This document shows, one piece after another, positions 1-64,000 of a stretch of DNA of 64,000 nt (position 1 is the first letter of the stretch; each line of letters starts with the position of its first letter). Made by a program: the position numbers and the translations under genes. The DNA lies in NCBI RefSeq assembly GCF_001042595.1, contig NZ_AP012326.1:806001-870000 (forward strand), in the 5' to 3' direction. The notes beneath the pieces were generated by a model, which did no database searches, was not told the origin of the DNA, and worked only from the letters and a program-made list of their open reading frames with translations. The stretch is from Bifidobacterium dentium JCM 1195 = DSM 20436. Lineage in GTDB: Bacteria > Actinomycetota > Actinomycetes > Actinomycetales > Bifidobacteriaceae.

Positions 1-1
1 C

Positions 2-1015
2 AATCAGGCTGCACGCAACATAGGGGCGAATCTGATTGAGAATGGCGACGTTGTGCCAAACCCGCATATCGACCTGGTTCGGAATCTGATTGATCAGGCT
101 CGGGCGGCAGATGTCGACTTCATCTTGGCGGTAGGCGGCGCAAGTTCGTTCGATACGGCCAAGGCGGTGGGTGTTGGTCTTGAGTACGATGGGGACGTCT
201 GGGATTTATTCACTGGAGTTGCCGAACCACAGAGCAGTGTTTCGGTCGGCGTGATTTCCACGATTCCCGGGAGCGGTTCCGAGGTATCGGATTGCGCGGT
301 GCTTCAACAAGGACATGACAAACGCGCCTTAGAGAACCGTATTGTGATTCCGAAATTCGCCATAGTCAATCCGGAGTATTCCCGTACCGCTCCTTATCGA
401 TATCAGGCGGCTGCGGTAGCGGATCTCGCAGTTGGCTTCCTAGAACCGTATTTCACGGCGAAAGATCATTTGGAATCCGAGGACAGATTACTCGAAGGGG
501 GCCTGAAGGCGGCACTGGTGGCAGGCAGGCGATTCGTGGAGGATCCTCAGGATTTGAAGAATCGCACCGAACTGCATTGGCTGTCAGCAACCATGTTCAA
601 TCATTGCTTTCTGGCCACAGGTTCGGAGAATGACTGGACCACTCACCGGATCGAACATGAGCTGGGTGGTGAGTTTGATGTTATTCATGGTGAGGGAATT
701 TCGGCAATTCTGCCATCGATCATCCGTTATGTGGCTCGACGCCAACCGAAGAGGTATGCCCAGCTCGCCGTTCGGGTATTCGATGCCGATCCCTACGACA
801 ATGACGCGGAACAGCTTGCCAACTACTTCGCCAATCGAATCGAAGAGCATTTCAAGGCTTTTGGACTTGCCACGAGCCTGCATGAACTGGGGATTGCGGA
901 GAGCTCCATTGAACATGTGGCTGATCGATTGACTCTTAATGGAAGCAAAACAGTCGGCAATTATTCACCGCTCGACCGGAATGATGTCATAGCGGTACTT
1001 CGCCTCGCTTACTGA
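2..1015 (+). CDS. Iron-containing alcohol dehydrogenase homologue, 5' truncated by window
   Basis: The reading frame is open from base 2, so the gene starts upstream of the window; the GTG at 53 is only an internal codon. The visible part has the fold markers of the group III (YqhD/butanol dehydrogenase-like) iron/zinc alcohol dehydrogenases: the NAD(P)-binding stretch AVGGASSFDTAKA, the STIPGSGSEVS loop, and the C-terminal HELGGEFDVIHGEG with two metal-ligand histidines (codons at 656 and 686). In the family the metal site also uses a D-x-x-x-H pair; here it reads D-L-A-V-G (codons 422 and 434), so one histidine is a glycine. It lies 39 bp before metN and probably shares its transcript. The substrate is unknown; the altered metal site makes normal alcohol dehydrogenase activity uncertain. 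Confidence 0.85.
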   Translation, partial: NQAARNIGANLIENGDVVPNPHIDLVRNLIDQARAADVDFILAVGGASSFDTAKAVGVGLEYDGDVWDLFTGVAEPQSSVSVGVISTIPGSGSEVSDCAVLQQGHDKRALENRIVIPKFAIVNPEYSRTAPYRYQAAAVADLAVGFLEPYFTAKDHLESEDRLLEGGLKAALVAGRRFVEDPQDLKNRTELHWLSATMFNHCFLATGSENDWTTHRIEHELGGEFDVIHGEGISAILPSIIRYVARRQPKRYAQLAVRVFDADPYDNDAEQLANYFANRIEEHFKAFGLATSLHELGIAESSIEHVADRLTLNGSKTVGNYSPLDRNDVIAVLRLAY

Positions 1016-1054
1016 ACATGGCTGTGAATTGTCACGAAACCGTAAGGAATGGAT

Positions 1055-2122
1055 ATGACGGATGAAACGACAATATCGTATCAGCGAAATCTGGTGACGA
1101 TAAGGAATCTCAAAAAAATATACCGCACCGAAGATGGTGAGAAGGTGGCTTTGCATGATGTGAACCTGAATATCACCAAAAGAGACATTTACGGCATCAT
1201 AGGATTGAGTGGTGCCGGAAAATCCACACTGGTACGGTGCATTAATGGCCTGGAACGATATGATGGCGGCTCCATGGTCGTTGATGGACACGAAATCACA
1301 GATCTGTCCAAAAAAGACCTCAGGGCGGTACGCCGCTCCATCGGCATGATTTTCCAATCATTCAATCTCATGCCTTCCAGAACGGTGGCGGGTAACGTTG
1401 AGCTGGCATTGCTTGATTCAGGTCTTGGCAAGGGTGAGCGGGAATCCCGTGTCAAGGAACTGCTTGAACTAGTGGATTTGTCCGAAAAGGCCGATAATTA
1501 TCCGAACGAACTATCTGGTGGTCAGAAGCAACGCGTTGCCATCGCACGGGCATTGGCCAACAATCCTAGCATCTTGCTCAGTGATGAGGCCACCAGTGCA
1601 CTTGATCCCAACACTACGAAGTCCATTCTGAGACTGCTCAAGCATCTACATGACACTTTGGGGCTGACGATTGTCATCATCACGCATCAGATGTCGGTGA
1701 TCAAGCAGATTTGCAATCGCGTCGCGGTGATGGATCGCGGCACCGTTGTGGAGGAAGGCAAGGTATTCGATATCTTTGCCAATCCGAGGGCTCCTCTGAC
1801 GCAGGCTTTCGTAGCGACGACTTCGAACCTTGGAAAAATCAGTGATCTGCTTGAGGACGGCTCGAACTTGGTTGATCTCAATCCGGGTCAGGTGCTGCTA
1901 CGTATGAAATACATATCGAAGGAAGTGTCCGAAGCACTCGTCTCGCATATCTCTCGCTCATTTAATATCGACGTCAACATCATTTTCGGTGACATCGACA
2001 TTATCGACGATGCGCCGTTGGGCGGTCTGGTGGTGATTTTGGATGGTCCCGCCGACCATATTGAGGCTGCAATCGACTATCTGAAGAGTCGCAATATCGG
2101 AATCGAGGTACTGGCGCAATGA
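1055..2122 (+). CDS. metN: MetN-type methionine/cystine ABC importer ATP-binding protein
   Basis: This is the cytoplasmic ATPase that would power the importer formed with the next two genes. Walker A GLSGAGKST lies at residues 50-58, the signature LSGGQKQR at 153-160, Walker B ILLSDEATSALD at 173-184 and the H-loop IITHQ about 40 residues later. The last ~90 residues form the NIL regulatory domain typical of MetN, which in the E. coli protein binds methionine and inhibits transport. Length (355 aa) is normal. I chose the ATG at 1055 over the ATG at 1049 because the AAGGA Shine-Dalgarno at 1043-1047 is only one base from 1049 but seven from 1055. It overlaps metI by 4 bp. The unusual neighbours (two dehydrogenases, DUF1684) mean the substrate may not be free methionine. 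Confidence 0.92.
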   Translation: MTDETTISYQRNLVTIRNLKKIYRTEDGEKVALHDVNLNITKRDIYGIIGLSGAGKSTLVRCINGLERYDGGSMVVDGHEITDLSKKDLRAVRRSIGMIFQSFNLMPSRTVAGNVELALLDSGLGKGERESRVKELLELVDLSEKADNYPNELSGGQKQRVAIARALANNPSILLSDEATSALDPNTTKSILRLLKHLHDTLGLTIVIITHQMSVIKQICNRVAVMDRGTVVEEGKVFDIFANPRAPLTQAFVATTSNLGKISDLLEDGSNLVDLNPGQVLLRMKYISKEVSEALVSHISRSFNIDVNIIFGDIDIIDDAPLGGLVVILDGPADHIEAAIDYLKSRNIGIEVLAQ

Positions 2123-2796
2123 ACATCCTTGCTCAGTGGTTTCCCAATGTGGTCCATCGACTACCTGAATTCATCGACAGTTTCGTTCAGACGCTTATCA
2201 TGGTTGCGGTCACTGGAGTGCTTTCCTTCATGTTGTCCACTGTTTTTGCCGTGGGCCTGACACTGACCCAGCGGGACGGTCTTGCTCAGCAGGCCGTGGT
2301 TTTCAATGTTCTGGATAAACTGATCAATCTGTTCCGATCTATTCCGTTCATCATTCTTGCGGCGGCTTTGGTGCCGTTCACTAGGGCGTTGGTCGGTACG
2401 GCAATCGGAACGAAAGGAGCGATTTTCCCACTGGTCGTCGGTATTACGCCGTTTTTCACCAGACAGATCCAATCCGCTCTTGCGGGAGTTGATCCAGGTC
2501 TCATCGAGGCGGCGGAATCCATGGGCATGAGTACGTCGAAGATCGTATATCGCATCTATCTCAGAGAGTCCGTTCCATCCATTATTCGTGTGAGCGTCAT
2601 CGCGATTGTGAGCCTGATCGGTCTCACCGCAATCGTCGGCATTGTCGGAGGCGGCGGCTTGGGCGATTTCGCCATCCGTTATGGCTATCAACGGTACATG
2701 CTTGACGCCACCTATGCGACCATCATCGTCTTGGTCATGCTCATCGGCGTGATCGAATTCGTCGGCAGACAGTTGGTTGCGTTGACCGAACACTGA
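2119..2796 (+). CDS. metI: MetI-type ABC importer permease
   Basis: Integral membrane permease (225 aa) with about five hydrophobic segments. It carries the EAA-type coupling motif EAAESMGMSTSKIVYRIYL (about residues 131-149) that contacts the ATPase, and the MetI-typical end of the segment GIVGGGGLGDFAIRYGYQRY. Length and motifs match the D-methionine transporter family. The ATG overlaps the metN stop (ATGA), indicating translational coupling, and metQ follows after 42 bp. Together with MetN and MetQ it forms a complete importer. Confidence 0.92.
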   Translation: MNILAQWFPNVVHRLPEFIDSFVQTLIMVAVTGVLSFMLSTVFAVGLTLTQRDGLAQQAVVFNVLDKLINLFRSIPFIILAAALVPFTRALVGTAIGTKGAIFPLVVGITPFFTRQIQSALAGVDPGLIEAAESMGMSTSKIVYRIYLRESVPSIIRVSVIAIVSLIGLTAIVGIVGGGGLGDFAIRYGYQRYMLDATYATIIVLVMLIGVIEFVGRQLVALTEH

Positions 2797-2838
2797 TTTC
2801 ACAACATTGCACAACAAAGGCAAAAAAGGAAGGGAAAC

Positions 2839-3705
2839 ATGGCAACTTCAAACAAAGCAAAAGCCAAAAGGAATCTGATCACCGTGCTGGTCGCATTGGC
2901 ATTCGTGATTGTAGGAATCGTTGGATATTCGATATATCGCAACGCACAGAGCAGTGGCGGCACCGTTGTGACGGTTGGCGTGGTCGGCAATTCCGATGAT
3001 GCCATCTGGGAGGCTGTGCAGAAGGAGCTTGACGACGAGAACTCCGGTATCACAATTCAGACCAAGGCTTTTCAGGATGGTATCTACGCCAATCAGGCTC
3101 AAGCGAATGGCGAGCTTGATTTGACGGCATTCCAGCACTATGCATTCCTTAATCAGGAGAAAGAACAGAAGGGGTATAAGCTCACGGCAATTGGCGAGAC
3201 CTACATTTCACCGTTGAATCTTTATTCCCAAAAATACAAGAGCGTGAAGGATTTCAAAGCCGGAGACAAAATCGCCATCCCCAACAATGCGACGAATACC
3301 GGCCGCGCATTGAAAGTTTTGGATTCCGCAGGCTTGATTAAACTGAAGGACAACACCAAGGCGAATCCGACCGTTGACGACATCGCGGAGAATCCCAGCG
3401 GCATCGATATCGAACTCAATGATGCCGCTGCCATCATCAACCTGCTTCCGGACTACGCAGGTGGCATCACCAACACCAACTTCATCATCGATGCCGGCAT
3501 GAGCGTGGATGATGCCCTCTATCAGGCGCCGATTGATTCCGGCAACAAGAGTTTCAAGCCATACATCAATATCATCGTGGCTCGCGATGATCAGAAAGAC
3601 AACGCCACCTATAAAAAAATCGTGGATGCCTACCATACCAAGGCCGTGGCGAATGCCATCACCAAGAACTACAAGGGTGCCGTGGTACCGGTGTTCAAGT
3701 ACTGA
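2839..3705 (+). CDS. metQ: MetQ/NlpA-family substrate-binding protein with N-terminal membrane anchor
   Basis: Extracytoplasmic binding protein of the NlpA/MetQ family (288 aa). The family regions are visible: VTVGVVGNSDDAIWEAV near residue 35-55, ANGELDLTAFQHYAFL (about 94-109, the QH segment of the ligand pocket), and KIAIPNNATNTGRAL (about 143-157). Most MetQ proteins are lipoproteins with a lipobox cysteine. Here the basic N-terminus is followed by a hydrophobic helix (about residues 12-33) and there is no cysteine, so the protein is probably held by an uncleaved transmembrane anchor. The start has a good AAGGAAGGG Shine-Dalgarno. It is the third gene of the importer. Confidence 0.9.
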   Translation: MATSNKAKAKRNLITVLVALAFVIVGIVGYSIYRNAQSSGGTVVTVGVVGNSDDAIWEAVQKELDDENSGITIQTKAFQDGIYANQAQANGELDLTAFQHYAFLNQEKEQKGYKLTAIGETYISPLNLYSQKYKSVKDFKAGDKIAIPNNATNTGRALKVLDSAGLIKLKDNTKANPTVDDIAENPSGIDIELNDAAAIINLLPDYAGGITNTNFIIDAGMSVDDALYQAPIDSGNKSFKPYINIIVARDDQKDNATYKKIVDAYHTKAVANAITKNYKGAVVPVFKY

Positions 3706-3739
3706 GCGGTCGGTCGAGCGATTAGAAAGGAAAACCGGT

Positions 3740-4597
3740 ATGACGAATCACAACGTTCCCCAAGACGCACATAAAGCGGATCCATATATCCAACAGTGGC
3801 ATATCTGGCATGCGCAGCGTGTCGAGGAGTTGTCCTCGCCACATGGATATCTCTCCCCGACGTCCATCAATTGGATCAATGATGGTCAGAGCAAAACCAT
3901 AGAGGGCATCCCAGGAACCTGGTCGTCTAAAAATGATGTGTTGGTCTACACTCCCGAAGAACGTGCACAGGTATATAACGCGGAGACGCTCGTTGAACAG
4001 CCACTCGTCTTTGTACCGACAGCCTTTGGAGAGGAGGCGTTGGGCTATCTCGATTATGGTGATATTCGAATCGAAGTCAATGCGCAAACCAATCTTAACG
4101 ATCAGAACAATCATCTGTTCTGGCTCCGTGTGAAAGATCCCGATGCAGAACGTCGTAAAGCCTTCAAAGGCATCGAACATTTTCCGATTGACCGCAGATG
4201 GCGATTCCCCGCGACGTTCCGCCGGGCAGATGATGACGAATTGGATATTCATGATTCCGTCGTCAAGACGGTTCTGCAATCCTATCCGGTATTGGGCTTC
4301 GTGGAATTCGATTATGGCGGTGGACATCATTCGCTGGTGGTCTCGAACGTATTCGGTCATGTTACGGTGTTTTTCTCAGATGAAACGACCGGCAAGGAAA
4401 CCTATGGTATCGGGCGGGTGCTGCATCTTGATCCATTGAAACTCGATGCGCTTGATGTCATCGATTTCAACTACGCCTTTAACTATCCGTGTGCGTTCTC
4501 GCCATATTGCACGTGTCCGATTCCTTCTCGAAGGAATCATCTGCCGTTCGCGGTGACGGCAGGGGAGAAGACTCCTGAAGACAGTGCGCAGTACTGA
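3740..4597 (+). CDS. DUF1684 domain protein
   Basis: Soluble 285-residue protein of the DUF1684 family, recognised by its overall pattern: an early W-H-x-x-R-V-E-E-L-S-S-P-H-G-Y-L-S motif, a mid-protein SWRFPATFR-like stretch (RRWRFPATFRRA), a conserved D-Y-G-G-G segment and the C-terminal LDFNYAFNYPCAFSPYCTCP block with several cysteines and a conserved asparagine-tyrosine-phenylalanine core. The biochemical function of this family is not established. An in-frame start 77 codons earlier would lie inside metQ; I chose the ATG at 3740 because of the GAAAGG Shine-Dalgarno at 3725-3730. It is 34 bp after metQ and 34 bp before the next dehydrogenase, so it is part of the same operon. Confidence 0.8.
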   Translation: MTNHNVPQDAHKADPYIQQWHIWHAQRVEELSSPHGYLSPTSINWINDGQSKTIEGIPGTWSSKNDVLVYTPEERAQVYNAETLVEQPLVFVPTAFGEEALGYLDYGDIRIEVNAQTNLNDQNNHLFWLRVKDPDAERRKAFKGIEHFPIDRRWRFPATFRRADDDELDIHDSVVKTVLQSYPVLGFVEFDYGGGHHSLVVSNVFGHVTVFFSDETTGKETYGIGRVLHLDPLKLDALDVIDFNYAFNYPCAFSPYCTCPIPSRRNHLPFAVTAGEKTPEDSAQY

Positions 4598-4631
4598 TAT
4601 CGTCGAAACGGGATGACGCATAGGGGGTGTG

Positions 4632-5711
4632 ATGAGCTCAAATGTTCATGATGATGATGTACGAAGCGGACCGGATCGCTACATCAGCGAGTTGGGCGTC
4701 GCCAAGGACATTGGTCGGTACCTGTCTGATTACCGGCATCCCGTAATTGTAAGCGGAGAACATTCATGGAATGCCTTTGCCGAGTATGCGGATGAAGTCC
4801 CCGAATATCCGGTGTTCAGATATGATGGCAGTGCCACGCTACGTAACGCACAGGAGTTGGCGCAAATCATCGGGACGTCGCAGGCGGATGCCATCGTGGC
4901 CATCGGAGCCGGGAAACTTTCCGATACGGCGAAGAATGTCGCTGAAATTCTCGGCATTGATTTGATAATGGTGCCGACGTTGGCAGCCACTTGCGCGGCC
5001 TACTCGGCACTGTCCGTCAATTATGATGACCGGCATCGCTATGTCGATGCACCGTTGCATTCCCGCAATAGCAACTTAGTTCTAGTCGATGCAACTTTGA
5101 TCGCAACCGGGCCATATGAATATCTGGTCGGAGGCATAGGCGATACTTTGGCCAAATGGTACGAGTCTAGGCCCGTGTTCGAAAGTGGCGCTTCGCTCGC
5201 CATCTTTGACAGGCTTTCACGACAATCCGCACTGCTGATTCGTGAGACATTGCTCAAAGAGAGTGAACTTGCTCTGAAAGCTCTGCGGAGAGGAGAAGCC
5301 AATGAGCATCTTCGGCTGGTCGTGGATACGAACATCGGTCTGGCTGGGACGGTTGGTGGTTTTGGAGGGTGCAAGGCACGGGCCTCTGGTGCCCACTCCA
5401 TGCATGATGCGCTCACTTTGTTGCCGCAGACGGCTTCCGTCGTGCATGGGATGAAAGTCGCATATGGCATCATGGTTCAGCTTGTCGCGGAGGGGCGAAG
5501 CAGCGAGGCTCGTGCCTTGATTCCGTTCTATGATGCGGTGGGGTTGCCCCATTCGTTAGCTCAGATTGGTGTCGATTCGTGGAATAATGCAGTTCTGCGT
5601 AAGGTTGCTGAATTAGCATCCAGCGAACAGGCGGCTTTTGCGCGGGCGGTTCCTGGAATCACCGCGGATGATGTGATGCAGGCAATGGAACAAGTTGAGC
5701 GGTTGCAGTAG
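4632..5711 (+). CDS. Glycerol dehydrogenase-like iron/zinc alcohol dehydrogenase
   Basis: 359-residue member of the GldA branch of iron-containing alcohol dehydrogenases. The NAD-binding segment AIGAGKLSDTAKNVA lies at about residues 95-109 and PTLAATCAAYSAL at about 117-129. The metal-site residues expected from bacterial glycerol dehydrogenase are all present: D in GGIGDTLAKWYE, H in GAHSMHDALT and H in VVHGMKVAYG. The site is therefore intact, unlike the homologue at the start of the cluster. I prefer the ATG at 4632 over the GTG at 4629 because the AGGGGG Shine-Dalgarno at 4622-4627 is too close to 4629. It is the last gene of the MetNIQ cluster. The true substrate is unknown. Confidence 0.85.
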   Translation: MSSNVHDDDVRSGPDRYISELGVAKDIGRYLSDYRHPVIVSGEHSWNAFAEYADEVPEYPVFRYDGSATLRNAQELAQIIGTSQADAIVAIGAGKLSDTAKNVAEILGIDLIMVPTLAATCAAYSALSVNYDDRHRYVDAPLHSRNSNLVLVDATLIATGPYEYLVGGIGDTLAKWYESRPVFESGASLAIFDRLSRQSALLIRETLLKESELALKALRRGEANEHLRLVVDTNIGLAGTVGGFGGCKARASGAHSMHDALTLLPQTASVVHGMKVAYGIMVQLVAEGRSSEARALIPFYDAVGLPHSLAQIGVDSWNNAVLRKVAELASSEQAAFARAVPGITADDVMQAMEQVERLQ

Positions 5712-5865
5712 CGGGGTGCACCGACTGGCCGGCTTGCGCATCGCGGTTCCGCTTCCGGACAAACCATGCAAACGAATGCAATCTGCTGATATGGTTGACG
5801 GTTAGGCGTCACAATGGTTGCGACGCTTGGATCTATCAAGAGAAGCCAGAGGAGGAAGTGACGAT

Positions 5866-6762
5866 ATGGGCTTTCTATATGCTCTCCTTGTCATTGCGGT
5901 GATCATCGCCATCCTGTTCCTGTCCACGCTATTCATCGTGCCGCAGCAGCAGGCCTACATCATCGAACGGTTCGGCAAGTTCAACAAGGTGCAGTTCGCC
6001 GGCATCCATATTCGTATTCCGTTCGTCGACCGCATCGCCATGAAAACCAACATGCGTGTCAACCAACTCAACGTGCAACTGGAAACCAAGACGCTCGACA
6101 ACGTGTTCGTCACCGTCGTGGCCTCCACCCAGTTCCGTGTGAACCCGGAGAACGTGGCCACTGCTTACTACGAGCTGCGCGATCCGGCGGGCCAGCTCCG
6201 CTCCTACATGGAGGATGCCTTGCGTTCCGCCATTCCGGCGCTGACCCTTGACGATGCGTTCGCCCGTAAGGATGACGTGGCCTTTGACGTGCAGAAGACC
6301 GTCGGCAATGAAATGGCCCGTTTTGGCTTCACCGTGGTCAAGACGCTGATTACGGCCATCGATCCGAGCCCACAGGTCAAGAACGCCATGGATTCCATCA
6401 ACGCGGCCCAGCGCGAGAAGGAAGCCACCCGTCAGCGTGCCGAAGCCCAGCGCATCCAGATCGAGACCCAAGCCGCCGCAGAAGCCGAGAAGACTCGACT
6501 GCAGGGCGAAGGCCAGGCCAACTACCGTCGTGAGATAGCCAACGGCATCGTCGATCAGATCAAGAGCCTGCAGGCCGTCGGCATGAACATCAACGACGTG
6601 AACAACGTGGTGCTGTTCAACCAGTATCTTGATGTGATGCGTTCGCTCAGCGAGTCCGACAACACCAAGACCGTGGTCTTGCCGGCATCGACGCCAGGCG
6701 GCTATCAGGATCTGTATGAGCAGGTCACCAAGGCCATGCTCACCGCCGGCGAAGCGAAGTGA
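5866..6762 (+). CDS. SPFH/band-7 (stomatin-like, QmcA type) membrane protein
   Basis: 298-residue membrane-anchored SPFH-domain protein. One N-terminal hydrophobic helix (about residues 4-26) is followed by the band-7 core starting at VPQQQAYIIERFGKF and by an alanine/glutamate-rich coiled coil (about residues 185-225, INAAQREKEATRQRAEAQ). Such proteins oligomerise at the membrane and scaffold proteases or lipid domains; no NfeD-like partner is visible here. The ORF is open 16 codons further upstream, but the ATG at 5866 has a GGAGGA Shine-Dalgarno at 5851-5856. It is transcribed alone: 154 bp separate it from the gene before and a structured region follows. Confidence 0.92.
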   Translation: MGFLYALLVIAVIIAILFLSTLFIVPQQQAYIIERFGKFNKVQFAGIHIRIPFVDRIAMKTNMRVNQLNVQLETKTLDNVFVTVVASTQFRVNPENVATAYYELRDPAGQLRSYMEDALRSAIPALTLDDAFARKDDVAFDVQKTVGNEMARFGFTVVKTLITAIDPSPQVKNAMDSINAAQREKEATRQRAEAQRIQIETQAAAEAEKTRLQGEGQANYRREIANGIVDQIKSLQAVGMNINDVNNVVLFNQYLDVMRSLSESDNTKTVVLPASTPGGYQDLYEQVTKAMLTAGEAK

Positions 6763-6810
6763 TGTGAAGGCTTTCGCCTGCCACTTTCTGTATTGTCACG
6801 GTAGGTGAAA

Positions 6811-6874
6811 CCCCTCCTTTCGGTGGAAACCGCATGAATGGTGACGGAGAGTGCGGAAAACCCGAAAGGAGGGG
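6811..6874. repeat. 13-bp perfect inverted repeat downstream of the SPFH gene
   Basis: CCCCTCCTTTCGG at 6811-6823 is matched exactly by its reverse complement at 6862-6874, with 38 bases between. Inside the loop a second short pairing is possible (ACCGCA near 6829 with TGCGGA near 6852), so the whole could fold as one long interrupted stem. It lies between convergent genes and might work as a terminator, but it has a large loop and no clear T-tract, and the 13-bp arms look more like the ends of a small element. Confidence 0.55.
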
Positions 6875-6940
6875 CTTGTCATATTCGGGTGCACTGCATA
6901 TCAGCGGTGCACGTTTGATTGGCGGGCGGAAGGATGCGTG

Positions 6941-7378
6941 TCAGGCGGCGCTTCCGACCAGTTGTCGTACCGGCATCATTGTCACGGTGTCGGTGTTGCC
7001 GACGGTTTCGAGGGCATTGATGCGGGTTTGCAGATCGATGACCTTCTTCTCCAGCCATTTAATGGTCATGGATTGGGTGAGTACCAGCAGATCGTGCTGA
7101 TCGGAGCCGGATGCATTGGCGAAATCCCGTGCTTCGAGCATGATTTGCGGATCGGCCTTCCAGCGGGCGATGGCACGTTCGATGCGTTTGCCGCCGACGA
7201 TCTTCGGATCGAGGCCGGCGCTGGCGAAGATGCTGGTCGGGCCATTGCCCCGCAGATACTGCGCCATGCAACGTACCTGGAAGTCGTGCGAATAGGTGAT
7301 GCGGTCGGCGGAGGCCCGCTCGACCGCGGGCAGGGTATTCAGATAATACACTTCGGCCTGAGTGAAACGACGACGCAT
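6941..7378 (-). CDS. Orphan helix-turn-helix protein resembling IS3-family OrfA
   Basis: 145-residue protein. The N-terminal half (RRRFTQAEVYYLN ... RITYSHDFQVRCMAQYLRG ... PTSIFASAGLDPKIVGGKRIERAIARWK) has the layout of the helix-turn-helix domain found in OrfA proteins of some IS3-type insertion sequences of Gram-positive bacteria. The C-terminal part (about residues 100-130) is heptad-like, again as in OrfA. No OrfB with a DDE triad lies beside it on either strand, so it is either a remnant or a domesticated DNA-binding protein. A good AAAGGGG Shine-Dalgarno precedes the ATG. Function unknown; the OrfA relationship is pattern recognition, not a search result. Confidence 0.6.
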   Translation of the reverse strand: MRRRFTQAEVYYLNTLPAVERASADRITYSHDFQVRCMAQYLRGNGPTSIFASAGLDPKIVGGKRIERAIARWKADPQIMLEARDFANASGSDQHDLLVLTQSMTIKWLEKKVIDLQTRINALETVGNTDTVTMMPVRQLVGSAA

Positions 7379-7397
7379 GATGATCCCCTTTCTAATG

Positions 7398-7440
7398 ATC
7401 AGCTTCGGCTTTCGGCGCTTCTCTGAATGTCGAAGCTGAT
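7398..7440. promoter_or_regulatory. Inverted repeat in the leader of the OrfA-like gene
   Basis: ATCAGCTTCG at 7398-7407 and CGAAGCTGAT at 7431-7440 form a perfect 10-bp inverted repeat separated by 23 bases. It starts 20 bp upstream of the minus-strand gene ending at 7378 and would fold in its 5' untranslated RNA or serve as an operator. Only the repeat itself is directly seen. Confidence 0.45.
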
Positions 7441-7662
7441 GATTTCATTCTATTTTCATGATTTGCGGGGTGAATGGCTTCTGGCACGAAACGGGGTGTT
7501 CTTGGCGCGAAACGAGGGGGTTATCATATCGACGAGAGATGACGAATATGGCGATAAGCCGGTGAAATCAGGTGGGTCAGGGTGTTCCCCTAGGGGATGC
7601 AAGGATGATGAAAAAGGTATAGACTCAACCCCAGAACCTCAAGGGGAAGGCGAAGAAGGCTT
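7441..7662. other. Divergent intergenic region with tandem motif and palindrome
   Basis: This stretch separates the minus-strand OrfA-like gene from the plus-strand exporter operon. It holds two near-identical 20-bp units in tandem (around 7479-7498 and 7499-7520, sharing a TTCTGGCACGAAACGGG-like core with few changes), a minus-strand TAGAAT -10-like hexamer near 7449, the palindrome at 7586-7597 and a plus-strand TATAGA -10-like hexamer at 7618-7623. No convincing coding sequence is present. Confidence 0.4.
7586..7597. promoter_or_regulatory. Palindromic operator candidate upstream of the exporter operon
   Basis: TCCCCTAGGGGA is a perfect 12-bp palindrome. It ends about 20 bp upstream of the -10-like TATAGA at 7618 and so overlaps the place of the -35 box, as expected for a dimeric regulator of the ABC exporter operon. 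The regulator is not identified. Confidence 0.5.
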
Positions 7663-8442
7663 GTGGAAGGGACCGTACCATTGCATCCGATATCGGTTGA
7701 ACGAACAGGTGCAACGGCATCTGCCGGCACCGTTGTCAGACCAATCATCGAGGTGAGGAACCTGCGCAAGGAATATCCGGTGCTTGACGAAACCGTCGTG
7801 GCGCTGGAGCGCATCAATCTCAATATTCCACGTGGTCAGATTTGCTGCATCTACGGCGAATCGGGTTCCGGCAAGTCAACATTGCTCAATCAGCTGGCGG
7901 GCATGGAAAAACCGACGAAAGGCGGCGTGCGCATCGGTGGCGTGCCGATCTCCCGCCTCGATGAACGGCAATTGGCGGAATTCAGGCAGAAACACCTCGG
8001 TTTCGTGTTCCAGTCCTACAATCTGCTGCCGAATCTCAATGCCATCGAAAACGTGGCGATGCCGTTGATGTTCCGGGGCGTGCCCAAACAGAAGCGCGAA
8101 GCGGTCGCCAGAACCATGCTCAGGCGTGTGGGCCTTGGCAAACGCATGAGGCATTATCCGACGCAGATGTCGGGCGGTCAGCAGCAGCGCGTCGGCATAG
8201 CGAGAGCCTTCGTGGCGCGACCGGAGGTCGTATTCGCCGACGAGCCGACCGGCAATCTCGACTCCAAGACCAAAACCGACGTGATGGATATGATCTGCGC
8301 GTTCGCACACGATTTCAATCAGACCATCGTGCTCGTCACGCATGACGACAACATGGCGCAATACGCCGACCGCATCGTCACGTTACTTGACGGGCGCATC
8401 ATCGACGACCGACCCGTGCATCACGGCCGAAACAGGGCATGA
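7663..8442 (+). CDS. ABC exporter ATP-binding protein, MacB/LolD type
   Basis: 259-residue ATPase of the family that drives MacB-like tripartite exporters. Walker A GESGSGKST is near residue 66, the signature MSGGQQQR near 169, Walker B VVFADEPTGNLDS near 190, and the H-loop VTHDD near 225. The FQSYNLLPNLNAIENV Q-loop region is typical of the LolD/MacB branch. About 35 residues precede the usual start of the domain, so the GTG at 7663 (preceded by GAAGAAGG) may be too far upstream. It is followed by the adaptor-like and permease genes in one operon (34 bp, then overlap). Confidence 0.9.
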   Translation: MEGTVPLHPISVERTGATASAGTVVRPIIEVRNLRKEYPVLDETVVALERINLNIPRGQICCIYGESGSGKSTLLNQLAGMEKPTKGGVRIGGVPISRLDERQLAEFRQKHLGFVFQSYNLLPNLNAIENVAMPLMFRGVPKQKREAVARTMLRRVGLGKRMRHYPTQMSGGQQQRVGIARAFVARPEVVFADEPTGNLDSKTKTDVMDMICAFAHDFNQTIVLVTHDDNMAQYADRIVTLLDGRIIDDRPVHHGRNRA

Positions 8443-8476
8443 CGCAGACAGATACAGAGAAGAAGGACCGTTTTTC

Positions 8477-9700
8477 ATGACCAACACCAATCGCAAGACT
8501 CGATTCGTCAACCTGCTGATCGCCACGGTGGCGGCAGTGGTCATCATGCTGACCTGCATGGTGCCTCATGCGTTCGCCATGGCCGGAGGTGCGGAATATG
8601 AGGCGGCACGGGCCGCGGCCGGTCAACTGGCCGACACCAATGCCGACGCGGGCACGGGATCGGACGGCACCGTCAATCCGGCGAATGGAGGCTCTGACGG
8701 CAGCGATGGCGGAAGCGAACAGATTGCCGGCCCCGTGCCGAACATCATCATCACCAACTTCACCTATGGCGATGGCTCCGTATCGGTCGGCAGTAGCTTC
8801 AATCTCGGTTTCACCTTCCAAAACATGGGCAAGGTGGCCGTGCAGAACATGGTCGTGACCGTTGACGGCGGCGAAAGCTTCGCCATCAACGGCGGCACGA
8901 ACACCTTTTACTTCGATTCGCTGTGGGCAGGCTATTCGCTCACGCAGAGCGTGCCGATGCAGGCATTGTCCAGCGCGAAGAGCGGCGCCCAGGGCATTAC
9001 CGTAAGCTTCAAATACGAATACGTCGATAATAATGTGCGCAGCTCCAACAGTTCCGACATCAAGATTTCGGTACCGGTCTCGCAGCCCGACCGTTTCCAA
9101 CTGAGCGATCCGGTGCTCCCCGACATCATCAACGCCGGTGAGGAAGCCACCATCACCATGGCATACGTGAACAAGGGCAAGGGCGACATTTCCAATGTCG
9201 AGGCATCCATCGAAGGCGACGGCATCACCAGCACCCAGGCCACGCAGTACATCGGCAACGTGGCGTCCGGAGCGTCCGGATCCATAGGCTTCGCATTCAC
9301 GCCGAACGAGGCGACAGAGACCGAGGCCAAACTGCGCGTGACCTACGAGGACTCCGACGGACAGTCGCAGACCAAGGAATTCCCGGTAAAGTTCACTGCG
9401 CAGGAAGCCGCCAAGCCTGACATCAACGACGGGATGACGCCTGATGATGGGCAGAACCAGCAGGGTGTTCCGGCATGGGTGTGGGCGCTCGTCGCCCTTG
9501 CCGTCATCGTGGCGATCGTGTTGACCGTCGTGTTGGTCCGCCGTCACAGGAAGAAGGCCAAGAAGCACGATATCGACGAGGATTGGGACGATTGGGCGTC
9601 CGGTGATTCTGCCGGTTCCGCCGCGGCCGACGAGGCGCCGACGCAGACGATTGCACCTGCCGATCCCGCATCCGCCGATTCCGCCAAGGGGCAGGCATGA
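8477..9700 (+). CDS. Secreted, C-terminally anchored CARDB-like protein of the ABC exporter
   Basis: 407-residue surface protein. A signal peptide (about residues 1-34, ending PHAFA) is followed by a serine/glycine/aspartate-rich linker (about 40-82), two immunoglobulin-like repeats that resemble CARDB/NEW3 domains (about 88-200 and 205-325; each has a gap such as FQNMGKVAVQNMVVTV and YVNKGKGDISNVEASI), a transmembrane helix (about 343-363) with a basic stop-transfer, and an acidic cytoplasmic tail. I chose the ATG at 8477 because the upstream extension lies inside the ATPase gene. It sits between ATPase and permease and overlaps the permease by 4 bp, so it most likely takes the place of the periplasmic adaptor of Gram-negative systems. 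This role is inferred. Confidence 0.75.
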   Translation: MTNTNRKTRFVNLLIATVAAVVIMLTCMVPHAFAMAGGAEYEAARAAAGQLADTNADAGTGSDGTVNPANGGSDGSDGGSEQIAGPVPNIIITNFTYGDGSVSVGSSFNLGFTFQNMGKVAVQNMVVTVDGGESFAINGGTNTFYFDSLWAGYSLTQSVPMQALSSAKSGAQGITVSFKYEYVDNNVRSSNSSDIKISVPVSQPDRFQLSDPVLPDIINAGEEATITMAYVNKGKGDISNVEASIEGDGITSTQATQYIGNVASGASGSIGFAFTPNEATETEAKLRVTYEDSDGQSQTKEFPVKFTAQEAAKPDINDGMTPDDGQNQQGVPAWVWALVALAVIVAIVLTVVLVRRHRKKAKKHDIDEDWDDWASGDSAGSAAADEAPTQTIAPADPASADSAKGQA

Positions 9701-11184
9701 GATTTTCCGATATCCTGCACACCTGCAGTCAGAATCTGTTCCGACGAAAGTCGCGCACGATTCTGACGGTGCTCGGCGTGGTCGTCGGCTGCTGTTCGAT
9801 CGTGCTCATGATCTCGATCGGACAGGGCATCAACGAACGGAACGAGCAGATGCTCAAAAGCATGGGCAGCCTCAACGTCATCACCGTATACGCCGGCAGC
9901 GGCTCCCAAGGAGGGGGCGGATATGACGATGCCGTGAACTCCGCCGGTTCTTCGACGGAGGCGAAGCTGAACGACGATGCCGTGCAGAGCTTTCGCAATA
10001 TTGCGGGCGTGAGCGGCGTGCTATCGGAAAAGACCCTGCAATATACCACTGATGCCACTGCAGGCGTCGGCAACCGGTATGCGGCGCAGTATCTGTCGGT
10101 CATGGGTGTCAACACGTCGCAATTGGAGGCATCCGGCTACACGCTCAAAAGCGGCCGATTGCCGTCAAGAAGCGGCGAAGTGCTCGTCGGCGAAGGCACC
10201 GCCTACAATTTTCTCGACAAATACCGGTCCGGCGCGGACATACAGCGGACCGCACCGGGCGGCTACGTCTGCGATGCGAGCGGCGAATGTCAGGAAAGCG
10301 AAGGTGAGGAGCCGTTCTTCGATGTGCTCACCACGAAAATAACGCTGATCACGGGGGCGAACTATCAAAGTCCGGACGATTACCGTAAGGTCGGCAGTGG
10401 GACTTCGGGCGGATCCGACACGGACGGCAATGCCGGCCAGCAGACTCCGACCATCTCCAACGAATACACGCCGGTAGGCGTAGTCAAGTCGAGCGACAAC
10501 GGTTACGATGCGTTGAGCAACGGTGTGGTCATGACCATGGACGATATGAAGGCCTTGATGGCCAAGGCGGCCAATACCAGCGTCACGGACGTATCCCGCA
10601 ACTTCACTTACGATCAGATTCTGGTACGGGCGGAAAACATCAAAGATGTGCCGAGTATCGAAGCCCAGATCAAGTCAATGGGGTACCAGACCTCGTCCTT
10701 CGAGCAGACGCGCAGGGAGATCGAGAAGCAGACGCAGGGCATTCAGTTGGCGCTGGGCGGTATCGGCGGCGTTTCGTTCCTGGTGGCCGCCATCGGCATC
10801 GCCAATACGATGATCATGTCGGTATCGGAACGAACGCGTGAAATCGGCATCATGAAGGCGCTTGGCTGTTATGTGCGTGACATTCGCGTGACCTTTTTGT
10901 GCGAGGCCGGTGCAATCGGTCTGATCGGTGGCGTGATTGGCTGCCTGATTTCCGCTTTTGGTTCGCTCGGCATCAATCTGGTGGCATTGCACGGATTCAG
11001 TTGGGAGAACGTCATCAAGGCCATCATGGGCGGTGATGACGTCAGCAGAATCTCCGTGATTCCGTGGTGGCTGTTTGCGGCCGCAACCGTGTTTTCGATC
11101 GCAGTCGGCGTGCTTGCGGGTTTCGGACCGGCCAATAAGGCCGTGAAGATTCCGGCGCTCGACGCCATCAAAAACGAGCAGTAG
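9697..11184 (+). CDS. MacB/FtsX-family ABC exporter permease
   Basis: 495-residue permease with the MacB layout: one N-terminal transmembrane helix preceded by RRKSRTILTVLGVVVG (about residues 15-30), a large extracytoplasmic domain (about 45-345), and three C-terminal transmembrane helices beginning near GGVSFLVAAIGIANTMIM. The short cytosolic stretch SERTREIGIMKALG (about 375-388) is the FtsX family hallmark. The external domain contains glycine/serine-rich inserts. The ATG overlaps the preceding stop. With the two genes before it, it forms a complete type VII exporter. The substrate (peptide, lipid or drug) is not evident. It ends 3 bp from the convergent dxs. Confidence 0.88.
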   Translation: MRFSDILHTCSQNLFRRKSRTILTVLGVVVGCCSIVLMISIGQGINERNEQMLKSMGSLNVITVYAGSGSQGGGGYDDAVNSAGSSTEAKLNDDAVQSFRNIAGVSGVLSEKTLQYTTDATAGVGNRYAAQYLSVMGVNTSQLEASGYTLKSGRLPSRSGEVLVGEGTAYNFLDKYRSGADIQRTAPGGYVCDASGECQESEGEEPFFDVLTTKITLITGANYQSPDDYRKVGSGTSGGSDTDGNAGQQTPTISNEYTPVGVVKSSDNGYDALSNGVVMTMDDMKALMAKAANTSVTDVSRNFTYDQILVRAENIKDVPSIEAQIKSMGYQTSSFEQTRREIEKQTQGIQLALGGIGGVSFLVAAIGIANTMIMSVSERTREIGIMKALGCYVRDIRVTFLCEAGAIGLIGGVIGCLISAFGSLGINLVALHGFSWENVIKAIMGGDDVSRISVIPWWLFAAATVFSIAVGVLAGFGPANKAVKIPALDAIKNEQ

Positions 11185-11187
11185 GCA

Positions 11188-13143
11188 CTAGGGACGCGCC
11201 TGACGAATACGGTTGACGATACACTCGGACGTCAGGCCGTAACGCCGGTTGAGATCGGCAAGCGGCACACGGTCGGTGAACTCCTTGACCGCACCGAAAT
11301 TGAGGACATGCACGGCGTTCGCCCGCGAATCGGTCGAATTGGCGTAGAAGGCGGTGATCTTCTCGCCCCATCCGCCCTCCAGTTGTCCATCCTCAAGGGT
11401 CACCACGATCCGGTGGCCATCCGCCAACATGGACAACAGTTCCTCATCCAACGAGGAATACTGCGGCACCGCAATCAGCGTGGCGGTCACCGGGAGAGCC
11501 GGCAGACCGTTCGAATCGCCATCGGCGCCGCCTTCCGACAGGCGGTCGACCACTTGGGAAGCCAACGCGACGGTGTTGCCAAGTCCCAGAACCGCGATAT
11601 CCCGCCCCGCCTGAAGAATCTGATACCTGTTGAACGGACAATCGCCGGCATTGTCGACAGCCGGAATGACCGGTTCGTGGCCTGCGGCACGTGCTATCGG
11701 ATCGAACGCCATATCCGCGGCGCGTTCCAACTCGAGAATCTGCTCGCCGGGCATGCGGATCGCCACCACGCCATGTTCGGACGGGCCGGTGGCCCACGCC
11801 AGCATGTCGAGCATCTGCTCGCCGCTGGTCGGCGCAAGGCAGGTCAGATCCGGGATATTCGCGAACATCGTGATATCAAAGGCGCCGGAATGCGTGTTGT
11901 CCGTACCGGAAAGGCCGGCGCCGAAAATCAGCAGCGTCACCGGAACATGGTTCAGCGACAACTCCTGCTGCAGCTGATCGAACGTGCGCTGGAAAAACGT
12001 GGCGGAAGTCGCCAACACCGGTCTTCCGCCGGCTTTGGCGATACCTGCCGCGAACGCCGCGGCATGTTCCTCGGTGATGCCGGTATCGATATAGTGCGCA
12101 CCCGCGCGTTCACGGAAATCACGGGTTATGCCGTTCGACCCGGGTGTCGCGGGGGAGATGACCACCAATCCCGGTTCGTTCGCAAACCGCGATTCGAGCG
12201 AGTTCATCGCCATGGCGCCATAGTATTTACGCGCGTCGAGCGCCGCGTTGAGCGCAGAATCGGGATTCTGCCAGTGATTCGCCTCGCATTGGCCGGCATG
12301 CGGTTCGGTACCTGTCTGGTTGCAGCCATCCGAACCATTGTTGCCATCGCCGGCCGCTTCGTCGAATCCGAGTCCCTTGGTGGTATGCACATGCACCACG
12401 ATCGGATGGTCGATGTCCTTGACTGCGCGCAGCGCCTCCACCAGCGCGTGTACATCGTTGCCCCGCTCCACATATCGGTAGTCCAGACCGAACGCTTTGA
12501 ACAGGTTCAATGCGGCCGTGCCGTCCGACTTGCGCAGCGCCGCCAGCGAGCCGTACATGCCGCCGAAATCCTCGGCTATCGACATCTCGTTGTCATTGAC
12601 GATGATGATGAGATTGCCGCCCTGTTCAGCCGCGTTGTTCAGTCCCTCGAAGGCGATCGCCGAGCTCAACGCGCCGTCGCCGATCACGGCGATCACATTG
12701 CCGATCGCGCTGGAACCGGAGGCACTGACCTGCATATCGCGGGTCTTCGCAAGACCGCAGGCCAATGAGATGGATGTGCCGGTATGCCCCAGCACGAAGG
12801 AATCGTGCTCGCTTTCGAGCGGATTCGTGAAGCCGGTCACCGACCCGAACTGTTTCGGATCGGTATAGGCCGTGGCACGCCCGGTCAGCATCTTATGCAC
12901 GTAGCTTTGGTGGGAGACGTCGAAGACAAGACGGTCACGCGGTGAATCGAATACGCGGTGCAGGGCCACCGTCAATTCCACGACACCCAGATTCGAGCCG
13001 ATATGGCCACCATGGCGCCTGCCGTATTCCAACAGGGTGCCACGGATTTCAGCGCACAGATCGGCAAGCTGCGAAGAGGAAAGGGCATGCACGTCGGCCG
13101 GAGAGTGTATCGAATTCAACATGCCAACGGTCATCTTGTCCAA
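11188..13143 (-). CDS. dxs: 1-deoxy-D-xylulose-5-phosphate synthase
   Basis: Thiamine-diphosphate enzyme that condenses pyruvate and glyceraldehyde 3-phosphate, the first step of the MEP isoprenoid pathway. Visible family motifs are GGHIGSNLGVVELTVALH (about residues 40-57), DVSHQSYVHKMLTGR (about 74-88), the ThDP motif GDGALSS...NDNEMS (about 150-190), the glutamate loop DTGITEEHAAAFAAGIA (about 365) and the C-terminal transketolase domain. The length of about 650 aa is slightly longer than usual because of an insert near residue 270-290 rich in G, N and D. The start is TTG at 13143 just behind an AAAGGA Shine-Dalgarno, or the in-frame ATG at 13134. Confidence 0.9.
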   Translation of the reverse strand: MDKMTVGMLNSIHSPADVHALSSSQLADLCAEIRGTLLEYGRRHGGHIGSNLGVVELTVALHRVFDSPRDRLVFDVSHQSYVHKMLTGRATAYTDPKQFGSVTGFTNPLESEHDSFVLGHTGTSISLACGLAKTRDMQVSASGSSAIGNVIAVIGDGALSSAIAFEGLNNAAEQGGNLIIIVNDNEMSIAEDFGGMYGSLAALRKSDGTAALNLFKAFGLDYRYVERGNDVHALVEALRAVKDIDHPIVVHVHTTKGLGFDEAAGDGNNGSDGCNQTGTEPHAGQCEANHWQNPDSALNAALDARKYYGAMAMNSLESRFANEPGLVVISPATPGSNGITRDFRERAGAHYIDTGITEEHAAAFAAGIAKAGGRPVLATSATFFQRTFDQLQQELSLNHVPVTLLIFGAGLSGTDNTHSGAFDITMFANIPDLTCLAPTSGEQMLDMLAWATGPSEHGVVAIRMPGEQILELERAADMAFDPIARAAGHEPVIPAVDNAGDCPFNRYQILQAGRDIAVLGLGNTVALASQVVDRLSEGGADGDSNGLPALPVTATLIAVPQYSSLDEELLSMLADGHRIVVTLEDGQLEGGWGEKITAFYANSTDSRANAVHVLNFGAVKEFTDRVPLADLNRRYGLTSECIVNRIRQARP

Positions 13144-13293
13144 CGATCCTTTCCCTTGCCTTCCAAAGGCGAAATCCTATCGCACCATGTGCCCCCGCGG
13201 TGAGATTTGCGGGCAAATGACTGCAAAGTCTTCTCAACTGCGGCACAATGGAGTCTACGAAACGTTGCACACAGTATTCGCAAAGGAGGGCCA

Positions 13294-14283
13294 ATGAGGG
13301 CCGTATACGCTGCAGGGGTGGATTACGACGATCCGCTGTCCGTGCTGGAGGTGGGCGAGCGGCCGGAACCACAAGGCAAGCCGTTCTGGTCGACCATCAG
13401 CGTGCATGCCTCCACCGTGAACCACCATGATGTCTGGAGTCTGCAAGGCGTGGGCCTGAGCGCCGATGCCACGCCGATGATCCTCGGCACCGACGCGGCC
13501 GGCGTGCTCGAAGAGGACATTCCCGTACGCAAAGGGCTCAAAGCCGGAAGCGAAGTGGTGCTCTACACGTTCATCGGCACCGACGGCGCAGGGGTCATGC
13601 CAGGGGAGCGACGCACCATCCTGTCCGAAAAATATGCGGGAACCATGGCCGAGCTGACGCAGGTACCCAGCGCGAACGTGTTCGCCAAACCGTCCAACCT
13701 GAACCTTGACGAAGCCGCTGCGCTTGGCACCAGCTGGTTGACCGCGTATTCGCTATTGTTCACCTCGGCGAACGTAAAACCCGGGGATACGATTCTGATT
13801 CAAGGTGCGGGCGGCGGCGTGTCCACTGCGGCCATACAGCTCGCGCATGCGGCCGGTCTGGAGGTGTTCGTCACCTCCCGCAGCGAAGCCAAGCGCGCCA
13901 AGGCCGTGGAACTCGGTGCCGACGCGGCCTTCGAACCCGCCGCACGACTGCCACGCAAGGTTGATGCGGTCATCGAATCGGTGGGCGCGGCCACATGGAG
14001 CCATTCGGTCAGATCGGTACGACCCGGCGGCACCATCGCCATCTGCGGCGCCACCACCGGCGACCAGCCCGGAGCCGAACTGACTCGCGTGTTCTTCCAA
14101 GACATCCGCGTGCAAGGCAACACCATGGGATCGCGAGAGGACTTCGCAAGACTGCTCCGCTTCGTGGAACACGCGGACCTGCATCCGGTGATCGACTCCA
14201 CGTTCGCGCTCGCCGATGCGCGTCGCGCCTTCGCCAAAGTGATCGACGGCGATGTTTTCGGAAAGATAGTGCTGCACATCTAG
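13294..14283 (+). CDS. Medium-chain (quinone oxidoreductase-like) NADPH-dependent dehydrogenase
   Basis: 329-residue MDR-superfamily enzyme. N-terminal GroES-like domain (about 1-125), then the Rossmann domain with the nucleotide-binding motif GAGGGVSTAAIQLA at about residues 171-184 and the AVELGADAAF segment of the family. There is no cluster of four cysteines for a structural zinc and no catalytic zinc ligands in the usual places, which points to a quinone-oxidoreductase-like or zinc-independent member. The ORF is open 29 codons further upstream, but the ATG at 13294 has a strong AAAGGAGG Shine-Dalgarno. Divergent from dxs. Substrate unknown. Confidence 0.85.
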   Translation: MRAVYAAGVDYDDPLSVLEVGERPEPQGKPFWSTISVHASTVNHHDVWSLQGVGLSADATPMILGTDAAGVLEEDIPVRKGLKAGSEVVLYTFIGTDGAGVMPGERRTILSEKYAGTMAELTQVPSANVFAKPSNLNLDEAAALGTSWLTAYSLLFTSANVKPGDTILIQGAGGGVSTAAIQLAHAAGLEVFVTSRSEAKRAKAVELGADAAFEPAARLPRKVDAVIESVGAATWSHSVRSVRPGGTIAICGATTGDQPGAELTRVFFQDIRVQGNTMGSREDFARLLRFVEHADLHPVIDSTFALADARRAFAKVIDGDVFGKIVLHI

Positions 14284-14336
14284 CCGATTGCGTAAAGTAG
14301 CAAAGGTATTCTTGGCTATTCTCTACGGAGGTTTTC

Positions 14337-14834
14337 ATGGCAGACAATAAGCCCGAAGTGGCGGTGATCATGGGCTCGGCGAGCGACTGGGAAACCATGA
14401 GGCATGCATGCGAGATACTCGACGAGTTCGAAGTGCCGTACATGAAGCAGGTGATTTCCGCACACCGCACTCCGGAACTCATGGGTGAGTTCGCCCATGA
14501 CGCCCGTGCCAATGGCCTGAAGGTCATCATCGCCGGCGCTGGTGGGGCGGCCCACCTGCCGGGCATGGTCGCAGCCCAGACCACGTTGCCGGTCATCGGC
14601 GTTCCGGTGCGTTCCCACGCCCTGTCCGGCTGGGATTCGCTGTTGTCCATCGTGCAGATGCCTGGCGGCATCCCGGTGGCCACCACCGCCGTGGGCAACT
14701 CCGGTGCCACCAATGCGGGCCTGTTGGCCGTGAGCATGCTGAGCACCACCGACGAGCGCTTGGCCGAGGCTCTGCAGGAATACCGTGATTCATTGAAGGA
14801 AAAGGTGGCTGAATCCAATGCCCAGCTTGTCTGA
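14337..14834 (+). CDS. purE: N5-carboxyaminoimidazole ribonucleotide mutase
   Basis: 165-residue class I PurE, which converts N5-CAIR to CAIR in purine synthesis. The motifs [12 protein letters not shown] (about residues 9-20), [10 protein letters not shown] (about 42-51) and [11 protein letters not shown] (about 70-80) contain the substrate-phosphate and catalytic histidine residues. GGAGG precedes the ATG. It overlaps purK by 17 bp, the usual PurE-PurK pair that uses bicarbonate. Confidence 0.96.
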
Positions 14835-15993
14835 GGAAACCGACGGCCGTGTCGAGCGTCTGATGCCGGGGGCTACCATCGGCATCATCGGCGGTGGACA
14901 GCTTGGCCGTATGATGGCACTGTCCGCACGATATATGGGCTTCAGGATCGGGGTGCTCGACCCCACCCCCGATTGTCCGACCGCGCAGGTGGCTGATTTC
15001 CAGATTGCCGCCGAATACGACGACATCAACGCCATCCGCGAACTGGCAGAGCGATCCGACGTACTCACCTACGAATTCGAGAACGTGGATGCCGATGCCA
15101 TCGATCAGGTGCGCGCCCTTGCTGCGGCACCGCAGGGTACCGATTTGCTGCGCGTTACGCAGGATCGTGTCAATGAAAAGCGTTTCATCAACGATCATGG
15201 CACCGAAACCGCTCCGTGGAAGGCCGTGAACAGTTTTGAGGAACTCGACGCGGCATTGGATGAGATTCATTATCCGGCCGTGCTGAAGACCCGTTCCGGT
15301 GGTTATGACGGTCACGGTCAGACTGTACTTCGTTCCGAAGCGGATTTGGAGAAGGTGCGCGCCCGTGGCGATCGCGGCGGTGGCTTCCCTCCCAGCATTC
15401 TTGAGGGATTCGTCGATTTTGCCTTCGAGGCGAGCATCCTTGTGGTTGGCAACGGCAAGGACTACGTGACCTTCCCGATCGTACGCAACGAGCATCGCAA
15501 CAACATCCTGCATATGACCATCGCACCGGCCGAAGTGAGCGATGAGGTGGCGTGTGAGGCGCACGAACTCGCCCTGCGTTTGGCTGAGGGCTTTACGCTG
15601 GCTGGTATTCTGGCCATCGAGCTGTTCGTCACCAAGGATGGCAGGGTAGTGGTCAATGAATTGGCTCCGCGCCCGCACAATTCCGGACACTACACCATTG
15701 AGGCATGCTCTTTCGACCAGTTCGACGCACACATCCGTGGCATCGCCGGATGGCCGCTCGAACAGCCCCGGCTGTTGAAACCGGCCGTGATGGTGAATGT
15801 GCTCGGCCAGCATGTGGCGCCGACCCGTGCCTTGATCGCCGATCATCCCGAATGGAACATGCATGACTATTGCAAGGCCGAAGTGCGTCACGATCGTAAG
15901 ATGGGACACATCACCGTGCTGACCGACGACACCGCCGAAACCGTGGCCGATCTGGAATCGACCGGCTGCTGGAACGACTTGAAGAAAGCCTGA
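14818..15993 (+). CDS. purK: N5-carboxyaminoimidazole ribonucleotide synthase
   Basis: 391-residue ATP-grasp enzyme that carboxylates AIR to N5-CAIR using ATP and bicarbonate. [13 protein letters not shown] lies at residues 20-32, and the ATP-grasp landmarks [12 protein letters not shown] (about 159-170) and [16 protein letters not shown] (about 278-293) are intact. About 18 residues precede the usual N-terminus; an ATG at 14863 is an alternative internal start. It overlaps purE and ends 11 bp before the Fur-family gene. Confidence 0.95.
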
Positions 15994-16004
15994 AATTCGA
16001 ACCA

Positions 16005-16400
16005 ATGAGTGAACACATCGTACGTCAGACCCGTCAGAAGGATGCGATCCGGGAGGCGCTGAGCGGCAATGACGAATTCATCTCCGCCCAGGACCTGCAC
16101 CGCAAGCTGGAAGACGAGGGTGTGCATATCGGTCTGGCGACGGTGTACCGCCAACTCAACGCGCTGGTCGAGTCGGGCCGTGCCGATACGGTACGGCTCG
16201 ACGGCCAGCAATTGTACCGTTTATGCGGTGACGACGGGCATCACCATCATCTGGTATGTACGTCATGCGGTAAAACCGTGGAAATCGACCCTCCGAGTGA
16301 AGACTGGCTGCGCGGCATCGCGGAAAAGCACGGCTTCACCATCGAATCGCACACCGTCGAGGTGTTCGGCCTGTGCCCCGACTGTCGGCACCGTCGATAG
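16005..16400 (+). CDS. Fur-family metal regulator, probably Zur
   Basis: 131-residue DNA-binding repressor. The winged helix covers about residues 1-80 with the recognition region GLATVYRQLNALVESG. The dimerisation domain begins with the metal-binding GHHHHLVCTSCGKTVEID, and a second CxxC pair occurs near the C-terminus (CPDC), giving the four-cysteine structural zinc site. A shortened domain and this pattern are more like Zur than Fur, but the metal cannot be assigned from sequence. It is close behind purK and may be co-transcribed; no metal transporter gene is nearby. Confidence 0.85.
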   Translation: MSEHIVRQTRQKDAIREALSGNDEFISAQDLHRKLEDEGVHIGLATVYRQLNALVESGRADTVRLDGQQLYRLCGDDGHHHHLVCTSCGKTVEIDPPSEDWLRGIAEKHGFTIESHTVEVFGLCPDCRHRR

Positions 16401-16509
16401 CCGCACGGGAAGACGTAGCATTATCGCCCGCGAGTAGCGAAAATCGTAAAGAAATATGCTCGCATACCGCTCTTTTCAGGAACATATATCACAATGAGCA
16501 TGGCAAAAC

Positions 16510-18594
16510 GTGAACAAAGTGGGGAAACGCGTGACCAGAACATCCGTGAACAAACCAATTGAAGAACTGAGCATCGCAACGGTCGGCCCGTCCGCTCGCG
16601 GCAAGGAACGCAAGGCGTTCCCGGGTTGGCTCTACGCCGTGCTGTTCCTGGTATTCGATTTTCTTGCGATTGCGATTCTGCAGTGGGGCGTGACGCTGTC
16701 CAGCACTAGGGTGACGCTGTCCAGCCCGCTCAACGGTCTGGGTGACCTCGTCTCGAAAATGTGGCTGAAGCTGAATTTCGTGCTTCTGCTGAACATGATC
16801 ATGGTCGGCATCGTCTATCTGGTGCTGCTCATGCTGTGCAATCGTTTCTGGATAGCCACGCCGGTACTGATCGCAATCGCCACGGTCATTGCGGTAATCG
16901 AACGATTTAAGGTTGAGATTCGTTATGAGGCGATTCTGCCGTCCGATCTGAACTTCCTCGGTTCGAACACCGGCAATCTCATGAGTTTCATGCCATCGAA
17001 CGCGCCGCTGGTGATTGGCGTTGCCGCGGCCGCGTTCGTCGTGTTCGTGGCATTGATCGTGTTCCTCAACCATATCGACGGGCGTCATGGTCGCATGATC
17101 CGCAGTGCCAACCCCGGGCTTGCCGCAGTCACCCGACTGCTGCTGATTGCGGTGCCCGGTCTCGGATTCGGTCTGTATGTCGCGCAGGTCGGCACCGTGG
17201 ATTCATGGGCATACGGCCTATCCCGAGGCATGGGAGACACGCCTTCCATGTGGGATTCCGTCTACGATGCGCAGCGCAACGGCCCGGTCGTCTCCTTCGT
17301 GCGTCAGCTCAATCCGAAAGTCATGGACAAGCCTTCCGATTACAGCGAAGAGACCATGAAGGCCGTGGCCGCACGCTATGCAAAGGCCGCGAAGAAGATC
17401 AACGCGAATCGTTCCGCGAACATGACCGACAGTACCGTGATCTATGTGCTGTCCGAATCCTTTTCCGACCCCTCGCGTGTGCCGGGGCTGAAGGTTAACA
17501 AGGACGCGATGCCGAATATCCGTTCCATCAAGGAGCACACCACTTCCGGCCTGATGCTCTCTTCCGGATACGGTGGCGGCACCGCCAATCTTGAATATAT
17601 GGGTCTGACCGGCCTGAGCATGGCGAATTTCGATTCGTCGCTGACCAGTCCCTACCAGCAGCTGGTGCCGACCGAGCATTGGACGCCGACCATCAACCAG
17701 ATGTGGGGCGCTGCCAAGAACTCCATCGGCCTGCACCCGTACGAGCCGTCCATGTATTCGCGCGCCACGAATTATAAGAAGTTCGGTTTCTCGCACTTCT
17801 ACACGCTTGAAGGCGATGACATCATCTCGCATCAGGACAAGATCGATGATTCCCCGTACGTCAGCGACGAGGCCGCCTATGCGAGCACCATCGAAGAGGT
17901 GAAAAAGAGCAAGAGCGGTCAGTTCCTGCAGCTCATCACCATGCAGAATCACATGCCGTATAAGAATTGGTACAAGAACAATGAGTTCAAGGCCGAATCG
18001 ACCACCGGCACACCGCTGGGGGAAGGCGAAACCGAGTCTATCGAAACCTATGCCAAGGGCGTGGAACTGACCGACACCGCCACCAAGGACTTCCTTGAGC
18101 AGCTTGACGAAATCGACAAGCCAATCACCGTAGTCTTCTATGGCGATCATCTGCCGGGCATCTACTCATCCGCCAGCGAGGATGAGGATAATTCGCTCGA
18201 CCTGCACCTGACCGACTATTTCATCTGGTCCAATAAGGCCTCGTCCTCGGCCAATACCAAGATTTCCGACGACAATTACTCTTCGCCGAACTTCTTCGTG
18301 GCCGAGGCGGCCGAACATATGGACGCCAAGGTATCGCCGTATCTGGCGTTCCTTACGCAGATGCATTCCAAGATCGCCGCCATGGAACCACCGGTCGTCA
18401 ACAACATCCAAGGCTGGGATCGCATTCCCGAAGGTCAGAACATCTATCTTGACCAAGACGGCAAGCCGATGGCCGAAAAGGATCTCGATGCCGAAACCAA
18501 GCAGTTGCTGGCCGACTACAGGCTGATCCAATATGACATTACGGCAGGTAAGAACTATCTGAAATCCACCGGTTTCATGAATCTGCCGAAGTGA
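16510..18594 (+). CDS. LTA synthase-family phosphoglycerol transferase
   Basis: 694-residue membrane sulfatase-fold enzyme of the LtaS family. Five hydrophobic segments occupy roughly residues 36-60, 85-110, 115-135, 165-190 and 208-225; the extracellular alkaline-phosphatase-like domain starts near 300. The catalytic-threonine region GYGGGTANLEYMGLTG (about 355-370) and the metal-binding region VVFYGDHLPGIY (about 541-552) are present. Such enzymes polymerise glycerol phosphate onto glycolipid. The start is uncertain: GTG at 16510 has no good ribosome binding site, while GTG at 16531 follows GGGGA. It is transcribed alone and ends in a strong hairpin shared with purD. Confidence 0.88.
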   Translation: MNKVGKRVTRTSVNKPIEELSIATVGPSARGKERKAFPGWLYAVLFLVFDFLAIAILQWGVTLSSTRVTLSSPLNGLGDLVSKMWLKLNFVLLLNMIMVGIVYLVLLMLCNRFWIATPVLIAIATVIAVIERFKVEIRYEAILPSDLNFLGSNTGNLMSFMPSNAPLVIGVAAAAFVVFVALIVFLNHIDGRHGRMIRSANPGLAAVTRLLLIAVPGLGFGLYVAQVGTVDSWAYGLSRGMGDTPSMWDSVYDAQRNGPVVSFVRQLNPKVMDKPSDYSEETMKAVAARYAKAAKKINANRSANMTDSTVIYVLSESFSDPSRVPGLKVNKDAMPNIRSIKEHTTSGLMLSSGYGGGTANLEYMGLTGLSMANFDSSLTSPYQQLVPTEHWTPTINQMWGAAKNSIGLHPYEPSMYSRATNYKKFGFSHFYTLEGDDIISHQDKIDDSPYVSDEAAYASTIEEVKKSKSGQFLQLITMQNHMPYKNWYKNNEFKAESTTGTPLGEGETESIETYAKGVELTDTATKDFLEQLDEIDKPITVVFYGDHLPGIYSSASEDEDNSLDLHLTDYFIWSNKASSSANTKISDDNYSSPNFFVAEAAEHMDAKVSPYLAFLTQMHSKIAAMEPPVVNNIQGWDRIPEGQNIYLDQDGKPMAEKDLDAETKQLLADYRLIQYDITAGKNYLKSTGFMNLPK

Positions 18595-18681
18595 TGGCGG
18601 CGGCATGCCGCGAACGGTGCGGTTGACGGGATCGGGGGCGACCATTGATCCCGTCCGCTCACGAATGAGGTCGAAATTCAC

Positions 18682-18741
18682 GGCGAGCCCGCCAATCGAA
18701 TGGTTTCCTGGCTGTACAGGCATTCGATCGGCGGGCTCGCC
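18682..18741. terminator. Bidirectional terminator hairpin between convergent genes
   Basis: A 21-bp stem (arms 18682-18702 and 18721-18741, one wobble pair) with an 18-base loop that can itself pair (CCTG/CAGG). It lies between the convergent LTA-synthase-like gene and purD, so it can end both transcripts. There is no long T-tract on either side. Confidence 0.75.
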
Positions 18742-18760
18742 TCGTATGTTCGTATGTCGT

Positions 18761-20023
18761 TTATGCGTTCAACGCCTTGGAACCGATGTCGTGGCGGTAG
18801 AACATGCCTGTGGTGTCAAGCTGGTCGATGATTGCGTAGACCTTGTCCTGAGCGGCCTTGATGTCGGCGGCGGAGGTTTCGACGAGCAACACGCGGCCGG
18901 AGCTGGCCACCAGACCGTTGTCGCCATTGGCCACGCCGGCGTAGTAGACATGGGAATCCTGATCAACCGGAATCTCAGGGATTGCGGCACCCTTGACCAC
19001 GTTGACCGGATAGCCTTCGGCGGCGAGCACCACGCCAAGGGTGGCGTTCTCGCCATCCCAAGTGAACTCCGGGGCTTCGCCATTAAGAATGGCATTGATG
19101 CCGGCACCGAGGTCGGAAGTGAGTTTCGGCAGCACCACTTCGGTTTCCGGATCGCCGAAGCGGGCGTTGAACTCGATGACCTTCGGACCGTCGGCAGTGG
19201 CGATCAGACCCGCATACAGAATGCCGGTGAACGGTGTGCCTTCGTCGGCCATGGCTTCGACGGTCGGTTTGACGATGGTCTCAATGGCGGTGTCGATCAC
19301 ATCCTGGCCGATTTGCGGCACCGGGCTGTAGGCGCCCATGCCGCCGGTGTTCGGGCCCTTGTCCTCGTCGTAGGCGCGCTTGTGATCCTGCGAAATCGGC
19401 ATCGGCCAGAAGTCGGTGCCGTTCACGAAGCTCATCAGCGAGAATTCCTGTCCTTCGAGGAAGTCTTCGATAACCACTTTGGCACCGGCGTTACCGAAAC
19501 GGTGATCGACGAAAATATCTTCCAAAGCGGCAATGGCGGTTTCCTCATCCATCGCAACGGTCACGCCTTTGCCCGCAGCCAAACCGTCAGCCTTGATCAC
19601 GATCGGGGCACCATGTTCGCGCACGTAGGCTGCGGAACGGTCCAGGTCGTCGAAGGTCTGATACTTTGCGGTTGGAATGTCGTGACGTTCCATAAGCTGC
19701 TTGGCGAAATCCTTGGAGCCCTCGATCTGGGCGGCGGCCTTATTCGGGCCGAACGCCTTGATGCCGGCTGCGGCGAAATCGTCGACAATGCCTTCGATCA
19801 ACGGCACTTCCGGACCGACGAATACCCAGTCGTAGTCGTTGTTCTTCACGAATTCGACCAGCGCGGCATGGTTGGAAGGATTGAGCTGCGTAGTGCGGAT
19901 GCCGTCCAGTTCCATGCCTGGATTGCCCGGGGCCACGGTGACCTCGCTGACACTGCCGCCACGCATCAACGCGTGCGCGATGGCGTGCTCGCGCGCGCCG
20001 GAACCGATAACCAGAACCTTCAT
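18761..20023 (-). CDS. purD: Phosphoribosylamine-glycine ligase (GAR synthetase)
   Basis: 420-residue ATP-grasp enzyme that makes GAR from phosphoribosylamine, glycine and ATP. It begins MKVLVIGSGAREHAIAHAL and has the family motifs VGPEVPLIEGIVDDF, VIKADGLAAGKGV and VIEFNARFGDPETEVVLP. The ORF is open 23 codons upstream, but the ATG at 20023 starts the conserved protein and is preceded by AGGAGG. Last gene of purF-purM-purD. Confidence 0.96.
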   Translation of the reverse strand: MKVLVIGSGAREHAIAHALMRGGSVSEVTVAPGNPGMELDGIRTTQLNPSNHAALVEFVKNNDYDWVFVGPEVPLIEGIVDDFAAAGIKAFGPNKAAAQIEGSKDFAKQLMERHDIPTAKYQTFDDLDRSAAYVREHGAPIVIKADGLAAGKGVTVAMDEETAIAALEDIFVDHRFGNAGAKVVIEDFLEGQEFSLMSFVNGTDFWPMPISQDHKRAYDEDKGPNTGGMGAYSPVPQIGQDVIDTAIETIVKPTVEAMADEGTPFTGILYAGLIATADGPKVIEFNARFGDPETEVVLPKLTSDLGAGINAILNGEAPEFTWDGENATLGVVLAAEGYPVNVVKGAAIPEIPVDQDSHVYYAGVANGDNGLVASSGRVLLVETSAADIKAAQDKVYAIIDQLDTTGMFYRHDIGSKALNA

Positions 20024-20070
20024 ATTTCCTCCTATCACTGTCCCCGCCGAGGGGTTGCTACGAAATGATC

Positions 20071-20095
20071 GGGGTGAACCGATCCGGTTCACCCC
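20071..20095. repeat. Intergenic hairpin between purM and purD
   Basis: GGGGTGAACCG at 20071-20081 pairs perfectly with CGGTTCACCCC at 20085-20095, with a three-base loop. It lies between the stop of purM and the start of purD. With no T-tract in the minus-strand direction it may act as a partial terminator or an mRNA processing/stability element rather than a full stop. Confidence 0.6.
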
Positions 20096-20104
20096 TTATT
20101 GCCA

Positions 20105-21139
20105 TTACTGAAGTTCGACGTCGTCGTTGGTCTTCTTCACAATGCTGCCCAGCACATAGCCGGTCTCGCCGTTGCTCTTCAGCAACTCCATGGTTTCATC
20201 CGCACGGTCGGCGCTCACGGCCAGCACCATGCCGATACCCATGTTGAAGATGTTGAACATTTCCATATGATCGATTTCGCCGGCCTTCTCGAGTACGTCG
20301 AAAATTGGCAGGATCGGCCAGGAGCCGAGGTTGATGCGGGCGGCAAGGCCGTCCGGAATCATGCGCGGGACATTCTCGATGAAACCGCCGCCGGTGATGT
20401 GGGCCACGCCCTTGACCACGCCCGCCTCGAACAGTGGGGAAAGAGCCTTCACATAGATTTTGGTTGGGGTGAGCAGCACGTCGCCGAGCTTTTCACCGTT
20501 CAGCTCGTCCAGCACGGTGTCCACGGTGTAGCCGGCCTGTTCGAACAAGGCTTTGCGTACCAAGGAGAAGCCGTTGGAATGCACGCCTGTGGATGGCAGG
20601 CCGATGAGCACGTCACCTTCGCAGATGGTGGAGCCGTCGACGATTGCGGACTTTTCAGCCACGCCGACTGCGAAACCGGCCAGATCGTACTCATCTGCGT
20701 CGTACATGCCCGGCATTTCGGCGGTCTCGCCGCCGATCAGACCGGAACCGGCCTGCACACAACCGTCGGCGACTCCTGAAACGACCTGCTCAAGCAGGGC
20801 CGGGTCGTTCTTGCCGCAGGCGATGTAGTCCAGGAAAAAGAGCGGTTCTGCACCTTGGGCGGCGATGTCGTTGACGCACATGGCCACGCAATCGATGCCG
20901 ATGGTATTGTGCTTGTTCGCCATCTTGGCCACGACCAACTTGGTGCCGACGCCATCGGTACCGGAAATCAGCACAGGCTCCTTATAGCCGAGAGAAGCGA
21001 GGTCGAACAGGCCGCCGAAGCCGCCGATGCCGCCGACCACGCCAGGACGGTTGGTGCGTGCCACATGGGACTTGATGCGCTTGACGACTTCGTAACCGGC
21101 TTCGACGCTTACGCCGGCCTCTTCATATGCTTTTGGCAT
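20105..21139 (-). CDS. purM: Phosphoribosylformylglycinamidine cyclo-ligase (AIR synthetase)
   Basis: 344-residue enzyme that closes the imidazole ring of AIR from FGAM with ATP. Recognised by [15 protein letters not shown] at the start, [21 protein letters not shown] (about residues 59-70), [18 protein letters not shown] (about 89-106), [11 protein letters not shown] and the C-terminal [20 protein letters not shown] precedes the ATG. It follows purF by 99 bp and precedes purD by 81 bp. Confidence 0.96.
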
Positions 21140-21238
21140 ATCAAACCTTTCTAGGGTTCCAGTGTTCTTCTTTGTGGTTGCGGACGTGTAATGAGTCGGG
21201 TTCCGGATGGTCGAATCGCCATGCGGAACCCGAAACGG

Positions 21239-22753
21239 TTATTCTTGTGCCTCCGTCGGCTGCACCTTGTACTCGTTGCCCTCGTACTTGCTCTTGTACA
21301 GGGCGAACTCAGGCAGACGCACGCGATCCTCAGGGGTGAGGGATTTGAGGAAGTCGGCTTCGTAGTCGGCAAGGGCGGTGGGGTAGTCGCCGTTGAAGTA
21401 AGCGACGCACAGGCCTCCGTAGGGCGCATCCGCACCCAGACCGATGGATTCGACCAAGCCGTCGAGCGACAGGAACGCCAAGGAGTCGGCACCGATGAAA
21501 TCGCGAATCTCCTCGACCGATTTCTTAGCGGCGATGAGCTCCTTGGTGGTGGAGATGTCGATGCCATAGAAACACGGATATTTCAGCGGTGGTGAGCTGA
21601 TGCGCATGTGCACCTCTGCCGCGCCGGCCTCCTTGAGCAGCTGCACGATGCGCTTGGAGGTGGTGCCACGCACGATGGAATCGTCGATGACGACCACCCG
21701 CTTGCCTTTGACCACGCCGCGCACAGCGGACAGCTTCATACGCACGCCCTGTTCGCGCAGTTCCTGCGTTGGCTGGATGAAGGTGCGGGCTACGTACTGG
21801 TTTTTGATCAGGCCCATTTCGTTCGGCAATCCGGCGGTTTCCGCATAGCCGGAAGCGGCGGAGAGCGAGGAGTTCGGTACGCCGATGACCATGTCGGCCT
21901 CGACCGGGGATTCCTGCGCCAGTCGTGCGCCCATGCGCTTGCGGGCGGAGTGCACGTTCACACCGTAGATGTCGGAATCAGGGCGGGCGAAGTAGATGAA
22001 TTCCATCGAGCAGATGGCCAACTGCGTCTGGTTGGTGTATTGCACGATCTTGTAGCCGTGGTCATTGATCACTACGATCTCGCCCGGACGGATATTGCGC
22101 ACGAGTTCGGCGCCGACGATATCGAGCGCGCAGGTCTCGGAGGCGAGCACATAGGCGCCGTTCTTCATCTTGCCGAGGGAGAGCGGTCGGAAGCCATTCG
22201 GATCGAGCGCGCCGATCATGGCGTCTTCGGTCATGATCAGATAGGCAAAACCGCCGTGCACGGTGTTGAGCGCTTCCTTGAGTTTGTCCATGAACGTACG
22301 TTGCGTGGAACGACGCAGCAGGTGCATGAGCACTTCGGTATCGGAGTTGGAATGGAAGATCGCGCCTTCATCTTCCAGCTTGCGACGCAGGGACGGGCAA
22401 TTCGTCAGATTGCCATTGTGGCATAGGGCCATATCGCCGTCATGGAAACGGAAAATGAACGGTTGGATGTTGTCGGTGCCGCCCGAACCGGCAGTGGCGT
22501 AACGCACATGGCCGATCGCCCTGTCTCCCTTCAGACGTTCGATTTCACGTTCGTCGCTGAACACCTGGGTCAGCAGACCCGTTCCGCGATGACCGATGAG
22601 ATGACCATTATCATTCGAGACAATGCCGGCGCCTTCCTGACCGCGGTGTTGCAACGCATGCAGACCGAAGTAGGTGAGTCGGGCGGCGTCCGGGTGGCCC
22701 CAAACGCCGAAGATACCGCATTCCTCGTGGATGTCTTCGAGTTCAGCTGACAA
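21239..22753 (-). CDS. purF: Amidophosphoribosyltransferase
   Basis: First committed enzyme of purine synthesis: glutamine plus PRPP gives phosphoribosylamine. It starts with an 11-residue propeptide followed by the N-terminal nucleophile cysteine ([11 protein letters not shown]). The glutaminase domain has [13 protein letters not shown] and the PRTase domain the PRPP loop [18 protein letters not shown] (about residues 350-367). The start codon is TTG at 22753, supported by a GGAAGGAG Shine-Dalgarno seven bases upstream. First gene of purF-purM-purD. The short C-terminal end keeps the usual LYKSKY region without clear cluster cysteines. Confidence 0.96.
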
Positions 22754-22864
22754 GCCAAAGCTCCTTCCAAAACCATGGAGACAAGGGGTTCGCTACCGTT
22801 CAACCCTACCAACCGCCGGCTACAACCGGCGGGTTTGGAAGGAATGATGAAACACGCGGCATGT

Positions 22865-22878
22865 CGAACGGATGTTCG
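22865..22878. promoter_or_regulatory. LexA (SOS) box upstream of the Y-family polymerase
   Basis: The sequence CGAACGGATGTTCG fits the Gram-positive/actinobacterial LexA consensus CGAAC-N4-GTTCG exactly. It overlaps the -35 region of a promoter whose -10 hexamer is TATGAT at 22889-22894, 45 bp upstream of the start codon, the position expected for repression by LexA. Confidence 0.88.
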
Positions 22879-22938
22879 AAAACCTTGCTATGATGAGGGG
22901 GTAAATCGTCCATTGTCGGAAGGGTGGAAGGAAGGACC

Positions 22939-24531
22939 ATGGCCGAACGTACCTATATCGCCATCGACCTGAAGTCCTTCTACGCCTCGTCCGAATGCGC
23001 GGAACTTGGTTTCGATGCGTTACGCACGCATCTGGTGGTGGCGGATCAGTCGAGGAGCGACAAGACCATTTGCCTGGCGGTATCTCCGTCACTGAAGGAG
23101 TACGGGCTTCCCGGGCGTGCGCGGCTGTTCGAAATCAAAGCAAAACTCAAGGAGGTCAACGCGACTCGGCGCAAGGCGGCGCCAGGAGGCGTGCTCATCG
23201 GCGAATCGTACAAGGCGGATGAGCTGGAGGCCAATCCGAATCTCGCCGCAGGCGTGTACATCGCCAAACCCCGCATGTCGCACTATCTCGCCGTCAGTGC
23301 GAAAATCTACGGCATCTATCTGCAGTATGTGGCTGCGCAAGACATTCATGTCTATTCCATTGACGAGGTATTCATGGATGTCACCGGGTACCTGCGTGCC
23401 TACGGCAAAGGCGCGCACAATCTGGCGAAGGAAATCATCCAACGGATCTTCGACGAAACCACCATCACCGCGACGGCCGGCATCGGCACGAATATGTATC
23501 TTGCAAAAGTGGCCATGGACATTGTGGCGAAGCATATTCCGGCGGATGCGGACGGCGTGCGCATCGCGCAACTGGATGAGATGTCATACCGGCGTCTGCT
23601 GTGGAACCATCGGCCGTTGACGGATTTCTGGCGCGTGGGCCGCGGATATGCGAGAAAACTTGAGGCGCAAGGGTTGATGACCATGGGTGATATCGCCCGA
23701 TGCTCGCTGGGCAAGGCCTCCGAATACTACAACGAGGATCTGTTGTACAAGCTGTTCGGTGTGAACGCGGAGCTGCTCATCGACCACGCGTGGGGTTGGG
23801 AACCGTGCACCATCGCCGATATCAAGGCGTATAAGCCGGCCGGGCACAGCATGAGTTCCGGGCAAGTGCTCACGGGTGCCGTTGGTTTTGAGACCGCACG
23901 ACTGATCGCCAAGGAGATGGCGGACACACTGTCGTTGGATCTGGTGGCCAAAGGCGTGAAGGCCGGCCGTATGGGACTGATGGTCGGATATGACACCGCC
24001 AGTTTGGACCCGAAACGGTTGGGGGAATGCGGTACGCCGGAATTGAAGATGATTGCCGAGCGGGCGGCGGCTGAGTACGACGGTCCGATTGCGGTTGACC
24101 GATATGGCCGCCGTGTGCCCAAACCTGCGAACGGATCGATTGATCTGAGGGAGTGCAGTTCCTCATCGGCCCGTATCCGTGACGCCGTGGATGAGCTGTT
24201 TTGCGCGATTGCGGACAGGCGGTTGCTGGTGCGGCGGTTGAATGTGGTCGCAGCGGAATTGGTTGCTGAAGAGGAATTGGCCGCACGACGAACGGTTCCT
24301 GACTATACCCAACCAGACTTGTTCGATATTGTCGAGGGAGATGTGGAAGCGCAGGACGTTGCGGCTCGCGGTGCTCGGCCGGAACCGGAAATGACCGAAC
24401 GCCATGTACAACGAACCATCCTTGACATCAAGCGCAAGTTCGGCAACAACGCAGTCATCAAGGGTATGGACCTCTTTGATGACGCTACCGGTCAGCAGCG
24501 CAACAATCAGATCGGGGGCCATGCCGCATGA
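22939..24531 (+). CDS. Y-family translesion DNA polymerase, UmuC-like
   Basis: 530-residue error-prone polymerase. The catalytic region is visible as YIAIDLKSFYASSEC (residues 6-20, first metal aspartate) and VYSIDEVFMDVTGY (about 137-150, S-I-D-E motif). The thumb and little-finger regions follow, with the HSMSSGQVL segment found in UmuC-like polymerases of Firmicutes and Actinobacteria. A GTG at 22924 is in frame, but the ATG at 22939 has GGAAGGAAGG ahead of it. A perfect LexA box lies upstream, so it is an SOS gene. The next small gene overlaps its stop by 4 bp. Confidence 0.9.
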   Translation: MAERTYIAIDLKSFYASSECAELGFDALRTHLVVADQSRSDKTICLAVSPSLKEYGLPGRARLFEIKAKLKEVNATRRKAAPGGVLIGESYKADELEANPNLAAGVYIAKPRMSHYLAVSAKIYGIYLQYVAAQDIHVYSIDEVFMDVTGYLRAYGKGAHNLAKEIIQRIFDETTITATAGIGTNMYLAKVAMDIVAKHIPADADGVRIAQLDEMSYRRLLWNHRPLTDFWRVGRGYARKLEAQGLMTMGDIARCSLGKASEYYNEDLLYKLFGVNAELLIDHAWGWEPCTIADIKAYKPAGHSMSSGQVLTGAVGFETARLIAKEMADTLSLDLVAKGVKAGRMGLMVGYDTASLDPKRLGECGTPELKMIAERAAAEYDGPIAVDRYGRRVPKPANGSIDLRECSSSSARIRDAVDELFCAIADRRLLVRRLNVVAAELVAEEELAARRTVPDYTQPDLFDIVEGDVEAQDVAARGARPEPEMTERHVQRTILDIKRKFGNNAVIKGMDLFDDATGQQRNNQIGGHAA

Positions 24532-24755
24532 GCCTGCAGGAGACCCATCGCTACGACGACATCATCGATCTACCGCATTGCCAGTCGCGCACGCATGCGC
24601 ACATGAGCACGCATAATCGTGCCGCCCAATTCATGCCGTTCGCCGCACTGACTGGCTATGGGGATATCATCAGACAGACCGCTGAATCCAGCAATGCGGC
24701 CGTCGAACGAGCCAACGCGCCCGTGAACCTCGAAGACGGTTACTTTTCCGCCTGA
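24528..24755 (+). CDS. Small conserved protein coupled to the Y-family polymerase
   Basis: 75-residue protein with the pattern Y-D-D-I-I-D-L-P-H ... HMSTHNRAAQFMPFAALTGYGDII, a family of small acidic proteins regularly found directly after UmuC-like polymerases in Gram-positive bacteria (similar in position to YolD). The ATG overlaps the polymerase stop, indicating translational coupling and SOS co-regulation. A role as a polymerase accessory factor is inferred from position only. Confidence 0.75.
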   Translation: MSLQETHRYDDIIDLPHCQSRTHAHMSTHNRAAQFMPFAALTGYGDIIRQTAESSNAAVERANAPVNLEDGYFSA

Positions 24756-25116
24756 GTCTACGGGTTTGTCAGTGCTCGCCAACGTGTTTCTTGGCATGTT
24801 TCCGGCGTCGACTGAATGCGTGTGAATCTTGCTGGGTCATAATCATGAGCGAACTGTCCGTATATGTGAGAGAGAGGGGCGGTCATTCCGTCTGCCCAAG
24901 TGTCGAATATGCGTCGTGCAACAGCGGGAAGATTGTTGACCGTGCTGTAGCAGACGCAGACTTGGTTGCTTAGTATAAATGGTTTCTCGTTGGTTTCGCT
25001 AGCCAAGTAATCGACATTCATGCCGATGAAATCAGCGATAATGGCGTATGGTAAGGCCAATGATATGACATACGACGTCGTAGTCACTACGGGCCTCTCA
25101 AGAGAAAGAGAAGATT
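24756..25116. other. Intergenic region without a recognisable gene
   Basis: 361 bp between the SOS operon and the DUF4230 gene. A 109-codon minus-strand ORF (24758-25087) covers most of it but matches nothing I recognise and lacks a clear ribosome binding site, so I do not call it. Near the right end there is a 12-bp palindrome (25071-25082). Base composition is slightly more AT-rich than in neighbouring genes. Confidence 0.4.
25071..25082. promoter_or_regulatory. Palindrome upstream of the DUF4230 gene
   Basis: TACGACGTCGTA is a perfect 12-bp palindrome 34 bp upstream of the DUF4230 start codon, well placed for an operator. No regulator is identified. Confidence 0.4.
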
Positions 25117-25755
25117 ATGACGGCAAAATCCGTTATGAGGAACATGAATAGCAAGAAGGCGAAAACGATCATCATCGTTGTAGGCATCGTGGTCTGCGTT
25201 CTGCTGGGAATGTTGATCTACCGCAAGGCTGAGGATTTTTTTAATCCTCAGAAGGAGGGGTCTACAATCACTACGACGATCGTTTCTCGTCAGCTTGAAA
25301 AGATGCAGGATCTGACCACCGCGAAGGAGAACGACTACGGGTTTGAGGAGTTCTCCGAGGGCAAGGTCTCCTATGTGAACAAGAAGAAGTTCACCATGTT
25401 CTACAGTTACGAGATTCGTGCCGGTGTCGACTTGTCTAAGGCGAAGATTGCGGTTGATAACGAAGCCCACACGATTTCCATCACATTGCCGAAAGCGGAG
25501 TTGCAATCGGTGTCAGTCGATCCTGATTCTCTGAAATTCTTTGATGTGGAAAACTCATTGTTTAATGGCAATGATGTGACCGACACCGCTGACGCGTTGA
25601 AGGAGGCGAAGAAGGCGGCATCGAACAAAGCCAACAAAAGCGAGCTTCTTCAGGAAGCCAACGATCAAGCTGTGGAAATCGTTGAAAAGGCGTATGCGCC
25701 GATTGCAAAGGCAGATGGATATAAGGTCAACGTTCAATTCGCCGACAAGCAGTAA
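25117..25755 (+). CDS. DUF4230 membrane-anchored protein
   Basis: 212-residue protein with a basic N-terminus, one transmembrane helix (about residues 18-35) and an extracytoplasmic DUF4230 domain (about 48-200). Typical features are the early TTTIVSRQLEKMQDLTTAKE segment, the F-M-Y-S-Y-E-I-R-A-G-V-D-L-S-K strand and the ISITLPKAEL strand. The function of the domain is unknown. GAGAAAGAGAAG precedes the ATG. It stands alone: its nearest plus-strand neighbour upstream ends 361 bp away. Confidence 0.8.
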   Translation: MTAKSVMRNMNSKKAKTIIIVVGIVVCVLLGMLIYRKAEDFFNPQKEGSTITTTIVSRQLEKMQDLTTAKENDYGFEEFSEGKVSYVNKKKFTMFYSYEIRAGVDLSKAKIAVDNEAHTISITLPKAELQSVSVDPDSLKFFDVENSLFNGNDVTDTADALKEAKKAASNKANKSELLQEANDQAVEIVEKAYAPIAKADGYKVNVQFADKQ

Positions 25756-26095
25756 GCGGTTCCGTCAATGGAGGTGTAATTGATGCAAGGCCTGATTCAT
25801 ATCAGATGAACATCATTTGAGTGCAGAGTCGGTGAATTTGATGTCTGGTCTCGGCTTATTTCGCTTATAGATGGCGGTTCCATAGCAGAATGACGGTTAA
25901 ATTTGTAATGAATATACCCCCTAAGCTGGATTTCCATTTCTTCATCTGCCATCTATAAGCGAGATAGCGTGAAGAAGCGGTTGGACTGGCGTGGCTCCAT
26001 GACATGAAACATGTAAGGCTTGGAAGAAGATTACGGTCGGTGCCACTGGATTGAAGACTAACTGTATACGGATAAGGTTCGGCGGCGGAAAGACA
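25756..26095. other. Gene-free stretch holding an inverted-repeat element
   Basis: Between the DUF4230 stop and the purL terminator there is no credible ORF on either strand. The notable content is the 102-bp element at 25861-25962. The rest is rather AT-rich with no recognisable RNA gene. Confidence 0.5.
25861..25962. repeat. 102-bp element bounded by perfect 15-bp inverted repeats
   Basis: TCGCTTATAGATGGC at 25861-25875 is repeated exactly as its reverse complement at 25948-25962, with 72 bp between. The arms could pair further through wobble bases on the outside. The layout is that of a miniature inverted-repeat element or of a large-loop RNA structure. I see no clear target-site duplication and no second copy elsewhere in the window. 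Confidence 0.5.
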
Positions 26096-26134
26096 GGGGA
26101 GGGTTGGAATCCACGCAGGATTCCAACCCTCCCC
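26096..26134 (-). terminator. Terminator after purL
   Basis: A perfect 17-bp stem (26096-26112 with 26118-26134) and a five-base loop lie 30 bp downstream of the purL stop on the minus strand. The following minus-strand bases (TGTCTTTCC) are only moderately T-rich. Confidence 0.75.
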
Positions 26135-26164
26135 CTTTGGCCTATGCGTTCACTGCCGAGGTGC

Positions 26165-29100
26165 TCAGGCGGTGAAATACTCCACACCGGCTGCGAACAG
26201 CGGCTGGTCCTTCTCGCCTGGCACGTTCTTGAACGTGCCGTTACTGTAGCGCTCGGAGTGGCCCATCTTGCCGAACACGCGGCCGTCCGGGCTGGTGATG
26301 CCTTCGATGGCCAGCAGTGAGCCGTTCGGGTTCACGTCGAGGTCCATACCCGGCACGCCGGCCTCGTCCACGTATTGCGTGGCGATCTGGCCATTGGCCT
26401 TGAGCTGGGCGAGCACGTCGTCGGAAGCCACGAAGCGGCCCTCGCCGTGGGAGATGGCGATGGTGTGCATGTCGCCCACCTCGGTTTTGGCGAGCCACGG
26501 GGAGAGGCTCGATGCTACGCGGGTGCGCACCAAGCGGCTCTGGTGGCGGCCGATGGTGTTGAACGTCAACGTCGGGCATTCGGCGGTCATCGGCACGATA
26601 TCGCCGTACGGCACCAATCCGAGCTTGATGAGCGCCTGGAAGCCGTTGCAGATGCCGAGCATCAGACCGTCGCGATTGTTCAACAGGTCGCGCACGGCCT
26701 CGGTCACGGCCGGGGCGCGGAAGAATGCGGTGATGAACTTGGCGGAGCCGTCCGGCTCGTCGCCACCGGAGAAGCCGCCAGGAATCATGATGATCTGGCT
26801 CTTCTTGATCTCCTCGACCAGCGCGGCGGTGGATTCGGCTACGGCAGCCGGGGTGAGATTGTTCACGATGAGCGTGCTCACGTCGGCACCGGCACGCTCA
26901 AAGGCGGCGGCGGAATCATATTCGCAGTTGTTGCCGGGGAACACCGGAATCACCACATGCGGCTTGGCGATGCCGGCGCCGGTATACAGGGTCTTCTTCG
27001 GCGCGTTGAAAGACACGGTTTCGACGGTCTTGCCCTTGTCTTCACCCTTGGAACGGTACGGGAATACGGATTCGATGCCGCCCTCCCAAGCATCCTGAAG
27101 TTCGGCCAGTTCCAGCGTCTCGCCGGCGGCTGAGAAGGAATACTCCTCGGTGGTCTTGCCGATCTCGCCAACCTCCACCAGATTGGACATGGACGGAATC
27201 TTGGCACCGTCGGCCAGCTCCACAATGAAGGAACCGTATGCCGGAGCGAACAGGTCGTCCACGGAGATGCCGTCAGCTAGCTTCACGCCAATCTGGTTGC
27301 CGACGGTCATCTTGAAGATGGCCTCGGCGGTGGCGCCGTAACCCGGTGTGGATACAGCCAACGCATCGCCGAATTCAGTGAATGATTCGATGGCGGAGAA
27401 CACTTCGAGCAGCGCATCTTTGTCCGGCATCAGACCATCAGCCTGGTAACGCGGGGCGATGCGGACCACGCGGTGGCCGGCGCCCTTGAACTCGGGGGAG
27501 GTAGCGCGCTTCATATTGCCCACCGCCACGGCGAAGGAAATCAGGGTCGGCGGAACGTCAAGCTGCTCGAAGGTGCCGGACATGGAGTCCTTGCCACCGA
27601 TCGCACCCGCACCCAGATCGATCTGGGCCATCAGGGCGCCCAGTACGGCGGCCATCGGCTTGCCCCAACGCTCCGGTTCATCGCGCAGCTTCTCGAAATA
27701 CTCCTGGAAGCTCAGGTAGGCCTTCTCGTGCTCGAAACCGGCGGCGACCAGCTTTGACAGGGATTCGACCACGGACAGGTATGCGCCCGTGAACTGGTTC
27801 TTCTCCATGATGTACGGGTTGAACCCCCAGGCCATCGCGGAGGCGGTGGTGGTTTCGCCGAACACCGGCAACTTGGCGACCATGGCCATGTTCGGAGTCA
27901 GCTGCCTCCTGCCGCCGAACGGCATGAGTACGGTGCCTGCGCCGATCGTGGAATCGAAACGTTCGCTCAAGCCCTTGTTGGAAGCCACGTTCAGGTCGGT
28001 GAGCATGGTGCGCATACGCTCGGACAGCGAGCCGGAAGCCCACGGCGTGGCGTAATCATGCTGCGTTTCGACATGCACCACCTGATGCTTCGGAGCGCCA
28101 TTGGAGGCGAGGAATTCGCGGGACAGGTCCACGATCGTGTCGCCATTCCAGACCATCGTCATACGCGGATTTTCGGTCACGGTTGCGATGACCTCGGCTT
28201 CGAGGTTCTCTTCCTTGGCGTAGCTAAGGAACTCGTCCACATCCTCCGCAGCCACATCCACGGCCATACGTTCCTGCGATTCGGAAATCGCAAGCTCGGT
28301 GCCGTCCAGACCTTCGTACTTCTTGGATACCTTGTTGAGATCCACATACAGGCCGTCAGCCAGCTCGCCGACCGCCACGGATACGCCGCCCGCGCCGAAA
28401 TCGTTGCAGCGCTTGATCAGACGGCATGCGTCGCCACGACGGAACAGACGCTGCAGCTTGCGTTCGACCGGTGCGTTGCCCTTCTGCACCTCGGCACCGT
28501 CGAGTTCCAGCGATTCGACGTTGTGGGCTTTGGAAGCGCCGGTCGCGCCACCGATGCCGTCACGTCCGGTACGTCCGCCGAGCAGGATGATCTTGTCGCC
28601 CGGAGCCGGGGTCTCACGGCGCACATGATCGGCCGGAGTCGCGGCCACGACCGCACCGACCTCCATGCGCTTGGCCACATAGCCCGGGTGGTAGATCTCG
28701 TCGACCTGGCCGGTGGCCAGACCAATCTGGTTGCCGTAGGAGGAATAGCCCGCAGCCGCCGTGGTGACGAGCTTGCGCTGGGGGAGCTTGCCCTCAAGCG
28801 TTTCGGAAACCGGAACGGTCGGATCGGCGGCGCCGGTCACGCGCATGGCCTGGTATACGTAGGAACGGCCGGACAGCGGATCGCGGATGCAGCCGCCGAT
28901 GCAGGTGGCCGCGCCACCGAACGGCTCGATTTCGGTCGGGTGATTGTGGGTCTCGTTCTTGAACAGGAACAGCCAGTCCTCATCCTGACCGTTCACATCC
29001 ACCTTCACCTTGACAGTGCAGGCGTTGATCTCCTCGGATTCGTCAAGGTTCTTCAGGATGCCGTTCTTCTTGAGCCACTTCGCACCGATCGTGCCCATAT

Positions 29101-29899
29101 CCATCAGGCACACCGGCTTGGCGTCGCGGCCCAGTTCGTGACGCATCTCAAGATACTTGTCGAATGCGGCCTTGACGGTGGCATCATCGATGGTGACCTC
29201 GTCAAGCTGCGTGCCGAATGTGGTATGTCGGCAATGATCGGACCAGTAGGTGTCGATTACCTTGATTTCGGTGATGGTCGGATCGCGTTGCTCCTCGGTG
29301 AAGTGCGCACGGCAGAACTGCAGGTCGGCCAGATCCATGGCGAGACCACGGTCGGCGATGAACCGCTCAAGCTCGGCGTCGCTCATGGTGCGGAATCCGT
29401 CGATGACCTCCACCTTGCCCGGGACCGGCACCTGGGTCCTGAGTGTGGTCTTGGTGTCCAGCGAAGCCTCACGCGCTTCGACCGGGTTGATTACGTAATG
29501 CTTGATGGCGTCGACGTCTTCGGCGGAAAGATCGCCTTCCAACGCATACACCTTGGCGGAGCGCACGGTCGGGCGCTCACCCTGCGAAATCAGCTGGATG
29601 CATTCGCTGGCGGAATCGGCACGCTGGTCGAACTGTCCAGGTAGATATTCCACTGCGAACACGGTGTCCGTGCCAAAATCCGGCAAATCGGCGGATACGT
29701 TGTCCACCTGCGGCTCGCTGAACACGGTCGGTGTGGCCTGGGCGAACAGTTCTTCGCTGATGCCTTCAACGTCGTAACGGTTGACGAGACGCACGTTCTT
29801 CAATGCCTTGATGCCGAGAATGGTCCTGAGCTCGTTGGCGAGTTGTCGTGCCTCGACGTCAAAGCCGTGCTTCTTTTCCACGTATACGCGAAAAACCAT
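26165..29899 (-). CDS. purL: Phosphoribosylformylglycinamidine synthase, single-chain form
   Basis: 1244-residue FGAM synthase of the large type, with synthetase and glutaminase fused, comparable to the E. coli enzyme of about 1295 residues. The N-terminal domain leads to the FGAM-synthetase halves (SDHCRHTTFGTQL, FLFKNETHNHPTEIEPFGGAATCIGGCIRDPLSGRSYV around residues 215-355). The C-terminal class I amidotransferase domain has GGFSGGDEPDGSA, the nucleophile cysteine in GICNGFQALIKLG and the ISHGEGRF motif. It therefore needs no separate PurS or PurQ. It follows purC by 100 bp, across a hairpin terminator. Confidence 0.96.
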   Translation of the reverse strand: MVFRVYVEKKHGFDVEARQLANELRTILGIKALKNVRLVNRYDVEGISEELFAQATPTVFSEPQVDNVSADLPDFGTDTVFAVEYLPGQFDQRADSASECIQLISQGERPTVRSAKVYALEGDLSAEDVDAIKHYVINPVEAREASLDTKTTLRTQVPVPGKVEVIDGFRTMSDAELERFIADRGLAMDLADLQFCRAHFTEEQRDPTITEIKVIDTYWSDHCRHTTFGTQLDEVTIDDATVKAAFDKYLEMRHELGRDAKPVCLMDMGTIGAKWLKKNGILKNLDESEEINACTVKVKVDVNGQDEDWLFLFKNETHNHPTEIEPFGGAATCIGGCIRDPLSGRSYVYQAMRVTGAADPTVPVSETLEGKLPQRKLVTTAAAGYSSYGNQIGLATGQVDEIYHPGYVAKRMEVGAVVAATPADHVRRETPAPGDKIILLGGRTGRDGIGGATGASKAHNVESLELDGAEVQKGNAPVERKLQRLFRRGDACRLIKRCNDFGAGGVSVAVGELADGLYVDLNKVSKKYEGLDGTELAISESQERMAVDVAAEDVDEFLSYAKEENLEAEVIATVTENPRMTMVWNGDTIVDLSREFLASNGAPKHQVVHVETQHDYATPWASGSLSERMRTMLTDLNVASNKGLSERFDSTIGAGTVLMPFGGRRQLTPNMAMVAKLPVFGETTTASAMAWGFNPYIMEKNQFTGAYLSVVESLSKLVAAGFEHEKAYLSFQEYFEKLRDEPERWGKPMAAVLGALMAQIDLGAGAIGGKDSMSGTFEQLDVPPTLISFAVAVGNMKRATSPEFKGAGHRVVRIAPRYQADGLMPDKDALLEVFSAIESFTEFGDALAVSTPGYGATAEAIFKMTVGNQIGVKLADGISVDDLFAPAYGSFIVELADGAKIPSMSNLVEVGEIGKTTEEYSFSAAGETLELAELQDAWEGGIESVFPYRSKGEDKGKTVETVSFNAPKKTLYTGAGIAKPHVVIPVFPGNNCEYDSAAAFERAGADVSTLIVNNLTPAAVAESTAALVEEIKKSQIIMIPGGFSGGDEPDGSAKFITAFFRAPAVTEAVRDLLNNRDGLMLGICNGFQALIKLGLVPYGDIVPMTAECPTLTFNTIGRHQSRLVRTRVASSLSPWLAKTEVGDMHTIAISHGEGRFVASDDVLAQLKANGQIATQYVDEAGVPGMDLDVNPNGSLLAIEGITSPDGRVFGKMGHSERYSNGTFKNVPGEKDQPLFAAGVEYFTA

Positions 29900-29956
29900 G
29901 TGTCATCTCCTTCTCACAAAAGTTTCGGGATTCCAAAGAATGATGAAAACAAATTG

Positions 29957-29990
29957 AGCCCGCATCCGGCTTGTGCTTCAGATGCGGGCT
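29957..29990 (-). terminator. Hairpin terminator between purC and purL
   Basis: AGCCCGCATC (29957-29966) pairs with GATGCGGGCT (29981-29990), loop 14 bases. On the minus strand it is followed by CAATTTGTTTTC, a T-rich tail, so it should terminate part or all of the transcript from purC before purL. Confidence 0.7.
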
Positions 29991-29999
29991 ACACACGTA

Positions 30000-30752
30000 T
30001 TATTCGGCTACTTCGATGCCTTCGGACTTGGCGAGCTCGGCCAGACGGCTCTCAATCTCCTCATATGCGGGGATGATGTCGCCCAAGTCGCGGCGGAACA
30101 GATCCTTGTCGAGATGTTCGACCTTGCCGGACTTGTCGCGCTGATCCCACAGGCGGCAGGAGTCAGGAGTGATCTCATCGGCCAGCAGCAGCGTGCCATC
30201 GGAGGTACGGCCCATTTCGATCTTGAAGTCCACGAGCTTGACGTCGATCTTGGCGAAGATCTCGATCAGGGCCTCGTTGATGCGGCGGGCGAGTGGTGCG
30301 ATTTCGGCGAGATCCTCGCGGGTGCAGGTGCCGAGAGCCACCAGATCGTCGTCGTTCACGAACGGATCGTGCAGGTCGTCGTTCTTCAGGAAGTATTCGA
30401 GCACCGGCTCCTTCAAAGCCATGCCCTCTTCAACGCCCAAGCGAGAACAGAAATGGCCGGCGGCGGTGTTGCGCAGCACGATCTCCAGCGGGAACATGGT
30501 GACCTTCCTGACCAGCTGGGAGGTGTCACCGACGCGGGCCACAAGGTGGCTTTCGATGCCGCGTTTCTTCAGAAGATCGAAGATGAGGGTGGTAATGAGA
30601 TTGTTCAACCTACCCTTGCCGGCGAAGTCTTCCTTCTTCTCGCCGTCACCTGCGGTAGCGGAGTTCTTGTATTCGACCCAAAGCACTTCCGGATCGTCAG
30701 TTGCGTACAGTTGCTTGGCCTTGCCCTCGTAGAGCTTTTCCAGCTTCTCCAT
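30000..30752 (-). CDS. purC: SAICAR synthetase
   Basis: 250-residue enzyme that joins aspartate to CAIR. It has the family start [17 protein letters not shown], the segment [25 protein letters not shown] and [14 protein letters not shown]. The ORF is open 19 codons further upstream, but the ATG at 30752 is preceded by AGGAAAGG and begins the conserved protein. Confidence 0.96.
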
Positions 30753-30833
30753 TACTCGCCTTTCCTGGGGTTGGTAGGTAGATAGTTTGGTGAACTTGAC
30801 GGTTAACAAGATACCAACGGGAGGCTACAATCG

Positions 30834-30863
30834 GGGCGTTTTCGGTGCGTTCCGAAAACGCCC
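30834..30863 (-). terminator. Hairpin after purT
   Basis: GGGCGTTTTCGG (30834-30845) pairs perfectly with CCGAAAACGCCC (30852-30863), loop six bases, directly after the purT stop on the minus strand. No T-tract follows, so termination efficiency is unclear. Confidence 0.6.
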
Positions 30864-30874
30864 TCGAAGGGTGG

Positions 30875-32128
30875 TCAGGCTACGCTGACCGTAAGCGTTT
30901 CGGCTACATGTGCGGCTTTGGCCCGAGCGTCGGATTCGCTGGCTCCGATGGCCAGCGCCACCGCCATGCGACGATGGCCATGCACCTCAGGCTTGGCGAA
31001 GATGCGTAGGTCGGTTTCCGGCTCGGCCAACGCATCGGCGACGTTCGTGAATTCAGCCTCGCCGTCACCCGCCACCACGATGGCATGGCTGGCGGCGACG
31101 GATCCTGCCGGAATGGAAAGCGCCACGTGACCTTCCGTAATCGGCAGGCCGAGAACCGCGCGGGCGTGCAGGGCGAACTCGCTCAGGCGCTGCGAGGCCA
31201 TGGTCACCATGCCGGTGTCGTGCGGTCGGGGCGAAACCTCATTGAACAGTACGGAACCGTCGGTCAGCACGAACAATTCCACGCCGAACACGCCCCAACC
31301 TTGTTCTCCGGAGGCCTTCGCCTTCGCCACAAGGCCTTCCACCGCAGTTCGTGCGATACGTTGCGCCTGTTCGAGCACGTTTGTGGTAAAGGCGGCCGGT
31401 TGCCAGGATTCGCGGTAATCGCCGCTTTCCTGACGTTGCCCGATCGGAGCGCAGGTCACGATACCTGCCGAGGAGCTTACGGTCAGTACGGTCAGCTCGT
31501 AGTCGAGCGGGGCCAACGCCTCCACGATCACGCGGGACACATCTCCCTCATCATGCGCACGCCGACCCTCCTGAGCTTCCGTCCAAGCGGCGTCAATCGC
31601 ACCTGCGGAACGTACCACGGACTGTCCGTGACCGGAAGAGCTCATGATCGGCTTGACTACGCAGGGATATCCGACGACTTCGGCACCGGCGCGAAGTTCC
31701 TCGAGCGAACCGGCGAAACGGTACGGCGTGGTCGGCAGTCCCAAATCCTCATGCGCAAGTACACGCAGTCGTTCACGATCCATGCAGATCGCCGCGATTT
31801 CGGCACTCGGCACCACCTGCGCACCATGAGCGGCGGCTGCGGCCAGTTCGGCGGTGGCGATCGCTTCGACTTCCGGCACGATGATATCCGGCTTGACTTC
31901 ATCGAATAGCGCACGCAGTCGTTCGGCGTCCGCCATGTCAAGCACACGGTATTCGTGAGCGACTTGTTGGGCGGGGGCGCCGGCGTAGGAATCGGCCGCA
32001 CACACCCAGGCGCCGAGCCTCATCATTTCGAGGGCAACCTCCTTGCCCAGCTCACCGGCGCCAAGAAACAGAACGCGGGTCGGATGGTTGCCAAGCGGAG
32101 TGCCTAAGGTACGATTCTCTTCAGTCAT
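30875..32128 (-). CDS. purT: Formate-dependent GAR transformylase
   Basis: 417-residue ATP-grasp enzyme that formylates GAR using formate and ATP, replacing folate-dependent PurN. The start FLGAGELGKEVALEMMRLG, the ATP-grasp segment CVVKPIMSSSGHGQSVV (about residues 160-176) and FNEVSPRPHDTGMVT (about 298-312) identify PurT rather than PurK. I chose the ATG at 32128; the longer ORF upstream would overlap the divergent glycosyltransferase gene. Use of formate fits bifidobacterial metabolism, which makes formate from pyruvate. Confidence 0.93.
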   Translation of the reverse strand: MTEENRTLGTPLGNHPTRVLFLGAGELGKEVALEMMRLGAWVCAADSYAGAPAQQVAHEYRVLDMADAERLRALFDEVKPDIIVPEVEAIATAELAAAAAHGAQVVPSAEIAAICMDRERLRVLAHEDLGLPTTPYRFAGSLEELRAGAEVVGYPCVVKPIMSSSGHGQSVVRSAGAIDAAWTEAQEGRRAHDEGDVSRVIVEALAPLDYELTVLTVSSSAGIVTCAPIGQRQESGDYRESWQPAAFTTNVLEQAQRIARTAVEGLVAKAKASGEQGWGVFGVELFVLTDGSVLFNEVSPRPHDTGMVTMASQRLSEFALHARAVLGLPITEGHVALSIPAGSVAASHAIVVAGDGEAEFTNVADALAEPETDLRIFAKPEVHGHRRMAVALAIGASESDARAKAAHVAETLTVSVA

Positions 32129-32163
32129 GATTCTTATTGTGCCATCGGCGTAGGATGGGGCGC

Positions 32164-33330
32164 ATGCTTGAGAACGAAAAGAAGGAAGCCGACCGACCGT
32201 TGACCATCGCCATGGTGGTCGACACATCGGGCAACCGGGGCAACGGCACTTCGAATTCCGCCCTGCAATGGGCGCAGGAGCTGGAACGTCAAGGGCATCA
32301 TGTGCGTCTGGTCGGCATCGGGGCGCCTGATTTCCCGGCTCGTGTAAACCATGTGCCACTGGTGAGCTGGGTGGCGAAGCAGCAGCAGATGCAATTCGCC
32401 GAACCGAGCGATACGCTGTTCCGCGCGGCGTTCCTGGGCGTGGATGCGGTGCATATCTACACGCCGTTCCGTTTCGGACAGCATGCCTGCAAGGTGGCCA
32501 GGCAGATGGGCATCGCGGTCACTGCCGGATACCATGTGCAACCGGAGAACATCACCTACTCCGCGGGGCCCCTTAAATACGTGCCTGGCATTGACTCATT
32601 TATATATTGGCTGTTCAATATGTGGTTGTATCGCAGGATCGGCCATGTGCACGTACCTACCGAGCTTGGCGCCAGTCTGTTGCGTTCGCATGGGTATAAG
32701 GCGAAACTGCACGTGATTTCCAACGGATATGAGACTCGTTTCACGCCGAGACGGCAACGGAGGGAAGACGGGGCCGTCGCCAAGCCGTTCCGTATCGTCG
32801 CGTCGGGTCGCCTGACCCACGAGAAGAATCATGTCATGCTGATTCGTGCCATCGCGCGATGCCGTCATGCGCAGGATATCGAATTGACGATCGCCGGCAC
32901 CGGCCCGTTGAAAAAGAAGCTGCAGAGGATGGCCGACCGTCTGCTCGCCCGCCCCGCCTCCATCGGATTCCATAGGAACGCCGATATGCCGGCCCTGCTG
33001 CGTTCCGGTGACCTGCTGGTGCATCCGTCAATCGCCGATCTGGAATCGGTGAGCGTGATCGAAGGCATGGCATCCGGCCTGGTGCCGGTAATCGCTTCGT
33101 CATCGTTGAGCGCAGCCGGACAGTTCGCGTTATGCGACGAGTCGCTGTTCCCCGTTGACGATGTGGATGCGCTGGCCCGCCGCATTGACTGGTGGATCGA
33201 CCATCCGGCGGAACTCAACGAGTGGGGTTCCGTCTACGCCGAACATACCAAGGAACATTATTCGGTGGCCGCTTCCGTACGCAAGTTCGTGGCCATGGAG
33301 CGCGAAGCCATCGCGGACAACGCGAAATAG
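32164..33330 (+). CDS. GT4-family glycosyltransferase
   Basis: 388-residue retaining glycosyltransferase of the GT-B fold. The N-terminal domain begins IAMVVDTSGNRGNGTS, and the C-terminal nucleotide-sugar domain has IVASGRLTHEKNH (about residues 217-229), LTIAGTGPLKK and the acidic E-x7-E region HPSIADLESVSVIEGMASG (about 287-305). Two ATGs (32155 and 32164) are possible; 32164 is better spaced from AGGA at 32152. It is divergent from purT and convergent with the aldolase gene. The acceptor is unknown; similar proteins glycosylate diacylglycerol or cell-envelope glycans. Confidence 0.82.
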   Translation: MLENEKKEADRPLTIAMVVDTSGNRGNGTSNSALQWAQELERQGHHVRLVGIGAPDFPARVNHVPLVSWVAKQQQMQFAEPSDTLFRAAFLGVDAVHIYTPFRFGQHACKVARQMGIAVTAGYHVQPENITYSAGPLKYVPGIDSFIYWLFNMWLYRRIGHVHVPTELGASLLRSHGYKAKLHVISNGYETRFTPRRQRREDGAVAKPFRIVASGRLTHEKNHVMLIRAIARCRHAQDIELTIAGTGPLKKKLQRMADRLLARPASIGFHRNADMPALLRSGDLLVHPSIADLESVSVIEGMASGLVPVIASSSLSAAGQFALCDESLFPVDDVDALARRIDWWIDHPAELNEWGSVYAEHTKEHYSVAASVRKFVAMEREAIADNAK

Positions 33331-33366
33331 CCGCTCGTGCCGGACCGTCAGGACCGGTGGAGTGAG

Positions 33367-34392
33367 CTAGAGCAGTGCGATAAGCTCCTCGACCTGCTCA
33401 TCGGTGGTGGCCCAGCTGGTGCAGATACGCATTACGGTGTGCGTGTCGTCGGCCTTCTCCATGAAGCCCAGACGAACATGCCGCTGCAGACGTTCCGATG
33501 TCTCATTGTCAAGCGTGATGAAAATCTGATTGGTCGGTGCGTCGAAGGTCAGTACATAGCCGCGTTCCACGAGTGCTTCGCGGATACGGTCGGCTGCGAT
33601 GTTGGCACGACGTGCGATGCGGCTGTACAGATTATCGGTGAACAGCGTGTCGAACTGCAGCCCGAGCAGCCAGCCTTTGGCCAGGAGGGCACCATGCCGT
33701 TTGATGAGCGTGACGAAATGCTTCGGCACGCTGCCGTGCGTGAACACCACGGCCTCGCCGAACATCGCGCCCACCTTGGTGCCACCGATATAGAACACGT
33801 CGGCGAGCCTTGCGATGTCTTCAAGGGTCACGTCGTTGCCGGTGGCGGTCAGCGCGTAGCCGAGGCGTGCGCCGTCAATGAACAGCGGCAGTTCGTATTC
33901 GTCGCATACCTTGCGGATCGCCTTCAGCTCGGACAGCGTGTACAGCGTGCCGTATTCGGTGGCTTGCGAGATGTAGACACAGCCCGGAAACACCATATGC
34001 GTGTAGTTGCCGTCCGCGTAGAAGTTCGCACAGTACTCATCAAGCTCGTTCGCATCGATTTTGCCGTCATGATGGGGGAGCGTCAGCACCTTGTGCCCGG
34101 TGCATTCGATGGCGCCCGCCTCATGAACGTTCACATGGCCGGTATCGGCGGCCACCACGCCGGCGTACTGCGGGGTGATGGAATCGATGACGATCTGGTT
34201 GGTTTGCGTGCCGCCGACCAGAAAGAAGATCTCGGCTTCCGGGCTTGCGCATGCCTCACGGATTTTCGCCTTGGCGGATTCGCAGATTTCGTCGTTGCCG
34301 TAGCCGGGATACTGTTTCGTGGCGGTATTCCGGATGCTCTCGATGATTTCCGGTGTCGCGGCGCAGGAATAATCGTTTTCGAAAGACAGCAT
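33367..34392 (-). CDS. Threonine aldolase-like PLP enzyme
   Basis: 341-residue fold-type I PLP protein of the beta-eliminating lyase/low-specificity threonine aldolase family. It opens FENDYSCAATPEII, has PGYGNDEICESA, the ring-stacking histidine in DTGHVNVHEAGA (about residues 85-96), LFIDGARLGYAL (about 168-179) and the PLP lysine in YIGGTKVGAMFGEA (about 201-214). The ATG at 34392 has AAGGAG ahead of it. Expected role: glycine formation from threonine. Convergent with the glycosyltransferase. Confidence 0.88.
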   Translation of the reverse strand: MLSFENDYSCAATPEIIESIRNTATKQYPGYGNDEICESAKAKIREACASPEAEIFFLVGGTQTNQIVIDSITPQYAGVVAADTGHVNVHEAGAIECTGHKVLTLPHHDGKIDANELDEYCANFYADGNYTHMVFPGCVYISQATEYGTLYTLSELKAIRKVCDEYELPLFIDGARLGYALTATGNDVTLEDIARLADVFYIGGTKVGAMFGEAVVFTHGSVPKHFVTLIKRHGALLAKGWLLGLQFDTLFTDNLYSRIARRANIAADRIREALVERGYVLTFDAPTNQIFITLDNETSERLQRHVRLGFMEKADDTHTVMRICTSWATTDEQVEELIALL

Positions 34393-34442
34393 GATGCTCC
34401 TTAGCTGGTTGCCATCGGTCGTATGTCTTCGGGAATAACAAA

Positions 34443-34468
34443 AAACCTCGGAATGTCTTCCGAGGTTT
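34443..34468 (-). terminator. Rho-independent terminator of tRNA-His
   Basis: AAACCTCGGA (34443-34452) pairs with TCCGAGGTTT (34459-34468), loop six bases. On the minus strand the stem is followed by a run of five or more T. It lies directly downstream of the tRNA and 51 bp upstream of the aldolase gene. Confidence 0.9.
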
Positions 34469-34473
34469 ACCGG

Positions 34474-34547
34474 GGTGGCTAACGCGGCTCGAACGCGCGA
34501 CCTTCTGAACCACAATCAGATGCTCTACCAACTGAGCTATAGCCACC
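34474..34547 (-). tRNA. tRNA-His (anticodon GTG)
   Basis: On the minus strand the acceptor arms GTGGCTA and TAGCCAC pair perfectly, the D-arm region AGCTCAGTTGGTAGAGC and the T-loop GTTCGAGCC are canonical, and the anticodon loop TTGTGGT inside the stem CTGA/TCAG reads GTG, histidine. The extra 5' G (G-1) opposite a C discriminator, diagnostic for tRNA-His, is present. CCA is not encoded. Confidence 0.97.
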
Positions 34548-34759
34548 ATGTCGTTACTCCCCTAAGGAAGCGCAACAGGTGAATACTATACACGATTTTT
34601 CGGGGATGGATATTCCGGCGTGTTGCGTTGGAAGAAACGGCATCCGTCGTTCGGCATATGAACGCGGTGTCACATGCGCGGTACACGTTGGCATAGGTTG
34701 TATCCGCAATCCAAAAGATGATGTTGACGTATCAATGACATTGCTGAATCGAGAGAGAA

Positions 34760-35815
34760 ATGCAGAAAGTCAAAGCCTTTGGTGAGTGGCTCACCAAATG
34801 GTTCACCGCAATCGTGATCGTGTGGGCCGTATTCAATTATTTCGTTCCTCAGGCCAGCTTGTGGGGCAAGTCCTATACCGGTTACTTCCTGGGCATCGTG
34901 CTGTTCGGCATGGGCCTGACGTTGACGCTTGATGATTTCAAGCGCATCCTTACTCAGCCGTTGATGGTGATCGTCGGCACCGTGGCCCACTTCGTGATCA
35001 TGCCGCTTGTCGCCGTGCTACTGTGCTGGATCTTCCGTCTTGATGGCGCACTGGCCGTCGGTGTGATTCTGGTCGGCTGCTGCCCGTCCGGCACCTCATC
35101 CAACGTGATGAGCTACTTGAGCCGTGGCGACGTGGCCTTGGATGTGTCCATCGGCATCCTGTCCACGTTGTGCGCCCCGTTCATGATTCCGCTGCTGATG
35201 CAGTGGCTGGCCTCCCAGTACGTGACCGTACCGGTCGAATCGTTGTTCCTCAACGCCGTCAAGGTGGTGCTCTTCCCGATTGCCCTCGGTGTGATCTGCC
35301 ATGCCGTTTTCAAGGAGAAAATCGAGAAGATCACGGTGGCGCTGCCAATCGTCTCCCAGGTCGCCATCCTGCTCATCATCGGCGTGGTGGTCGCGGCCAA
35401 CGGGCCGAAGCTGTTCGTGGCCTCCTCCCTGCTGGCCATTCCGGTGGTCATGCTGCACAATCTGTGCGGTTACGCGCTGGGCTTCGGATTCTCCAAGCTG
35501 ATGTACAAGGTGTATCCGAAGGGTTTCCGCTATGCGCAGCAGAAGGCCATCACCTTCGAGGTCGGCATGCAGGATTCCGCTTTGGGTGCCACCCTGGCCC
35601 TGACCTCCTTCGCGTCCAACCCGTTGGCAGCCGTGCCGTCCACCTTCTTCAGCGTGTGGCACAACATCTCCGGCTCGGTGCTTTCCAGTTGGTGGCGGGA
35701 GCATGACGACAAGCATCGGATTCACCCCGATTCCGACAACGGCGAGAAGGGAACCGCGACCAAGGCCGATGCCGACGAAGTCGAATCAAAGGCCACTGAA
35801 TCGACGAATGCCTGA
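34760..35815 (+). CDS. Bile acid:sodium symporter (BASS) family transporter
   Basis: 351-residue integral membrane protein with about nine hydrophobic segments between residues 10 and 290. Family motifs include LGIVLFGMGLTLTLDDFKRIL (about 44-64), VGVILVGCCPSGTSSNVMSYL (about 100-120; sodium-site region) and ITFEVGMQDSALGATLA (about 257-273). The hydrophilic tail after 300 is acidic. GAGAGAG precedes the ATG. Bacterial members carry bile salts, pantoate or other organic acids; the substrate here is not determined by sequence. It is transcribed alone and ends at a clear terminator. Confidence 0.9.
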   Translation: MQKVKAFGEWLTKWFTAIVIVWAVFNYFVPQASLWGKSYTGYFLGIVLFGMGLTLTLDDFKRILTQPLMVIVGTVAHFVIMPLVAVLLCWIFRLDGALAVGVILVGCCPSGTSSNVMSYLSRGDVALDVSIGILSTLCAPFMIPLLMQWLASQYVTVPVESLFLNAVKVVLFPIALGVICHAVFKEKIEKITVALPIVSQVAILLIIGVVVAANGPKLFVASSLLAIPVVMLHNLCGYALGFGFSKLMYKVYPKGFRYAQQKAITFEVGMQDSALGATLALTSFASNPLAAVPSTFFSVWHNISGSVLSSWWREHDDKHRIHPDSDNGEKGTATKADADEVESKATESTNA

Positions 35816-35853
35816 TTCGTTCCGCTTGATCGCCTGATGGCGATATGTGTATG

Positions 35854-35888
35854 CAACCCCTGAACCGCTCAGAACGGCTCAGGGGTTG
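35854..35888 (+). terminator. Terminator after the BASS transporter
   Basis: CAACCCCTGAACCG (35854-35867) pairs with CGGCTCAGGGGTTG (35875-35888) with one wobble, loop seven bases, followed by TTCGTTTTCG. It is 38 bp after the stop codon. Confidence 0.85.
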
Positions 35889-36013
35889 TTCGTTTTCGAC
35901 GGTAATTCCGGATTGTCTGTTCGGTTTTGTCGCTTTGTGCCCGTAAGGCGTAAAGCATTGGAATTGTTGGGATTTGACAGTGTCGCTACCCGTGTTTCGC
36001 GTGCGGTTTAGGG

Positions 36014-36326
36014 TATACTGATAAGTGAAGGCCGGAGTTGTGGATCGGTCGAGAAGTCGGCAGGTCGCAACGAAGCGTCCACGGCCGCGAGGCACATGCG
36101 CAACGCCTTCAAGATAATTGAATAATAACTGAAGAATAATTGAATATAGCGATTCGAAAAGGCGGCAAGAGGCAGTACGGCAGGGAGGCCGGGCCGCAGC
36201 AAAACAGACAGTAGGCATCGCATTTGGGTTATTGTGAACGCGCAAGGTGGCGCGTAAGAACCGAGAGTGGGAACCTCCTTCCCCGAGCGAATGGTCCCGG
36301 TGGCCGGTAAGCCACCGGGACCATTC
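36014..36326 (+). ncRNA. Candidate terminated leader RNA or small RNA upstream of rpsL
   Basis: A -10-like TATACT at 36014-36019 (with weak upstream -35) is followed by about 300 bases without a credible ORF and then a perfect 16-bp terminator hairpin. The stretch contains an AT-rich island with the direct repeat ATAATTGAATA at 36114 and 36136, unusual for this GC-rich region. It does not match the sequence signatures of RNase P RNA, tmRNA or SRP RNA as I know them. The RNA call is inference from promoter and terminator placement. Confidence 0.4.
36289..36326 (+). terminator. Perfect 16-bp hairpin upstream of the str operon
   Basis: GAATGGTCCCGGTGGC (36289-36304) pairs exactly with GCCACCGGGACCATTC (36311-36326), loop CGGTAA, followed by TTTATG. 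It lies 269 bp upstream of rpsL and would stop transcripts starting near 36020, either as the end of a small RNA or as an attenuator. Confidence 0.8.
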
Positions 36327-36370
36327 TTTATGCCATGACACGACGGGAAAGGTATTGTCCGGCAAGAGCG

Positions 36371-36376
36371 TATACT
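36371..36376 (+). promoter_or_regulatory. Probable -10 element of the str operon promoter
   Basis: TATACT followed by AGTAA resembles the TATACTGATAA sequence at 36014. It lies downstream of the terminator and about 220 bp upstream of rpsL. No good -35 box is visible at the usual distance, so this is tentative. Confidence 0.35.
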
Positions 36377-36594
36377 AGTAATTCGTGTGTGCCAATGGCA
36401 TGCCTTATGTAACAGGCGTGCGGATTGGGATATCCCGGAACTCGTGCGAATCACGCGCAGTAATGCGGCGGTGAGAGAGGAACGGGCCATCGGGCCGGTG
36501 GACTGTGGCTGTCTTTACGATTCGGTGTCGTGAAGTGTGCGCAGTGCGGCGGTCACACGAAGACAAAAGAAACCACTGAATCGGAGAATTCAAG

Positions 36595-36966
36595 TTGCCT
36601 ACTATTGAACAGCTCGTCCGTAAGGGACGTCAGGCAAAGCCGAAGAAGTCCAAGACTTTGGCGCTGAAGGGAAGCCCGCTGCGTCGCGGCGTGTGCACCC
36701 GTGTCTACACCACCACCCCGAAGAAGCCGAATTCGGCACTGCGTAAGGTCGCCCGTGTGCGCCTGAGCTCCGGTGTGGAAGTCACCGCTTACATCCCGGG
36801 CGAAGGCCACAACCTGCAGGAGCACTCCATCGTGCTCGTGCGCGGCGGCCGTGTCAAGGATCTGCCGGGTGTTCGTTACCACATCGTGCGTGGCGCCCTC
36901 GATACCCAGGGCGTTAAGGACCGCAAGCAGGGTCGTTCCCTGTACGGAGCAAAGAAGGCGAAGTAA
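36595..36966 (+). CDS. rpsL: 30S ribosomal protein S12
   Basis: 123-residue S12, the decoding-centre protein. Conserved blocks include [20 protein letters not shown] [27 protein letters not shown] split over residues 25-50, and [13 protein letters not shown]. The streptomycin-determining lysines in TPKKPNSA and [11 protein letters not shown] are wild type, so no resistance substitution is visible there. The start codon is TTG at 36595 with GGAGAA at 36583. First gene of the str operon. Confidence 0.98.
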
Positions 36967-36971
36967 GAGAT

Positions 36972-37442
36972 ATGTCACGTAAAGGACCTTCCAAGAAGCA
37001 TCAGCTGCTGCCGGATCCGATCTACGGTTCCACCGTTGTGGCACAGCTCATCAACAAGATTCTGCTCGACGGCAAGAAGTCGATCGCCGAAGACATCGTT
37101 TACTCCGCTCTCGATATGGTCAAGGAAAAGACCGAGCAGGAGCCGGTGGCCGTTCTGAAGCGCGCTCTCGACAACATCCGCCCGTCCCTCGAGGTTCGCT
37201 CCCGCCGTGTCGGTGGCGCCACCTACCAGGTTCCGGTCGAGGTGAAGCCGGCTCGTGCCAACACCCTGTCCCTGCGCTGGCTGACGGACTTCTCCCGCGC
37301 TCGTCGCGAGAAGACCATGGCCGAGCGCTTGGCCAACGAAATCCTCGATGCCTCCAACGGTCTCGGTGCCTCTGTCAAGCGCCGCGAGGATACTCATAAG
37401 ATGGCGGAAGCCAACAAGGCATTCGCTCATTACCGCTGGTAA
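36972..37442 (+). CDS. rpsG: 30S ribosomal protein S7
   Basis: 156-residue S7, the nucleating protein of the 30S head. Conserved [32 protein letters not shown] and the C-terminal [21 protein letters not shown] are present. It follows rpsL by 5 bp and precedes fusA by 31 bp. Confidence 0.98.
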
Positions 37443-37473
37443 TTAGTCGAGTAACGAGAGTTAAGGAATACTC

Positions 37474-39603
37474 ATGGCACTAGACGTGCTTACTGATCTC
37501 AACCAGATCCGTAACATCGGCATCATGGCTCACATCGATGCCGGCAAGACCACCACCACCGAGCGTATCCTGTACTACACCGGCAAGAACTACAAGATCG
37601 GCGAGACCCACGATGGCGCCTCGACGATGGACTTCATGGCTCAGGAGCAGGAGCGCGGCATCACCATCCAGTCCGCGGCCACCACCTGCTTCTGGAATCG
37701 TCAGACCCATGACGAGAAGCAGAAGTTCCAGATCAACATCATCGATACCCCGGGCCACGTGGACTTCACGGCCGAGGTGGAACGTTCCCTGCGAGTGCTC
37801 GATGGCGCCGTTGCCGTGTTCGATGGCAAGGAAGGCGTGGAGCCGCAGTCTGAGACCGTGTGGCGTCAGGCCGACAAGTACGGCGTTCCGCGTATCTGCT
37901 TCATCAACAAGATGGATAAGCTCGGCGCTGATTTCTACTACTCCGTCGACACCATCAAGACCAAGCTGGGTGCGACCCCGCTCGTCGTGCAGCTGCCGAT
38001 CGGCGCTGAGAACGACTTCGCCGGCGTCGTCGACCTGATCCGCATGAAGGCCTACGTCTGGAACGACGTCAAGGATGATATGGGTGCCCACTACGACACC
38101 ACCGACATCCCGGCCGATCTGCAGGACAAGGCTGAGCAGTATCGTGCAGAGCTGCTCGACCAGGTCGCCGAGTCCGACGAGGAACTGCTCGAGAAGTACC
38201 TCGAGTCCGGAGAACTGACCGAAGACGAGATCCGCTCCGGCATCCGTAAGCTCACCATCAACCGTGAAGCCTATCCGGTGCTGTGCGGCTCCGCCTTCAA
38301 GGACAAGGGTGTTCAGCCGATGCTGGACGCCGTCGTCGACTACCTGCCGAGCCCGGAGGACGTGCCGTCCATCGTCGGTTTCGATCCGAAGGACGAGTCC
38401 CACGAAATCGATCGTCACCCGACGACCGATGACCCGTTCGCCGCTCTGGTCTTCAAGATCTCTACGCACCCGTTCTACGGCAAGCTCGTCTTCGTGCGCG
38501 TCTACTCCGGCGCCGTCAAGCCGGGCGACACCGTGCTCGACTCCACCAAGGAGAAGAAGGAACGCGTCGGCAAGATCTTCCAGATGCACGCCGACAAGGA
38601 GAACCCGGTGGACGCCGCCGAAGCCGGCAACATCTACACCTTCGTGGGCCTGAAGAACGTCACCACCGGTGACACCCTGTGTGACGAGAAGGCTCCGATC
38701 TCTCTCGAATCCATGACCTTCCCCGATCCGGTGATCGAGGTGGCCGTGGAGCCGAAGACCAAGGCCGATCAGGAGAAGATGAGCATCGCTCTGGCGAAGC
38801 TGTCCGACGAGGATCCGACCTTCCAGGTGAAGACCGACGAAGAGTCCGGCCAGACCCTGATCTCCGGCATGGGCGAGCTGCAGCTCGACATCATCGTCGA
38901 CCGTATGCGTCGTGAGTTCAAGGTGGAGTGCAACGTCGGTAACCCGCAGGTTGCATACCGCGAGACGATCCGCAAGGCCGTCATGAACCAGGAATACACG
39001 CACAAGAAGCAGACTGGTGGTTCCGGCCAGTTCGCAAAGGTTCTGATGAACTTCGAACCGCTGAACACCGAAGAGGGCGAGACCTACGAGTTCGCCAACG
39101 AGGTTACCGGCGGCCACATCACCAAGGAATTCATTCCTTCCATCGATGCAGGCGTGCAGGAAGCCATGGAATCCGGCATTCTCGCCGGCTTCCCGGTGGT
39201 TGGCGTCAAGGCAACCGTCACCGACGGTCAGGTCCACGATGTCGATTCCTCCGAAATGGCCTTCAAGATCGCAGGTTCCATGTGCTTCAAGGAAGCTGCC
39301 CCGAAGGCCAAGCCGGTCATCCTCGAGCCGATCATGGCCGTGGAAGTGCGTACCCCGGAAGAGTACATGGGCGATGTGATGGGCGATCTGAACGCCCGTC
39401 GTGGTTCCATCCAGTCCATGACCGATTCCACCGGTGTCAAGGTCATCGACGCCAAGGTTCCGCTGTCCGAGATGTTCGGCTACATCGGCGACCTGCGCTC
39501 CAAGACCCAGGGCCGTGCAATGTTCACCATGCAGATGGACTCCTACGCAGAGGTTCCGAAGAACGTCTCCGAGGAGATCATCAAGGCCCAGCGCGGCGAG
39601 TGA
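37474..39603 (+). CDS. fusA: Elongation factor G
   Basis: 709-residue translocation GTPase. G1 [15 protein letters not shown] (about residues 19-33), G3 DTPGHVDFT (about 93-101), G4 [10 protein letters not shown] (about 147) and the EF-G domains II to V ([40 protein letters not shown]) are all present. Normal length. Followed by a 172-bp gap with hairpins before tuf. Confidence 0.98.
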
Positions 39604-39633
39604 CACACGCCGCCGCTTCATTGGAAACTGTCT

Positions 39634-39707
39634 CCAGTCAGCGTTAGTATTTTGTAGCGCTGACTGGGTTCGGGCTCCAAAGTGGCACAAACCCGTCAAA
39701 CCCAGTA
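39634..39707 (+). promoter_or_regulatory. Structured tuf leader with two hairpins
   Basis: CCAGTCAGCG at 39634-39643 pairs with CGCTGACTGG at 39658-39667. The end of that stem overlaps a second possible stem (CTGGGTT near 39664 with AACCCAG near 39699), so the two are mutually exclusive. Both lie between fusA and tuf, and TAATAT near 39706 could be a -10 box. Such a layout suggests an independent promoter or an attenuator; this is inference. Confidence 0.4.
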
Positions 39708-39775
39708 ATATGTAGCGAGTGCCTTGAACCGAGTTCAAGGCTGTTTACTACGAGACGTCCAGGAGGACAAAACAC

Positions 39776-40975
<1,200 letters not shown>

Positions 40976-41020
40976 TTTTACCCGATATCGCAAGGCACGC
41001 TTGAACTAGCGTTTCTCAGG

Positions 41021-41054
41021 AAAACCTCCCCAGACCCACGTCTGGGGAGGTTTT
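41021..41054 (+). terminator. Terminator of the str operon
   Basis: AAAACCTCCCCAGA (41021-41034) pairs perfectly with TCTGGGGAGGTTTT (41041-41054), loop CCCACG, 46 bp after tuf. The stem ends in TTTT. Confidence 0.9.
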
Positions 41055-41158
41055 CCCATATATATGGAAGGTGCGCAATCAAAGTATGCACGCCGTGGCA
41101 TAATGGGCAAGGCTATTTTTGAGCTTTCCCTGTTAGTCGAAGAAATAGGTGAGTTAAT

Positions 41159-41722
41159 TTGGCACAGACTACCAATGACATCAAGAACGGTTCCGTCCTG
41201 AACCTCGACGGCCAGCTGTGGTCCGTCATCAAGTTCCAGCACGTCAAGCCGGGCAAGGGTCCCGCCTTCGTGCGCACCACCATCAAGAACGTGCTTTCCG
41301 GCAAGATCGTCGACAAGACCTTCAACGCTGGCATGAAGATGGAATTCGAGACCGTCGACAACCGTAACCTCCAGTATTCCTATGAGGACGGCGACAACTT
41401 CGTGTTCATGGACATGACCACTTACGACCAGATCTACATCCCGAAGACCTTGGTCGGCGATCAGGCCAAGTACCTGCTCGAAGGCACCGACTGCGTCGTC
41501 TCCTTCCATGACGGCACCCCGCTGTCGGTGGAACTGCCGGCCTCCGTGATCCTGACCGTGACCCACACCGAGCCGGGCCTGCAGGGCAACCGATCCAACG
41601 CCGGCACCAAGCCGGCCACCGTCGAGACCGGTGCTGAGATTCAGGTGCCGCTGTTCATCGGCGAAGGCGAGAAGGTCAAGGTGAACACCACCGACGGCTC
41701 CTACCTCGGCCGCGAGAACTGA
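41159..41722 (+). CDS. efp: Elongation factor P
   Basis: 187-residue factor that rescues ribosomes stalled at polyproline. The three-domain layout is complete: KOW-like N-domain with the tip loop [13 protein letters not shown] (lysine near residue 34, the position modified in many bacteria), and the OB domains ending in [14 protein letters not shown] [10 protein letters not shown]. The start is TTG at 41159 with AGGTGAG. No EpmA/EpmB homologue is seen nearby. First gene of efp-nusB-carA-carB-pyrF-gmk. Confidence 0.97.
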
Positions 41723-41747
41723 GAGTAGAAGGACGAAAGAAGCTTCC

Positions 41748-42191
41748 ATGGCACGTTCCACCGCTCGCAAAAGGGCTCTGAATACGTTGTATGAAGCGGA
41801 TGAGAAGGGACAGGACATCCTGTCCCTTCTTGCTGAGCGCATCGAGCAGCCCGGCGCTCAGACACCGCTGCCTGATTATGCCATCGAAATCGTTCGTGGC
41901 GTTGCAGAGAATCTTTACCGGATCGATTCCGTGCTTGATGAGCACTCCACGGGTTGGAAGGTCAAGCGCATGGGCGTTGTCGACCGCAATATCCTGCGCA
42001 TTGCCGTTTGGGAGATCATGTTCAACGATGATGTGCCCAATATGGTGGCGATCGATGAGGCTCTGGGCCTCGCCAAGACATTGTGCGATGACGATTCCCC
42101 GGCATTCATCCATGGCCTGCTCAGCGCGGTGAGCGCCGACGCGGGTGATGTTCAGGTGGATGACCACCCGACCGACGATTCGGCTCAGTAA
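41748..42191 (+). CDS. nusB: Transcription antitermination factor NusB
   Basis: 147-residue all-helical RNA-binding protein of rRNA antitermination. Recognised by [17 protein letters not shown] at the start and by [19 protein letters not shown] and [28 protein letters not shown] in the second half. It lies 25 bp after efp. A 28-bp palindrome occurs inside its coding sequence (listed separately). Confidence 0.95.
41803..41830. repeat. 28-bp near-perfect palindrome inside nusB
   Basis: AGAAGGGACAGGA (41803-41815) and TCCTGTCCCTTCT (41818-41830) are exact reverse complements separated only by CA. In the nusB frame it encodes [11 protein letters not shown] 13-bp hairpin with a two-base gap, 20 codons into the gene, is far beyond chance expectation for one short gene. 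Confidence 0.7.
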
Positions 42192-42212
42192 ACAGCCGAA
42201 AGGCAAGCGATT

Positions 42213-42240
42213 CGGCCGGGTCGCGAGTCCTAACCGGCCG
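42213..42240 (+). promoter_or_regulatory. Small hairpin upstream of carA
   Basis: CGGCCGG (42213-42219) and CCGGCCG (42234-42240) form a 7-bp GC stem, extendable by a weak pair, about 40 bp upstream of carA. It might slow transcription or terminate weakly between nusB and carA. No PyrR-binding sequence is recognised. Confidence 0.3.
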
Positions 42241-42280
42241 CTATCCTTGGTACGAATACCTTGACTATAAGGGGGTTTTG

Positions 42281-43490
42281 GTGAACCAGTATGATTCCGA
42301 AGCCGTGACTTTTGCCCCTCAGGATGCCGTTCTCGTTCTCGAAGACGGTCAAGTGTATGTGGGCGAACCTTACGGTGCGATCGGTACGACCAGCGGGGAG
42401 ATCGTTTTCGCGACCGGCATGACCGGATATCAGGAAACGCTTACGGACCCCAGCTACGATCGTCAGATCGTGGTACAGACGTTCCCGCACATCGGGGACA
42501 CGGGAATCAACCAGGAGGATCCGGAATCCTCCAGAATCTGGGTCGCCGGATATGTCGTGCGTGACCCCAGTCCGAACGTGAGCAATTGGCGTGCCACGGG
42601 TAGCCTTGACGATGATCTGGAATCGAACCATATCGTCGGCATCAGCCATATCGACACCCGCAAGCTGGTACGCCATCTGCGTTCCGCGGGCGTGATGCGT
42701 GCCGCCATTTTCTCCGGAGACGCCCTGCTTGACGCATCCGGCAAGCCGCGCACCATTGAATCCATGCTTGACGAGGTCAAGGCCACTCCGCAGATGAAGG
42801 GCATGAGCCTGTACGACGAGGTCAGCACCGACGAGGCCTACACCATCGAGCCGTGCGGCGAATTCGAAGGCAAGGAGCCGCTGTTCACCGTGGCTGCGGT
42901 CGATCTCGGCATCAAGGCCATGACACCTCACCGTATGGCCGAACGTGGTTGCCGCGTGCATGTCGTGCCGTCCACCATCACCTTCGACGAGCTCGAAGCC
43001 CTCAATCCCGACGGCGTGTTCTTCTCCAATGGCCCGGGCGACCCGGAACAGGCCGATCCGGAAGTGAGTCTGCTACGCAAGGTGCTTGACGCGGGCCATC
43101 CGTTCTTCGGCATCTGCTTCGGCAACCAGCTGCTCGGTCGCGCACTCGGCTTCGGCACCTACAAGCTGAAGTTCGGCCACCGTGGCATCAACCAGCCGGT
43201 CAAGGACATGACCACCGGCAAGATTGAAATCACCGCTCATAACCATGGCTTTGCCGTGGATGCCCCGATCGGCGAAACCGTGGATGCGCCGTTCGGCGAC
43301 GGCAAGTATGGCAAGGTGTTCGTCAGCCACATCGACCTGAACGACAATGTGGTCGAAGGCCTGCAGTGCGTCGACATCCCGGCGTTCTCCGTGCAATACC
43401 ATCCGGAGGCCGCCGCCGGCCCGCACGACGCCGCATACCTGTTCGATCGTTTTGTGGATCTCATGCGTTCCGCCAAGGAGGAAAACCGCA

Positions 43491-43498
<8 letters not shown>
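42281..43498 (+). CDS. carA: Carbamoyl-phosphate synthase small (glutaminase) subunit
   Basis: 405-residue subunit that releases ammonia from glutamine for CarB. The class I amidotransferase domain shows [11 protein letters not shown], the nucleophile cysteine in [16 protein letters not shown] (about residues 265-280) and the His/Glu pair in [11 protein letters not shown] near the C-terminus. The N-terminal CPSase domain starts at [16 protein letters not shown] at 42281 is five bases from GGGGG and is preferred over TTG at 42278. It overlaps carB by 8 bp. Confidence 0.95.
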
Positions 43499-46870
<3,372 letters not shown>

Positions 46871-46871
<1 letters not shown>

Positions 46872-47803
46872 TGATGAGTAGCCTCAGCAATGAAGAGTTA
46901 AACGCCCAACGGTCCGATTTCGGTCTGCGTCTGAGCAATTCCATGGCCAAATATGGTCCGTTGTGCGTCGGTATCGATCCACATCGACAACTTCTCATCG
47001 ACTGGGGCTACAACGTGGATGCCTTGGGTGCGGAGCTATACGCCATGCGTATGCTCCAAGCCGCCAACGGTCGGGCTGCGGCCGTCAAATTCCAATTCTC
47101 CATGTTCGAGCGCTACGGTTCCAAAGGCATCGCGGCGCTCGAGCGTGTGCTCTATGCGGCACGTCAGATGGGCACCATCACCATCGTGGACTGCCTGCAC
47201 GGAGGGTTGCCGACCACGGTTTCGGCATTCGCCGACGCCTACTTCAAACCGGGCGCTCCCTTGCTGGCCGATGCCATCACGTTGCTGCCGTATTACGGCG
47301 CACGTTCGCTCGGAGGCGTCATCAACGACGCCCTCAACAACGGGCGGGGCGTATTCATCGCATCGTTGACCTCCAATCAGGAGGGGGCCAGCCTGCAGAC
47401 CGCCATCCGCCAGGCAGGGGAATACAAGGGCAAGACCGTGGCCTTCGGTATCGCCAGCACTGCGCAGAAGTTCAATAACGGCATTGATGGCATGGGCTCC
47501 GTAGGTCTGATCATCGGCGCCACCATCGGCCAGTGGATCAACGACAGCGGCGTGGATCCATCGAAATTCACCGGCCCGATCCTATCGCCGGGTTATGGAT
47601 GGCAAGGCGCCGAAAAACGTGATCTGAAAACCGTGTTCAAAGGCACCAAGGGCAACGTGCTGGTCACTGTCTCCCGCTTCATCGCGGCACATGGCCCCAG
47701 CATCGCCGCTCTGACTGAAGCCACTGAATCCGTGGCTCTTGACATTCGTCAGGCGTTGCTGGAAGCTTCCACCGAAGGTGACGAGATCGACGAAGTCGAC
47801 TAG
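46871..47803 (+). CDS. PyrF (type 2 orotidine 5'-phosphate decarboxylase) homologue lacking catalytic residues
   Basis: 310-residue protein of the type 2 OMP decarboxylase family. The substrate-binding regions GPLCVGIDPH (about residues 31-40), AVKFQFSMFERYGSKG and the phosphate-loop region ILSPGYGWQGAEK are recognisable. The catalytic motif should read D-x-K-x-x-D; here residues 107-113 are D-C-L-H-G-G-L, so the catalytic lysine is leucine (109) and the second aspartate is glycine (112). The enzyme should not be able to decarboxylate OMP. It overlaps the carB stop by one base and precedes gmk, the usual actinobacterial place of pyrF, so it has been kept in the operon. It may be a regulatory or binding protein; a second functional pyrF is expected elsewhere. 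Confidence 0.85.
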
Positions 47804-47862
47804 GCGAATGCCGTTTTCCGGCTTGCATACGCAGACGATAACCAATCAAGGATGTTGCATTC

Positions 47863-48471
47863 ATGACTTGTGTACATAACGAAGACGCAACCACCCGTCA
47901 CGGAAGACTGATTGTGCTGTGCGGACCCGCAGGCGTAGGCAAAGGCACCGTACTTGGCCGTGTACGTGCGCAGCATCCGGAAATCTGGTTATCGGTATCG
48001 GCAACTACGCGTCAGCCACGCCCCGGTGAGGTGGATGGCGTGAACTACTACTTCATGAGCGAACGGGAATTCCTCGACAGGGAGGCCCGAGGTGAGTTTC
48101 TGGAAACCGCCGACGTGTTCGGTCTGGCGCATTACGGTACGCCGATTCAACCGGTTGTGGAACATTTGGAACAGAATGTTCCGACCGTGTTGGAGATTGA
48201 TATCCAGGGAGCACGACGTGTCAAGGAACGGGCGGAAGAGCTCGGCCTCGATGTGATGACCGTGTTCATCGCACCGCCGTCGTTCGAAGAGCTCAAGCGG
48301 CGCTTGATCGGGCGTGGTACCGAAACAGCGGAACAGCAGGCCAAAAGACTTGAAACGGCGAAGATTGAACTGGCGGCCGAATCGGAATTCGATGTGGTGA
48401 TTGTCAACGAAGTGGTGGAGGATGCAGCCGCGCAGCTGTGGAATATCATCGCCACGGAGTTCGGACTGTAG
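47863..48471 (+). CDS. gmk: Guanylate kinase
   Basis: 202-residue kinase converting GMP to GDP. The P-loop LCGPAGVGKGTVLGRV is at about residues 19-34, the GMP-binding VSATTRQPRPGEVDGVNYYF at about 46-65, and VLEIDIQGARRVKE at about 107-120. About 13 extra residues precede the conserved core. Last gene of the efp-to-gmk run; its terminator is split by an insertion sequence. Confidence 0.96.
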   Translation: MTCVHNEDATTRHGRLIVLCGPAGVGKGTVLGRVRAQHPEIWLSVSATTRQPRPGEVDGVNYYFMSEREFLDREARGEFLETADVFGLAHYGTPIQPVVEHLEQNVPTVLEIDIQGARRVKERAEELGLDVMTVFIAPPSFEELKRRLIGRGTETAEQQAKRLETAKIELAAESEFDVVIVNEVVEDAAAQLWNIIATEFGL

Positions 48472-48599
48472 GTTCCAGTCGGTACGACGACCGCAGAGGG
48501 CGGGAATACGAAAAGGGGGTTACGCGGGTTTTTGAACCGCACCCCGATTATTGGACTGAAGAAATTCGGATTCGATGATTGGAGGTGTGGTTCTTTCGT

Positions 48600-49160
48600 A
48601 TGCGTGAGGATCGGAGGAAGCACTATGACGACGGGTTCCGGCGCGAGGCGCTGAGGCTCATTGAGGCCGGCGTGGGCAAACGCTCCCTCGCCCGTCGGTT
48701 TGCGATGCCCGTGCAGACTGCGGAAAAATGGATCATGCTGTACAGATCCAACGGCGGGGAGGCGGTCATGGGAACCACCGGCAACAGGCGTTATGACTGG
48801 GAGACGAAGGTCGCGGCGGCGCGGGACCACGTCGAGAACGGCTTGAGCGTGGCCGAGGTCATGGCCAGGTACGGGATAGCGAGCATCGCCCCGCTGCAGC
48901 GTTGGTGCCGCGAATACCGTGCCGGTGGCGCGGAGGCGTTGAGGCCGAAGCCCAAGGGCAGGCCTAAAGGCGCGAAATCCAAGCCAAGGCCGAAACCCAC
49001 GCGGGAGCAGGAGCTGACCGAGGAGGTCGCCTACCTGAAGGCGAAGGTCGCGTACCTGGAAAAACTCCGGGCCCTGCGGGCGCAGAAGTCACGAAGCGCG
49101 AGCGAAGCGCCGTCGTCCGACTGCTCGCAGGGCAGGGGCACCGGCTCGACCACCTGCTGA
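48600..49160 (+). CDS. IS3-family transposase OrfA
   Basis: 186-residue DNA-binding subunit. Two helix-turn-helix units are visible (about residues 10-45, FRREALRLIEAGVGKRSLARRF, and about 75-105, ENGLSVAEVMARYGI), followed by a basic linker and a leucine-zipper-like coiled coil (ELTEEVAYLKAKVAYLEKLRAL). The frame opens earlier at a TTG at 48579, but the ATG at 48600 is the plausible start. OrfB lies in the -1 frame and is open from inside orfA, and an A5 run at 49060-49064 is a candidate slippery site for making the OrfAB transposase. Confidence 0.9.
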   Translation: MREDRRKHYDDGFRREALRLIEAGVGKRSLARRFAMPVQTAEKWIMLYRSNGGEAVMGTTGNRRYDWETKVAAARDHVENGLSVAEVMARYGIASIAPLQRWCREYRAGGAEALRPKPKGRPKGAKSKPRPKPTREQELTEEVAYLKAKVAYLEKLRALRAQKSRSASEAPSSDCSQGRGTGSTTC

Positions 49161-49171
49161 AGATCAGCGGG

Positions 49172-49966
49172 TTGGCGAGATCCACGTATTTCCACCATCT
49201 GTCGCATCCGGCGCATGAGACGCGCCCCGACCTCGATCCCATGGTCGCAGAGATCTGGGAAAGGACGGCCAACGGGTGCGGCCACCGGCAGATCCATATG
49301 TGCCTGGTCCACGAGTTCGGACAGAAGGTGTCGGCCAAGAGCGTCCTGAGGGTCATGCGCCGCATGGGACTCAGATGCCCGATCCGCGCCAGGAATCCAT
49401 GGAGAGGCTACAGCTCGTACAGGGGCGACGCTGGCGGAGGGGTGCCGAACCTGCTCAAACGCGACTTCACCGCCGGCAAGCCGTTCGAAAAACTCGGCAC
49501 CGACGTCACCGAATTCAAGGTCGCGGGCGGCAAGGCCTACCTCGCGCCCGTGTACGACATGGCCAGCAAGGAAATCGTCGCCTGGGACGTGAGCCGGCAC
49601 CCCGGCATGGGGCAGCAGCGGCGTCTGCTCGCCATGCTCGAAGCCAGGCTGCCCGGGGGCGCGAACCCGATCCTGCACTCGGACATGGGATGGCAGTACC
49701 AGCACCCGTGGTGGCGCGGGGAGCTCGAACGGCTGGGCATCCGCCAGTCCATGAGCCGCAAGGGCAACTGCCTGGACAACGCCGCCACCGAACAGGTCTT
49801 CGGACACCTCAAGGACGAGTTCTACCGGGGGCGCGAATTCGACTCGTACGAGCAATTCAAACGAGAACTTGACGCGTACGTCATCCACTGGAACACCAGA
49901 CGACGCCAGATACGACTCGAGGGACACACCCCGGAGGAATTCCGAAGCGTGTCCCTCGCAGCCTAG
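49172..49966 (+). CDS. IS3-family transposase OrfB (DDE integrase domain)
   Basis: 264 residues are shown from the first possible separate start, but the frame continues upstream to the frameshift region near 49060. The catalytic triad is intact: D in LGTDVTEFK (residue 111), D in LHSDMGWQYQ (171) and E in NAATEQVFGHLK (207), with the D-35-E spacing of the family. The N-terminal HTH_21-like part QIHMCLVHEFG and the C-terminal YVIHWNTRRRQIRLEGHTPEEF are typical. The transposase should be active if the frameshift occurs. Confidence 0.94.
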   Translation: MARSTYFHHLSHPAHETRPDLDPMVAEIWERTANGCGHRQIHMCLVHEFGQKVSAKSVLRVMRRMGLRCPIRARNPWRGYSSYRGDAGGGVPNLLKRDFTAGKPFEKLGTDVTEFKVAGGKAYLAPVYDMASKEIVAWDVSRHPGMGQQRRLLAMLEARLPGGANPILHSDMGWQYQHPWWRGELERLGIRQSMSRKGNCLDNAATEQVFGHLKDEFYRGREFDSYEQFKRELDAYVIHWNTRRRQIRLEGHTPEEFRSVSLAA

Positions 49967-50049
49967 ACCTGTATCCTATTTAACAACGTCCAACAATCGG
50001 GGCGCAGTTCATTTCCGCGTAACCCCCTTTTTTGAGTTCTACAGGGTTC

Positions 50050-51903
50050 TCAGGCGAGACCGGAGAGCCTGTTGATCAGCTCCGGGTCTCGGGTCGCACC
50101 CTTGTCGGCGGAGCGGGCGAAGGCCGCATAGGCCTTGAGCGCCTGGGACACCTTGCGGTCGCGGTGCGCCACGTAGCCGTCTCCGGCTTCGATCTCGGCG
50201 CGACGCTGGGCCAGCTCATCATCGGTCAGCTCGACGTTCACAGTACGGTTCGGAATGTCGATGGTGATGATGTCACCGTTCTTGATCAGCGCGATCGGTC
50301 CCTTGTTCGCCGCTTCAGGCGCGATGTGGCCGATGGACAGGCCCGAGGAGCCGCCGGAATAACGACCGTCGGTCAGGAGGGCCACTTCCTTGCCGATGCC
50401 CTTGCCCTTGACGAAGGAAGTCGGATACAGCATCTCCTGCATGCCCGGTCCGCCCTTCGGACCCTCATAGCGAATCACCAGGGCCATGCCTGGCTTCAGC
50501 GTATCGTTGAGGATGACCTCGATGGCCTCCTCCTGGGATTCCACGACCAGAGCCGGTCCACGGAACGTCCAAATCTCCTTCGGCACGCCTGCGGTCTTGA
50601 CCACACAGCCGTCGGGAGCGAGGTTGCCGCGCAACACGGCTAGGCCGCCTTCGGTGACCGCCGGATGGTCGATGTCATGGATGGCGCCGTTGACACGGTC
50701 GCGGTCGAGCGAATCGAACAGCGTGGTGTGCGTCCACGGATCGGGGGAGACGATGTGGCCCGGAGCGGCCTTGTACATCTGCTGCGCCTCCTCGGTGCAG
50801 GAGTCGCGCATGATGTCCCAATCGTTGAGCTTGTCTTCCAGAGTCTTGTAATCGACGGAATGCACGTCGCGGTGCAGCTTGCCCGCACGGTCGAGTTCGC
50901 CGAGGATGCCGGTGATGCCGCCTGCGCGGTGCACGTCGGAAATCTCCCATTCACCGGACGGCGAGGCCTTGCAGATGCACGGCACGGTATGCGAGATGCG
51001 TTCGATGTCGTCAAGGGTGAAGTCCACATCGGCGGACTGGGCCATGGCGAGGATGTGCAGCACGGTGTTGGTGGAACCGCCCATGGCCACATCCATGGTC
51101 ATGGCGTTCTCGAAGGCCTTCTTGGTGGCGATGGAACGCGGCAGCACGGTCTCATCGTCCTCGTCGTAGTACTGCTTGGCGATCTTGACGATCTGTTCGG
51201 CGGCGCGCTTGAACAGATCCTTGCGGTAGGAGTGGGAGGCGAGGATGGTGCCGTTGCCGGGAAGCGCCAGGCCGATGGCTTCGGTCAGGCAGTTCATCGA
51301 ATTGGCGGTGAACATGCCGGCGCAGGAGCCGCAGGTCGGGCAGACGGTCTTCTCGTAGGCGAGCAGGGCCTCTTCGTCCAGATTGTCGTCGGCGGAGGCG
51401 TACATCACGTCGATCAGATCGGTGTTCTTCTTCACGGTGCCGTCGGGCAGTACGGTGGTACCGGCCTCCATCGGGCCGCCGGAGACGAATACGGTAGGGA
51501 TGTTCAGGCGCAATGCGGCCATGAGCATGCCCGGCACGACCTTGTCGCAGTTCGGGATGCAGATCAGGGCGTCGGCGCAGTGCGCATTCACCTGGTATTC
51601 CACGGTGTCGGCGATGATATCGCGGCTCGGCAGGGAGTAAAGCATGCCGGTGTGACCCATGGCGATGCCGTCGTCGACGGCCATCGTGTTGAACTCACGG
51701 GGGATGCCGCCGGCCTCCTTGATGGCTTCGGAAATCAGTCGGCCGACCTTGTTCAGGTGCACATGGCCCGGCAGGAACTCGTCAAAGGAGTTGGCAATGG
51801 CGATGATCGGCTTGCCAAAGTCCTTGCCGTCCACGCCGGCGGCACGGTAGAGGGCGCGTGCGCCCGCGAATACTCGTCCATTCATCAGTTTTGCAGATCG
51901 CAT
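50050..51903 (-). CDS. ilvD: Dihydroxy-acid dehydratase
   Basis: 617-residue Fe-S enzyme of valine, isoleucine and pantothenate synthesis. Cluster cysteines are in [13 protein letters not shown] and [22 protein letters not shown], and the C-terminal half has [15 protein letters not shown]. Two closely spaced ATGs exist; the ATG at 51903 is seven bases from AGAAGG, while 51909 is only one base away, so I use 51903. It is convergent with gmk, and the shared terminator is split by the IS, which ends 38 bp beyond the ilvD stop. Confidence 0.95.
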
Positions 51904-52110
51904 TTCCATGCCTTCTATTGTGCTGGCCGAACGGGACACGCGTTTTGTCAAGAGTCACTATGTGGAATTTTCATAAGCGTTACATTCCCCGGACGGCAAG
52001 GCGGCTCCGAATGCCCTGTGTGGGGATTGCGTCCGTCCAGCTGCGCCTCTATACTTACGAGATTGGAAAAGAAGCTTCGCGCTTATCTGATGATTGGGAG
52101 ATAATCAACT

Positions 52111-52395
52111 ATGGCATTCGGCACTCAGCCAACCCCGACCGGACTTGCGGATCCGCCGATCGACGATCTGATGGAGCATGCGGACTCCAAGTACGCCTTG
52201 GCTATTTTCGCCGCCAAGCGTGCTCGCCAGATCAATTCCTACTTTACCCAGCTCAATGAGGGTCTGCTGCAGAACGTCGGCCCGCTGGTGGAGTACCAGA
52301 ACCAGGAAAAGCCGTTGTCCATCGCGTTCCGCGAGATCAACGATGGTCTGCTGGAGGAGACCCTCGGCGAGGACGACCTGACCGAAGGCAACTGA
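52111..52395 (+). CDS. rpoZ: RNA polymerase omega subunit
   Basis: 94-residue omega subunit. The conserved [20 protein letters not shown] (about residues 29-48) and the C-terminal [17 protein letters not shown] are typical of the actinobacterial protein. It precedes metK by 183 bp, the usual actinobacterial neighbourhood. Confidence 0.92.
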
Positions 52396-52578
52396 TTTCC
52401 AAGGAATCGCGCCTGATTTATTTTCTTTCGCCCCGATACCTGAACGGAGCGCATGAGATGATGGTTGCAAAACCATTGATTGCGTCCTGAGGGTTGGGGC
52501 GTTTTCTATATTCGCCATTCACGACAACAGACATCCGGGCGGAGTTGGGATGACCGCCCTAGGAAAGGAGCAGCCGGC

Positions 52579-53793
52579 ATGGCTGAATTGAAGTTGATTT
52601 CCGCCGAATCGGTGACGGAAGGACATCCGGACAAGGTCTGCGATCAGATTTCCGATGCGATTCTCGACGATATGCTGCGTCAGGATCCGCAGTCGCATGT
52701 GGCCGTGGAAACCTGCGCTACCACCGGACAGTTCTTCGTGTTCGGCGAGGTGACCAGCGAGGGATATAGCGACATCCAGAACATCGTGCGTACCGTGGTC
52801 AGGAACATCGGTTACACCAGTTCCAGGGTCGGCCTCGATGCCAACTCCTGCGGCGTGATGGTCTCCCTGACCGAGCAGAGCTCCGAAATCAACCAAGGTG
52901 TGGCACGTCTCGACCGTGAGAAGGAGTCCGCGGCCTCCCGCGAAGAGCGCTATGAGGCGCAGGGAGCCGGCGACCAAGGCGTGATGTTCGGCTACGCCTG
53001 CGATGAGACCGACGTGCTCATGCCCTTGCCGATCTATCTGGCCCACCGCCTGGCCCATCGTCTGACCGAAGTGCGCAAGAGCGGTGAAGTGACGCACCTG
53101 CGACCGGACGGCAAAACTCAGGTGACCATCGAATATGACGACGACGATCGTCCGGTCCGTCTCGATACCGTGCTGGTCTCCACGCAGCATGATCCCGAAG
53201 TGGATCAGGCTTGGCTCAAGGAACAGCTGACTGAACATGTGATTCGCCCGGTGCTTGACGACGTGCTTGCCGATCGCGTGACGCACGATGAATACCGTGT
53301 GCTGGTGAACCCGACCGGCTCGTTCGTACTTGGCGGTCCGGCCGCGGATGCGGGACTGACCGGACGCAAGATCATCGTCGACACCTATGGTGGCGCGGCG
53401 CACCACGGCGGCGGTGCCTTCTCCGGCAAGGATCCGAGCAAGGTGGATCGTTCCGCGGCCTATGCGGCCCGTTGGGTGGCCAAGAACATCGTGGCCGCAG
53501 GCCTTGCCCGCAAGGTCGAGGTGCAGGTGGCCTACGCCATCGGCGTGGCCGATCCGGTATCCATCAACGTGGAGACCTATGGTACCGAAATGGGAGTGAC
53601 CCGCGAGCGGATTCAGCAGGCGGTACGCAAGGTATTCGATCTGCGTCCGGCCGCCATCATCGACGAACTTGACCTGAAACGCCCGATTTACGCCAAAACC
53701 GCCGCATATGGTCACTTCGGGCGCGCTGACGCCGACTTCACGTGGGAGATCGTCAACAAGGTCGATGACCTCAAGGCGGCGATCGCCGAGTAG
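52579..53793 (+). CDS. metK: S-adenosylmethionine synthetase
   Basis: 404-residue enzyme forming SAM from methionine and ATP. The start [24 protein letters not shown], the mid motif [16 protein letters not shown] and the P-loop-like [25 protein letters not shown] are diagnostic. The ORF is open 33 codons upstream, but the ATG at 52579 follows AGGAAAGGAG and starts the conserved protein. The 183-bp leader contains a small hairpin (ATGGTT/AACCAT near 52462) but no SAM riboswitch class that I recognise. Confidence 0.97.
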
Positions 53794-53847
53794 GGCGAAC
53801 GCCGAGAGTACGTATGTCAAACGGGTGGCTGCGTTACTCTTGGAATC

Positions 53848-56079
53848 ATGACCTTTGAGGATGCCGAGCAGCTGGCGCTTGACGGGCTTGCCCCGCGCAA
53901 GCGGCGCAAACGCATGCCCGTAGCCAAAACGCCGGCTGCCGAGCATCCCGTGGCCCAAGTGGTGTTGGACGTGCAGGCCACGCATCTGGGACAGACCTTC
54001 GACTATTACGTCGAGGAGAAATATTCCGAGGTGGCCCGGCCCGGCGTGATGGTGCGCGTGCGATTCGGAGGCCAACGCGTCAATGGCATTATCTGGAATC
54101 GGACGGATGTCAGCGATACTCCGGCGTCCGCATTGCGCTTCATCGACCGTGTGGTCACCGACGGCGTGCTGGTTCCAAAGGCCATGCGCGAGGACATTAC
54201 GTTGATCGCCGACGCTTTCGGGGGTACCCGCGCCAATATTCTGCGTCTTGCCGTGCCGCCGCGTGTGGCACGAGTGGAGCAGGAACAGCGACGAAGCGGA
54301 TCCACGGCACGCGAGGGCAGGGCAAGGGCGGAACGTCTGCTCGCCGTGGAGCAGGAGCACTTCGACCAGCTGAAGGCCCGGTACGGTGGCGTCAACCTGC
54401 TACGGGAGGCTCTGGAAGGCTCGCGTTTTCAATCCTTCGTATTCGACACCCTTCCGGGATTCGACCATTGGCGACGATGTGCGGCATGGATGGTGGCCGC
54501 CGCGCTTTCGCACAACAGACCGGCCGTGATCGTGCTGCCTACCATGCGCGAAATCAACGATATGATCGAAACCCTGCAATCCATCGGACTGCGTGTGTTC
54601 GCCCAAACCAACGCCTCCAGCGGCGGCTACGACGGTGACATGGCCGTGCTGAATGCGCAGATGCCGCCTGCGGAACGATATCGTGCCTATCTGGCTGCGA
54701 GCAGTGGACGGGTGTCATGCATCATCGGAACGCGGGCCGCCATGTATGCGCCGGTGGAAGGTCGTGCCCTGTTTCTGATCGTGGATGATGTGTGCTATCA
54801 GGATGCCGACGGCATGATGCCTTACGCCAATGCCAGAGGGGTATTGCGTCTGCGTGCCAAGGCCCATGGCGGAGTATTCGTGGCGATGGCGAATGCCCGA
54901 AGCGTGCAGAGCCAATGGGAAACCGATGCCACACATGTGGGGGAGACGCCGGTCAGCGGCTTCAGTACGCCGATTCATGCGCTTCCGGCGGTGACTAAAG
55001 AGGCGAGTCCGTGGATTCGCTGGCTCAACCGTGACGAGTTGGCGCGTGTCGCGGATCCGACCATCGGCGCCCGTGTGCCGCACACGGCCGTACGCGTGCT
55101 GTCCAAGGGACTGGAAAGCGGTCCGGTGCTGTTGTCCATTCCGCAGGATGGCATCACCGAGGCGCTGAGTTGCTCGCAATGCCACCGCCAGGCGCGATGT
55201 GCGCAATGCACCGGGCCACTGGAACGCTTGCAGGACGGTTCGATTCGATGCCGTTGGTGCGGTGCCGCCACCGTGCAATGGTCATGCCCCGCCTGCCATA
55301 ACGAACGTATGCGCGTGGTGCGGGTCGGTGCGGCCGGTACCGCGCAGGAACTGGGCAAACTGTTCCGTGGCGTGCCGATCGTGATATCCACGCCAAGCCA
55401 GCCACGAGGCATTGTGCCGGACATTGCCTTTGCGCCGCAGCTGGTCATCGCCACCCCCGGCGCCGAACCTCGTGTGCGGGGGACCAGCCCGTACGAGTGC
55501 GAATATCGGGCGGTGGCGATTCTGGATGCCTGGATCAGCCTGTATGCATTCGGCATCGATGCGGGCGTGGATACGCTCACCGCCTGGATGCGTGCGGTGT
55601 CGCTGTGCGCGCCACGGGTCAGGGACGGACAGGCGTTGCTGCTTGGCGAGACCGATCCGGTGCTCGCCCAATCATTGATGTTGTGGAATTCACCGCGGTT
55701 GGCGCAGACCGAGCTTGAAGAGCGTGCGCAGACGGCCCTGCCCCCGGTGTTCGCGGCGGCATGCGTATGGGGTCGCCGAAGTGCGGTGAAAACGGCGCTG
55801 GAACGAATCGGCGCTCTGTCGGGCGGTGACTGGGCCACCATCGAAACCGTGGAAGGTGTCATGCCTTCGGTGCTGGGCCCCGTGCCGATTCCGCAGCCAC
55901 GCACCATCGATACCCGTGAGCTGGAGGTGACCGCCGACCGGGTCAAGGCGATCGTGCGTGTGCCGCAAGGCAAACGTGCCGAACTGGCCCTGCGACTGCG
56001 CAACGCCAGCGCAAGGCATGTAGCCGCACGGGAGGCGGGCGAGCTTCGGTTCCAACTCGATCCGAAGGAACGCATCTAA
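53848..56079 (+). CDS. priA: Primosomal protein N' (PriA), actinobacterial helicase-defective form
   Basis: 743-residue PriA homologue. The N-terminal 3' DNA-binding domain (AQVVLDVQATHLGQTFDYYVEE) and the four-CxxC zinc region CSQCHRQARCAQC ... CRWCGA ... CPACHNER (about residues 442-490) are intact. The Walker A site has no GKS/T (the region reads FDTLPGFDHWRR) and the DEAH box is replaced by VDDVCYQDADG, so it cannot be an active helicase. This is the known state of actinobacterial PriA proteins. It probably acts in replication restart as a DNA-binding platform. Confidence 0.9.
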   Translation: MTFEDAEQLALDGLAPRKRRKRMPVAKTPAAEHPVAQVVLDVQATHLGQTFDYYVEEKYSEVARPGVMVRVRFGGQRVNGIIWNRTDVSDTPASALRFIDRVVTDGVLVPKAMREDITLIADAFGGTRANILRLAVPPRVARVEQEQRRSGSTAREGRARAERLLAVEQEHFDQLKARYGGVNLLREALEGSRFQSFVFDTLPGFDHWRRCAAWMVAAALSHNRPAVIVLPTMREINDMIETLQSIGLRVFAQTNASSGGYDGDMAVLNAQMPPAERYRAYLAASSGRVSCIIGTRAAMYAPVEGRALFLIVDDVCYQDADGMMPYANARGVLRLRAKAHGGVFVAMANARSVQSQWETDATHVGETPVSGFSTPIHALPAVTKEASPWIRWLNRDELARVADPTIGARVPHTAVRVLSKGLESGPVLLSIPQDGITEALSCSQCHRQARCAQCTGPLERLQDGSIRCRWCGAATVQWSCPACHNERMRVVRVGAAGTAQELGKLFRGVPIVISTPSQPRGIVPDIAFAPQLVIATPGAEPRVRGTSPYECEYRAVAILDAWISLYAFGIDAGVDTLTAWMRAVSLCAPRVRDGQALLLGETDPVLAQSLMLWNSPRLAQTELEERAQTALPPVFAAACVWGRRSAVKTALERIGALSGGDWATIETVEGVMPSVLGPVPIPQPRTIDTRELEVTADRVKAIVRVPQGKRAELALRLRNASARHVAAREAGELRFQLDPKERI

Positions 56080-56186
56080 GCATTCCAAAAGCGCCTTGTC
56101 GAAACCATTTGTGAAGGTCACGTCCTCTCGCCGTGAAACACTATGGAAGACCTGAAGGACTCCATCGAATATGAACGGAGGAACGC

Positions 56187-56897
56187 ATGAAAGGCTGGCC
56201 TGGAGAGCCCGACATGGAATACGACGTGCTGATGGCCGACGGCGAGGCGGCCGCCAACGCGGGCAAGCCGATCACCGATGTGATCTTCGATTTCGGCAAT
56301 GTGCTGATATATTGGGATCCGGCCGCGGTGATGACGCCGCGATACGACGATGAGCTCGTCGAGCGGTTCCTCGACAACGACATCTCGGGCTTCTACGACA
56401 TCAACAACCTGCTGGACGGTGGCATGTCCAACGACGAAGGCGTGGCGCTGATGCGTAAGACCAGTGGCGACCAGTGGGCCGACATGCTGCAGTACTATCT
56501 TGACAACTTCGTCGATTCACTCACAGGCGTCGTGCCCGGCGCCCGTGTGCTGATCAACGATTTGAAGGCCGCTGGCATCGGCGTCTGGGGATTGAGCAAT
56601 TGGCAGAAGGACCTGTTCCCGATTGCGCTGGAACACTACGATATCCTGCAGACGCTGAACGATCGCGTGGTTTCCGGCTACGTCGAGCTGCGCAAGCCGC
56701 ACAAAGACATCTATGAGCATGCGTTGGACCGGTTCGGCATCAATGCCGCAGGTGCGATGTTCGTGGACGACAAGGCGATGAACATCGTCGGGGCGAACGA
56801 GGCCGGCATTCGTGGTGTGCGATTCAAGGATTCGCGTGCCCTGCGCAGGTTGCTAATCGCCAACGGCGTCGATATTCCCGCCGTACTGCAGGCGTGA
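56187..56897 (+). CDS. HAD-superfamily phosphatase, YihX-like
   Basis: 236-residue class IA HAD hydrolase. Motif I is VIFDFGNVLIYWD (about residues 33-45), motif II GVWGLSNW, and motif III/IV RKPHKDIYEHAL ... AMFVDDKAMNIVGA. Motif I has G-N in place of the second aspartate, as in YihX-type sugar phosphatases. A GGAGG Shine-Dalgarno supports the ATG at 56187, giving about 28 residues before the domain. It lies between priA and fmt; the substrate is unknown. Confidence 0.85.
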   Translation: MKGWPGEPDMEYDVLMADGEAAANAGKPITDVIFDFGNVLIYWDPAAVMTPRYDDELVERFLDNDISGFYDINNLLDGGMSNDEGVALMRKTSGDQWADMLQYYLDNFVDSLTGVVPGARVLINDLKAAGIGVWGLSNWQKDLFPIALEHYDILQTLNDRVVSGYVELRKPHKDIYEHALDRFGINAAGAMFVDDKAMNIVGANEAGIRGVRFKDSRALRRLLIANGVDIPAVLQA

Positions 56898-56975
56898 CGT
56901 TCGCGATCGTCGCGGCATCGATCCCGCGACGTCGATGATGGTTTGTGATTGAGATGTGGACAAGGAGTCTGATTC

Positions 56976-57941
56976 ATGCTGAAAGTGCTTTTCGCCGGTT
57001 CTCCGGAAGTCGCCGTACCGTCGCTGAGGATGCTTGCCGAAGATACCGAGCATTTTGAGGTAGTGGCCGTACTCACCCGTCCGGACGCACCGACCGGCCG
57101 CGGACGCAAGCTCGTACCGAATCCGGTCAAGCAGGCCGCGCTGGAATTGGGATTGCCAGTCATCGAATCCGATCCGAGCGAAGAGACCTTCATCAACGAA
57201 CTCACGGCCACCGGCGCACAGGCCGCCGCCGTGGTGGCCTACGGCAAGATCCTCAAGCAGGAGGTCTTGGACGCCTTGCCCATGGGCTGGTACAACCTGC
57301 ATTTCTCGCTGTTGCCGCAATGGCGTGGCGCCGCTCCGGTGCAGCGTTCCATCTGGGCAGGGGACACTTTGACCGGCGCCACGGTGTTCCGCATCGTCAG
57401 GAAGATGGATGCAGGCCCGATTCTGGCGCAATCCACCGTGGAAATCGGTGCGCACGAAACCTCCGGCGAACTGCTGAACCGTTTGGCTGAAGATGGCTCC
57501 CGATTGCTGGCCGCTTCGCTGCAGGCCTTGGCCGATGATCAGATCGCGCCGGTCGAACAGCCCGCAGGCGCCTATGAAATCGCCCAGAAGATCACCGTTG
57601 AGGATGCGCGCATTCGCTTCGACGTTCCTGCGTTCGCCGTCGACCGGCAGATTCGTGCCTGCACTCCGAATCCTGGCGCCTGGTGCGAACTGCATGCCAG
57701 CGCTGACGCCGAGCCGACCACCCTGCATGTGTTGCGTGCGCAGACGTCCGACATGGACAATCCGAATGTGCCCGCCACGCTCGAACCGGGACGAATCGTG
57801 GCAGGCAAGAAGCATGTGTGGATCGGCACCGCCACCCAGCCGTTGGAGCTGCTCGAAGTCAAGGCTCAGGGCAAAAAGGCCATGCGTGCCGCTGACTGGG
57901 CCCGTGGAGCCCGCCTCGACGGGACGGCTTTCTGTAGGTAA
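56976..57941 (+). CDS. fmt: Methionyl-tRNA formyltransferase
   Basis: 321-residue enzyme formylating initiator tRNA. The formyltransferase domain begins [17 protein letters not shown], with the substrate loop [13 protein letters not shown], the catalytic [24 protein letters not shown] (about residues 107-130) and the [11 protein letters not shown] segment; the C-terminal OB-like domain follows from about 205. A good AAGGAG precedes the ATG. Confidence 0.96.
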
Positions 57942-58126
57942 CAGTCGGCTATGGCGTCCGCAGTGACGGACGGCATGCATTGACGACACGCTCCGGGCCG
58001 TTCAGGACAAGTCTTTACGGCTCTTTACGGCCTTACAGCGCATGCCAATCCGACACCTGCCGTACGTGCGGATGCTACGTCATTCCGCAAGCCGCGCGGT
58101 TGCGACGGGTACGCGCAGCGGAGGGG

Positions 58127-58801
58127 CTATCTGAGAAAATCGAGGATCTTGATGAGGTCACGTTCGTTCAGACGGTGCGGAGCCTCCTGCTGGACCTTCG
58201 GTTTGGCGCAGAATGCCACGCCCAATCCCGCCGCATGAATCATCGGCAGATCGTTGGCTCCGTCGCCCACGGCCACGGTTTGCGCCATGCTGACTCCCAT
58301 TCGGCCGGCCCATGTGCGCAATGATTCCAGCTTGACGTCCTTGGTGACGATATCGCCAAGGACGCGGCCCGTCAGCCTGCCACCGGCGGTTTCGAGACGG
58401 TTCGCAATCCAGTAATCGATGTTTGCGTCGGATGCGAGACGATCCACGACTTCATGAAATCCTCCGGAGACGACGCCGATCTTCCAGCCATAGTCGTGCA
58501 ACGCATCGATGAGGGCAAGCGCGCCGTTCGTGAAATGGACGGCATGGTAGACATCGTCGAACATCGAAATCGGCAAATCCTTCAGCAATGCGACGCGGGC
58601 ACGCAACGCATCGCGGAAATCCAATTCGCCGTTCATCGCACGGGCGGTGACGGATGCGATTCGATCACCGACGCCGGCGGCGACGCCGAGCTCGTCGATG
58701 ACCTCTTCGTCAATCAACGTGGAATCCACATCCATTACCAGCAGTCCGGGGTGGGACAACGTGGGCACGGTGGCAGCATTCAGCGTTTCTTCTTCAAGCA
58801 T
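58127..58801 (-). CDS. serB: Phosphoserine phosphatase
   Basis: 224-residue HAD hydrolase of serine synthesis. The nucleophile motif MDVDSTLIDEEVIDEL is at about residues 23-38, motif II GVVSGGFHEVVDRLA near 109-123 and motif IV AVGDGANDLPMIHAAGLGVAFCAKP near 176-200. The typical phosphoserine-specific tail (APHRLNERDLIKILDFL) is present; no N-terminal ACT domain. Divergent from the ARC ATPase gene. Confidence 0.93.
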   Translation of the reverse strand: MLEEETLNAATVPTLSHPGLLVMDVDSTLIDEEVIDELGVAAGVGDRIASVTARAMNGELDFRDALRARVALLKDLPISMFDDVYHAVHFTNGALALIDALHDYGWKIGVVSGGFHEVVDRLASDANIDYWIANRLETAGGRLTGRVLGDIVTKDVKLESLRTWAGRMGVSMAQTVAVGDGANDLPMIHAAGLGVAFCAKPKVQQEAPHRLNERDLIKILDFLR

Positions 58802-58872
58802 GGTTTCGATTGTCGGAAAGCATTAGGACAATGGGTATTCTGGACGGTGAATCGAAGAAAGCGAGGGTCGGC

Positions 58873-60420
58873 ATGGAACGGCAGGATGAGAGGTTGCGGT
58901 CCCTCAGTGAGGCCAATGACCGGCTGATGGCCAAGAACCATGCGTTGGCGAAGGCATTGACCCGTGCCACGCAAGAACTCACCAAGGCCAAGGCGCAACT
59001 GAATCAGTTGGCCGGGCCTCCCATGACTTTCGCCACCATGATACGCGTGCATGCGGCGAACACCGACGAACAGGGGGTGCAGCACGCCAGCGCCGAGGTG
59101 ATTTCGGGCACGCGGCGCATGATCGTGCCGGTGGCGGCGAACGTACAGGCGTCGCGGCTGGAGGCGGGACGTACGGTGCTGCTCAACGAGAACATGGTGA
59201 TAGTGGATCAGCATGACACCGACACCTTGGGTTCGGTGCGCACCGTCAGACAGGTTCTTGACGACGGTCGTCTGCTGGTGGCCGACAGTGGAGGCAACGT
59301 CACGTTGGTACGCCGTGCCGGCACACTCGCCAAGGAGAACGTCAATACCGGCGATCGGGTGAGCGTGGATTCCTCCGTCCGCTTCGCGCTGACCCTGATT
59401 CCCGTCGAGGATGACGCCGATCTGGTGCTTGAGGAGACTCCGGACGTCACCTTCGACGACATCGGCGGTCTGGACGAACAGATCGAGCGCATCCGTGACG
59501 CCGTGCAGATGCCGTTCCTGCACCGTGAGCTGTTCGAACGCTATGATTTGAAACCGCCGAAAGGGGTGTTGCTGTACGGCCCGCCCGGCAACGGCAAGAC
59601 GCTGATCGCCAAGGCCGTGGCAAACGCGCTCGCCGAAGGTTCCGGCGCGGGGTCGGGCGTGTTCCTTTCCGTGAAGGGGCCGGAGCTGCTCAACAAGTTC
59701 GTCGGTGAGTCGGAACGTCTGATTCGCATGATTTTCAGACGTGCGCGCGAACGTGCCGCCGACGGCAGGCCGGTCATCGTGTTCATCGACGAGATGGATT
59801 CGTTGCTGCGCACTCGCGGTTCCGGCGTGTCCTCCGACGTGGAAACCACCATCGTGCCGCAGTTCCTCTCCGAACTCGACGGTGTGGAAAGCCTTGACAA
59901 TGTGATGGTGATCGGAGCCTCCAACCGCATCGATATGATCGATCCGGCCGTGTTGCGTCCGGGTCGACTGGATGTGAAAATCCGTGTGGAACGTCCGAAA
60001 GCGAAGCAGGCCGAGCAGATCATCCGCCACTATCTGACCGACGACCTGCCGCTCACGCCGGGCATCGAGGCGAAGGCCCTGACCAGCGTGCTCGTCGCCG
60101 ACATCTATGCGGTCAGCGAGCATCGCCACCTATGCGACGTCTGCGACGAACACGGGCAGTGGTCGCCGGTCTATCTGGCCGACGTGGTTTCCGGAGCGGT
60201 ATTGAAGAACGTCGTGGATCGCGCCAAGACAAAGGCCGTCAAAATCTCCATCGAATCGGCGGAGCCCGCGGCGATCGGCGTGAATCTGCTGGCGAAGGCC
60301 GTGCAGGAGGAATTCGAAGAGACCCGTGACGCCGTGCTGGACGCCGATCCGGTGCAGTGGAGTCGAATCAACGGATTCGAGGCCGGGCATGTGACACGCA
60401 TCAGGCCGACGGCGCAATAA
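58873..60420 (+). CDS. arc: ARC/Mpa-type AAA ATPase of the pupylation locus
   Basis: 515-residue hexameric ATPase that in mycobacteria binds Pup and threads tagged proteins. An N-terminal coiled coil (about residues 1-47, the Pup-binding region), two OB folds (about 50-180) and one AAA domain follow, with Walker A GPPGNGKT at 236-243 and Walker B VIVFIDEMDS at 301-310. The mycobacterial C-terminal GQYL tail that docks to the 20S proteasome is missing; the protein ends RPTAQ. Longer starts (TTG 58810, ATG 58831) are in frame, but the ATG at 58873 has GAGGG five bases ahead and leaves room for divergent promoters with serB. Confidence 0.92.
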   Translation: MERQDERLRSLSEANDRLMAKNHALAKALTRATQELTKAKAQLNQLAGPPMTFATMIRVHAANTDEQGVQHASAEVISGTRRMIVPVAANVQASRLEAGRTVLLNENMVIVDQHDTDTLGSVRTVRQVLDDGRLLVADSGGNVTLVRRAGTLAKENVNTGDRVSVDSSVRFALTLIPVEDDADLVLEETPDVTFDDIGGLDEQIERIRDAVQMPFLHRELFERYDLKPPKGVLLYGPPGNGKTLIAKAVANALAEGSGAGSGVFLSVKGPELLNKFVGESERLIRMIFRRARERAADGRPVIVFIDEMDSLLRTRGSGVSSDVETTIVPQFLSELDGVESLDNVMVIGASNRIDMIDPAVLRPGRLDVKIRVERPKAKQAEQIIRHYLTDDLPLTPGIEAKALTSVLVADIYAVSEHRHLCDVCDEHGQWSPVYLADVVSGAVLKNVVDRAKTKAVKISIESAEPAAIGVNLLAKAVQEEFEETRDAVLDADPVQWSRINGFEAGHVTRIRPTAQ

Positions 60421-60465
60421 CCGGATCGGATCGGCCGGTATAGGGCAGAGGAAAGGAATCGGGAG

Positions 60466-62049
60466 ATGAGCGTTCGTCGAGTAATGGGAACCGAAACCGA
60501 GTATGCGGTTTCCAGTCGTGGGCAAGGCCGGTACAATCCGGTGCAGCTATCATTCGATGTGGTCGGCGCCGCCGCGGATGAACGCACGAAGCATATCCGC
60601 TGGGACTATCGGCAGGAAGATCCCGTCAACGACGCCCGCGGCACCCGTATGGAACGCGCCTGCGCACATCCCGACCTGCTCACCGACGCGCCACAGCTCA
60701 ACATCACCAACGTGATCGCAGCCAATGGCGGACGCATATATGTCGACCACGCGCATCCGGAATACTCCGCGCCGGAAACCACGGACCCCTTCGAGACGGT
60801 GCTCTACGACCATGCCGGTGATCTGATCATGCAGCAGGCCGCGCAGAAGGCGAGCGGCATCACGGGCCGCGCCATCATGCTGCATCGCAACAACGTGGAC
60901 GGCAAAGGCGCCAGTTGGGGCACGCATGAAAACTATATGATGCTGCGTGCGGTGCCGTTCGAGCATGTGGCACGGCTGATGACCGCGCATTTCGTTTCGC
61001 GGCAGATCTATACAGGCTCCGGTCGCGTCGGCCTGGGGGAGCGCAGCGAGCGCGCCGGCTACCAGCTCAGCCAGCGCGCCGACTACTTCCACATGAAAGT
61101 GGGACTGCAGACCACCTTCGACCGGCCCATCATCAACACCCGTGACGAATCGCACAGCACCGATGCATACCGTCGATTGCACGTGATCGTGGGCGACGCC
61201 AACCGTATGGACGTGCCGCAGGCGCTGAAACTCGGCACCACCAGCATGCTGCTGTGGGTGCTCGAGCATGGCAGGGAGGCGGGACTCGATCTGGAGGCGA
61301 TGATGGACGCGCTGGCGCTCGCCGATCCGGTGGAGGCCATGCATACCGTCTCGCACGACCTGACGTTGAATGCCGAACTGCCGTTGCGCAACGGCGGCAT
61401 GACCACGGCATGGCAGATGCAGGTCACCTTGCGGAGCATGGTGTATGCGGCGGCCGCGATGGTCTACGGCAGCGACACGGCGGGAGAACCCGTCTGGCCG
61501 GACCGTTCCACGCGCAACATCATGGCGATGTGGGGTCAGGCGCTCGCCGACGTGGCTGCCATCCGCCATGCCGACGACGATCGGCGTCTGGCCATGCGCG
61601 AAGAGGCAGGCCGCATCGAATGGCTGCTCAAATGGCGGCTGCTGGAGAAACTGCGCCGTAAAACCGGTTCCGATTGGGCCGACCCACGTTTGGCCGCCGT
61701 CGATCTGAGATGGGCCGCGTTGGATTCCTCGGATTCGATATTCATGAAACTGACGCCCCAGATGGAGCGGCTGGTCGATGATGCGCAATTGAGGCGGGCA
61801 ATCTCGGAACCACCAAGCGATACGCGTGCCTGGCTGCGCGCGCAGATGATCCGGCGTTTTCCCGAACAGACGGTGGCCGCATCCTGGTCTCATCTGACCG
61901 TTCGCAGTGAGATGAGTGGTGATGAATCCGTGGAGAATGCCATGACGTCATTGGATATGTCGGACCCTTTGGACTTTGGCGAATCCCAATGTCTGCGAGC
62001 CTTCGAGGGGGCATCGGACGCGCAGACGGTCATGAACCGCTTACGCTGA
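60466..62049 (+). CDS. dop: Depupylase/Pup deamidase Dop
   Basis: 527-residue member of the carboxylate-amine ligase-like family. It starts VRRVMGTETEYAVS (nucleotide-site glutamates) and has the catalytic aspartate in GGRIYVDHAHPEYSAPE (residue 94). The longer insert near residues 36-60 (the Dop loop) distinguishes it from PafA. Since Pup here already ends in Glu, the deamidation step is not needed, and Dop should serve to remove Pup. It lies 45 bp after arc. Confidence 0.94.
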   Translation: MSVRRVMGTETEYAVSSRGQGRYNPVQLSFDVVGAAADERTKHIRWDYRQEDPVNDARGTRMERACAHPDLLTDAPQLNITNVIAANGGRIYVDHAHPEYSAPETTDPFETVLYDHAGDLIMQQAAQKASGITGRAIMLHRNNVDGKGASWGTHENYMMLRAVPFEHVARLMTAHFVSRQIYTGSGRVGLGERSERAGYQLSQRADYFHMKVGLQTTFDRPIINTRDESHSTDAYRRLHVIVGDANRMDVPQALKLGTTSMLLWVLEHGREAGLDLEAMMDALALADPVEAMHTVSHDLTLNAELPLRNGGMTTAWQMQVTLRSMVYAAAAMVYGSDTAGEPVWPDRSTRNIMAMWGQALADVAAIRHADDDRRLAMREEAGRIEWLLKWRLLEKLRRKTGSDWADPRLAAVDLRWAALDSSDSIFMKLTPQMERLVDDAQLRRAISEPPSDTRAWLRAQMIRRFPEQTVAASWSHLTVRSEMSGDESVENAMTSLDMSDPLDFGESQCLRAFEGASDAQTVMNRLR

Positions 62050-62180
62050 ACATCACGTCGGTCGCGTACTATTCGTGATGATGGTATAACCATGCCAGGC
62101 AACAGGAACACAGAAACAGGCCCTGATATCAGGAGAGAACATATCGGGCGCGCAGTATGACGAATGAAAAGGCATAATCT

Positions 62181-63011
62181 ATGGAGTTGAGGCAAGCGGC
62201 CCTCGAAGTGGCCCGTATTCTGCAGGATGCAGGCAAACACGCATTGAACGATCAGACCAATCCGCGCGATATGAAAAGTCTTGAGCTGTCGGACGACCAC
62301 CTGCATTTCACGTCGGATCTCGACAAGCGTCTCGCACAGTTCATCAGCAACCGCATCACCTATGTCGACGTATTCGATGGATTTTGGCAGTTCCGCCCCG
62401 AAGAATGCCATCCGGGGGAACGGTACTGGTGCGTCGGAGGCATCGACGGCGTGATCAATTTCGCCCACGACATGCCGGAGTGGGCCATCACCGTGACCTT
62501 GTTCGAATTTAACGAGCAGTGCTCCGCACAGCCGATTCTCGCGGTGGTGCATGCCCCGGCGTTGGGTTTGACGTATCTTGCCGTCCGTGGCTCCGGTGCC
62601 ATTCGTATCCGTCGCACCCCGTTGGGCGACAAGCGCGAGAAGATCATCCCCTCCACCACACCGTCATTGGACGGGGCCGTGGTGAGTTTCGGCATGTCGT
62701 ACGTGCCGGCGGAATCCAAGCGATCACTTGACGTGGTGGCGCGCATCGCCGGACGTCCGGCCGACATCAAGCGCGTGGGGCCGGTGTCGCTGGATCTGTG
62801 CAAGGTGGCTGACGGCACGTATGATGCCTATTTCGAGCCGCATCTGCATAAATGGGATGTTCCCGCCGTGTCGGCCGGTGCCATGATGGTCTGGGAGGCG
62901 CAAGGTCACCTGAGCCAATGGAATGGCGACGGCGTTCACTGGCGTCAGGAAAACGACGTGGTCGCCACCAACGGACTCATCAACGACGATTTACGTCAGT
63001 ATTTGGTATAG
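62181..63011 (+). CDS. Degenerate inositol monophosphatase-family protein
   Basis: 276-residue protein with the IMPase/CysQ fold pattern: HFTSDLDKRLAQFI near residues 42-55, the A-motif region at 83-94, and RVGPVSLDLCKVADGTYDAYFEPHLHKWDVPAVSAG at about 198-233 with the second metal-site WD. The A motif should read W-x-x-D-P-I-D-G-T; here it is W-C-V-G-G-I-D-G-V, so the first metal aspartate is glycine (86) and the catalytic threonine is valine (91). The protein is probably impaired as a phosphatase. It sits between dop and pup, so a role linked to pupylation is possible but unproven. Confidence 0.75.
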   Translation: MELRQAALEVARILQDAGKHALNDQTNPRDMKSLELSDDHLHFTSDLDKRLAQFISNRITYVDVFDGFWQFRPEECHPGERYWCVGGIDGVINFAHDMPEWAITVTLFEFNEQCSAQPILAVVHAPALGLTYLAVRGSGAIRIRRTPLGDKREKIIPSTTPSLDGAVVSFGMSYVPAESKRSLDVVARIAGRPADIKRVGPVSLDLCKVADGTYDAYFEPHLHKWDVPAVSAGAMMVWEAQGHLSQWNGDGVHWRQENDVVATNGLINDDLRQYLV

Positions 63012-63113
63012 CGCCATAGGGCCTGTCTCTCATGGCCTCATGTGTGGCGCAGTCGGCGCCGTTGCGATTGGTGCAATCGCTGGCGGATGCCGAACGTATC
63101 GAAAGGGAAAGCC

Positions 63114-63305
63114 ATGCCTCAGGAATTCGAACAGATCCGATCCGCGGACCAGCCGTTGGACAGCGAGGAGAGCGCTCCGGTCGCCGGTGCGCGAACGGAT
63201 GATACCGTGGATGCCTTGGATGCCGTGCTGGATGATATCGAATCCGTATTGGAAACCAACGCCGAAGAATATGTCGGCAGTTTTGTGCAAAAAGGCGGCG
63301 AGTGA
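63114..63305 (+). CDS. pup: Prokaryotic ubiquitin-like protein Pup
   Basis: 63-residue disordered, acidic tag protein. The C-terminal half has the coiled-coil-forming [18 protein letters not shown] segment that binds the ATPase, and it ends FVQKGGE. Because the last residue is already Glu, PafA can use it directly without deamidation, unlike the GGQ form of mycobacteria. The only lysine is residue 60. An in-frame extension upstream exists, but the ATG at 63114 follows GAAAGGGAAAG. Its stop overlaps the pafA start (TGATG). Confidence 0.97.
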
Positions 63306-64000
63306 TGCCCCAGCTGCGCGACAGCGGCAATCATTCGACGGCCCCGCTTGACGGCAGGACCCGCGGTGAGGTCGACGCGTTCATCCGCATCTTCGGCATC
63401 GAAACCGAGTATGGAGTCAGCGTGACCGGAGCCGATGCGCCCTGTGATGCGGGGCAGACGGCCATGATGATGTTCCAGCCGATCGTGGCCCAGGCCAGAT
63501 CGACGAACACTTACATCGAAAACGGTTCGAGACTCTATCTTGATGTTGGTTCGCATCCGGAATACGCCACGGCGGAAGCCCGGGATCCCATGGATGCGTT
63601 GGCGCTTGACGCGGCCGGCGAGCTGGTGATGCGCGATCTTGCCATGGACACCCAGCACAGGTTGCGGGAAGGTCATGGCAGGCGTGCCATCGTGCATGTG
63701 TTCAAGAACAACGCCGATTCGGCCGGTCATTCCTTCGGTTGCCATGAAAATTATCTGGTGCGGCGTTTCGTGCCGTTGGAGACCATCGAACATGAGTTGT
63801 TGCCATTCTTGATCACCCGGCAGATATTCACCGGTGCCGGTCGTGTGGGCGGACAAGGCTTCCAGATCACGCAACGTGCCGATTTTCTGGATGAGGCCGT
63901 GTCTTCGGCCACCACGCGCTCGCGCCCGATGGTGAACACGCGCGACGAACCACATGCCGATCCGGACGCGTTCCGTCGTCTGCATGTGATCATCGGCGAT
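63305..64000 (+). CDS. pafA: Pup-protein ligase PafA, 3' truncated by window
   Basis: The first 232 residues of PafA, the ligase that joins the Pup C-terminal glutamate to substrate lysines. Motifs IFGIETEYGVSV (about residues 29-40) and RLYLDVGSHPEYATAEARDP (catalytic aspartate 80) are intact, as is the HSFGCHENYLVRR and GAGRVGGQGFQITQRADF region. The N-terminus is about 16-20 residues longer than in corynebacterial PafA. The gene begins on the last base of pup and runs off the window end. Confidence 0.95.
   Translation, partial: MPQLRDSGNHSTAPLDGRTRGEVDAFIRIFGIETEYGVSVTGADAPCDAGQTAMMMFQPIVAQARSTNTYIENGSRLYLDVGSHPEYATAEARDPMDALALDAAGELVMRDLAMDTQHRLREGHGRRAIVHVFKNNADSAGHSFGCHENYLVRRFVPLETIEHELLPFLITRQIFTGAGRVGGQGFQITQRADFLDEAVSSATTRSRPMVNTRDEPHADPDAFRRLHVIIGD

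Follow-up and report, generated by a model that had tools for sequence, protein, structure and literature searches.

A complete pupylation locus without a detectable 20S proteasome in Bifidobacterium dentium

The closest described relatives of the locus reported here are those of actinobacteria that have retained pupylation genes but no proteasome subunits. According to the accessible text of PMC3511204, the ATPase of these bacteria lacks its C-terminal motif and pup lies directly before pafA. PMC4254994, as far as its text is accessible, sought genes that co-occur with prcA/prcB and demanded absence from corynebacteria and bifidobacteria, and a figure legend of PMC8223512 calls secondary loss likely. 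The original prediction had stated that reviews note the loss of the proteasome in bifidobacteria, and the accessible parts of two papers bear this out, PMC3511204 for the class and PMC4254994 for bifidobacteria themselves. The locus is therefore of a known kind, which had been published by 2012 at the latest and recurs in related bacteria.

Where pupylation occurs without a proteasome, tagging is uncoupled from destruction in a natural experiment. In the accessible literature the worked proteasome-free example so far is one organism with one client, ferritin. In C. glutamicum, which has no 20S proteasome, knockouts of pup, pafA and dop grow poorly under iron limitation (PMC8223512, accessible text), and the disassembly or unfolding of pupylated ferritin by ARC has been proposed (PMC8223512, PMC12288473). 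For bifidobacterial pupylation, no experimental study was found among titles and abstract openings, with few subscription papers covered; the accessible text on a B. longum biofilm transcriptome mentions PafA a single time, as stress-related (PMC7917626).

We analysed a window of 64,000 nucleotides (bases 806001-870000) of the B. dentium genome, which is assembled as one contig of 2.64 Mb and is 99.98% complete. Positions below are those of the window, which ends in the following features:

58873-60420, plus strand: arc, the AAA+ ring ATPase ARC/Mpa (TIGR03689, 688.7 bits, cut-off 504.75)
60466-62049, plus strand: dop, depupylase/deamidase (TIGR03688, 637.4 bits, cut-off 492.3)
62181-63011, plus strand: an IMPase-family gene with a degenerate metal site (PF00459, 75.5 bits)
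63114-63305, plus strand: pup, 63 amino acids, MPQEF...FVQKGGE (PF05639, 55.9 bits; TIGR03687, 59.6 bits, cut-off 41.45)
63305-64768, plus strand: pafA, the Pup ligase (TIGR03686, 551.3 bits), of which the window holds 63305-64000

All four Pup-system proteins match their own NCBIfam equivalogs, PafA with a score exactly at the TIGR03686 cut-off, and the catalytic-region motifs are intact: Dop carries YVDHAHPEYS, common to 4b0r and 9cku, and PafA carries YLDVGSHPEYATAE, the same as in 4b0t. ARC aligns to the Mpa/ARC entry 7ljf with E 2.9e-124, and its gene has an alternative in-frame TTG start at 58810. Upstream of arc lie serB (TIGR00338 match) and other genes, presumably metK, priA and fmt. 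The original prediction of a complete pupylation locus within 58873 to 64000 holds as far as arc, dop, pup and pafA lie together with their family matches; the interval is too short, since the window breaks off after 232 codons of pafA and the gene ends beyond its edge. A phosphatase-like gene had furthermore been placed where mycobacteria carry prcB/prcA, and this does not hold. The gene sits between dop and pup, whereas the PF00227 genes of 20S-bearing genomes come after pup (for example in genome G202, Pup end at 82462-82485 and PF00227 at 82628-83170), and here nothing lies between pup and the pafA gene that it directly precedes, as both overlap by one base at 63305. In another locus of the genus (L093, genome G103) the pup frame enters pafA without a GGE end and the end of PafA looks disturbed too, which may stem from an error in the sequence or from a genuine fusion.

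PF00227, a profile that presumably covers HslV as well, has no match in the complete B. dentium genome (0 of 1) or, with this genome included, in any of the 112 genomes of the genus sample, which is Bifidobacterium with Gardnerella inside it; the search was positive in 10 of 14 control genomes. The whole-genome check for prcA/prcB thus comes out as had been expected. Remnants of prcBA at the locus were sought with 52 ORFs located downstream of pup in 20S-bearing loci, which are unproven as Prc (the motif sought was present in 0 of 52), and the matches listed are pafA and dop, plus others at E 0.03 or worse; this is a weak test, and no conclusion here depends on it. A sample of 248 genomes of the order contains 132 with PF00227 and 223 with a Dop match (219 above the cut-off). 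None of the 25 Dop-less genomes has a PF00227 match, and 91 of the 223 Dop-bearing genomes have no 20S match, distributed over seven family labels (f1, f3, f5, f8, f9, f10, f14).

Translation confirms that ARC ends in RPTAQ and is devoid of the GQYL docking tail. The tail is likewise missing from all 92 Bifidobacterium ARCs (96 loci were read, four of which yielded none) and from all six ARCs of a second genus of the family. For comparison, 40 loci were picked from the order sample, 20 with and 20 without a 20S proteasome. GQYL occurs in 12 of the 15 ARCs from the 20S-bearing loci, the other three ending in GPYL, SDLV and SDLL (five of these 20 loci yielded no ARC), and in none of the 18 ARCs from 20S-less loci of other families (two of these 20 yielded no ARC); six further 20S-bearing loci yielded 4 ARCs, all 4 with GQYL. 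The second element that holds Mpa to the 20S core is the ANGDK hairpin (PMC8755798, accessible text). Its position reads EHGQW in the B. dentium ARC and ANGDK, ASGDK or ANGDT in 13 of 15 20S-bearing relatives. The hairpin is not a clean rule, as AGGDK or ASGDK is kept in 5 of 18 20S-less relatives of other families; the eight Bifidobacterium forms listed, which represent 46 of the 92 sequences, include no ANGDK/ASGDK-like hairpin. Among the 92 Bifidobacterium ARCs, the motor motifs are present nearly throughout: Walker A (GPPGNGKT) in 89, Walker B (FIDEMD) in 91 and the pore loop (K[FY]VGESE) in 90. As judged from its sequence, the B. dentium ARC has lost both known 20S docking elements and kept its motor motifs.

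ARC tails differ among members of the genus and share no new common motif. Identity to the ARCs of 20S-less loci of other families is 35-52% over the best stretch (18 of 20 fetched loci; 2 gave no ARC). Two 20S-less loci of another family (L137, L138) encode ARCs that end in RDYL, possibly an eroded form of GQYL that dates from a recent loss. The SDLV and SDLL ends belong to two 20S-bearing loci (L172, L174), and docking may differ in that family.

The Pup protein ends in GGE, as predicted. That GGE speaks for a proteasome-free Pup is a different matter: 75 of 92 Bifidobacterium Pups end in GGE and 17 in GGQ (93 loci have a pup, 3 of 96 having none in the stretch; the disturbed frame of L093 leaves 92). 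Across the order sample the end pattern is GGE in 29 genomes and GGQ in 194, a total of 223 with zero overlap. GGE is found in 23 of 91 20S-less versus 6 of 132 20S-bearing genomes with Dop (Fisher p 9e-6, uncorrected for kinship), and reading of the loci confirmed it in the six 20S-bearing genomes. As a mark of proteasome loss, GGE is rejected: it is enriched in genomes without 20S, yet neither needed nor exclusive. Three genomes of the order (G159, G245, G266) show two Pup-like GGQ ends each, a hint of duplicated Pup genes.

The C-terminal core is nearly invariant across the 92 Pups. In the N-terminal region, Phe5 recurs in 67 of 92 and Gln7 in 64 of 92, and residues 13-24 average 3.15 bits; the choice of start favoured M[PAVTS][QGRSD][QEDRGSK], so that conservation at residues 2-4 is partly built in and proves little. 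Recurring Phe5 and Gln7 would be the expected pattern if ARC still threads the Pup N-terminus, and the conservation could alternatively stem from translation or from PafA binding.

Comparison of 13 genome pairs gave dN/dS values of 0.04-0.25 for ARC, 0.06-0.22 for Dop and 0.07-0.20 for PafA, which indicates that the three enzymes are under purifying selection. The values for Pup suggest weak constraint (0.10-0.90), though they are inflated by codons upstream of the likely start. A PF03136 match is missing in 14 of the 112 genomes. Nine loci fetched from such genomes (L127-L135) hold no convincing remnant of arc, dop, pup or pafA, and the four genes therefore appear to have been lost together. 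Since no 20S proteasome is found in genome or genus, the docking tail is gone, and the machinery is intact and under purifying selection, we agree with the original prediction that Pup acts here without a 20S proteasome.

We note that the IMPase-family gene has a fixed place in the locus. It precedes pup-pafA in all 93 loci that hold all three genes (3 of 96 did not), with dop upstream on the same strand in 80 and in the opposite direction in 13. Rearranged loci, in which arc-dop and IMPase-pup-pafA lie close by on opposite strands, are L075, L082, L084-L087, L091, L096, L106, L114, L115, L120 and L125. In the second genus of the family the gene lies between dop and pup in all six Dop-bearing genomes examined, and Dop and the IMPase are both missing from three small genomes of the family. 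The 40 loci of other families contain no IMPase match. The gene is found in 110 of the 112 genus genomes and also outlives the Pup genes: 13 of the 14 genomes that lack PF03136 still carry it, the exception being a 74% complete genome, as does one Dop-less genome of the second genus. In the Pup-less loci L127-L135 it lies near fmt in 9 of 9 and near serB in 8 of 9.

The encoded protein resembles the inositol monophosphatase family (HisN, SuhB, ImpA, CysQ) in its PF00459 match and in the kept IDG, N and WD residues, and differs in a score far below the NCBIfam cut-off of each of the six IMPase-type models listed. We take DPxDGT, which is also seen in aligned relatives, to be the metal-binding and catalytic motif. 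At the position of its first metal-site Asp, 99 of 102 IMPase-like proteins (L032-L126 included) have Gly and the other 3 have Ser, and the Thr of the motif is retained in 1 of 102, so that an intact DPxDGT of a catalytic inositol monophosphatase is not found here. Many other positions are invariant among 33 aligned proteins, and dN/dS is 0.00-0.13. The nearest named relative is the B. moukalabense protein (99%; own or very near records were possibly left out), and no virus family in PHROGs matches. An identity as HisN is rejected, with 62.5 bits against the HisN cut-off of 275.15 and no tie to histidine synthesis, as the gene is still present in 14 of 15 genomes that have no HisD match. A proteasome substitute or Pup cofactor is likewise rejected, as the gene persists in Pup-less genomes despite its fixed place before pup-pafA. 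Because of its degenerate metal site and its persistence beyond the Pup genes, it is best read as a resident neighbour with its own role that is flanked by Pup genes; it is probably outside the Pup pathway and possibly encodes a pseudo-phosphatase.

The best reading of the locus is a non-degradative Pup/ARC/Dop cycle, which has already been published for loci of this type (PMC3511204; C. glutamicum). On balance we favour a complete pupylation locus that is maintained by selection without a proteasome, in which Pup tags, ARC unfolds or disassembles, Dop recycles and nothing is degraded. From the genes and motifs we infer the following steps. PafA would attach Pup through its C-terminal Glu to lysines on client proteins; ARC, as a ring, would catch Pup, thread its N-terminus, and unfold or disassemble the client; Dop would cut off Pup, making client and tag available for reuse. 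ARC would accordingly be a Pup-directed disassembly machine, and a classical ferritin is unlikely to be its client. A precedent is the disassembly of ferritin that has been proposed for ARC in 20S-less C. glutamicum (PMC8223512, PMC12288473, accessible text). Several points weigh against this cycle: Mpa aids depupylation in vitro (PMC3511204, accessible text), which could account for ARC even if it does not serve to unfold clients, the client family of C. glutamicum is unmatched in 13 near-complete Pup-bearing genomes, and the dN/dS values of Pup, though inflated, point to weak constraint. A narrower version, in which the protease-free cycle with Dop recycling applies ARC to non-ferritin assemblies and forms a second, ferritin-independent branch, possibly aided by the IMPase-like protein, is put forward tentatively.

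The main rival holds that Pup is a plain reversible mark that alters the activity of the client, with ARC merely aiding Dop in stripping it. The intact Dop and PafA motifs fit this explanation, as does the enhanced depupylation by Mpa in vitro, which the accessible text of PMC3511204 offers as a possible reason for keeping the ATPase. The conserved pore-loop and ATPase motifs of ARC are more than a binding aid needs, a point that is not decisive, and we regard the plain mark as rather unlikely though deserving of serious attention. Other proteases are expected in such a bacterium, and with its motor motifs intact ARC might instead hand pupylated clients to ClpP, Lon, FtsH or another peptidase. 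Among the Pup genes there is no gene for a peptidase, however, and the variable ARC tails of the genus offer no new shared motif, which makes such a handover improbable.

A further explanation transfers the job proposed for C. glutamicum, where ARC would take apart pupylated ferritin to release iron, to B. dentium. It has the published case of this likewise 20S-less bacterium (PMC8223512, accessible text) and the presence of the ferritin family PF00210 in 98 of 112 genus genomes in its favour. The single PF00210 match of the B. dentium genome is Dps-like, however, with 1uvh as its best PDB relative (E 1.7e-43) and Dps as its best NCBIfam model (99.3 bits, below the cut-off of 114), and a classical ferritin was not found in this genome; the PF00210 proteins of three other genomes (G014, G100, G101) score higher. 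Of the 14 genomes without PF00210, 13 are 99-100% complete and have Dop/PafA matches, the fourteenth being 74% complete, while all 14 genomes lacking PF03136 carry PF00210. The Pup genes and the ferritin family are therefore unlinked in the genus, ferritin is unlikely as its general client, and by this gene inventory the C. glutamicum explanation does not transfer to the B. dentium locus, for which we consider it very improbable. The original statement on the downstream fate needs qualification: the accessible text of PMC8223512 gives a partly tested fate for C. glutamicum, with ferritin as the client, but that client class is unmatched here. Finally, a decaying remnant of a Pup-proteasome system, which the 14 of 112 genomes without PF03136 might suggest, is hardly credible and largely refuted by purifying selection, given the low dN/dS of the three enzymes and their conserved motifs.

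For the favoured non-degradative cycle, the 13 near-complete Pup-bearing genomes without a ferritin-family match imply that another client sustains selection, unless a divergent protein was missed. Bifidobacterium is hence a place to find a non-ferritin Pup client; the locus itself is no new kind of system. The present analysis contributes the gene order across the family, the finding that the ferritin explanation fits the genus poorly, and the degenerate IMPase.

With the mycobacterial Pup-proteasome system the locus shares homologues of Pup, PafA, Dop and ARC/Mpa, whose active-site motifs agree; it differs in that no PrcA/PrcB is found and that both the GQYL tail and the ANGDK hairpin are absent from ARC. 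The proteasome-less loci (cluster III of Barandun et al. 2012, PMC3511204, accessible text; C. glutamicum) are closer, with the arc-dop-pup-pafA order, pup adjoining pafA, the lack of prcBA, an ARC without C-terminal docking motif and a Pup that ends in GGE or GGQ in common. Relative to these, the B. dentium locus is distinguished by the IMPase-family gene between dop and pup and by a ferritin family that is represented only by a Dps-like protein.
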